Part shown: in pieces, positions 1 through 36,596 of the stretch
Position numbering within the stretch: position 1 is the first letter of the stretch
How the letters are laid out: each line of letters starts with the position of its first letter
NCBI GenBank assembly: GCA_029975765.1
Contig: JARKOK010000083.1
Span: forward strand, 1-36,596
Length of the DNA: 36,596 bases
Direction: 5' to 3'
Source: Aggregatilineales bacterium
GTDB lineage: Bacteria > Chloroflexota > Anaerolineae > Aggregatilineales > Phototrophicaceae
Made by a program: the position numbers and the translations under genes
The notes under the pieces: model-generated
Seen by the model: only the letters and a program-made list of their open reading frames with translations
What the model was told of the DNA's origin: nothing
The model's database searches: none

Positions 1-4
1 CGTA

Positions 5-24
5 GGGCGCACCAACGTGCGCCC
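5..24. repeat. GC-rich inverted repeat GGGCGCAC-CAAC-GTGCGCCC (REP-like)
   Basis: Perfect 8-bp arms around CAAC; GTAGGG prefix resembles the palindrome at 20521-20547. Confidence 0.6.
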
Positions 25-48
25 ACCTGTCCCCCTTGCGTCTGCGCC

Positions 49-234
49 TTACGTCAGGCTGCCGATCAGCCACACGATTCCCGCCGTAACCAGCAGGACG
101 GCGGTGCTCATCGGCGCGAATGAGCACACGGCGCGATACCCGAGACTGGATTTTTTGGGGGCGCTGCGGCGTGGCAGCACGGTGATGATCGCGGCCAAAG
201 CGAACATAACAGCAACGATTGTGGCGATGCTCAT
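49..234 (-). CDS. small hydrophobic (two-TM) membrane protein
   Basis: 61 aa, two hydrophobic segments, AGAGGAAA RBS-like sequence upstream of ATG at 234. Confidence 0.55.
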   Translation of the reverse strand: MSIATIVAVMFALAAIITVLPRRSAPKKSSLGYRAVCSFAPMSTAVLLVTAGIVWLIGSLT

Positions 235-455
235 GGTGATTTTCCTCTTTCTGCGGTTATCCCCGGCAGTGGGTGCCTGAGCGCGGGATTGGTCGCCTGT
301 CAGCCGATGCAGGCTTTTCCCGGCGAGTTGTGTCTGTTTCTAATACGCATCGTGAACGACAAAGTTGCACAGTCAGCCCGGATAAGAGGGTTCTCGAACG
401 GATTAATTACTGATGCCCCGAAAGACCTTGTTCCCAATCTCTCAGGGAAACCCTC

Positions 456-500
456 TTGACAAACTAATGTAATTAGTTTATAGTCTAATTGTGTTAGTTT
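456..500 (+). promoter_or_regulatory. Sigma70-like promoter TTGACA-N17-TATAGT with two CTAA-N5-TTAG operator-like sites
   Basis: TTGACA 456-461, TATAGT 479-484; AAACTAATGTAATTAGTTT 461-479 (8-bp perfect arms) and CTAATTGTGTTAG 485-497. Confidence 0.75.
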
Positions 501-514
501 TGAGGAGTAAAACC

Positions 515-1243
515 ATGCGCGTCCAGACTCACGGGAACAACCTTATCCAGCTCACCCGCTATACTGCCTTCAACTGCTTTCTCGTTCGTGAAGCTGACGG
601 TTTCACATTGGTAGATACCGGTATGGGCGGATCGGAACACGCCATTATCCAGGCGGCTCGTAAGCTTGGCGCGCCGATCCGACGTATCCTCCTGACACAT
701 GCCCATGTGGATCATGTGGGATCACTTGACGCGCTGCACGCCTTGCTGCCGGATGCTGAAGTAGCCATCTCCACCCGCGATGCTCGCTTTCTGACCGGCG
801 ACCGCAGCCTGGATCACGATGAGCCGCAGACCCCTTTACGCGGCGGTTATCCGGTATGCACCACGCAGCCAACCCGCCTGCTCGCCGCAGGGGATCGAAT
901 TGGCTCGCTGGAAGTCATCGCCAGTCCCGGCCACACACCCGGCCATCTCAGCTTTTTCGATCACCGTGATGGTACGCTGATTGCCGGCGACGCCTTCAGC
1001 ACGAAAGCGGGCATTTCGACAGGTGGCACGCTGCGGCGGCTGTTCCCCTTCCCCGCTATGGCAACCTGGAACAAACCGCTAGCAATCGCCAGCGCCGAAG
1101 CACTGCGGAACTGGCAGCCGGCGCGGTTAGCCGTAGGTCATGGAGCGGTTCTGGACAATCCGGCAGCGGCTATGGAACGTGCGATTGCCGAAGCTCGACG
1201 CCATATCAAAAGCAGCGATTATGCCCCCCAGAAAGCATATTGA
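515..1243 (+). CDS. MBL-fold metallo-hydrolase
   Basis: LLTHAHVDHVGS (HxHxDH), SPGHTPGHLSFF, LIAGDAF motifs; ATG at 515 follows gaggag RBS. Confidence 0.9.
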   Translation: MRVQTHGNNLIQLTRYTAFNCFLVREADGFTLVDTGMGGSEHAIIQAARKLGAPIRRILLTHAHVDHVGSLDALHALLPDAEVAISTRDARFLTGDRSLDHDEPQTPLRGGYPVCTTQPTRLLAAGDRIGSLEVIASPGHTPGHLSFFDHRDGTLIAGDAFSTKAGISTGGTLRRLFPFPAMATWNKPLAIASAEALRNWQPARLAVGHGAVLDNPAAAMERAIAEARRHIKSSDYAPQKAY

Positions 1244-1802
1244 CCGGCAGCGGGTGCTGGAAGTGAGTATTGCCCTGGCCGATGCTCACGGCTTTGAAGC
1301 TGTGACATTGGCCGGGGTAGCCGATCAGCTTGGCATCCGCATTCCCTCTCTGTACAACCACATCTCCGGCCTGCCTGGCCTCCGGCACGATATGACCCTG
1401 TGGGGGCTGAGCCAGCTTGCCGAATGTCTGCGGCGCGCGGCAGTCGGCAAAGCCGGTGAAACCGGAATCATCAGCCTGGCACATGCCTATCGGGCGTTTG
1501 CCCAGTCGCATCCCGGCATCTACAGCGCCACCCTGCGCGCAGCCACACCTGACGAACCCGATCTGGCTGCCGCCGGACAGGAAGTGCTGGATGTCGTGCT
1601 GGCAGTGTTGCAGCCGTATGGCTTCAGTCCCGATGATACGCTGCATATCGTGCGCAGCCTGCGGAGTCTGCTGCATGGCTTTGTTGATCTGGAGATTGCC
1701 GGCGGTTTCGGGCTGGCGCTGGATCGAGATGAGAGTTTTCAGCGGCTAATCCGGCTGTTTATACACGGACTGAGCGCGAACTACCCTCCTGCTTCCCCCT
1801 GA
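1221..1802 (+). CDS. TetR/AcrR family transcriptional regulator with WHG-like C-terminal domain
   Basis: N-terminal HTH (VTLAGVADQLGIRIPSLYNHISGLPGLRHDM); ATG at 1221 overlaps the MBL stop, suggesting translational coupling. Confidence 0.85.
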   Translation: MPPRKHIDRQRVLEVSIALADAHGFEAVTLAGVADQLGIRIPSLYNHISGLPGLRHDMTLWGLSQLAECLRRAAVGKAGETGIISLAHAYRAFAQSHPGIYSATLRAATPDEPDLAAAGQEVLDVVLAVLQPYGFSPDDTLHIVRSLRSLLHGFVDLEIAGGFGLALDRDESFQRLIRLFIHGLSANYPPASP

Positions 1803-1911
1803 AGCCCGCGCCGGCTGAAGTCGGTGATCCGGACCTTTCGCCCAATTTCGTTGCATTTTCTGTTAAGCGCGGTACCGGGCATCAAGGTTGGGAGTCCGGT
1901 CAGAATCTGAC

Positions 1912-1940
1912 GCAGGGGAGGGTTTCAGACCCTCCCCTGC
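1912..1940. terminator. Hairpin between convergent genes
   Basis: GCAGGGGAGGGT-TTCAG-ACCCTCCCCTGC, perfect 12-bp arms, between TetR and ABC SBP genes. Confidence 0.75.
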
Positions 1941-1948
1941 TGTTTACC

Positions 1949-3553
1949 TTATTGTGAGTAGTAGATACGTGCCGGGTACTTAATGCCGGTCAGGAATGTG
2001 CCGTTAATCTCAGCCGCTTCCAGGTTCAGATCGGAGCGATAGACGTAAACACCGATAGGCTGGAAGATCGGGATCATCGGCAGGTCTTGCCAGAGCAGGG
2101 CATCCGCTTCGCGGTAGATGGCATACCGCGCGTCGGGATCGGTTTCGGTACGCCCCTGCTGGAACAGGTCAATCACCGCCTGATTGTTGTAGGCGAAGAA
2201 ACCGGTTTCACTGGCGAGATAGTTACGATAGTGATCCGGTTCCGGCCCGAACAAGCCCCAGCCGCCCAGGAACGCATCATAGGGTTTCTCGACCGAGCTG
2301 TTCTCGTACAGTTCTTCGTTGATGATGGCCGTGTCCAGCGGTGTCAGATCAACCTTCACGCCGAGTGCCTGCCAGTTGTCATACACAATCGGCGCGATGC
2401 CCTGCATGAGCGACCACGAACCCAGATAAATGACCCGCAGTGACAGTTCCGTCCCATCTTTATCCAGGATGCCGTTGCCATCGCTGTCAGTCCAACCGGC
2501 TTCAGCCAGCAGTTGTTTGGCTTCATCGGGGTTGAAAGGATACTGGGTATTGCGCCCCGCCTCATAGACGAAGACTGACTTGTTGAACACCGAGTCGGCC
2601 AGAACGCCGTTGCCGGCAGCCACCGCGTCAATGACCGCCTGGCGATTCAGGCCGATAGCTAAGGCACGACGAACCGCCGGATCGCTGACCGGCGCGCTTT
2701 GTACGTTGAAACCAACATACCGCATCAGATCACGCGGCGCCTTGGTAATGGCAAAATTGGGATTATCCTGGAACGGCGTCAGGTCTGCCCCGTCAATCCG
2801 GGCAAAATCAACCTCACCGGCCAGCAGGGCATTCGCCACGTTATTCACACCCTCGACGAAGCGCACGACGATGCGGTCAATGCAGGGCGCGCCGCGCCAG
2901 TAATCAGGGTTGGCTTCCAGAATGACGTTTTCGCCCGTATTCCAGGCGGCAAACTTGAACGGCCCGGTGGTGATGGGCGCGGTGTTATAGGGAGCATCAA
3001 TCATGTTCAGGCTGTCAAAAACATGCGCGGGAACAATCGGGATGCCCAGCGCCGTCAGAACCGTCGCGTCGGGCTGCTTGAGAATAACCTTGAAGGTATG
3101 GTCATCCACCACTTCAAACTGGAAGGGTTCGCCATTTTGCAGCAGATTGGATCGCCAGTCAATCGCGTTTTCTTCCAGCAGCACGGCGTTATAGGTGAAC
3201 AGAACATCTTCGGCAGTAAAGGGTTCACCATCATGCCACTTTACCCCCTGCCGCAAATTGAAGGTATATTCCAGGTTATCGTCGGACACCGTCCAGCTTT
3301 CGGCCAGCGCGGGTTCGATCTCATCACCCCAGTTTTCGCCGCCCAGAATCAGGGGTTCGGCCATAAAAGTGACAACTGATAGACTGTCGCCATCGTTGGC
3401 GTACAGGCCGCTCAGCGTGCGCGGGTCAGCATTCGACGTGACGACCATCGTCCCGCCGGTTTGCGGGCAGGTGAAAGTGTCATCCTGAGCTACGGTCACG
3501 GTTGCCGCTGTCAGCAGCAGCAGGCAGATTAGCAATAAACGCAGGTGTTTCAT
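1949..3553 (-). CDS. ABC transporter substrate-binding protein, peptide/nickel/dipeptide type (SBP_bac_5)
   Basis: Signal peptide; LAESWTVSDDNLEYTFNLRQGVKWHDGEPFTAEDVLFTYN signature. Confidence 0.93.
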   Translation of the reverse strand: MKHLRLLLICLLLLTAATVTVAQDDTFTCPQTGGTMVVTSNADPRTLSGLYANDGDSLSVVTFMAEPLILGGENWGDEIEPALAESWTVSDDNLEYTFNLRQGVKWHDGEPFTAEDVLFTYNAVLLEENAIDWRSNLLQNGEPFQFEVVDDHTFKVILKQPDATVLTALGIPIVPAHVFDSLNMIDAPYNTAPITTGPFKFAAWNTGENVILEANPDYWRGAPCIDRIVVRFVEGVNNVANALLAGEVDFARIDGADLTPFQDNPNFAITKAPRDLMRYVGFNVQSAPVSDPAVRRALAIGLNRQAVIDAVAAGNGVLADSVFNKSVFVYEAGRNTQYPFNPDEAKQLLAEAGWTDSDGNGILDKDGTELSLRVIYLGSWSLMQGIAPIVYDNWQALGVKVDLTPLDTAIINEELYENSSVEKPYDAFLGGWGLFGPEPDHYRNYLASETGFFAYNNQAVIDLFQQGRTETDPDARYAIYREADALLWQDLPMIPIFQPIGVYVYRSDLNLEAAEINGTFLTGIKYPARIYYSQ

Positions 3554-3689
3554 CACAGGTTTCCTCGTAGAGCTAAAAATAAAATGGTAGCGGCGATAAG
3601 ATGAGATGAAGCGTCAGTGACACCCATCTCCTGAGACAAGGGAGGTTAACGTTTAGTCACAACACAACATCGGACATCTCCAATCTGTC

Positions 3690-4571
3690 TTAACGGCGCG
3701 TGCGCGGATCAAGCGCATCCCGCAAGCCATCGCCCACAAAATTGAACGACAGCACAATCAATGAGATCGTCAGGCCGGGCACGACCCACATCCACCAGGC
3801 GGTGCGTACCCACTGCTGCGCCTCTTGCAGCATATTACCAAGGCTGGCATTGGGGGGCGGCACGCCCAACCCCAGGAAACTTAAAGCCGATTCGGTCAGG
3901 ATCGCGTTCGGAATTGCCAGCGTGGTAGCGACCACAATCGCCGAGAGGGTATTAGGCAGCAGATACATACCCATCAGGCGCAGATGGGATGCGCCAATCG
4001 CCTGCGCCGCGATCACAAATTCCTGCTGCTTCAGGGACAGAATTTGCGCGCGTACCAGACGCGCGACCGTCATCCAGTTGAGTACGCCAATCGCCACGAT
4101 CAGCGCGGGTAGCGAACCACCCAGAATACCGGCCACGATCAGCAGCAGCATAAACGCAGGCACCGCCAGAAAAACATCGGTGATCCGCATCAGCAGATTA
4201 TCGAGCCAACCGCCCACATAACCGGCCAGCGTGCCAACCGTCACGCCGATAATGAGTTGAAACAGTACGGCTGTCACGCCGACAAATAACGAAATCCGCA
4301 GGCTGCTGATTGTACGCGACAGATAATCCCGTCCATAATTGTCGGTGCCGAACGCATACAGCGTCGAGGGTGGCTGCGGCCTGCCCCCGGCATAGTCGGT
4401 ATTGGTCGCGTTGGGGTCATACGGCATAACCTGGGCTGCGAAGATCGCTGTCAGGCTGAATATGAGCAGCAGCCCCAGGCTCAAAATTGCCAGTTTATGC
4501 CGCCGGAAGGTGCGCCAGATGAGCGCGCGATACCCCGGTCGGGTTTCCAGTGAAGCGAATTTAGTGGTCAT
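3690..4571 (-). CDS. ABC transporter permease, DppC type
   Basis: MTTKFAS...; FGTDNYGRDYLSR and EALSFLGLG-like (ESALSFLGLGVPPPNASLGNML) motifs; start overlaps upstream permease stop. Confidence 0.92.
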   Translation of the reverse strand: MTTKFASLETRPGYRALIWRTFRRHKLAILSLGLLLIFSLTAIFAAQVMPYDPNATNTDYAGGRPQPPSTLYAFGTDNYGRDYLSRTISSLRISLFVGVTAVLFQLIIGVTVGTLAGYVGGWLDNLLMRITDVFLAVPAFMLLLIVAGILGGSLPALIVAIGVLNWMTVARLVRAQILSLKQQEFVIAAQAIGASHLRLMGMYLLPNTLSAIVVATTLAIPNAILTESALSFLGLGVPPPNASLGNMLQEAQQWVRTAWWMWVVPGLTISLIVLSFNFVGDGLRDALDPRTRR

Positions 4572-5532
4572 AACGAATCCGAGGGTCGGCCCAGGCATAC
4601 GCAATATCAGCCAGCAGGTTGCCAAACACAATCAGCAGAGCGGATAACATCGTAACGGCCATGATGACCGGATAATCGCGCCCGGAGACAGCCGTCACCC
4701 CCAACCGGCCAATCCCCGGCCAGCTAAAAATCGTCTCCGTGATATAGGCTCCCGTTACGATATTCGGTACGGAAATGCCCACCAGCGTAATCATGGGAAT
4801 CAAGGCATTTCGTAAGGCATGAACGAGCATAATCCGCCGCCGCTTAAGCCCTTTGCCATGCGCGGTGCGCATGTAGTCCTCATTCAGCACATCCAGCAGC
4901 GCCGAACGTTGATAACGTGACAGTGAGGCAATCTGCGCCAGGCTCAGCACGATGGTGGGTAAGATCATGTGATGCGCTACATCCAGAAAAGCGGCAAAAC
5001 CCTCGTAGGTCTCGCGCACCGACGTCATGCCAGACGCAGGAAACCAGCCCAGTTGAATGGCAAACACCTGCAATAACAGCAGCGCCGACCAGAAAACCGG
5101 AATGGAAATACCAACGAGCGCCAGCGTGCTGACGACATAATCCAGCAGCGTATAACGGTACAGCGCCGAAATCACACCGATTGGCACCGCCAGCACCAGC
5201 GCCAGAATCAGGGCGCTGCCGCTGAGCAGCAGCGTATTGGGCAGGCGGTCGCCTACTTCCAGACTCACCGGGCGGCGCGTCCGCATCGAATAACCCAGAT
5301 CGCCGCTTAAGGTGCGTGTCAGCCAGCCCACATACCGCACATAGACCGGTTGATCCAACCCCAGACTGGTACGAACCTGCTCAATGTAGGCCGGGTCAGT
5401 CCCGCGTTCCGGGTCAATGTACATTTGCGCAGCATCTCCCGGCGCAATCTCAACGATACCGAACGTCAGCACCGAGATAATCAAAAGCAGCGGGATGGCC
5501 TGCACCATGCGCCGTAACACATACTGTCGCAT
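4561..5532 (-). CDS. ABC transporter permease, DppB type
   Basis: MRQYVLRRMVQAIPLLLIISVLTFG; PGDAA; YITETIFSWPGIGRLGV. Confidence 0.92.
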   Translation of the reverse strand: MRQYVLRRMVQAIPLLLIISVLTFGIVEIAPGDAAQMYIDPERGTDPAYIEQVRTSLGLDQPVYVRYVGWLTRTLSGDLGYSMRTRRPVSLEVGDRLPNTLLLSGSALILALVLAVPIGVISALYRYTLLDYVVSTLALVGISIPVFWSALLLLQVFAIQLGWFPASGMTSVRETYEGFAAFLDVAHHMILPTIVLSLAQIASLSRYQRSALLDVLNEDYMRTAHGKGLKRRRIMLVHALRNALIPMITLVGISVPNIVTGAYITETIFSWPGIGRLGVTAVSGRDYPVIMAVTMLSALLIVFGNLLADIAYAWADPRIRYDH

Positions 5533-5567
5533 AATCGCGTATGACTTCCTACCAGGCAGAACAACAT

Positions 5568-5590
5568 AAAAAATGCCCTGTAACCAGGGC
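5568..5590 (-). terminator. Intrinsic terminator/attenuator-like hairpin in leader of the dppB-type gene
   Basis: Minus strand GCCCTG-GTTA-CAGGGC-A-TTTTTT, about 40 nt upstream of ATG 5532. Confidence 0.7.
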
Positions 5591-5723
5591 TGAATCTCAT
5601 GAAACCAGCAGCGGCTTACCCCGGTTATGTCGTCTGATAGAATTTCCAACCGCAGGATTTAAGGGTGTTGCCGGATACCAGCATTTTGATAAAATTCCGC
5701 CACGTCTGCATCCATGTTGGCGG

Positions 5724-5753
5724 AGTATAGCAACGCCAGCCATGAGATGTCAA
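5724..5753 (-). promoter_or_regulatory. Sigma70-like promoter for the Dpp-type ABC operon
   Basis: Minus strand TTGACA (5753-5748) N18 TATACT (5729-5724). Confidence 0.65.
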
Positions 5754-5775
5754 AAAAAGAGGAGCCATTGGACTG

Positions 5776-6621
5776 ATGCTGGCAGCGGCGGATCATGACT
5801 ACATTGCAGACATCCTGGCGTGGCGACAAACAGAAGAAGATCGCCTGCGGGCCGAGGACGGCTGGCTTACGGTCGTCGGGTTGGAATGGATGCATGAAGG
5901 GGGAAATACAGTTGGCAGCGCCGCCGACCGTGATGTTGTCCTGCCAGTGCCGGATTTACCTGATCAAGTAGGCATAATCCATCTGGACAATGGTCATGTC
6001 ACGCTCGACGTGAGCACCGATGTACCCGTATTGGTGGATGGAGTCCCGGTTAAGCAGGCGGTGCTGCACGTTCAGCAGCCCAAAACGCCACCATCATATG
6101 TCAAAATCGGCTCAGTGACCTTTTTTGTCATCCAGCGCGGCGAGCGTTATGCTGTTCGTATCCGTGACGCCAACAGCGTCGCCCGCCGCACCTTTGGTGG
6201 ACGCTGCTGGTTTCCCGTTGACCCGGCTTATCGGGTAACGGCCCGGTTCACCGCGCACACCTCGGAACGTACCCTGGAGGTTGAGACTCCGCTGGGTACG
6301 CGGGTACAGCTTGTCAGTCCCGGAATGCTGGATTTTGAACTAAGGGGACAATCCCTGCGCGTTGACGCCTTCTGGGATGGCGACACCGAACACGGCCAGC
6401 AGTTGTGGCTGATCTTCCGGGATGCCACCAGCGGCCTTTCCACCTATGGCGCATCACGCTTTCTGAAAATCCCTCTGTTTGCTGACGGCACAGCCCTGAT
6501 AGATTTCAACCGTGCTTATCATCCACCCTGCGCTTTCACCCATTACGCCACCTGCCCCCTGCCCCCCCGCCAGAATATACTTCCTCTGGCCGTTGAGGCC
6601 GGTGAAAGGCTGCCTTCTTAA
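5776..6621 (+). CDS. DUF1684 domain-containing protein
   Basis: WRQTEEDRLRAEDGWLTVVGLEWM...; DFNRAYHPPCAFTHYATCPLPPRQNILPLAVEAGE. Confidence 0.9.
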   Translation: MLAAADHDYIADILAWRQTEEDRLRAEDGWLTVVGLEWMHEGGNTVGSAADRDVVLPVPDLPDQVGIIHLDNGHVTLDVSTDVPVLVDGVPVKQAVLHVQQPKTPPSYVKIGSVTFFVIQRGERYAVRIRDANSVARRTFGGRCWFPVDPAYRVTARFTAHTSERTLEVETPLGTRVQLVSPGMLDFELRGQSLRVDAFWDGDTEHGQQLWLIFRDATSGLSTYGASRFLKIPLFADGTALIDFNRAYHPPCAFTHYATCPLPPRQNILPLAVEAGERLPS

Positions 6622-6852
6622 CCCGCTGTACTCCACATACTGCCTCACCTGATATGATCATGATTGACAGGATAAACGGGGCTGGTGCATTTACGAAATT
6701 TATGCGACACTGAACTCTTTGTTCTGCCGAAGTGTGTGTTGTAATGTAACTCCGGTCGAATGCGTCGCTCAGGCGCATCCGGTCAACCGCTGAATAACGT
6801 TATAAACCTCTGGTTGATTGTGGCGCTCGTATAGTATTCAGGAGGCAGACTG

Positions 6853-8340
6853 ATGACTGTTCAATCCCCTGTACGGCAGCACATCACGCTCGACCCGGAA
6901 AACTGGTCAGAACTGCGTGAACTGGCACACCACATGCTGGATGATCTGCTCAGTTATATGGAAACCCTGCGCGAACGTCCGGTATGGCAGCCAGTGCCCG
7001 ATGCCGTGAAAGCGCGGCTGGCCGAACCTTTGCCAGCCCAACCGCAGCCGGTCGAGACCGTCTATCAGCAGTTTGCCGATGATGTGCTGCCCTACCCGAT
7101 GGGCAACACTCACCCGCGCTTCTGGGGCTGGGTGATGGGGGCGGGAACGCCGCTGGGCGTGCTGGCGGATATGCTGGCATCCGGTTTTAATCCCAATATG
7201 GGCGGTGGCGAACACGCTGCCAATTACCTGGAAGCACAGGTCATTGACTGGACGAAGCAGATGTTCGGCTTCCCGGCAGAAGCCAGTGGTTTGCTGGTCA
7301 GCGGCGGTTCGATGGCGAACCTGATAGGTCTGGCGGTGGCACGCCATGCTCAGTCCCACTTTAACTTCCGCCAGCAAGGACTCTTCGGCGCGCCGGCCCG
7401 GATGATGCTCTATTGCAGCGCCGAAACGCACAGTTCGGTGCAGCGGGCTGCCGAAGTGCTGGGACTGGGCGGAGACTCCATCCGCTCTATACCCGTAAAC
7501 GACCAGTTCCAGACCGATATTGGCGCGCTCGAAGCCGCCATCGCCGCCGACCGGTCGGCAGGCTTACAGCCCTTCTGCGTGGTTGGTACGGCAGGCACAA
7601 CCAACACCGGGGGCATGGATGATCTGAATCGTATGGCCGACATCTGCCAGCGCGAGGGTCTGTGGTTTCACGTAGATGGAGCCTTCGGCGCGTTCGCGGC
7701 CATCGCCCCTGACCTGAAACACCTGACTGCCGGCATTGAGCGAGCCGATTCACTGGCGTTCGACTGGCACAAATGGCCGCAGCTCCCGTTCGAAGTTGGC
7801 TGTGTTCTGGTGCGGGATGGGGCGATACAGCGCCAGACCTTCACGCTGCGTCCCGATTATCTCAAACATGAGGAGCGCGGGGTCGCCGGCGCGGATCTCT
7901 GGTTCAGCGACTACGGCGTCGAACTGTCACGCGGCTTTAAGGCGCTCAAGGTCTGGATGGCGCTCAAAGTGTACGGCGTGGAGCAGCTTGCCCGGCTGGT
8001 CGCACAGAATGTGGAACAGGCACGTTATTTCGGCCAGATGATAGCTGCCGCGCCAGAAATGGAATGCCTGGCGCCGGTGACACTCAATATCGTCTGTTTC
8101 CGCTATCATCCCGGCGGCTGGGATGAAAGCCGGCTGGACAGGCTTAACCACGAACTGCTGCTGCGCATCCAGGAAAGCGGGCTGGCGGTGATGACAGGAA
8201 CACGCATTGGCGGCAAATTCGCGCTGCGTGCCAGCATCACCAATCACCGCACCCGCTTCGAGGATATTGATCAGGTGCTCGCCGCTGTACAGCAGACCGG
8301 CAAAACGCTGGCCGAAGCGGAGGCGTATCCGGCGCTGTGA
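6853..8340 (+). CDS. PLP-dependent group II decarboxylase / aspartate aminotransferase-fold enzyme
   Basis: FGFPAEASGLLVSGGSMANLIGL; WFHVDGAFGA; SLAFDWHKWPQLPFEVG (PLP lysine); RBS caggagg. Confidence 0.92.
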   Translation: MTVQSPVRQHITLDPENWSELRELAHHMLDDLLSYMETLRERPVWQPVPDAVKARLAEPLPAQPQPVETVYQQFADDVLPYPMGNTHPRFWGWVMGAGTPLGVLADMLASGFNPNMGGGEHAANYLEAQVIDWTKQMFGFPAEASGLLVSGGSMANLIGLAVARHAQSHFNFRQQGLFGAPARMMLYCSAETHSSVQRAAEVLGLGGDSIRSIPVNDQFQTDIGALEAAIAADRSAGLQPFCVVGTAGTTNTGGMDDLNRMADICQREGLWFHVDGAFGAFAAIAPDLKHLTAGIERADSLAFDWHKWPQLPFEVGCVLVRDGAIQRQTFTLRPDYLKHEERGVAGADLWFSDYGVELSRGFKALKVWMALKVYGVEQLARLVAQNVEQARYFGQMIAAAPEMECLAPVTLNIVCFRYHPGGWDESRLDRLNHELLLRIQESGLAVMTGTRIGGKFALRASITNHRTRFEDIDQVLAAVQQTGKTLAEAEAYPAL

Positions 8341-8378
8341 TTCGCGCGGGCGTAGGCCCCTGCCCCATCCTATTACCA

Positions 8379-8417
8379 CAGGGCGACGAGGAACGGCGGT
8401 GTTCCGGCGTCGCCCTG
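8379..8417. terminator. Large hairpin between convergent genes
   Basis: CAGGGCGACG...GGAAC-loop-GTTCC...CGTCGCCCTG. Confidence 0.65.
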
Positions 8418-8461
8418 GTATGCCGAACTCATCGCTTTCCAGACGAGTTGGCTGCTCGCTC

Positions 8462-9745
8462 CTATCTGCCGCAGTATTGTCCGACAGCCTCCGCCAGCAG
8501 CGTATTATCATAAGTCCCACGCGCCAACGCCGGCGCATTACCCCGAACTTTACAGCGAGGTTGAGTCTGGGTAAGGTCCAGGGCGATCAGCAGACTGACG
8601 ACCGGCGCGGCGAAGGATGTTCCTGCCCGATATTGATCGTCGTCAAAACTGAACCACGCCCCCGGTACGCTGACATCCCCGTTATTGGAATGTAACCAGA
8701 ACCGCAGATCATTCCCTTCGTTAGCACTCACGCTGATAACCTCCGGCCACTGCGCCGGGTAGAAGGGTTTACGCTGCTTGAAGTTCCCGGATGAAGCGAC
8801 CGGTATGATTGTCAGATCGCGGGATTGGCGCAGGAAATCTCGCAGTGGGTCGGTTCCCAGCTTCGTGTTATTAAAAAGCTTCAGGATGCGCAGGTCTTGT
8901 GCCCGAAATTCCGGTTTTGCGGCGGACGGCGTAGGGGGTACGGGCGGCACACCGTCAATTCGTGCCTGCCCCGGCGCTGATGGAAGTGCCTTGCTGCGCG
9001 GAGTTTCTGCGCCGATGTCGGTCAGGCCGGCTTCATCAATGTACCCGATGCGTGAGTCCTTCAGGATCGCCTGAACGTTTCGTGCATTACCGCCCAGATG
9101 TTCAACCAGCGAACGGTTGGGATTGTTTCGCCGCGCCTGGATAAAATCAGAGTAGTTGAATCCCAGGCTTTCGTCAGCGCAGGGAATAAACACAAAACTC
9201 ATATTCAGTACAAACCGGCTGATCCCCTGCGCCGACAGTTCTGCCACAGCGGATTGTATTTCCGGCAGAATCAGATCAGACTGGTATCCGGCCTCGTCAG
9301 CAATATTCACCTGTTGCAGGGTGATCTGCCCGGCGATATTCCGGGGCAAATAGTCATGTAGCTGCTGGAACACCTGCCAGACCAGCCAACCATGCGAAGC
9401 CGGCAGGTCTCCACTTCCATCAGATGAAAAATCATCCACAATCAGAATCGCAACTGCTTCCGATCCCGGGCGGGCATAAGCTAAATTATCCAGAATCCAC
9501 GCTACGTCAGCGGCTAAACCCGCCGCCTCGATGTCCTCACCTTCCGGTGTCAGGCCATTATCACCGGTTTCACCCGCCGCGCCCGCCGTACCGCTGTAGG
9601 CTTGCCCTAAAATCTGATCGGGTGTCAGGGCACAGTTGGCCGCCGATGCCCGGCGGCCCTGCGCCCAGGCCGGGGCGAGACTCATGACAAAAACACAAAC
9701 TAAACCTATAAACCCCCAAAACAGTTTTTTGAACAGGATAGACAT
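8462..9745 (-). CDS. Secreted S8 (subtilisin-like) serine peptidase
   Basis: N-terminal signal peptide; Asp (AILIVDDFSS), His (ASHGWLVWQ), oxyanion Asn (ASSGNF), Ser (AGTSFAAPVVS) motifs. Confidence 0.87.
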   Translation of the reverse strand: MSILFKKLFWGFIGLVCVFVMSLAPAWAQGRRASAANCALTPDQILGQAYSGTAGAAGETGDNGLTPEGEDIEAAGLAADVAWILDNLAYARPGSEAVAILIVDDFSSDGSGDLPASHGWLVWQVFQQLHDYLPRNIAGQITLQQVNIADEAGYQSDLILPEIQSAVAELSAQGISRFVLNMSFVFIPCADESLGFNYSDFIQARRNNPNRSLVEHLGGNARNVQAILKDSRIGYIDEAGLTDIGAETPRSKALPSAPGQARIDGVPPVPPTPSAAKPEFRAQDLRILKLFNNTKLGTDPLRDFLRQSRDLTIIPVASSGNFKQRKPFYPAQWPEVISVSANEGNDLRFWLHSNNGDVSVPGAWFSFDDDQYRAGTSFAAPVVSLLIALDLTQTQPRCKVRGNAPALARGTYDNTLLAEAVGQYCGR

Positions 9746-9760
9746 CCGTTTGTCTCCTTT

Positions 9761-12166
9761 TTAAAGCTCCGGTTTAATCGTATACTTTCGCTCTTGCATA
9801 TATTGAATGAGATCATCGGACTGCGCTTTCGCTTTGACCTGCCGCCACAATGACAGGGCTTCATCGAACGCCGCCTGTGCCTGGATACGATCATCCAGCC
9901 GGTCTAAATCTTCACCAACCGAGCGCAAAGCTCCGGCCATCCAGAAATGGTTGTTCTGATCCCGCGCCAGATCATATGCCTCGTGGTGGGTAGCCAGAGC
10001 GGCTTTCACCAGCCCCAGTTCATGCTCGCATGATCCACGATTAAGCAGCGACCAGAACCGGATATCAGGCAGTTCCAGCGCCGCCGCGATTCTGGCAGCC
10101 TCGTCCGAAAGCTCCCTGCCGCGCTCATAATCCGGCGGCTGCTGATTGATAAACTGATAACCTCGATGATGCAGCACAAAACCCAGCACAAAATCATCGT
10201 TCAGGCTGCGGGCAATAACTTCCGCCTGCTCGTAGTAGCTGTCGGCATCGTCCGCCTGCTGATGAAAGCGCATCTTGCCGATGACGGTCAGCAAAATCGC
10301 TTCGCGGCGTGTGTCGCCAAGCACCCGCGCGAGGGCTAGCGCTTCCTGATAAGCTGTCAGCGCGGCCTCATAATCACCCATAAAATCAGCGTAAGTATTT
10401 CCCAGCTTGCTCAACAGATAATGAGCGGTTTCCAGTTCATTATGCTGCCGGGCCACCCGGATCGCACTTTCCAGCAGCTTTAAAGAAACCGCCGTATGCC
10501 CGCGTGCCGCAAAATACGGCCCGTCAACCGTTAACGATTTCATGATGGCGACAAACACCGCATCCTGATTGGCGTGATGGGCGGTTTCCGCTGCTTCCAG
10601 AATATTACTTTGTTCCACATCGAGCGCGTCCAGATCATCTTTATGAACGGCTGCATATGACCGGCAGGCGTCCACAACTGGCTGATGACTCCAACCCTTG
10701 TTCATAAACATGGTTCGGGCGTAGCTGTAAGCCAGATCATGGAGTCGGTAGTACCTGACCTGGTTATGCTGTCGGGCATTAACCAGCCCGCGTTCTTCCA
10801 GTTGGTCGAGTGCGTCCTCTACGGCATGGGGATCATGAGCCATCACCCGCGCGAGGAGTTCCGGCGTCGCGCTCGGTTCAAACATGCCGCCCAGACTGAC
10901 AAACACCTGGTATAACTCCTGGTGCAGCGCGCTGATACTCGTATCCAGCAGCGACTTTACGCCGGTGCGCCCCAGTTCGCCATAGTTGGCGGGCATACTG
11001 AGGTCATGCGGCGCATGTTCCACCCGCTGCAACAGTTCGCCGGGGGTTAGCTGGTAGACCTTAAGCGTCTTGCTGGCAATTTCCAGCGCAAAGGCGTGGT
11101 AGCCCAGAATTTCGCACAAGCGCCGGGCTTCGGCGTCGTGGCTCATATCCTGGCGGCGTGCGTATAAACTGAGCAGTCTCAGCGCCTCGTCCGGTTTTAA
11201 TTCACCAACTTCGACGATCTCATCCAGCGGAAAGCGGTGACGTGATGTCACCAGCAGCGGCATCGTGCGAGGAACGGCTTTAACAACACGCGCTAAGGCA
11301 GCACCATTCCACACATCATCTAATACCAGAAGGGCTTTGGCTTCCGCCAGAAGATGCCGGACGGCCTGTACGCGTTCATCGCCGGTTGTACTGACAACCG
11401 CCTGCTGGGCGCCTAATGCTCGCCCGATGGCCTCAAACACCGCATCGGCTTCCGCCGCCCCTACCCGCAGCCAGAGAACCGGCCCCTGGCCGGCGGCGAC
11501 GTGCTGAGCGGCAATCGAAGCCGCCAGCGCGGTTTTGCCCATACCACCGAAACCCCGGAGCAGGACACGCTCCCGGTCATCCAGTAACGCCTGCACCTCA
11601 GCCACCAGATCATCCCGCCCTACCAGCCGCCTGGGTTGTTCGGGTACATCGTCAGCCGTCCGAGCGAAAACGGCGCTGATGGCGCTGTGATAGGCAATCT
11701 GGCGCTCCAGCAGCCATTTTTCAACGGAACGGGCGACCTGCCGTTTGAGGTCTTCCGGGCTGGTAAACCAGCGAGGCGTAATGCCAAAACGCACATCGCT
11801 CTGTTTGTCCAGGAAGGCTTGCAGCCGGGGATCGCGCCGTTCCGGATTCAGATTCTTCACGTACAGGTGGCGCTCAATACCCAGTTCTGTCGCGCGCTCG
11901 AACTCATCGAGCGTCCATTCACCAAATTCGTTCCAGAATATGCCGATGTACAGAGCCGAATTTTGTAAGGCTTCCAGATAAACGTCACGAATGGATTTAT
12001 TACTGGCCGGCGCATCACCTTCAAAAACCCAGGTGCGGAGTTTAAAAATATCCTGCCCCAGTGTGGGAAGCAGTTCCTGAAGGGCTTTACGTTCTGCTGC
12101 CAGTTCCTGCATTTTCGAACTGATAAATACGGAGAGTTCGGTGGGCACTTTTAGCAACTCCGCCAT
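9761..12166 (-). CDS. DUF4062 - NB-ARC (STAND) NTPase - TPR protein
   Basis: N-term LSVFISSKMQELAAERKALQELL (DUF4062); Walker A GFGGMGKTALAA; Walker B ALLVLDDVW; LLVTSRHR; C-terminal TPR-like helices. Confidence 0.9.
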   Translation of the reverse strand: MAELLKVPTELSVFISSKMQELAAERKALQELLPTLGQDIFKLRTWVFEGDAPASNKSIRDVYLEALQNSALYIGIFWNEFGEWTLDEFERATELGIERHLYVKNLNPERRDPRLQAFLDKQSDVRFGITPRWFTSPEDLKRQVARSVEKWLLERQIAYHSAISAVFARTADDVPEQPRRLVGRDDLVAEVQALLDDRERVLLRGFGGMGKTALAASIAAQHVAAGQGPVLWLRVGAAEADAVFEAIGRALGAQQAVVSTTGDERVQAVRHLLAEAKALLVLDDVWNGAALARVVKAVPRTMPLLVTSRHRFPLDEIVEVGELKPDEALRLLSLYARRQDMSHDAEARRLCEILGYHAFALEIASKTLKVYQLTPGELLQRVEHAPHDLSMPANYGELGRTGVKSLLDTSISALHQELYQVFVSLGGMFEPSATPELLARVMAHDPHAVEDALDQLEERGLVNARQHNQVRYYRLHDLAYSYARTMFMNKGWSHQPVVDACRSYAAVHKDDLDALDVEQSNILEAAETAHHANQDAVFVAIMKSLTVDGPYFAARGHTAVSLKLLESAIRVARQHNELETAHYLLSKLGNTYADFMGDYEAALTAYQEALALARVLGDTRREAILLTVIGKMRFHQQADDADSYYEQAEVIARSLNDDFVLGFVLHHRGYQFINQQPPDYERGRELSDEAARIAAALELPDIRFWSLLNRGSCEHELGLVKAALATHHEAYDLARDQNNHFWMAGALRSVGEDLDRLDDRIQAQAAFDEALSLWRQVKAKAQSDDLIQYMQERKYTIKPEL

Positions 12167-12364
12167 ACGATTACTTGAATTATAGCGCGTTACGGTATGT
12201 GAGGGAGACGAACAACCGCCAGTGACATGCCGGGAAACCAGACGTTCGCCCCATTTTCACCGGAACAGTCTGTCGGCGATCGGTATCAAGCTGGAAGTAC
12301 AGAAGCAGTCGGCACTATGGGACGGCGTGGGCGAAGCGCCCCGTTTCATCCGGGCAGATCGGCT

Positions 12365-13279
12365 CTATTTGGGCAAGAACCGGCTGATATACCGCAGCCC
12401 TTCTTCAAAACCGCGCCGCCACACGTTCCAGTCATGGCCGCCATCGTATACCCGCAGTTCGGCCAGCAGCTTTGGCACGCGCCGCGCGCGGTTGTACAGC
12501 AGATGGGCTTCCAGGTCAATGTCATGCAGATAATCTTCAGGGGCAGGATTCTTCCATTCATCATCCCCGACGGCGATAAACATATACAGCGCCAGATTAG
12601 AGGTGACGAATGATTCGAACAGCGCCGGGTAATTCAGGCTGGCGTAACGCGCTTCATCAAACAGCATTTCACCTACACCAAACGCGCCGAATAACCGCGT
12701 GCTGGAGTCCTGCGGCGGTTGGGGGGTATATACTGCCGGGCTGAGGACAATCGCGCCAATGAAGGCATCGGGGTGCGCCAGCGCGTACCGCAGCGCACCG
12801 TAACCGCCCATTGAATAACCACCGATCACCCGGCCTTCCCGTGTAGCGATGGTCGGATAGGTTGCATCCACGTAAGGAATCAGCTCATTGAAGAAGGCGG
12901 TTTCTACCGGCTCGGTGGGGAAATCCGCGCCGGTGTAGGCCGAGTCAATGTAATAACTGGCGCGGTCACTGGATGGTACATCCGGCATGATGGCAATCAC
13001 CGGCGGAATATCTCCGGCAGCGATCAGCGTATCCAGCACGCCGATTCCATTCAGCCACGCATAATAATCGTCGCCACGCCCATGCAGCAGGTAGATAACC
13101 GGGTAGCGCCGGTCAGCATTGGCTTCATAGCCGGCGGGCAGATAGACAAAATACTCGTAGGCGCGGCTCAGCGTTTCAGATTCAAAGGACGCAGTAGTCG
13201 CCGTACCGCGCGGGGCATCCTGAGCAGCTAACGGGTTCATCATCACCAACAACAGCGTAAATGTGAGCAGGAAACGCAC
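12365..13279 (-). CDS. Secreted esterase / alpha-beta hydrolase (esterase D family-like)
   Basis: Signal peptide; YPVIYLLHGRGDDYYAW; GGYSMGGYGALRYAL nucleophile; DGGHDWNVWR; GTG start 3 bp after upstream stop. Confidence 0.88.
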   Translation of the reverse strand: MRFLLTFTLLLVMMNPLAAQDAPRGTATTASFESETLSRAYEYFVYLPAGYEANADRRYPVIYLLHGRGDDYYAWLNGIGVLDTLIAAGDIPPVIAIMPDVPSSDRASYYIDSAYTGADFPTEPVETAFFNELIPYVDATYPTIATREGRVIGGYSMGGYGALRYALAHPDAFIGAIVLSPAVYTPQPPQDSSTRLFGAFGVGEMLFDEARYASLNYPALFESFVTSNLALYMFIAVGDDEWKNPAPEDYLHDIDLEAHLLYNRARRVPKLLAELRVYDGGHDWNVWRRGFEEGLRYISRFLPK

Positions 13280-13282
13280 GGG

Positions 13283-15010
13283 CTAATCCTCGTCTCCATA
13301 ATGGCGATCTGCCACACCGTCGTATTCATGGTCCGTCGGGTGAATACTGCGCATCGGGCGCTCGCGGGTTTTTTCTTCGTATACCTGCGCCACCAGCCCC
13401 GGCAGCCGCGCCATCATGAAGAAGGTGTTCGCCAGTTCTACCGGCAGATTCAGGTCAACCAGCAGCGCGGCAATCGCGCCGTCCACGTTCACCGGCAGGC
13501 GTTTCCCGGTGGCTTCCGCCCAGGCGTCCTCAATCGCCCGCAGCATCTCTACCCCTGCCGAAGCGATACCCAACTCAGTCGCCAGTTCCAGCAGCCGTTT
13601 GGTGCGGGGGTCAGCCGTATGGATGCGGTGGCCGAAACCCGGCAGGCGCTTTTTCTCCTTACGACAGGCGGCGACCAGCGCCACCGCGCCCAGTTCGGCA
13701 GAACCGTCCATCACCCGTGCCAGTTCCAGGCCGCGCTGGATGAGGCGCATACTGTCTTCTATTGCCCCACCGTGATGCTGGTTGATACTCAGCAGCCCGG
13801 CAGCCAGCGCCGCGTTAAACGGCGCGCCGGTGCTGGCAGCGGTTCGCGCGGCCAGCGTGGACGGCGGCGACACGCCATGATCAATGGACGACACAAACAT
13901 CGCATCCAGCAGCCTGCCAACCTGCGGCGAGGGCAGTTCACCGGTAAGCGCCAGAAAAATCGCCTGGCTGAAGCTGATACAGCCCATCAGTTCGTCAATA
14001 CGATAACCACGCAGCCGGATTTCGTTCGGCCTGATGCTGGTGATTGCCGTTTTCCAGTGCAGTTCACTGTCCATAGGGGTTTGGTTCTCTTTTGCGAAGG
14101 GAATGGAAACCGTCCGCCGCTGTAACACGCGCTCGGTGACTTTCGGAATATCCGCGAACGACTCGACCACTTCCGCGCCAACTTCGCGCAGCCGCGCGAC
14201 CTTACTGGCATACGTGCCGCGATTGCCCTCGACAATCGCGCCGGCATGGCTAAAGCGTGTGCCACTCTTTGCAGCCTTACCGCCGATGTAGGCCACCAGC
14301 GGCTTGGTGAACTGCCCGGCGGCGATCAGGTCGGCGGCCATTTCTTCCTGCGACGTGCCGATTTCCCCAAACAGCACCACACATTCCGTCTGGGGGTCGG
14401 CCTCGAAGCGTTTTAGGACATCCGGGTGTGGCATCCCGACCACCGAGTCGCCGCCCACGTGCACCACCGTTGACAGCCCCATGCCCGCCTGCGCCAGATA
14501 GTAGGCGATGCTGGTTGTCACGCCGCCGCTGCGGCTGGTCACGCCGACCGGGCCGGGATAGAAATACTGGCGCACGCTGGCAGCGCGGCCCCCCATCATG
14601 CCTAACACGCCGCTGCCGGGGCTGAGGATGCCGAGCGTATTCGGGCCAACGAAAGTGGCGCCGCGCGTTTCAGCTTCGGCCACCAGTTCCAGCACGTCGT
14701 ACAGCGGCACGCGGTCGGGCACCAGCACCAGCAGTTTGACGCCTGCCGCCATCGCTTCCAGCGCGGCATTTTTCACCAGCGGCGCGGGCACAAAGATCAC
14801 GCTGACCTCAATCGCGCCCAGCGCATCACAGGCCGCGCCGACGGTATCAAACACCGGCACACCTTCGACGGTTTCGCCGCCGCGTCCCGGCGTGACACCG
14901 GCCACGACATTCGTACCGTAGCCCTTCATCAGTGCGGTGCGGGTCGCGCCTTCGCGCCCGGTGATGCCCTGCACCAGCACCCGTTTATCACGATCAATCA
15001 GAATCGCCAT
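13283..15010 (-). CDS. SucD-like CoA-binding/ligase domain fused to citrate-synthase/citryl-CoA-lyase-like domain (ATP-citrate-lyase C-half-like)
   Basis: VQGITGREG, phospho-His motif FSHAGAI, then DHGVSPPSTLAART, LPGFGHRIH, NVDGAIAALLVD. Confidence 0.87.
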   Translation of the reverse strand: MAILIDRDKRVLVQGITGREGATRTALMKGYGTNVVAGVTPGRGGETVEGVPVFDTVGAACDALGAIEVSVIFVPAPLVKNAALEAMAAGVKLLVLVPDRVPLYDVLELVAEAETRGATFVGPNTLGILSPGSGVLGMMGGRAASVRQYFYPGPVGVTSRSGGVTTSIAYYLAQAGMGLSTVVHVGGDSVVGMPHPDVLKRFEADPQTECVVLFGEIGTSQEEMAADLIAAGQFTKPLVAYIGGKAAKSGTRFSHAGAIVEGNRGTYASKVARLREVGAEVVESFADIPKVTERVLQRRTVSIPFAKENQTPMDSELHWKTAITSIRPNEIRLRGYRIDELMGCISFSQAIFLALTGELPSPQVGRLLDAMFVSSIDHGVSPPSTLAARTAASTGAPFNAALAAGLLSINQHHGGAIEDSMRLIQRGLELARVMDGSAELGAVALVAACRKEKKRLPGFGHRIHTADPRTKRLLELATELGIASAGVEMLRAIEDAWAEATGKRLPVNVDGAIAALLVDLNLPVELANTFFMMARLPGLVAQVYEEKTRERPMRSIHPTDHEYDGVADRHYGDED

Positions 15011-15012
15011 CG

Positions 15013-16536
15013 TTATGGCTCCAGACCGGGGATAGGCAGACGGATATAACCGCCGCCGCTGCCCCGGAAATGACACTCGACTTCACACGCCAGACACTCG
15101 ATGCAGCCGCCGCGTTTGGCCTCTTCGCGGCTGATGTTCAGCACCGGTACGCCGTTTTCCAGCGACAGGATTTTCGGCACGCACGTTTCGACACAGGCTT
15201 TGGTGGCGCAGTCCCGGCACACGGCATGATCGTAGGTGATCGTGCCGTTTGTGACCGTCTCAAACGTATACGGCTCGGCGGCAGGCGGTATCGCACGCGG
15301 GGAAGTGACTTCCGGTGTGTACGTGGCGACCAGATCGGCCAGACGACCCGCGCAGAATTCGGGTGTGTCGTCGCGGCCATAGGCTTCCACCGGCGCGGAA
15401 AAACTGCCGTTCGCCCGGTGCAGAATGTCCATCGCCTGTTCTTCGCCGTTGCCGCCAATGCGAATGACCGCCGGGACATTCAACTGCGTATCCATGAAGG
15501 CTTTCACCAGCCCGCGCGCCGAGTGAAACTGTTCCTGGCTGGCAAAACCGCTGCCGCCCATGAAGTAGGCATCCACACGCGGCTGTGCCAGGATAATCCG
15601 CGCCGCGCGGTAGACCTTGCTGGCGGGCGGATTGCCGCTGGTATCCACAAAATTGGCGATTTTAAATCCCTGCGCCAGCAGCGCGTCCATGTTCATCATG
15701 CTGCCGCCGCCGCCGTTGCCGTGAAAACCGACCACCTGATCTTCCGGCTGGAACTGCGTTTCAAGCTGCAAAAAATAGAACGTGCCGCGATAGTCGTTTT
15801 TCTCGACGTTCCAGGCGATACGTTCCAGCGGCGTCGGTGGGCGGTCAATCTCTCGCGCAATTTCGATACCTAAATCGGGATGGCGGAACACGGCGTAATC
15901 ATCAATCGTAAAGCGGCAGTCAAGCGCCATCAGGCTGCCATCGTTCGTCAGCGCCAGCGGATTGATCTCCGCCGACCGCGCTTCGTAAGTCCGTGCCGCG
16001 CCGTAAAATTTCACCAGCAGGGCGCTGAAGGCCAGCAGCAGCTTACCGCTGATACCCACCCGCCGCAGCAGGTCACGCGCCTCATAATCGCGCAGGCCGG
16101 TACGCAAATCCGGCGCGAACTGTGCCACCTGATCGGGATGGGCGAGGGCGATTTCTTCAATACCGCTGCCGCCTACCCCGCTGACAATTAACATCGGGCG
16201 GCGGGCGCGGTCATCCACGATCAGCCCAACATAGAATTCGCGCTCAATTGAGATTTGTTCTTCGACCAGGACAGCATCAATGGCGAAGTTGCCGACAGTC
16301 TGACCGATCAGTGTTTCCGCTGCCGTGCGGGCTTCTTCGGGCGTATTGGCGAAAACAATCAGCTTTTTAGCGGCGCGGGATGTCACCCACGCCTGCGCTT
16401 TGACCACGACCCCGCCGCCCAGCATCACCGCCTGCTGGTAGGCTTCATCCGGTGTATGGGCCACGCCGCCGCGCGGCACGCGAATACCGGCAGCGACGAG
16501 GATGGTTTTACCCTGATGTTCGTGCAGCCGTGCCAT
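15013..16536 (-). CDS. SucC-like ATP-grasp subunit with C-terminal 2x[4Fe-4S] ferredoxin-like domain
   Basis: MARLHEHQGKTILVAAGIRVPRG; GFHGNGGGGSMMNMDAL; GGSGFASQEQFH; then CRDCATKACVETCVP and CIECLACEVEC. Confidence 0.85.
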   Translation of the reverse strand: MARLHEHQGKTILVAAGIRVPRGGVAHTPDEAYQQAVMLGGGVVVKAQAWVTSRAAKKLIVFANTPEEARTAAETLIGQTVGNFAIDAVLVEEQISIEREFYVGLIVDDRARRPMLIVSGVGGSGIEEIALAHPDQVAQFAPDLRTGLRDYEARDLLRRVGISGKLLLAFSALLVKFYGAARTYEARSAEINPLALTNDGSLMALDCRFTIDDYAVFRHPDLGIEIAREIDRPPTPLERIAWNVEKNDYRGTFYFLQLETQFQPEDQVVGFHGNGGGGSMMNMDALLAQGFKIANFVDTSGNPPASKVYRAARIILAQPRVDAYFMGGSGFASQEQFHSARGLVKAFMDTQLNVPAVIRIGGNGEEQAMDILHRANGSFSAPVEAYGRDDTPEFCAGRLADLVATYTPEVTSPRAIPPAAEPYTFETVTNGTITYDHAVCRDCATKACVETCVPKILSLENGVPVLNISREEAKRGGCIECLACEVECHFRGSGGGYIRLPIPGLEP

Positions 16537-16537
16537 G

Positions 16538-18622
16538 TTATGCCGGACTCACTTCCAGACTCAGATAGGCGGTGTGGCCGCCATCCCCGGTCGTAAAGCC
16601 GACCTGCCCGGTCAGATATGCCGTGTCGTCATCTGTCCAGCGCAGCGCCGCCATCTGCCCCCCACCCTCTGCCAGCGCCACCAGTTCACTGCCGCAGGCC
16701 GTCACGGTCAGTCGGTAAGTTTCGCCGTGCCGCCAGTCAAACGGCGCAGACGCAATCTTTATATACTCCCGATCTTTTTTGTAGAGGGCGATACAACCAT
16801 CCGACGCGAGGCCGAAGGCATACGAGCGCAGCGCGCCCTGCACCCGCACATTGACACGGTGATGGTCTCCCAACAGCGGCACGAGTTCGGCGCTCACGCG
16901 GTAATCCAACCACCGCCCGTCGCCGGTATAGCTTTCACACCAGCCCGGCCCGCTGCCATGATACGCGCCATCTTCCAGCCGCCAGAAACCGCGCAGATGC
17001 GTCCAACCGCTGATCGCGCCGGTTTCCGGTCGTTCCTTCGCAAACGTTGTTTTATAATCTGGCGCGCCGTCCCAGTCCAGCGATGCCAGGCAGAACGAAC
17101 CGCGCTCCCAGATCGGGTCCAGCACACGCAGGACGATACCCACCTGCGACAGACAGGCATCCACCATCGGCGGTACGGTGTAAGTCAGATCATGCCAGCC
17201 GGGGGTAAGCGCCACACTCTGCGGCTGGTGGTAGGTTTTATGGTTGTCGTCATAGACGAAGATCGCCGCCAGCACCGACTCCGGCGTATCCTGCGCCGGC
17301 AGATACACCCGCGCCCGAATGGTCTGCCCCGGTGCAACCAGCGGCGTAAACTGCGCGCCGTAGGAATTGGCGCTCAGGTCAGATGGGCGGTAGTTAGTGC
17401 GCGTAAAAATCCGCAGTTCACCTTTTTTGTTCAGCTTGCGGATAGCGACTCGCAGAACGCCAGCGCCGTCCACCGTGTCGTGAGCGCGATGTGTCGGAAT
17501 TGCGCGGTCGCCTTTGACTTCAAACGTATTGAGTGAGCCGGGATAGCGGAAGTGATAGCGCGGCGCGGGTTCGCTGGTCATGCCGTTCAGCCGCCGTCCC
17601 AACTGACAGAACAGATCCACACACTGCGGGATCGTCAGAATATTGCGCGTGCCGATGATGCTGGCCGCCACCAGCACATCGTTGATCGGTTCGCGCCAGC
17701 GGGAGTCAATCGCGTCAATGCCGAGTGCCACGCCCATGATTGTGCCCACGTTGCCCACGTTGCAGTCGGTATCCCAGCCGCCCATATTGGCGATCCGTAT
17801 CGAGCGTGAAAAATCGCCTTCGCCGTACAGCAGGCCAAGCGCGATAATGCCCGCGTTCGGGATAATATGCACCACACCGCCGTAGCGATCATACCCAAAA
17901 TTGGCTTTCAGGTAAGCGTAGGCATCACGCCAGTTCTCCGGGTGGTCGTGGTGGAAATCCACCATCGCCCGTATGACACGGGCATACTCGCTGTCTGCCG
18001 GAATCTGCTGGAGGCCAATTTCGATCAACCGCTTCGGGTCAGACTCAGAGAAGGCCGCGCTGACCATCGCCGCGATAAACCGCCCACCATAAATGCCGTT
18101 GCCGTCGTGGGTAACGCTGGAGGCGCGTTCGGCCAGTTCCGCCGCACGCGCCGGATTATTGGGCGCGACCAATCCCCAGATGTCGCTGAAAATCTGCCCG
18201 CCGATCTGCTCGGCAGTGGTCGCGCCGTTCTGAGCGATGGAGCCGGAGCGCGGCGCGGGAATGCCGTTTGCCAGGTTCAGATATGCCGTATGCTCGGTCG
18301 AGATACCGTAGCCGCCCCACCAGATCGAACCATGCTGGTCGCCCAGGTAATTCAGCAGCGTATCCCCAAGCTGCTCAGCGGTCGGGTCATCGCCATAATC
18401 TTCCAGCGCGCGGATGAAAATCATCGGCACGCAGGTGTCATCGTCGGGCTTGAACACCTTACCGCCCTCGCCAAAAGCGTACCATTCCAGTTCACCCAGG
18501 TGATCGCGGATATGGTCATACGTCCAGTTTTCCAGCGGCGCGCCGAAGCGCACGCCAACGCACTTGCCCAGCCAGCCGGCATAGACGCGCTCATCATAAT
18601 CCGGGGGAATTTGCTGTGTCAT
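16538..18622 (-). CDS. ADP-ribosylglycohydrolase-family protein with C-terminal LamG/DUF1080-like extension
   Basis: FKPDDDTCVPM and MGGWDTDCNVGNVGTIMGVALG metal-site motifs; C-term concanavalin-like beta-rich segment (WRLEDGAYHGSG...GQVGFTTGDGGHTAYLSLEV). Confidence 0.85.
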   Translation of the reverse strand: MTQQIPPDYDERVYAGWLGKCVGVRFGAPLENWTYDHIRDHLGELEWYAFGEGGKVFKPDDDTCVPMIFIRALEDYGDDPTAEQLGDTLLNYLGDQHGSIWWGGYGISTEHTAYLNLANGIPAPRSGSIAQNGATTAEQIGGQIFSDIWGLVAPNNPARAAELAERASSVTHDGNGIYGGRFIAAMVSAAFSESDPKRLIEIGLQQIPADSEYARVIRAMVDFHHDHPENWRDAYAYLKANFGYDRYGGVVHIIPNAGIIALGLLYGEGDFSRSIRIANMGGWDTDCNVGNVGTIMGVALGIDAIDSRWREPINDVLVAASIIGTRNILTIPQCVDLFCQLGRRLNGMTSEPAPRYHFRYPGSLNTFEVKGDRAIPTHRAHDTVDGAGVLRVAIRKLNKKGELRIFTRTNYRPSDLSANSYGAQFTPLVAPGQTIRARVYLPAQDTPESVLAAIFVYDDNHKTYHQPQSVALTPGWHDLTYTVPPMVDACLSQVGIVLRVLDPIWERGSFCLASLDWDGAPDYKTTFAKERPETGAISGWTHLRGFWRLEDGAYHGSGPGWCESYTGDGRWLDYRVSAELVPLLGDHHRVNVRVQGALRSYAFGLASDGCIALYKKDREYIKIASAPFDWRHGETYRLTVTACGSELVALAEGGGQMAALRWTDDDTAYLTGQVGFTTGDGGHTAYLSLEVSPA

Positions 18623-18673
18623 GAGTTCGTTGTTCCTTCAATACAAAGCATACATACGACTGCTTACCGGCGG

Positions 18674-19579
18674 CTATCCCTTCAACCCTAACGAGGCGAT
18701 GCCGCCGATTAAATGGCGCTGCGCGAAGAAGTACAGCACCAGCACCGGAAGAATTGAAACCAGCGTGGCCGCCATGAACATATTCCATTCCACACTGTAA
18801 CGTCCCCGGAAAAACGCCAGCCCGACCGAAATCGGATAGGTTGCAAAATCATTCAGGTAAATGAGCGGCTGAAGAAAATCATTCCACACCCACAGGAACG
18901 TGAAGACGATCATCACCGTCAGCACCGGCCTGCACAGCGGCAGGATGATGCGGTACAGGACTGTCCACGTCCCCGCGCCGTCAATCCGCGCGGCTTCGTC
19001 CAGATCACGCGGGATCGTGCGAATGTACTGCACCATCAGAAACGTGAAAAAGGCGTTGCCAAAAAAGGAAGGTAAAATGAGCGGGACATAGGTGCCCGTC
19101 AGACGCAGTTGGCTGTAAATCGAATACAGCGGAATCAGCTTAATCTGACTCGGTATCATCATCGTGCTGAGCATCAGAATGAACAGTACGCGCTTAAACG
19201 GGAAATTCAACCGGGCGAACCCAAAAGCGATAATCGGCACGGACACCAGTTCGCCAATCGTACAGCCGATCACCAGGATGAAACTGTTCAGCATGAAGCG
19301 GCCCAGCGGATACTTGGCAAACGCTTCCGCGTAATTCCCCCACAGCGGTTGTTCGGGAATCCAGGTCGGCGGCCAGGCCAGAATTTCCGTCCGGGATTTA
19401 AGCGATGTGGAAATCATCCACAGCAGCGGCATCATAAAGACGATGGCAATCGCCGTCATGACAACATAAGCAGTGATGTAACCGCCGTATTTCCGCACGC
19501 GGAAGCGCGCGGTATCCGCTGCCCGCTGCTGCGCCAGCCGTCCCGCCGGAGCTGCCGTTAACACATTATTCCGACTCAT
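18674..19579 (-). CDS. Carbohydrate ABC transporter permease (MalG type)
   Basis: EAARIDGAGTWTVLYRIILPLCRPVLTV EAA loop. Confidence 0.93.
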   Translation of the reverse strand: MSRNNVLTAAPAGRLAQQRAADTARFRVRKYGGYITAYVVMTAIAIVFMMPLLWMISTSLKSRTEILAWPPTWIPEQPLWGNYAEAFAKYPLGRFMLNSFILVIGCTIGELVSVPIIAFGFARLNFPFKRVLFILMLSTMMIPSQIKLIPLYSIYSQLRLTGTYVPLILPSFFGNAFFTFLMVQYIRTIPRDLDEAARIDGAGTWTVLYRIILPLCRPVLTVMIVFTFLWVWNDFLQPLIYLNDFATYPISVGLAFFRGRYSVEWNMFMAATLVSILPVLVLYFFAQRHLIGGIASLGLKG

Positions 19580-20477
19580 AATAGACCCACCGTTTCGAGG
19601 TGTAATTGACGAAAATCGTCGTTAACAGGATGATGATCGTCAGCACAACCGCCAGCGCCGAGGCATAGCCCAGATTAAAGTTACGGAAGGCTTCTTCATA
19701 AAAGTACAGCAGATAAAAATAAGTGGCCTTTAGCGGCCCGCCATTCGTGATGACATACGCTTCGGTAAACACCTTGAACGAATCGATCATTTCGATAATA
19801 AGCTGGAAGAACAGCGTGGGTGTCAATAATGGGAGCGTGATCTTCCAGAAGCGCGACCAGGGGCCAGCGCCGTCAATCTCTGCCGCTTCATACAGATGCG
19901 CCGGGATATTCTGCAATCCGGCCAGATAAATGATCGCGCTGCCACCGACCTTCCACACACTCATCAACGCGACGGAAGGCAGCGCCCAGTTCGGGTCCCA
20001 GAACCAGTTTGGCCCTTTGATACCCATGTAATACAGCAGCGTATTGACAACGCCGGTATCGGGCTGCATCAGCCACATCCACATCAGCGAAACCGCCACA
20101 CCTGAGATCACCGCCGGGATGTAAAACACGGTGCGAAAGAAATTCATGCCCGGCACTTTGAGGTTGAGCAGCAGCGCCAGCGCCAGCCCCAAGACCAGTT
20201 TGAGCGGCAGCGACAGAGCCACAAAACCGAGCGTCACTTTCAACGCCTGCCAGAACAGCGGGTCGTTGGTGAACATCCGCACGTAGTTATTGAAGCCAAT
20301 CCATCTTGGCGGCTCCATACCTGTCCACTGCGTCATGCTGACATACAGCGAAACACTGATCGGAATCACGGTAAACGCGATAAAACCAATTATCCAGGGA
20401 AGCAGGCTGATATAACCCTCGACAGCCTCGCGCCGTGTATTGGGATTCGCGGAACGCCAGCGTGCGATAATTGCCAT
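19566..20477 (-). CDS. Sugar ABC transporter permease (MalF/UgpA type)
   Basis: EAAEIDGAGPWSRFWKITLPLLTPTLFF; overlaps the downstream permease by 14 bp. Confidence 0.93.
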   Translation of the reverse strand: MAIIARWRSANPNTRREAVEGYISLLPWIIGFIAFTVIPISVSLYVSMTQWTGMEPPRWIGFNNYVRMFTNDPLFWQALKVTLGFVALSLPLKLVLGLALALLLNLKVPGMNFFRTVFYIPAVISGVAVSLMWMWLMQPDTGVVNTLLYYMGIKGPNWFWDPNWALPSVALMSVWKVGGSAIIYLAGLQNIPAHLYEAAEIDGAGPWSRFWKITLPLLTPTLFFQLIIEMIDSFKVFTEAYVITNGGPLKATYFYLLYFYEEAFRNFNLGYASALAVVLTIIILLTTIFVNYTSKRWVYYESE

Positions 20478-20520
20478 AGGTAACTCTTCTGGCTTTTATT
20501 TATGGAAGATTGGGTCATCC

Positions 20521-20547
20521 GTAGGGACACGGCAGCCGTGTCCCTAC
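20521..20547. repeat. REP-like palindrome GTAGGGACACGGC-A-GCCGTGTCCCTAC
   Basis: 13-bp perfect arms, between SBP and permease genes of one operon. Confidence 0.85.
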
Positions 20548-20586
20548 AGCCATACATGGAGAAAACGCCAGACTATCTGTAAGGAT

Positions 20587-21870
20587 TTACCCGCCCAGTC
20601 GGCCAACACACTCATCCAGCGCGGCCTGCGCTGCCGGCACCAGACCGTCCAGCATGGACTGGACGGCATCCCGTTCCACCTGCCCCAGCATCACCAGATC
20701 CCACGCGTCCGACACGGAGCGCAGCACGGTGCCTTTGCACGGGTGCTTGTTGTCCCACGCGGCCACCTGTTCCAGTTGCAGTACGTCCAGGAAGGCCTGG
20801 CCGTAATCGGTGTCAGCCGCTTCCCAGTTTTCCAGTACGGCTGGAATCGAGGGGATCAGGTTGCCATTCTCCATCAGGAACTGCTGCCCTTCCGGGCCGG
20901 CCCAGTAGCTCAGCCATTCGTAGGCTTCAGCCGGGTGCTGCGTGCCCTTCCAGACGGACACGGTGAGCGACCAGGCATTTACGTGGCGGGTGTTACCTTC
21001 AACCTGCGGTTCAGGCACAATGCCAAAATTCTTGTCCACCGCGATAGCATTCTGCATGTGTCCCTGATTCAGGGTTGCCATCGCCAGCCGGTCGGCCAGG
21101 AACAGATCAACCGGGCCGGTGCCTTCCGTGCCAAGAACTTCCAGATCAGCTGGAGTGGGCGTGCCATTGGTCGCCACCAGGTCCCACAGCCATTGGTACG
21201 CCGCTACCGATGCCGGACTGTTGAGATAACCTTCAACCGTCGTACTGTCGTCACTGTACAGCCGCGCCCCCATGTTGTACCAGATCGCCCGGTATGGCCC
21301 GCGCGGACGGTCACCGCCCCAGACACGCGCATCCGGGTTCGCCAGAGCGGCGACGGTTTGAATGTAATCTTCTGGTGTCCAGTCGGCTTCCGGGTAGGCT
21401 ACGCCGGCGGCATCAAACATATCCTTGTTGTACATAACGAAGTTCGCGCCGACACCCAGCGGCAGGCCGATAATGGTATCGTTAAAGACGACGCGCGTAT
21501 TCCAGAAACCGGGCAGGTACATTTCCGGGTCAATGTCAGGATCGGCTTCGATGTACCCGGTAAGATCAAGCGCCTGCGGATACCAGTTGGTGTTCCAGAA
21601 TAAGGCCACATCCGGCGCGCCCTGGCCGGCGCCGAGTGTCGTCTGCATCCGCTCGTCATAACCGTCCGACGGCAGCAGCGTCATATTGACCCGAATGTTG
21701 GGATGCTCGGCGTTGAACTTGTCTACCAGTGCGCGCTGCACAGCCTCATCGAATTCTTCCGAGGCCACCGTCCACCACTCAATAGTGACCGGCTCCTGCG
21801 CCATCAGGCTTAACGACGGCACCAGGACCAAAAGGACAAAGACTGCGGTTCGAAAAAGCAATTTCATCAT
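20587..21870 (-). CDS. Sugar ABC transporter substrate-binding protein (SBP_bac_1 type)
   Basis: Signal peptide; VTIEWWTVASEEFDEAVQRALVDKFNAEHPNIRVN; RBS AAGGAG. Confidence 0.93.
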   Translation of the reverse strand: MMKLLFRTAVFVLLVLVPSLSLMAQEPVTIEWWTVASEEFDEAVQRALVDKFNAEHPNIRVNMTLLPSDGYDERMQTTLGAGQGAPDVALFWNTNWYPQALDLTGYIEADPDIDPEMYLPGFWNTRVVFNDTIIGLPLGVGANFVMYNKDMFDAAGVAYPEADWTPEDYIQTVAALANPDARVWGGDRPRGPYRAIWYNMGARLYSDDSTTVEGYLNSPASVAAYQWLWDLVATNGTPTPADLEVLGTEGTGPVDLFLADRLAMATLNQGHMQNAIAVDKNFGIVPEPQVEGNTRHVNAWSLTVSVWKGTQHPAEAYEWLSYWAGPEGQQFLMENGNLIPSIPAVLENWEAADTDYGQAFLDVLQLEQVAAWDNKHPCKGTVLRSVSDAWDLVMLGQVERDAVQSMLDGLVPAAQAALDECVGRLGG

Positions 21871-21896
21871 ACACTCCTTCAATGACTGAAACCTAT

Positions 21897-22907
21897 TTAC
21901 CCGATCACGTGCCGGCTGTTCACCCAGTCACGCTCGTAAGCGACTTCGACTAACTGCTGAGCCACCTCCACAATGTCACGCTGAGCGGCAAACTTCAGAC
22001 ATACCCCCGCCGGGCGGCGCACTTTGTCCGCCCAATCCTGGGGAATGACGTCACGCCCATGCATCGCGCCTGACAGCGCCCCTACCAGAGCGGCAATCGT
22101 GTCCGCATCGCGGCCAAAATTACATGCCCACAGCATCCCTTTACGAAAGTCACCACCTGTCAGCAGGAAGATTCCGTAAGCCTGCGGCAGCGCCTCGGCC
22201 ACCATCGAGTGAACAGGATTCCACAGGTCAATGTGCAGATATTCCCATGCCTCCTCGATGGTCGGATGCTGGTCACAGATGGCGAGCGCACGTTTTAAGG
22301 AACGCCCCAACCAGCTATCCGCCGGAACCTGCTCAACACCCGTCGTTATAATTTCTCGCGGCGTGGCATGATCGAGCGCAACGGCAATACTGGCGGCGAC
22401 AGCCTGCGCGCCCCAGACACCATCACGCGCGTGACTGATCTGCGCTTCGATCCCGCTGATTTCGGCAGCGCGCGCCGGATTGCCCGCGCAGAGGATACCG
22501 ACCGGCGCAATGCGCATAGCCGCGCCGTCATCATCATTCTGGGGATTGTCTATCCCGGTCTGCGGGGGTTCCATCCCCCGTGCCAGATTGGCGACCGAAC
22601 CGTACAGCGGTTTGCCGCCCCGATCTCCCATGCCACCCTGCCCCAGAATGTATTTGCGCCACGATTCCGCGACCCGGCTTAACGTGAGTTCCCCGCGCCA
22701 GTCAATCAACGTCTGCGCCGTGAGGATGGCGAACTCCGTATCGTCCGTGCTTCTCGCGCCTTCATACATCCGGGTGATAATGCCGTACCGCTGGCGGTGA
22801 GCATCACTGCGCCCCAGGTCGCCCATCGCGTCGCCGACTGCCAGACCCAGCAGACAGCCGGTTGCGCGGTCGAGGAAATCCTCCGAAGGTTTTGAAGAAC
22901 CTGCCAT
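21897..22907 (-). CDS. ADP-ribosylglycohydrolase family protein
   Basis: CLLGLAVGDAMGD; ARSTDDTEFA; NFGRDADTIAALVGALSGAMHG; ATG at 22907 preceded by CAGGA. Confidence 0.92.
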   Translation of the reverse strand: MAGSSKPSEDFLDRATGCLLGLAVGDAMGDLGRSDAHRQRYGIITRMYEGARSTDDTEFAILTAQTLIDWRGELTLSRVAESWRKYILGQGGMGDRGGKPLYGSVANLARGMEPPQTGIDNPQNDDDGAAMRIAPVGILCAGNPARAAEISGIEAQISHARDGVWGAQAVAASIAVALDHATPREIITTGVEQVPADSWLGRSLKRALAICDQHPTIEEAWEYLHIDLWNPVHSMVAEALPQAYGIFLLTGGDFRKGMLWACNFGRDADTIAALVGALSGAMHGRDVIPQDWADKVRRPAGVCLKFAAQRDIVEVAQQLVEVAYERDWVNSRHVIG

Positions 22908-22939
22908 GACAAAATCCTGTTTGCGGAATGCTTCACCCA

Positions 22940-22989
22940 AAATGAGAACGTTCTCATTTCGAGAATATCACGTTTTTTGATTTATGCAA
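22940..22989 (-). promoter_or_regulatory. LacI-type operator AAATGAGAACGTTCTCATTT immediately downstream of promoter TTGCAT-N16-TATTCT
   Basis: 20-bp perfect palindrome 22940-22959 with central CG; -10 at 22967-22962, -35 at 22989-22984 (minus strand). Confidence 0.85.
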
Positions 22990-23008
22990 GTCCCTTTGTC
23001 AAAAGTGC

Positions 23009-24025
23009 CTAACGAGGTGAATTGTAGATTGCCGTAGAGCCACGTGTGACAAGCTGGCAGGCAAGCTGGAGATGGCGCGGCGGGTGCGTTTCGGTGTCGG
23101 TCATCCGGGTGATGAGCAGTTCTGCCGCCTGCCGGCCAATGTCATACTTGGGCTTGACGACGGTCGTCAGGGCTGGCGACGTGATGGATGCCGCGTAAAT
23201 ATCGTCCATCCCCATGATGGATACGTCCTCCGGCACGCGGCAGCCCATCGCCTGCGCTGCCCGCAGCGCCCCAATCGCCAGAATATCGTTGGCCGCAAAG
23301 ACCGCGCTGGGTGGTCGGTCGCTGTGTAACAGGCGCAGCATAGCGTCATAGCCGGCCTGCTCGCTGAACTCCGTTTCGATGATGAGGTTATTATCTAGCG
23401 GCAGCTTATGCTGAGCATGAAAGGTGATATAACCATCGTAGCGCAGTCGTTCAGTATTGGTGCGCGAACGCCCCGCGCAGAGGCCAATGCGGCGGTGGCC
23501 GAGTTCGTACAGATAGGCCAGACTGTCAGCGACAGCATCGCGGGTGGCGCTGCCAACCGAGTCAAAATCCGGGTAGTACGTGCCGGAGCCGAGGATAACA
23601 ACCGGTATATGCAGGTTCTTGAGCGTATCATTGGATACCGTCGCCGGGTTGATAATCAGGCCGTCAAAACGGTTGCGCCGCACCAGCCGCAGATAATACT
23701 GTTCCCGGTCCGCTTTCCAGTCAGTATTCACCGTCACGACGGCATACCCCAACTGCTCCAGCCCATCCTGTACACCACGCGCCACTTCCGGCCAGAAAGG
23801 GTTGGTGATGTCAGGGATCGAGAGCGCCACCAGCTTGGTTTGATCGGTGCGCAGGCTGCTGGCGACAGCGTTGCGTTCGTAGCCCAACTGGGCGGCAGCC
23901 TGGAGCACTCGCTCGCGGGTAGCTGGCCGTACCAGCGTCTGATCGCCATTCACGACCCGCGCGGCAGTGGCTTTTGACACGCCCGCCAGTCGTGCAACAT
24001 CAATAATCGTAGGTCTGCGTGTCAT
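23009..24025 (-). CDS. LacI family transcriptional regulator
   Basis: PTIIDVARLAGVSKATAARVVNG HTH; periplasmic-binding-like domain; AAAGGA RBS before ATG 24025. Confidence 0.95.
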   Translation of the reverse strand: MTRRPTIIDVARLAGVSKATAARVVNGDQTLVRPATRERVLQAAAQLGYERNAVASSLRTDQTKLVALSIPDITNPFWPEVARGVQDGLEQLGYAVVTVNTDWKADREQYYLRLVRRNRFDGLIINPATVSNDTLKNLHIPVVILGSGTYYPDFDSVGSATRDAVADSLAYLYELGHRRIGLCAGRSRTNTERLRYDGYITFHAQHKLPLDNNLIIETEFSEQAGYDAMLRLLHSDRPPSAVFAANDILAIGALRAAQAMGCRVPEDVSIMGMDDIYAASITSPALTTVVKPKYDIGRQAAELLITRMTDTETHPPRHLQLACQLVTRGSTAIYNSPR

Positions 24026-24039
24026 GCTTGTTTCATCCT

Positions 24040-24057
24040 TTGCGACCGTTCTCATTT
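24040..24057. promoter_or_regulatory. Imperfect second copy of the LacI-type operator (TTGCGACCGTTCTCATTT)
   Basis: Right half GTTCTCATTT identical to the 22940-22959 palindrome; left half degenerate; in the lacI/24104 divergent region. Confidence 0.55.
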
Positions 24058-24103
24058 ATGTTAACTTTAAATTGGTTGATCACCAACTGCTAAAGGTTTT
24101 AAG

Positions 24104-26140
24104 ATGTACCCTCTTTTGTTTCCACCCACCGACCCTGACCAGCGCGGCCAATGGCGGTCGCAGCTTCACCAGTGGCGCGCCCTCACGCGCGAACTGATGG
24201 GTTATACCGGGGCATCGTATGACAGCCCGACCTTTGCCTGGGTGTCACGTGCGTTCGCGCTGGGTTTCCTGATGATGTTCGACCTTCGCTTTTATGATCC
24301 GCAGACCGGCCAGTACCGGATTGACGATCTGCTGGACGAAGCTGAGGCTGATTTTGGCGGCTTTGACGCCATCCTGTTATGGCACGCTTATCCCAAAATC
24401 GGCTTTGATGCCCGGAACCAGTTTGATTTCTACCGCGATACCCTCGGTGGACTGGCTGGCTTACGGGCGCTGGTCACACGCTGCCAGGCGCGGAACGTTC
24501 GTGTCTATCTGGATTATAGCCCCTGGGATCATGGCACGCGCCGCGAAGGCCAATCCGACACGGACGCGCTGGCAGACCTGATCAACGCCAGCCACGCCGA
24601 TGCGGTTTTTCTCGATACGCTGGCGCAGGCTGCCGATGGCCTGCGAGAACGACTGGATCGGGTGCGCCCTGGCGTGGTGATGGAAAGCGAGCATGTCGTG
24701 CCGATTGAACAGATTGCCGCCCATCATGCATCATGGGCGCAGGGTATTCCGGCGGGCATGGGGGTGCTGCGAAACAAATGGTTTGAACGCCGCCATATGC
24801 AGCACCGGATTAAACGCTGGCAGTTCGACCATACCGAAGAACTCCATCTGGCCTGGATGAACGGCACCGGCGTGGTGGTGTGGGAAAATGTTTTCGGGAC
24901 CGATCGCCGCTGGTCGCCGCGTGATCGCTCGATCTTACGGGCGATGCTGCCGGTGCAGCGCCGCTATGCGCACCTGCTGACCGGCGAGGGTTGGCAGCCC
25001 TTCGTCCCGACTGCGAATGACGCGCTCTGCGCCTCCTTATGGGAAGGCGACGGCGTGCGCCTGTGGACGATCTGTAATCAGACGAAGACTTCGTACAGCG
25101 GCCCCCTGCTGACGATGGATAACCCTGGCAATGTACCCGTCTATGACTTAATCCGCGGCACAGCCTGTGAACTGGATGCAGGCGGACAGGTTTTCGGCAT
25201 GATCGCCCCGCGCGGCATCAGCGCGATCATCACCGGTCCGGTCGAACGCCTTGCACCGGATTTTCCAGCCTTTCTGGCCGGGCAGCGTGCCCTGAATGAC
25301 CGGGCTGATTTTGATCCTGCCCCACCCGCCCTGGTGGAAGTTCTGACACCCGCGCCGCGAACTCAACCGTATTCCCCGGATCACCTGCCCGACGGCATGG
25401 CCTTCATTCCGGGACGCGCCTTCGACCTGCAAGTCCAGTTTCAGGTGCGGGAATGCGGTTTTTACGCTCACGGCACTGGTGAGCAGCCGGCGCTTGATCT
25501 GCGCTACCCCAGCCTGCACCGGCTGGAAACGCTCACCCGCCCGGTGCAGCTCAGCGATTTTGCGATTGACCTGACCCCCGTGACTAACCGGCAGTATGCC
25601 ACCTTCTTACAGGCGACCGGCTATCGTCCGCGCCACCCCGATCATTTCCTCGATCACTGGCCGGAAGGGCAGCTTCCCGCCGGGCTGGAAGATCACCCCG
25701 TGGTCTATGTTGATCTGGACGATGCCCGCGCTTACGCCCGGTGGGCGAATAAACGTCTGCCAACCGAAGCAGAATGGCAGCACGCCGCGCAGGGTTTTGC
25801 GGAATATGTGTATCCCTGGGGCAGCACATACCGGCATGACTGCTGCAATTTCGGATCAGCCGGTTCCACGACGCCCGTTACGCATTATCCGCAGGGACGC
25901 TCTCCCTTTGGCCTGTTCGACTGCTGCGGCAATGTATGGGAGATGACCGAAAGCGAACGCTCCAACAACCGGACACGCTTTATCATCCTGAAAGGTGGCT
26001 CGTTCTACCGGGCGCTTGGCTCGGAATGGTACAGCGACGGCGGGCCGCAACCCAACGCCTTCAGCGCCAAAATGCTGCTGTCATGGCCGGGGCTGGATCG
26101 CTGCGCCACCATCGGTTTTCGCTGCGCGGCTGATCTGTAG
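24104..26140 (+). CDS. Putative TIM-barrel glycoside-hydrolase-like protein with C-terminal SUMF1/FGE-like domain
   Basis: N-term TIM-barrel-like stretches (VRVYLDYSPWDHG, AVFLDTL, VVMESEH); C-term PVTNRQYATFLQATGY, RLPTEAEWQHAAQG, GNVWEMTES, LKGGSF, GFRCA. Confidence 0.8.
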   Translation: MYPLLFPPTDPDQRGQWRSQLHQWRALTRELMGYTGASYDSPTFAWVSRAFALGFLMMFDLRFYDPQTGQYRIDDLLDEAEADFGGFDAILLWHAYPKIGFDARNQFDFYRDTLGGLAGLRALVTRCQARNVRVYLDYSPWDHGTRREGQSDTDALADLINASHADAVFLDTLAQAADGLRERLDRVRPGVVMESEHVVPIEQIAAHHASWAQGIPAGMGVLRNKWFERRHMQHRIKRWQFDHTEELHLAWMNGTGVVVWENVFGTDRRWSPRDRSILRAMLPVQRRYAHLLTGEGWQPFVPTANDALCASLWEGDGVRLWTICNQTKTSYSGPLLTMDNPGNVPVYDLIRGTACELDAGGQVFGMIAPRGISAIITGPVERLAPDFPAFLAGQRALNDRADFDPAPPALVEVLTPAPRTQPYSPDHLPDGMAFIPGRAFDLQVQFQVRECGFYAHGTGEQPALDLRYPSLHRLETLTRPVQLSDFAIDLTPVTNRQYATFLQATGYRPRHPDHFLDHWPEGQLPAGLEDHPVVYVDLDDARAYARWANKRLPTEAEWQHAAQGFAEYVYPWGSTYRHDCCNFGSAGSTTPVTHYPQGRSPFGLFDCCGNVWEMTESERSNNRTRFIILKGGSFYRALGSEWYSDGGPQPNAFSAKMLLSWPGLDRCATIGFRCAADL

Positions 26141-26211
26141 GCGTGCGTCAACAGATTGTGGCGCTCCCCGCCGCCGCATTACCAGTATTAACGACCCGTT
26201 TGCGACTTGTA

Positions 26212-26499
26212 TCACGCGCGATAGCGCCGGATGCGATCACGATTCTTGACGGCGCCGCCGGAAGTACTGCCCATGTCAATCAGAAAGGCAATAACGAGCC
26301 ACACCCAATCCAGCCCATCAACGCCGCCGGGCGCGACCAGCACGTAGGCCAACAAGGTCCAGGGGAGGAAGATGATGCCCAGACAGGGCAGAACGGCATT
26401 GTCAAACGTAACCTGCCACCGCTGGGGGTCAAGCAGCGCCCAGACCAGTGCTGCCGCGCGGGGGCCAATCAGGAGCAGCAGCGTAATGACACAACACAT
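26212..26499 (-). CDS. Small hydrophobic membrane protein
   Basis: Hydrophobic segments; GGAGGG RBS upstream of ATG 26499. Confidence 0.5.
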   Translation of the reverse strand: MCCVITLLLLIGPRAAALVWALLDPQRWQVTFDNAVLPCLGIIFLPWTLLAYVLVAPGGVDGLDWVWLVIAFLIDMGSTSGGAVKNRDRIRRYRA

Positions 26500-26660
26500 G
26501 TTTCCCTCCATTGGGTAACGCCGCCGAACGCGCCAGAGTTTATCATCGGATGGCGGTATTGACGACACACTACCAACTACACTGGAGATGGATTTTCAAC
26601 CGATGCTCCCCGGCTCCGGTCGTCCCGCCATGACGATGAACAGCCGCAGGATATTACAGC

Positions 26661-26807
26661 GTGTATCAGGACTTCGAGGATGCAGTTACAATACAGGCTG
26701 GAGATAGCGTACATAACATACACGAGGCGTTGGGTTACGTTACACCGGCGGAGTTTGAGGTATCGGCGCTGGCAGCGCGTTATACTCTCCAGTCAGCAGA
26801 GGAATGA
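26661..26807 (+). pseudogene. Scar of an IS3-type transposase (C-terminal integrase end)
   Basis: Translation VYQDFEDA...NIHEALGYVTPAEFEVSALAARYTLQSAEE* resembles the IS3 family YQDFEDA...HSALGYLTPAEFE terminus, internally eroded. Confidence 0.6.
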
Positions 26808-26813
26808 TTGTCA

Positions 26814-27434
26814 ATGCACCAGCTTGAAACTCGGATTGAAATGCAAAAGCTGGTCGCTGAATCGCCGGAAGACCTGTCGCTGCCTGTCGAAGTGCTGCTG
26901 CTGCGCGACGAGTTCCCGGCTTACGCTCTGGTGACAACCAGCGCCGGCGGTGACGTCTGGATTGCGCCGCAGGATGAAGAAACGGGACTGCTGGGTGACT
27001 GCACTCAGGCTTTCGACGGCGGCCCTGCCGGACTGGGTGTGGCGCTGGAATTCTACATCGGGCCGGGCGAAGACCCTGAAAGTGATGCGGACAAACTGCT
27101 GTACGTCAGCTTTGGCGTGTCGGGTGTGGTCAAGGTCTTCAGCCTGGACAACCTGCCGGAGTTAACCGAGGTGAAAACACTTCAGGCGGAACCAGGCGCA
27201 CATCACATGGCCTTCTTCAGGACGGAGTCCGGTCGTGAAGCAATGGTTGTCCAGAACAATCTGCTGAACATCGAAGGCATCAACGCCGGGACGCTGACGG
27301 TCGTGGACATCCACAGCGGCGAACTCCTGGGCAAAGTGGATATGCCGAACGACTACGGACTGATGGCGGAGTCATCGAATCGGCAATGGGGAACGCGCAC
27401 TTCGTCCATCACTGATCAGACATCGCAGCAGTAA
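26814..27434 (+). CDS. Hypothetical protein, probable truncated beta-propeller (YVTN-like) fragment
   Basis: LLYVSFGVSGVVKVFSLDNL...GTLTVVDIHSGELLGKVDMPNDYG; no clear RBS; begins 7 bp after the transposase scar. Confidence 0.45.
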   Translation: MHQLETRIEMQKLVAESPEDLSLPVEVLLLRDEFPAYALVTTSAGGDVWIAPQDEETGLLGDCTQAFDGGPAGLGVALEFYIGPGEDPESDADKLLYVSFGVSGVVKVFSLDNLPELTEVKTLQAEPGAHHMAFFRTESGREAMVVQNNLLNIEGINAGTLTVVDIHSGELLGKVDMPNDYGLMAESSNRQWGTRTSSITDQTSQQ

Positions 27435-27439
27435 CTATT

Positions 27440-27458
27440 GGAGCGCAGACTGCGCTCC
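27440..27458. terminator. Hairpin GGAGCGCAG-A-CTGCGCTCC
   Basis: 9-bp perfect arms just after the stop at 27434. Confidence 0.5.
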
Positions 27459-27620
27459 GAGACTCGCCAACTTCATCCTGTTTGTGGAACATCGTTTTTA
27501 AAGCACTCTCTGTGACTTACCTGGTATCATCTCCGTTTTCATCTGGCAGCGTGCGCCAAAAAGAATGTGAACGAACATGTATCCGTCGAATCGTCTCTGT
27601 CTGAAAAGTGCGACCAGACG

Positions 27621-27872
27621 TTAATCACCCTCACTCACTTCGATGATCTCGTCGGCAATGTTGCCATGAGCCTCACGATGTACGGCTTCAACAGCTTCCT
27701 TGTTCGGCCCTTCAACAAGACAGAAAACTCTTTCGGTGGACTGATCATACCAGTATTTCAGATAACGTACGCCGTATTTGCTTTGAACTTCGAGGTCCTT
27801 CTTATGCGCTTCGGCCAGCGATGTTGGCGTAATTCCAGCAACTTTATGATGAATATCCAGGTACAGCGGCAT
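27621..27872 (-). CDS. DUF4242 domain-containing protein (SCO4226-like nickel-binding family)
   Basis: MPLYLDIHHKVAGITPTSLAEAHKKDLEVQSKYGVRYLKYWYDQSTERVFCLVEGPNKEAVEAVHREAHG. Confidence 0.85.
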   Translation of the reverse strand: MPLYLDIHHKVAGITPTSLAEAHKKDLEVQSKYGVRYLKYWYDQSTERVFCLVEGPNKEAVEAVHREAHGNIADEIIEVSEGD

Positions 27873-27928
27873 CCTTCTTCTCCTTTTGATGGTCAATAAA
27901 CCCATAACCGTTCACGTTAACAGACGTT

Positions 27929-30223
27929 CTACTCCGTAACACCACTTCCACCAAACCCCAGAAAGGTTGTCCCGCCCAGAATCTGGTCGGCCACCTCAAA
28001 TGCCCTGCTCCAACATCTCCCGGCCTCCACGTACTTTTCTTCGAGGGACGCCACAAATCCCAATTGCCAGTACGCGGTCTGAATAGCATACTTAAAATCA
28101 ATTTCTTCTGCCGCTTTCAGCCCTTGCTGTATCCACTTTCTGGCAGCCTCGAACTCACGAAGCCGGATTTCAAGCAATCCCAGCACTTCCGTACAGAGTG
28201 TGCTCTTTGACCAATTGTCGCCATTCGTTTCAAAGGTATTTAATGCCTCTTGCGCCAACTGCGCCGCTTGCGGGTAATCGCCATCTCCAATGGCTTTCAC
28301 AGCAAGCAGCAGCTTTGCTTTAGCGATTGCCCATTCATCACCTGTTCTGGAAGCAATTTCCAGGCAGTCCTGCGCCGTCTGAAGTGGAACTCCTTCTTCA
28401 TCGAGCAGGCAGGAGGTGATAAACAGGCTGATCAGTGGCAGGATCATCATATCTTCCCGGTTTTTAAGCTGCTTAAGAATCTCAACTCCTTCCTTCGCCA
28501 AAGCATAGCCGTGTTTTGCATCCCCACTAACAACATATATCCTGTACTCTGTCATCCACAACGGAGCGGGCATGGACGATTGTTTGTATACCTCTCCTGT
28601 TACCGAGTACAGTCCCTGAACGGCCAGCAGCCAGCCCAGCCCGGCACGAGCCTCATCTGTGCCGGCTGCACGCATGACCTGAATCCCTTGTTCAAACAGA
28701 TCAATACCCGCCAGATACCAACCGCGCATGTCGTAAACAGCCCAAAGGGTATGCAGAAACATATTGAGACGGACAATGTTGCCTGCCCTGATCCAGTATT
28801 GCCACGCGGCCCGCACATTCTCAATATCCGCTTCGACCTCCTCAACAGCCGTTTTTTGCCGGAAGTCTTTCATACGAGGCCAGCGCTCGACCATGAAATT
28901 GGCAAAGTAGATAGCATGAGCCTGATACAGCAGTTCCGATTCACCGGATGCTTCGAGCTGTTCTTCCGCATAGTGGCGTAGCAGTTCATGAAATTCGTAA
29001 CGTCCGGTGTTCGGATTGCGCCGCAAAAGTGATTTGTAAACAAGCGCCTGCAGGGTTCGCAGCCCAACGCTAGTTATGGCCTCTCCGGCTACGCGGGTGA
29101 AACCGCCCTGAAACACCGACAACCGGCGAAAAGCTACCTGCTGGGTTTCATCCAGTAGCTGCCATGACCGGTCAAAGGCTGCTCGTATGCTGCGCTGGCG
29201 TTCGGGTATGTCCTGTCGTTGGACTTCTAAAACATCGAGGTTGTGTTCGATTTCTTCTGCGATTTCCTGGGGCGACAGGGTATCCATCCATGTGGCTGCA
29301 AGTTCAATGCCGAGTGGCATCCCGTCCACCAGGCGGCAGATACGCTCAATGTGTTGCAGGGTATCCGAATTCCAATCCAGAGTCGGGCTGACGGATTGCG
29401 CGCGTTCAATAAACAGTTGAGCGGACTCAGATTGTGCTGCATCGCTCTGATGTGTCGGCAGGGCCATACCGGCAACCGGATAAGTTACTTCCCCGTACAG
29501 GTTTAACCGCTCACGCGAGGTAACGAGAATCTTCACTCCCGGTGCCGCCTGGAGCATCTCAGTGATCCATGCCGCCCCGGCGATAAGATGTTCAAAGTTA
29601 TCCAGCACCAGTAAGAGATTCTTTGGACGCAGATAGGCGAATAGCTGGGCCGCTGGCTCACTCGAAACGTTAAACTGGAAATTCAGCCGCTCCGCAATTG
29701 TCCAAAGGATGTGATCGGTCGTGAGCACCGGTGCGAGAGGCACAAACCAGACGCCGTCACTGAAACTTGGCAGCATGTCTTTCGCTACCTGTAACGCCAG
29801 TCGCGTTTTCCCTGCCCCCCCAATTCCGGTAAGGGTCAGCAGCCTGGATTTTTGCAGCACCTGCTGTACTGCGATGACTTCGCGGCGACGCCCGATAAAC
29901 GAAGACACCTGGGCTGGAAGATTATTTCGTGGTTGTTGCGGAATAACAGCGGCGGTTTCCGCGCGTTCTGTTTGATCGGGCAGATCGAATAGTCCCAGCG
30001 TTTTGGCGCGGGACGTTGCCTGGGTGCGGTTACGCACATCCAGCTTACCGTAGATGCGTTTGTTGTACCATTTGACTGTGTCCAGCGCGACCGAAAGCGT
30101 CCGCGCGATTTCCCGGTCAGACAGCCCTTCAGCGATAAAACGGAGAATGGTCTGTTCGCGTTCTGTAAGAGGTTCGAACGGTAGCGTCAGGCGGGAGTCC
30201 TCGCCTGCATTTTCGACAGCCAT
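27929..30223 (-). CDS. LuxR-type HTH (N-terminal) - NB-ARC/STAND ATPase - TPR transcriptional regulator
   Basis: LTEREQTILRFIAEGLSDREIARTLSVALDTVKWYNKRIYGKLDVRNRTQA at N-term; Walker A GIGGAGKTRLA; LLVLDNFEHL; LVTSRERL. Confidence 0.92.
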   Translation of the reverse strand: MAVENAGEDSRLTLPFEPLTEREQTILRFIAEGLSDREIARTLSVALDTVKWYNKRIYGKLDVRNRTQATSRAKTLGLFDLPDQTERAETAAVIPQQPRNNLPAQVSSFIGRRREVIAVQQVLQKSRLLTLTGIGGAGKTRLALQVAKDMLPSFSDGVWFVPLAPVLTTDHILWTIAERLNFQFNVSSEPAAQLFAYLRPKNLLLVLDNFEHLIAGAAWITEMLQAAPGVKILVTSRERLNLYGEVTYPVAGMALPTHQSDAAQSESAQLFIERAQSVSPTLDWNSDTLQHIERICRLVDGMPLGIELAATWMDTLSPQEIAEEIEHNLDVLEVQRQDIPERQRSIRAAFDRSWQLLDETQQVAFRRLSVFQGGFTRVAGEAITSVGLRTLQALVYKSLLRRNPNTGRYEFHELLRHYAEEQLEASGESELLYQAHAIYFANFMVERWPRMKDFRQKTAVEEVEADIENVRAAWQYWIRAGNIVRLNMFLHTLWAVYDMRGWYLAGIDLFEQGIQVMRAAGTDEARAGLGWLLAVQGLYSVTGEVYKQSSMPAPLWMTEYRIYVVSGDAKHGYALAKEGVEILKQLKNREDMMILPLISLFITSCLLDEEGVPLQTAQDCLEIASRTGDEWAIAKAKLLLAVKAIGDGDYPQAAQLAQEALNTFETNGDNWSKSTLCTEVLGLLEIRLREFEAARKWIQQGLKAAEEIDFKYAIQTAYWQLGFVASLEEKYVEAGRCWSRAFEVADQILGGTTFLGFGGSGVTE

Positions 30224-30311
30224 TGCCACCTCAGTCCCAGCCTAAAGGTATTTTGTAACAACTAACTATACTGAACTCTTCCTTGACGGTCAAACCAGAT
30301 TCCCCTCTTGT

Positions 30312-30329
30312 ACCACTCGTACGAGTGGT
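30312..30329. promoter_or_regulatory. 18-bp perfect palindrome ACCACTCGTACGAGTGGT, candidate operator
   Basis: Divergent region between LuxR-STAND and haloperoxidase genes; extra half-site ACCACTC at 30334-30340, 22 bp from the first ACCACTC. Confidence 0.6.
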
Positions 30330-30441
30330 GACAACCACTCCAAATATTCTTTAAGCTTCAACATGTCATCCAAGCCAGATGGTTACTATCAACGTATCGT
30401 GCTTGGGCACTCGTATCAGGTTTATCCGAGAGGGGTTCAGT

Positions 30442-31863
30442 ATGTCTCACAAGCTTCGTTCTGGTTTTCGTGTACGATACTGGCGATTCGGTATCGTCCT
30501 CGCCGCTGCGTTGATTCTGGGGATTATCCCGGTGGCAGCCAGTCCACTACCGGAACTTTCCGTGCAGGTTGAGTCCGATGTCGCCACATTGCGAACATGG
30601 GTGCTCGAATCACCTGACCAATTCCGCCTCGATGCGCCGCCCGACGACGCGGCGACGGCTGCGGAGATCGCCCAACTGGCTGAAATGTCGGCAGCCCGCG
30701 ATGATGCGGCGCTGCTCCAGATTACTTACTGGAATACAGGCGCACCTGTATTCCGGTGGAATCAGATTGCCCTGGATGCCATGCTCAAGCGAGCGGTACC
30801 CGCTCCCGCCGCCTACCGCCATCTGGCGCTGCTTCACGCCGCGATCTACGATGCGACAGTTGCCGCCTGGGACAGCAAATACGCTTATAACCGTCCGCGA
30901 CCGAGCGTGTTCGACCCGTCGCTGCAAACGGCCATCACCAATCCTTCAAGCCCGTCCTATCCTTCTGAATATGCCGTAACTGCCGGCGCAGCATCGGCTG
31001 TCCTGGGCTGGCTTTTCCCCGACAGTGCGTCGAGCTTCGCGGACAAGGCGCAGGAAGCCGTCAATTCCCGGCTTCTGGCAGGAGTGGAATATCCAAGTGA
31101 TGTTGAGGCGGGCCTGGCATTGGGCCGGCAGGTAGCCGAACTGGTTATCGCGCGTGGCGAAACGGATGGGTTCAACGCAAAATGGACGGGCAGTGTTCCG
31201 ACCGAACCCGGTCATTGGACAGGCGAGAATCCGGCTTTCCCGGCTGCGGGTACGTGGCAAACGTGGGTACTGCAATCACCAGACCAGTTCCGCCCCGCGC
31301 CCCCGCCAGCTTATGACTCGGAGCAGTTGGTGGCTGAGATGGACGAAGTGCGCGCTTTTGAGCGTACACCAGTCACAAATGCCACAGCCCTGTTCTGGGA
31401 ATATGGCGCGGGCGGCAGGCACGTTCACTGGTTCTGGAATGATATGGCGAACCAGTTGATTCTGGGCGCTGGCTGGGCCAATGATCCACTGCTGGCGGCG
31501 CGGGCGTATGCACTGACGAACATCGCCGGCTACGACAGCGTGGTCGCCTGCTGGGATACGAAGTACGCCTATTGGGCAATGCGTCCCTTCCAGTTCGACC
31601 CGGAATTCAAGCCCCTGTTCACCACCCCTGGTCATCCAAGTTATCCATCAGCACATTCGTGCCTGTCTATGGCGCCCGCGCGTGTACTCGCTTATCTGTT
31701 CCCGGCTGACAGCCAGCGGTTGATGGCAATCGTGGACGAGATCGGCGAAGCGCGCATCTGGGGTGGCATCCATTTCCGCAGCGATATTGATGCGGGTCAG
31801 GAATTGGGATGGAATGTGGGCGCCGCTGTAATCGCGCGCGCCACCGAGGATCGCGTGCAGTAA
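30442..31863 (+). CDS. Vanadium-dependent haloperoxidase / PAP2-like protein with internal duplication
   Basis: KYAYWAMRP, GHPSYPSAHS, RIWGGIHFRSD; repeated TWVLxSPDQFR and KYAYNRPRP modules; TM/signal-like N-terminus. Confidence 0.87.
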   Translation: MSHKLRSGFRVRYWRFGIVLAAALILGIIPVAASPLPELSVQVESDVATLRTWVLESPDQFRLDAPPDDAATAAEIAQLAEMSAARDDAALLQITYWNTGAPVFRWNQIALDAMLKRAVPAPAAYRHLALLHAAIYDATVAAWDSKYAYNRPRPSVFDPSLQTAITNPSSPSYPSEYAVTAGAASAVLGWLFPDSASSFADKAQEAVNSRLLAGVEYPSDVEAGLALGRQVAELVIARGETDGFNAKWTGSVPTEPGHWTGENPAFPAAGTWQTWVLQSPDQFRPAPPPAYDSEQLVAEMDEVRAFERTPVTNATALFWEYGAGGRHVHWFWNDMANQLILGAGWANDPLLAARAYALTNIAGYDSVVACWDTKYAYWAMRPFQFDPEFKPLFTTPGHPSYPSAHSCLSMAPARVLAYLFPADSQRLMAIVDEIGEARIWGGIHFRSDIDAGQELGWNVGAAVIARATEDRVQ

Positions 31864-31899
31864 TTCAGCAGAGCATAACACGACGCATAGTCCGAGAAA

Positions 31900-31927
31900 C
31901 ATGTGGCGAGATGAATCTCGCCACATG
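31900..31927. terminator. Hairpin CATGTGGCGAGAT-GA-ATCTCGCCACATG
   Basis: 13-bp perfect arms between the haloperoxidase stop and FAD oxidase start; no clear U-tract, so terminator versus operator is unresolved. Confidence 0.5.
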
Positions 31928-31957
31928 CGAAACCGGCCTGAAATTGGAGGTAATAGC

Positions 31958-33388
31958 ATGACAACGCAACAGATGCATATGAATGAACAGCAGCACACGC
32001 AAATTGACATCGCTGCTGTCGAGGATTTTCAGTCGCGCTTTCGTGGCGATCTGATTCGACCCGATCATCCACTGTATGACGAGGCGCGTTCAATCTGGAA
32101 CGCGATGATTGATAAGCACCCGGCGCTCATCGCCCGCTGTACCGGAGCAGCCGATGTCATTGAAGCCGTGCGCTTCGCTGACAGGAATGATCTGCTGGTA
32201 GCGGTACGCGGTGGTGGGCACAATGTGGCCGGAAGCGCACTCTGTGATGATGGTCTGGTCATTGACCTGTCCATGATGAAAGGCATCTATGTTGATCCCG
32301 TGCGGCGAATCGCACGCGCTCAACCGGGGGTTACCTGGGGCGAACTTGACCGCGAGACACAGGTCTTTGGATTGGCTGTTCCTGGCGGGATCGTCTCGGA
32401 AACGGGGATTGCGGGGTTGACCCTTGGCGGCGGCTTTGGCTGGTTGAGCCGTAAACATGGCTTCACCTGCGACAATCTGCGTTCCGTAGACATTGTCACC
32501 GCGAACGGTGAGTTGGTGACAGCCAGCAAAACCGAAAACGCCGATCTGTTCTGGGGTATTCGGGGCGGTGGCGGCAATTTCGGTGTCGTAACGTCATTCG
32601 AGTATGATCTGCATCCGGTCGGCCCTGAAGTGATGGCTGGTATCATCTTTCATCCGCTGTATGCCGCGCGGGATGTGTTGCGCTTCTACCGGGATTTTAC
32701 GGCAGCCGCGCCAAACGAACTGGGCAGTATGGCGGTTTTTCTGCTCGCGCCGTCCGCGCCGTTCATCCCGGAAGCGATGTGGGGGCAGCCGGCGATTGCG
32801 ATTATTGCCTGTTATGTGGGCGCTGTCGAAGAAGGTCAGCGGGTCATGCAGCCCCTCAAAACGTTCGGTAAGCCGCTGGCAGATGCAATCAAGCCCAAAC
32901 CCTTTGCCGCGCAGAATGCCATGCTTGATGCCGGCCAACCTGCCGGACTTCAGTATTACTGGAAGTCCGAGTACCTGTCGGAAATCAGCGACGATGCCAT
33001 CGAGACCTGCGTTCAGTACGCCGCCGGAATAACCTCACCTCATACGCGGGTTGCTCTGTTCCACCTGGGCGGTGCGGTGCGGAACAACGACGAGGCCGAC
33101 ATGGCGGTCAGTCACCGTAATACGGAATATGTACTGGCAATTAACAACGGATGGAAAAATCCAGCCGACAATGCCAAGCAAATTCAGTGGACTCGTGAAC
33201 TCTGGACGGCGATGCGCCCCTTCTCGAATGGCGGCGTCTACGTGAACTTCCTCAGTGAAGATGACGGTACACGCGTTCGCGCTGCGTACGGCTCTGACAA
33301 GTACGATCAGTTGGTACTGCTCAAGAACAAGTACGATTCGTCGAACCGGTTTCGGGTGAATCAAAACATCCAGCCAGCCACCTTATAA
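31958..33388 (+). CDS. FAD-binding oxidoreductase with BBE domain (berberine-bridge-like)
   Basis: AVRGGGHNVAGSALCDDGLVIDLSMMKGIYVDP; GGGFGWLSRKHGFTCDNL; RBS ggaggt before ATG. Confidence 0.93.
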   Translation: MTTQQMHMNEQQHTQIDIAAVEDFQSRFRGDLIRPDHPLYDEARSIWNAMIDKHPALIARCTGAADVIEAVRFADRNDLLVAVRGGGHNVAGSALCDDGLVIDLSMMKGIYVDPVRRIARAQPGVTWGELDRETQVFGLAVPGGIVSETGIAGLTLGGGFGWLSRKHGFTCDNLRSVDIVTANGELVTASKTENADLFWGIRGGGGNFGVVTSFEYDLHPVGPEVMAGIIFHPLYAARDVLRFYRDFTAAAPNELGSMAVFLLAPSAPFIPEAMWGQPAIAIIACYVGAVEEGQRVMQPLKTFGKPLADAIKPKPFAAQNAMLDAGQPAGLQYYWKSEYLSEISDDAIETCVQYAAGITSPHTRVALFHLGGAVRNNDEADMAVSHRNTEYVLAINNGWKNPADNAKQIQWTRELWTAMRPFSNGGVYVNFLSEDDGTRVRAAYGSDKYDQLVLLKNKYDSSNRFRVNQNIQPATL

Positions 33389-33418
33389 CAAATGCTGACT
33401 GGATAGACGTGATTGACC

Positions 33419-33457
33419 GATTCAAAAACCACCAACTCTATGGGTGGTTTTTGAATC
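33419..33457. terminator. Intrinsic terminator GATTCAAAAACCACC-loop-GGTGGTTTTTGAATC
   Basis: 15-bp perfect arms flanked by A- and T-rich tracts, downstream of the FAD oxidase gene. Confidence 0.8.
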
Positions 33458-33880
33458 ATTAAGATAAGCAGATTAGAATTCATCTGATTTTGTAGTGAAA
33501 CCAGTGTGTGTAGAGGGTAGTGCCCCTTACGTTGAAGCTCACCCCATCCCAATTAGAGGAGGTAAGACCATGCACCGAGTTCAACTAAGCATTGATTTTC
33601 TCCGCAAATTGAGTTTTCTGTCAGCAGCTTTTTTGTTATCTATAACTTTTACAATAGGTGGAGAAACAGCACAATCAAAAAATGCGTTTTTCCAGGATAA
33701 TCAGCAAACTTCGGTATATAGAGTAAGCTGGAGTCCTGATGGAAGTAAAATTGCCCTGGGGCAAGGGATCGAAATCTGTGATGACCCTGATTCGAGTTTA
33801 TATTCGATTCGGATATTAAACGCATCGGCAGGTCAGAATATCCAAACGCTTTTAGGAAGCACCTGCCCAATATATAACTT

Positions 33881-34053
33881 GGATTGGAGTCCAGATGGTA
33901 CGAAAATTGCTTATGGTGGGATAAGCGGGACTGTCACCATTGTTCCAGTTCCTGCCTCAACCCATATTCCTCCGCCAGCGCCAGCGGGAGACTCCTCTCA
34001 GAAACCGTTTGAAAAGCCCTCACCCCAAACCCCTCTCTCTGAGGGAGAGGGGC
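33881..34053 (+). repeat. Direct repeat copy 1 (173 bp)
   Basis: Near-identical to 34946-35118 by eye (about six mismatches). Confidence 0.9.
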
Positions 34054-34108
34054 TTAAGCGGTCTTTTCTCCCCTTCTCCCTCATGGAGAAGGGGCCGGGA
34101 GATGAGGG
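34017..34108. repeat. REP/MITE-like double-hairpin element inside the WD40 ORF
   Basis: CCCTCA...TGAGGG ends, hairpins CCCCTCTC/GAGAGGGG (34030-34052) and CCCCTTCTCC/GGAGAAGGGG (34070-34094); keeps the reading frame open. Confidence 0.7.
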
Positions 34109-34945
34109 CAAAAAGACTTCACAAATGGCTTCTCAGATACCGGCAACTGATGGAGTGCGCCGAATAGCCTGGAGTCCTGATGGCAGCAAAATCGCTGTGG
34201 GGAGCGGTTTTCAGTTCTGCAGCAGCAATCCAGATCACATCAACACTTTTCCTGTTGATATTTTAGATGCCAGTACGGGTGAGCTTTTAAAGTCCCTGGT
34301 CGGTAATCACTGTTACACCGACTCGGTGGATTGGAGTCCTGACAGCACGAAAGTTGTTGGGACAACAATTGAGCCGGTTGGAATGCGTATCTGGGATGTC
34401 GCCAGTGGTTTGGTGATCGTTGAAGGGCAAATGCCTGTTCAAGGGTTCATCATGGCAAAATGGAACCCAACTAATGCGAACTGGATTGCCATCAATACTA
34501 TTGGTATGGGAGTCGCGATACTCAATGCGACAACGGGTGAATTGCTTAACCCTTTAAACCTTTCTGGCTCATCAATTGATTGGAGTCCAGATGGAACTAA
34601 GCTGGTCGTTGGTGACGAGTACAAAAACAAAGTTGATGTATATGATGTAATGAACAGTATTGTCCAATTCACATTCCAGGGGGGAAGTGGATTTGTTGCC
34701 TGGAGTCCAGATGGGAGCAAGATTGCGAGTGGCAGTACAGATGGAAATATTTACGTTTGGAATGCAATCTCAGGCACACCATTAACTACTCTATCTGGAC
34801 ATATTAACATAGTTAACGAAGTGAATTGGAGTCCAGACAGTTCCAAGTTAGTCAGTGCCAGCGATGACGGGACAGTACGCATTTGGGATGCGATTACAGG
34901 CCAGCCGTTAGAAGTTATACAGGGTGATGGCCGCATCTACACGGT

Positions 34946-35118
34946 GGATTGGAGTCCAGATGGCACGAAAATTGCTTATGGTGGGATAAGCGGGACTGTC
35001 ACCATTGTTCCAGTTCCTACCTCAATCAATATTCCTCCGACAGCGCCAGCGGGAGACTCCTCTCAGAAACCGTTTGAAAAGCCCTCACCCCAAACCCCTC
35101 TCTCTGAGGGAGAGGGGC
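34946..35118 (+). repeat. Direct repeat copy 2 (173 bp)
   Basis: Same as 33881-34053; contains only the first hairpin of the REP-like element. Confidence 0.9.
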
Positions 35119-35233
35119 CTGGAGTTTGGCAGTCTGAAGAAAGTCGTTGTCAAGTGACAGCGGCTTTTTTTGTGGGAGGCAGTGGAAAAGGGCTGAAAAA
35201 CGCCGTTAGGCACGAGCGGAGGCGAAGACGGCG

Positions 35234-35638
35234 TTGTGTCTCCCGTCGGCAAGTGAAATGGCGTGGATGTTGGTTCAGCACCCAGACACACAAACGGATG
35301 AGCAGCGCCTTCTTATCCAGCACCTGCTTCAGGACCGCGATGTCGCCAGTGCCTATCCCCTGGCGCAGCAGTTTGTCCACATGGTGAAACGACGGCTTGC
35401 CCCTCAGTTCGATGTTTGGTTAAGCGACTCGCAGACCACCTCGATCGTCCCATTACGCAATTTCGCGCCGGGTATTCAGCAGGATTACGCAGCCGTTCGG
35501 GCAGCACTTGAGACCCCCCGGAGCAATGGACAAACGGAGGGGCAGGTCAATCATCTCAAGTTCATTAAGCGTCAGATGTATGGTCGCGCTAAGCTCGACC
35601 TGTTGCGCCTGCGTGTGCTTTACCGGTCTCCTACATGA
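35234..35638 (+). pseudogene. ISL3 family transposase, C-terminal remnant
   Basis: LPSASEMAWMLVQHPDTQTDEQRLLIQHLL ... PRSNGQTEGQVNHLKFIKRQMYGRAKLDLLRLRVL. Confidence 0.85.
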
Positions 35639-35749
35639 ATTGCGGATGAACCACTCCGAGGGGTAAAGCTCAAAAGCTCAGGTTAGGTCGCTTGTGTCAG
35701 ATCAAATCTTGTCTTTTACACAGTCTTGCAGATTAGAGAATCCCCATTT

Positions 35750-36364
35750 TCAGGGGGCTGCCAGATGCCCGGTTTCATTCATGGACACAACCACAAAGTC
35801 ATTATCCACAAATTCGATGAGGTTGATGGCACAGTTCTTCTGTACCAGATGCCAGTAACGTGAAAGCGGCAGACCGAGCATGAAGAGCAGCATGACACGG
35901 TTTACATTATCATGTCCCACGATTACCACGTCAGCCGAGGGGTGCTGCTGCGTAATGTCCTGCAGGGCTTTTGACGTTCGTGCCAGCACGTCAACGAGGC
36001 TTTCCCCACCCGGAAATTGGACAAGCTGGGGCGCATGATACCAGGTGTTCAGCAGATCGCCCCACTGCTCCCTCACCTGGTCTGCCGTCAACCCCTGCCA
36101 CTCCCCGTAGTTCATATCATTTAGATTGTGCAGGGGATGTACTTTCAGACCCAATGGGGCGGCGATGATTTCCCCGGTCTTAACTGCACGGCTCATGGGA
36201 CTGGTGTAAACAGCAGCCGGATTCCACCGGGATTGGATGCACCTGCCGGTCAGTTCGGCCTGAACAAAACCGGTCTCGTTAAGCGCGACATCGGTCCGAC
36301 CACGAAATCGCTCTTCGCGATTCCAGTCCGTCTGACCGTGACGGGTTAAGATAATGCGCGTCAT
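35750..36364 (-). CDS. Histidine phosphatase family protein (phosphoglycerate mutase-like)
   Basis: ILTRHGQTDWNREERFRGRTDVALNETG; VIVGHDNVNRVML. Confidence 0.93.
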   Translation of the reverse strand: MTRIILTRHGQTDWNREERFRGRTDVALNETGFVQAELTGRCIQSRWNPAAVYTSPMSRAVKTGEIIAAPLGLKVHPLHNLNDMNYGEWQGLTADQVREQWGDLLNTWYHAPQLVQFPGGESLVDVLARTSKALQDITQQHPSADVVIVGHDNVNRVMLLFMLGLPLSRYWHLVQKNCAINLIEFVDNDFVVVSMNETGHLAAP

Positions 36365-36596
36365 GTGGAATATCCTTGTATTTACAGATTTCTATTACTT
36401 GCGTTCTGCGTGGCTATTGTCAGGCGATCAAAAGGTTTATAAGATAATATGAGTAGGGCCTTATGCTAGATAGGGAAAGCCAAAGCCTTGATCTGCAAGG
36501 GCTGAGGCCAACCGAGAAGACGATTAAGATAAATGGACAAGGTATGAGCGGTCAATTTGGTCAACAAGCGGGTACACAAGCCCCAAAAGGTGTGGG

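Follow-up and report, generated by a model that had tools for sequence, protein, structure and literature searches.

How is a peptide-type ABC importer operon controlled when an intrinsic terminator stands between its promoter and its first gene? This question is raised by one locus in the window, the whole 36,596-nucleotide stretch of DNA analysed here, whose close relatives are recorded as Aggregatilineales/Anaerolineae, Chloroflexota. A sequence-only reading had proposed that the segment ahead of this operon is a transcription-attenuation leader, possibly with riboswitch-like control. The locus comprises the following features.

Positions 5776–6621, plus strand: divergent DUF1684 gene, the same neighbour as in the orthologous loci L038 and L034.
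Positions 5724–5753, minus strand: promoter TTGACA-N18-TATACT, 11/12 matches, extended -10.
Positions 5575–5590, minus strand: intrinsic terminator GCCCUG-GUUA-CAGGGC, then AUUUUUU to 5568.
Positions 4561–5532, minus strand: dppB/oppB-type permease (P0001), first gene of the operon, start ATG 5532.
Positions 3690–4631, minus strand: dppC/oppC-type permease (longest open reading frame).
Positions 1949–3556, minus strand: family 5 solute-binding protein.

We examined the promoter and the terminator, both of which were found on the minus strand where the sequence-only reading had placed them (5753–5724 and 5590–5568). The promoter consists of TTGACA (5753–5748) and TATACT (5729–5724), separated by an 18-nt spacer with TG preceding the second hexamer, and the transcript was predicted to start at ~5717. 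Between this promoter and the dppB-type gene lies a leader of ~185 nt. The terminator stem has just 6 bp, and the distance from the terminator to the dppB start (5532) is 36 nt. Promoters with 11/12 matches occurred twice in the window, compared with 0.15 expected from shuffles of the whole window, and strong terminators also occurred twice, compared with 0.083 expected from dinucleotide shuffles. A looser terminator scan yielded 13 in 12 kb against 10.6 expected, indicating that only the strong class is informative. Upstream, the minus strand contains nothing for the terminator to serve, as only the divergent DUF1684 gene is located there. The locus thus has a promoter, a leader and an intrinsic terminator ahead of a first gene, as in an attenuator.

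Attenuators of the Escherichia coli trp/his type combine a leader peptide with four RNA regions, in which the pairings 1:2 and 3:4 exclude 2:3, and an intrinsic terminator before the first gene. The window leader could be divided in the same manner.

Positions 5647–5657, minus strand: region 1, UCCUGCGGUUG, able to pair with region 2 (from the MFE of the full leader).
Positions 5618–5628, minus strand: region 2, AUAACCGGGGU, antiterminator 5′ arm, beginning at the uORF stop codon.
Positions 5581–5590, minus strand: region 3, GCCCUGGUUA, antiterminator 3′ arm, equivalent to the terminator 5′ arm plus loop.
Positions 5568–5580, minus strand: region 4, CAGGGC, terminator 3′ arm (5580–5575), plus the A-U6 tract to 5568.

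The 10-bp pairing of UAACCGGGGU (5627–5618) with region 3 (5590–5581), described earlier, was reproduced. Two features had been overlooked: a short ORF has its stop codon precisely where region 2 begins, and a 5′ segment (5657–5647) is able to pair with region 2. In predicted folds, an RNA ending at the terminator loop paired region 2 with region 3, while the full-length leader paired region 1 with region 2 and formed the terminator (3:4). Formation of the antiterminator (2:3) is therefore predicted to exclude the terminator, and region 1, added to 2:3 and 3:4, completes the classical four-region scheme in these models. The 2:3 duplex was calculated at -16.2 kcal/mol (p = 0.008 against the shuffled upstream leader); taken as a folded hairpin, it reached p = 0.053 against shuffles. 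The 1:2 pairing alone was no stronger than in shuffles (p = 0.15), and the leader as a whole was more stable than shuffles (z = -2.24). By eye, the 5′ part of the leader resembled tRNA-Leu, a candidate that was rejected when ARAGORN and Rfam gave nothing.

Two overlapping candidate ORFs were found in the leader.

Positions 5625–5711, minus strand: candidate leader ORF MQTWRNFIKMLVSGNTLKSCGWKFYQTT, frame 2, 28 codons (putatively translated).
Positions 5659–5715, minus strand: competing leader ORF MDADVAEFYQNAGIRQHP, frame 1, leaderless position (putatively translated).

The geometry of the frame-2 ORF fits ribosome control of regions 1 and 2. It starts at ATG 5711, with no Shine-Dalgarno sequence ahead, and its stop codon UAA (5627–5625) lies inside region 2. 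Among its 28 codons are one Cys and two Trp codons, without a run of any codon. The sole Cys codon (UGC, 5654–5652) is in region 1, and the second Trp codon (UGG, 5648–5646) lies at the edge of region 1, which includes most of it. One Cys in 28 codons is not an enrichment (p = 0.48), and the window uORF therefore lacks the regulatory-codon enrichment of a typical attenuator. The Cys codon is positioned 24 nt before region 2, within the range of Cys cluster-to-region 2 distances in the other leaders described below.

From established attenuator logic, we infer uORF translation, stalling and the sensed amino acid as follows. RNA polymerase would start at ~5717, and a ribosome would translate the 28-codon uORF. 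On reaching the stop codon at 5627–5625, the ribosome would cover region 2, so that 3:4 would pair and transcription would end at 5568. If the charged tRNA were lacking, the ribosome would stall at the region 1 codons UGC GGU UGG and mask region 1; region 2 would then be free to pair with region 3, no terminator would form, and the operon would be read. Without translation, 1:2 and 3:4 would form and transcription would end.

We then compared the locus with orthologous operons. The orthologous permease was present in six of the 98 genomes of the family, the window's own included. In four of the five other orthologs (L003/L038, L032/L041, L004/L035 and L005/L037), dppB is preceded by a promoter, a short uORF and a terminator, and the uORFs (MNAFRMLITHPNQSCCPVTTCRCEGISCRLPLVCSVR, MHKNTFVIPMPIHPTHAVKSVCCASTSYSCGGMPVSLISGS, MKLAVMRPMQCLNACRMCPTHTTVMFARMAKASPTE and MTTLRCKIMLPNMCCMCRTTHIEFCAGGCNG, respectively) each contain a small Cys cluster. 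Relative to shuffles of their own codons, Cys was enriched in L038 (p = 0.042) and L037 (p = 0.005), and not in the other two. The uORFs of L038 and L041 look leaderless, starting 7–8 nt past the -10 box. The window uORF showed weak similarity to the ortholog peptides (p = 0.07). The remaining ortholog, L034, had no clear terminator; one of its open frames encodes CVCC, without an in-frame start codon nearby.

In the orthologs, regions 2 were located at or near the uORF end. Antiterminators paired by eye in L038 (GAAGGGAUUUC with GAAGCCCCUUC) and L041 (GUGGAGGGAUG with CACCCCUUCAC) had the same design with changed bases, and a duplex search recovered the core of both (p = 0.039 and p = 0.005, respectively). 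The same search supported a 2:3 pairing in L037 (p = 0.019); the value for L035 was p = 0.18. The leader DNA of the orthologous operons could not be aligned with that of the window, and because MAFFT did not align the five dpp leaders reliably, we assessed complementarity with a swap test instead of alignment-based pair counts. A DNA search of 60 relatives found no close homolog of the window leader for judging codon conservation. It also led us to reject the idea that the leader is a repeated element, as a single copy was present in its own genome and none in the 60 relatives.

To extend the comparison beyond dpp, we looked for genes preceded by a Cys-rich uORF and then a terminator; the scan covered 400 kb of genome G024, the ortholog loci, the window and 20 contigs from the genome of the window (G000). 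Among 60 candidate terminators in all, one clear new match was found, and it was in the window's own genome.

Contig G000:C500, positions 2500–2663 (locus L147): cysK leader with a Cys-run uORF and a terminator.

Its uORF, MKMYAAYPTCCCPCCDIITESSCGVIRRR (...TCCCPCCD...), is followed by the terminator and, 15 nt further on, by a cysteine synthase gene (TIGR01139, 477 bits against a cut-off of 351). A Cys-rich uORF and a terminator preceded cysK in 20 of 23 readable loci of the order and in seven of 20 outside it, counted among best matches (from L158–L186) rather than a random sample. The Cys motifs varied (CCCPCC, ACCPCC, ACCCC, CICMC, CMCSC and CACIC), and the uORFs of L158–L160 and L162 start 6–7 nt past the -10 box. 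The cysK leaders thus carry what defines a cysteine leader-peptide attenuator, namely a Cys-run uORF and a terminator before a cysteine gene. In single cysK leaders, antiterminator p-values were not significant because the terminator arms are long; the putative cysK antiterminators are indicated only by their common position near the uORF stop and by the pooled test below. Judged from sequence, the Aggregatilineales cysK leaders are apparently cysteine-responsive attenuators, and the evidence that cysK of this lineage is under cysteine attenuation is convincing; this attenuator is clearer than the window's own. At L172, a SAM-I/IV riboswitch (3178–3299) was observed ~0.7 kb downstream of the cysK match, besides the Cys attenuator before cysK.

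For the swap test, which used 21 leaders, the sequence surrounding each uORF stop was matched in silico against the terminator arms of all leaders. Own pairs were better than swapped pairs across all 21 leaders (p = 0.012) and in the five dpp leaders alone (p = 0.027), and not significantly so in the cysK leaders alone (p = 0.15); these values ignore kinship among the leaders. The window's own pair ranked first of 21 both ways.

These results suggest that the window leader is probably a ribosome-mediated transcription attenuator of the permease/binding-protein operon. Attenuation of a Dpp/Opp-type operon, as first proposed, is supported by how rare the parts are, by structures that exclude one another and by four orthologs having the same layout. 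The window leader resembles the E. coli trp/his type in having a leader ORF, regions 1–4 and an intrinsic terminator before the first gene, but differs in that it has no regulatory codon run, the uORF stop marks the beginning of its region 2, and its target is a peptide-type ABC importer.

We weighed three alternatives. The leader could be a decayed relic of an ancestral Cys attenuator that has lost its Cys run, in which case the terminator would simply impose a constant reduction in expression, or a short terminated RNA would be made from the promoter. The single Cys codon, the competing starts and the 6-bp terminator stem agree with such decay, and since the assembly is fragmented (594 contigs), a base error in the uORF is also possible. 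However, of the 21 leaders the window has the best-matched 2:3 complementarity, and the 36 nt before dppB leave no room for a second promoter, so readthrough must matter. We regard a relic as rather unlikely. Translation of the leaderless frame-1 ORF instead seems quite improbable. A ribosome at its stop codon (5661–5659), which lies 1–2 nt ahead of region 1, would cover region 1 and favour antitermination, and the signal read by the switch would be translation initiation, or release at that stop, and no particular amino acid. Its ATG 5715, in a different frame from ATG 5711, is 8 nt past the -10 box, similar to the starts in L038, L041 and the four cysK leaders mentioned above, but its peptide contains no repeated residue and is unlike the ortholog peptides. 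It also counts against this alternative that we know of no attenuator in which a ribosome at a stop codon masks region 1 in this way.

T-box, SAM and other amino-acid riboswitches also choose between an antiterminator and a terminator before amino-acid genes. The 'riboswitch-like' part of the original proposal did not hold. An Rfam 15 scan, which had been suggested as a check, gave no riboswitch or T-box match in the window at gathering or permissive thresholds, nor any match in the ortholog dpp leaders, which sets these leaders apart from such riboswitches. No conserved sequence or shared aptamer was found across the five dpp leaders; short ORFs are present instead, Cys-rich in several orthologs, and with region 2 at or near the uORF end, this is the geometry of ribosome-mediated leader-peptide attenuation rather than of a ligand riboswitch. 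A riboswitch in the window leader is unlikely, and an aptamer or RNA-binding protein acting on 5717–5600 to decide between 2:3 and 3:4 without translation is very improbable. The 2:3/3:4 alternative by itself is typical of riboswitches too, and the leader is more stable than shuffles (z = -2.24), but Cys-rich ORFs occupy the aptamer's place in the orthologs.

Returning to the attenuator, we considered which amino acid may be sensed. Because of the Cys clusters in their uORFs, the relatives' dpp leaders probably sense Cys-tRNA. For the window leader, cysteine is plausible as the leading candidate signal, given the orthology, the cysK Cys attenuator in the same genome and the Cys codon position. 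As its uORF is not Cys-enriched, we did not place the window leader in the cysteine class. We tentatively propose, as a doubtful but possible extension, an Anaerolineae cysteine regulon under leader-peptide transcription attenuators that include intrinsic terminators and in some cases have leaderless uORFs. The regulon would comprise cysK as well as an ABC operon importing peptides or thiols; the window leader would be a minimal Cys-tRNA sensor with a single Cys codon, and the importer would serve sulfur scavenging. If the same signal controls cysK and the importer, the substrate may be cysteine, cystine, glutathione or Cys-containing peptides. Only uncultured bacteria are known to carry this importer. 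For the ABC operon, the closest NCBIfam equivalogs (Opp4, Nik and Gsi) all scored under cut-off, so no substrate was assigned. The operon (1949–5532) comprises two permeases and a binding protein without adjoining ATPase genes, which means that the ATPases must come from elsewhere. In families f3 and f4, an OsmC-family-like (thiol peroxidase-like) gene, named from its sequence, heads the same permease operon in place of the leader; it lies just upstream of the permease in L006–L008, L036, L040, L066 and L114–L117. This gene may connect the importer with thiol chemistry.

Cysteine leader peptides are a known kind of regulator. In Actinobacteria, cys genes and operons are preceded by short uORFs with cysteine codon runs and no conserved terminator hairpin (Seliverstov et al. 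2005, PMC1262725). The Anaerolineae cysK leaders likewise have Cys-run short uORFs before cysteine genes, but unlike the Actinobacterial ones, the Anaerolineae leaders have strong intrinsic terminators, and the window uORF has no Cys run. Their Cys-rich leader peptides with intrinsic terminators thus supply the element missing in the Actinobacterial cases, and this coupling appears to be what is new. Mycobacterial polycysteine leaderless uORFs (Canestrari et al. 2020), according to papers citing that work, sense cysteine by ribosome speed and act by translation attenuation (PMC9031893, PMC13236596). Several Anaerolineae uORFs are similarly Cys-rich and start 6–8 nt past the -10 box; unlike control in the mycobacterial cases as so described, control here is expected at transcription. 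Little seems to have been written on amino-acid regulation at the RNA level in Chloroflexota: our literature search, with most subscription papers outside its reach, found no paper on such leaders in this phylum, nor the intrinsic-terminator combination in Anaerolineae or the link to a peptide-type ABC operon.

Two further elements were observed in the window. The hairpin at 1912–1940, between convergent operons, is part of a palindromic element, GGGTYTCAGACCCTCCCCTGC, that is dispersed over the genome in ten exact copies, compared with none for the reversed control pattern; these lie in the window, at G000:C500 2399–2419 and on eight other contigs. The other 11/12 promoter (TTGACAAACTAATGTAATTAGTTTATAGT, 456–484) contains the palindrome ACTAATgtaATTAGT; it is followed by genes for a metallo-beta-lactamase-fold protein and a TetR-type regulator (491–1802), which probably form an autoregulated operon.

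Follow-up and report, generated by a model that had tools for sequence, protein, structure and literature searches.

A Widespread Bacterial Relative of ATP Citrate Lyase with a Ferredoxin Domain, Apparently Not Yet Described

Introduction

What would iron-sulfur clusters do on a subunit of an ATP citrate lyase-like enzyme? To our knowledge, no involvement of electrons is known in the enzyme family of the ATP citrate lyase type. The question is raised by a 36,596-nucleotide stretch of DNA (the window) from an Aggregatilineales bacterium of the Chloroflexota, which carries a 507-residue open reading frame on its minus strand (15013-16536). A preliminary description had read this frame as a SucC-like ATP-grasp protein ending in a 2x[4Fe-4S]-type domain, and Pfam searches, the cysteine motifs and AlphaFold models have borne out both the frame and this reading. 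It belongs to a group of bacterial relatives of ATP citrate lyase that carry a ferredoxin domain, are widespread and have apparently not been described so far. In this regard, the open-access literature that we searched, together with few subscription journals and preprints, holds no description of a ferredoxin-bearing ATP-grasp subunit. The chemistry is already known in kind, and what is new is the ferredoxin-bearing subunit, its one-cluster derivative and the operon around them. Our best explanation, which we hold tentatively and at close to an even chance, is a heteromeric citryl-CoA synthetase/lyase variant with a non-catalytic ferredoxin module for redox sensing or docking.

The ATP-Grasp Subunit and Its Ferredoxin Domain

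All the genes and domains given below for this gene run lie on the minus strand. The ATP-grasp (SucC/CcsA-like) subunit is built, in this order, of an ATP-grasp_2 domain, a citrate-binding-like flavodoxin domain and a C-terminal 2x[4Fe-4S]-type ferredoxin domain. The first of them (15955-16533; residues 2-194; Pfam, 2.4e-41) keeps K46, E190, N192 and D206 unchanged across 39 relatives, and its phosphate loop, TGRAGxGG in most relatives, reads TSRAAKKL in the window, where the glycines are partly lost. The second (15370-15720; residues 273-389) shows the pattern GGGGS...GNPPASK. The preliminary description had supposed that the ferredoxin module replaced the citrate-binding domain, which proved mistaken: a stretch similar to PF16114 (Citrate_bind) spans residues 274-389, just above the Pfam cut-off (27.2 against 26.8 bits) and at E<=0.01 in 39 of 39 family members, and the ferredoxin domain has been added after it. 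Outside the ferredoxin domain there is a ninth cysteine, C395 (15352-15354), which is present in 88 of 88 relatives and may serve a separate function. The AlphaFold model of the whole protein reached a mean pLDDT of 91.5 and a pTM of 0.76, and its Foldseek matches were SucC, CcsA and ACLY over alignments of ~320-470 columns; none of the 50 structures listed for this model combined a CoA ligase and a ferredoxin domain.

The ferredoxin domain itself (15016-15273; residues about 422-507) contains two cysteine motifs, CX2CX4CX3C (C440, C443, C448 and C452; 15181-15219) and CX2CX2CX3C (C478, C481, C484 and C488; 15073-15105). Both spacings are as first described, except that the proline placed directly after the fourth cysteine is preceded by a valine (V-P). 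The preliminary description had staked its reading on the conservation of these cysteines among homologs, and conserved they are: the eight cluster cysteines are invariant in 75 of the 75 alignable proteins among the best 80 of 371 candidate loci, and all eight are present in 81 of the 88 sequences of a larger set, the other seven forming one clade of Acidobacteriota. Judged from the alignments, conservation of the pattern is far above chance. Pfam Fer4 models, however, score the domain only under their curated cut-offs, the best one for the relative L093 being Fer4_9 with 19.8 bits (cut-off 27; 18.2 bits for the window domain), and Fer4_9 appears at this sub-cut-off level in 13 of 39 full-length proteins and 15 of 18 isolated domains, so that a routine domain search would overlook the architecture.

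Structural modelling pointed in the same direction. Within the full protein, most of the domain was predicted with a pLDDT of about 93-97; modelled in isolation, it gave a mean pLDDT of 93.2 and a pTM of 0.82, two of the five models being poor. The check by AlphaFold and Foldseek proposed in the preliminary description gave in this way a confident ferredoxin-like fold: the PDB neighbours of the isolated domain were mostly ferredoxin domains, with probabilities up to 0.99 and E-values of 0.02-0.3, which are weak as expected for 86 residues. The best profile match was a subunit of 2-oxoglutarate:acceptor oxidoreductase (E = 0.005). FixX/ETF-QO was also considered as the nearest ferredoxin type and is not favoured, since phmmer matched only 7koe_D, a ferredoxin-like chain (E = 4), which the profile did not recover. 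The domain shares its pair of cysteine motifs and its fold with bacterial 2[4Fe-4S] ferredoxins and modules such as those of oxalate oxidoreductase, StnB, HydB and Azotobacter FdI, but differs from them in the CX2CX4CX3C spacing of motif 1, in a conserved LPIxGL tail and in its fusion to a CoA ligase. We regard it as a real-looking iron-sulfur domain that would presumably be occupied by clusters. Chance cysteines, a fusion by frameshift or a chimeric assembly could be suspected in a fragmented assembly like that of the window (594 contigs, contamination 6.65%), but the same full-length protein with conserved cysteines recurs in scores of independent assemblies, and the probability of such an artefact is practically negligible.

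A Natural One-Cluster Form

The exceptions to the eight-cysteine pattern are themselves informative. In seven genomes of one Acidobacteriota class (L117-L123; also L112 and L113), the ferredoxin domain has been kept and one complete set of cluster ligands is gone: Cys1-3 are absent in 7/7 and Cys8 in 6/7, and Cys4, Cys5, Cys6 and Cys7 are retained in 7/7. The ligands of cluster I in classical 2[4Fe-4S] ferredoxins are Cys1-3 and Cys8, those of cluster II Cys5-7 and Cys4. The pattern of loss matches this ligation, which indicates that one whole cluster has disappeared from the clade; had the four kept ligands been picked randomly, this very set would have come up with a chance of 1/70. Moreover, these proteins are monophyletic in the tree (support 1.0) and branch from within the two-cluster proteins, so the loss was a single evolutionary event. 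As far as can be read from sequence, the pattern argues for genuine ferredoxin-type clusters instead of accidental cysteines or a zinc site, and shows that the second cluster is dispensable, two not being strictly required. Relatives lacking the whole C-terminal domain were not seen; among 297 Acidobacteriota genomes, all complete matches reach residue 506 or 507, and the two short matches begin where a contig ends. Oxygen was rejected as the sole cause of the cluster loss, as COX1 occurs in 7/7 one-cluster genomes, and in the same class 6/6 two-cluster genomes have it too, as does the genome of the window.

These findings bear on what the clusters are for. A purely structural part, in which they would keep the C-terminal domain folded, perhaps at the lyase or subunit interface, and have no redox role, is possible though doubtful. 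It would agree with a redox-neutral reaction, with the retention of the domain after one cluster had been lost, and with the occurrence of two- and one-cluster forms in related aerobic-capable genomes, which suggests that cluster number is not critical; a second cluster invariant in 81 of 88 proteins over about ten phyla would nevertheless be costly as a mere brace, and the survival of the fold after its loss indicates that there it was not needed for folding. We modestly prefer a redox-responsive or docking role.

Very unlikely, on the other hand, is a direct redox coupling in which electrons would cross the clusters during the catalytic cycle, for instance in a complex with a ferredoxin-dependent oxidoreductase. 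The profile match of the domain to an oxidoreductase subunit fits such a coupling, as do the genes lying divergently beside the operon in L038, L041 and L048, which we read from sequence and position, not from a domain search, as 2-oxoacid:ferredoxin oxidoreductase, HdrA-like and ETF-like. Against it, the reaction has no redox step, the protein has no flavin or other redox site, and seven genomes make do with one cluster, no 2-oxoacid:ferredoxin oxidoreductase being detectable in three of them. This oxidoreductase is absent from those 3/7 one-cluster genomes against 1/27 two-cluster genomes, a difference with p = 0.02 when kinship is ignored, and the sole two-cluster genome without it, L124 (G783), groups next to the one-cluster clade with a support of only 0.31. 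Such co-occurrence speaks weakly for our best explanation, a module for redox sensing or docking.

The Partner Subunit and the Known Citrate Enzymes

Adjacent to the ATP-grasp gene lies a partner (13283-15010) in which a SucD-like CoA-binding/phosphohistidine part is fused to a citryl-CoA lyase of the citrate-synthase fold. Its likely start is an ATG at 15010, two bases past the ATP-grasp stop codon, the GTG at 15076 being only the start of the longest open reading frame. With the fusion next to the ATP-grasp gene, the pair would make an ATP-citrate-lyase-like enzyme comprising four types of domain: ATP-grasp, citrate-binding, CoA-binding/phosphohistidine and citrate-synthase-like. In the lyase domain (13298-14062), the segments HGGA, GHR and NVDG are intact and align with 6hxp_A. 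Such segments contain the catalytic residues of the citrate-synthase type (His, His, Asp). The top PDB match of this domain is the citryl-CoA lyase of Hydrogenobacter, 6hxp, with 196 bits against 65 for the next one. In the SucD-like part (14117-15010), the phosphohistidine segment SHAGAI, found in 55/55 relatives and in the window, aligns with GHAGAI of SucD. Equally constant, in 55/55 relatives and the window (about 14702-14716), is D-R-V-P in place of the E-G-I-P of SucD, a change that may mean another substrate or specificity, or an altered catalysis. The glutamate of E-G-I-P is the putative counterpart of E599 of human ACLY, the catalytic Glu of its SucD part (PMC10115795).

Among the closest characterised systems, CcsA/CcsB and citryl-CoA lyase of Hydrogenobacter (6hxq, 6hxp) also consist of a SucC-like subunit, a SucD-like subunit and a short lyase with the citrate-synthase fold. 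The signature GGGGS...GNPPAxK is common to 6hxq_B and to a consensus-like sequence of the family, the window included, and is not found in SucC. In contrast, CcsA/CcsB and the lyase have no reported ferredoxin domain, and the window has SucD and lyase fused and carries D-R-V-P. The AclA/AclB enzymes of Chlorobium (6hxj) and Methanothrix (6hxi) combine, as in the window, ATP-grasp with citrate-binding and SucD with citrate-synthase-like parts, but the window adds the ferredoxin domain and most of its relatives have three separate genes; in sequence AclA/AclB are more remote, with a profile score of 140 bits against 297 for SucC. Overall similarity of the ATP-grasp subunit peaks at Thermus SucC, above the citrate enzymes, and it is SucC/SucD that score highest overall in sequence with both the ATP-grasp and the SucD part, sharing also the phosphohistidine segment. 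They have neither lyase nor ferredoxin, however; a separate SucC/SucD pair is present in the window's genome, and the ATP-grasp product misses the NCBIfam SucC equivalog cut-off (227.6 against 370 bits). A CCS/CCL set described in Planctomycetes, with relatives that have fused ccsB-ccl and with ferredoxin not mentioned (PMC5459899), possibly represents a neighbouring branch. The citrate-synthase-like module of human ACLY has been argued to be allosteric (PMC10115795), so the division of labour between domains may differ.

Gene Neighbourhoods and Carrier Genomes

A scan of one genome per species yielded 371 candidate relatives, of which the best 80 are 54-82% identical over almost the whole length and of the same architecture. 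These 80 loci come from about ten phyla of mostly uncultured bacteria, with assembly labels of Chloroflexota, KSB1, Caldithrix, Neomarinimicrobiota, Cloacimonetes, Zixibacteria, Deferribacteres, Gemmatimonadetes, Acidobacteria/Aminicenantes, Eremiobacterota and Trueperaceae; the labels are those of the records, some of which may be misbinned. The closest named relatives of the window are Anaerolineae and Aggregatilineales assemblies. The gene is present in 21 of 297 Acidobacteriota genomes and in two of 301 genomes of a phylum-wide Chloroflexota sample, one of them the window's own, which makes for a patchy distribution in the latter phylum.

In the family at large, separate genes encode SucD (about 300 aa) and the citryl-CoA lyase (about 259 aa), and in most relatives these stand at the head of an operon with an HD-domain protein, one or two sets of LeuC/LeuD-type aconitase, a dehydrogenase of the isocitrate/isopropylmalate type and a PrpD family member. 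In 24 long loci we counted the lyase 22 times, HD 18, LeuC 17, the dehydrogenase 17, LeuD 12 and PrpD 11, all of them lower bounds because gene calling was crude. The HD-domain protein (about 177 aa; L093:13272-13802) comes next after the lyase gene in 18 of these 24 loci, and in L085, L087, L093 and L044 there are two distinct LeuC/LeuD-type pairs per operon, one of them divergent. The operon dehydrogenase is nearest to models of methanogen homoisocitrate dehydrogenase, under their cut-off.

The window belongs to a clade of 15 proteins (support 1.0 in the tree) in which SucD and lyase are fused wherever the full partner gene is readable. Here the aconitase/dehydrogenase part is absent nearby and a sugar-transport operon stands instead, genes for a sugar-type ABC transporter and ADP-ribosylglycohydrolase-like proteins adjoining the pair in each of the 10 long loci that have the fusion. 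In the window, a putative esterase (PF00756; 12365-13279) follows immediately downstream of the partner. Immediately upstream of the ATP-grasp gene lies an ADP-ribosylglycohydrolase-like protein of 694 aa (16538-18622), the same neighbour as elsewhere in the clade, and beyond it are an ABC transporter (18674-21882; permeases at 18674-19579 and 19566-20477, solute-binding protein at 20587-21882), a second ADP-ribosylglycohydrolase-like protein (21897-22940) and, at the head of the gene run, a LacI-type regulator (23009-24055). A conserved run of ABC transporter, LacI and two to three ADP-ribosylglycohydrolase-like proteins is seen in the window (16538-22940) and in L020-L029, L040, L046 and L055. 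Farther away, the window encodes a STAND-like protein with DUF4062, NB-ARC and TPR domains (9761-12166, minus strand), for which PADLOC gave only a weak TPR match, its 427-residue neighbour with weak similarity to subtilisin-like proteases (8462-9745), and a regulator with LuxR-type HTH, NB-ARC and TPR domains (27929-30229, minus strand).

A full-length citrate synthase is absent from six of 29 carrier genomes (G372, G373, G374, G375, G381 and G387), although incomplete assemblies may add to these absences, completeness not being given for the carriers. The other 23 have citrate synthase genes outside the operon (pieces in G363 and G384), and we therefore discarded the idea that the enzyme replaces citrate synthase as a rule. 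In G372, the operon holds the sole aconitase-family gene and the sole gene of the isocitrate/isopropylmalate dehydrogenase family; G374 and G375 each have just one more dehydrogenase of this family, which is close to a LeuC-like gene and probably represents LeuB. In the genome of the window, genes for citrate synthase, aconitase, the Iso_dh family and SucC/SucD are present at other places. With citrate synthase absent from some carriers and present in this one, citrate may be a product of the enzyme in some hosts and its substrate in others, the direction not being readable from the sequence.

The same machinery could instead act on another acid, such as 2-methylcitrate or a homocitrate-like compound, with the operon as a dedicated side pathway, a reading that we consider rather unlikely. 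The PrpD family member, the two LeuCD-type sets of some operons, a dehydrogenase nearest to homoisocitrate dehydrogenase models, the D-R-V-P change and the citrate synthase retained by most carriers all fit this substrate change, but the signature shared with citryl-CoA synthetase, a lyase nearest to citryl-CoA lyase and the G372 operon, with the only aconitase- and Iso_dh-family genes of its genome, do not. Moreover, 2-methylisocitrate is a tertiary alcohol and so no substrate for such a dehydrogenase, which leaves it unusable by the one in the operon.

A Proposed Mechanism and Its Significance

The reading as a citryl-CoA synthetase/lyase draws on the set of domains and the translational coupling of the pair, on the 6hxp match, the 6hxq_B signature, the phosphohistidine segment and the operon, and on the carriers without full-length citrate synthase. 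For the ferredoxin module, it draws on the eight cysteines kept in 81 of 88 proteins, the loss of one cluster and the modelled fold. We count against it the nearness of the ATP-grasp subunit to Thermus SucC, the D-R-V-P change, the homoisocitrate-like dehydrogenase and the sugar-transport setting of the window's clade. By analogy with homologous enzymes and their intact residues, the ATP-grasp subunit would use ATP to phosphorylate the histidine of the SucD-like part, an acid of the citrate type, presumably citrate itself, would be converted into the CoA thioester, and citryl-CoA would then be split by the citrate-synthase-fold domain into acetyl-CoA and oxaloacetate, or the reaction would run in the reverse direction. 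To this machinery the ATP-grasp subunit would have gained its C-terminal ferredoxin domain with two [4Fe-4S] clusters, one in the derived Acidobacteriota clade. As the catalysed reaction is redox-neutral, the clusters are most likely regulatory or docking elements, not catalysts; we infer a redox- or oxygen-responsive module, or a docking site for ferredoxin-linked partners. A bolder and unlikely proposal is that the clusters sense the ferredoxin pool, which would switch the synthetase/lyase on, off or into reverse. If so, in bacteria without citrate synthase the enzyme would be an ATP-conserving entry into the TCA cycle whose direction is set by electron supply.

The one-cluster clade of Acidobacteriota amounts to a natural one-cluster mutant, usable as a natural control. 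A widespread form of the enzyme in a ready-made operon of the citrate-to-2-oxoglutarate type affects the reading of central metabolism in many uncultured bacteria, the more so as it occurs in some genomes where citrate synthase is absent. With a ferredoxin domain on a citrate-type enzyme, which may sense or dock to the redox machinery of the cell, redox control of the direction of the TCA cycle becomes directly testable.
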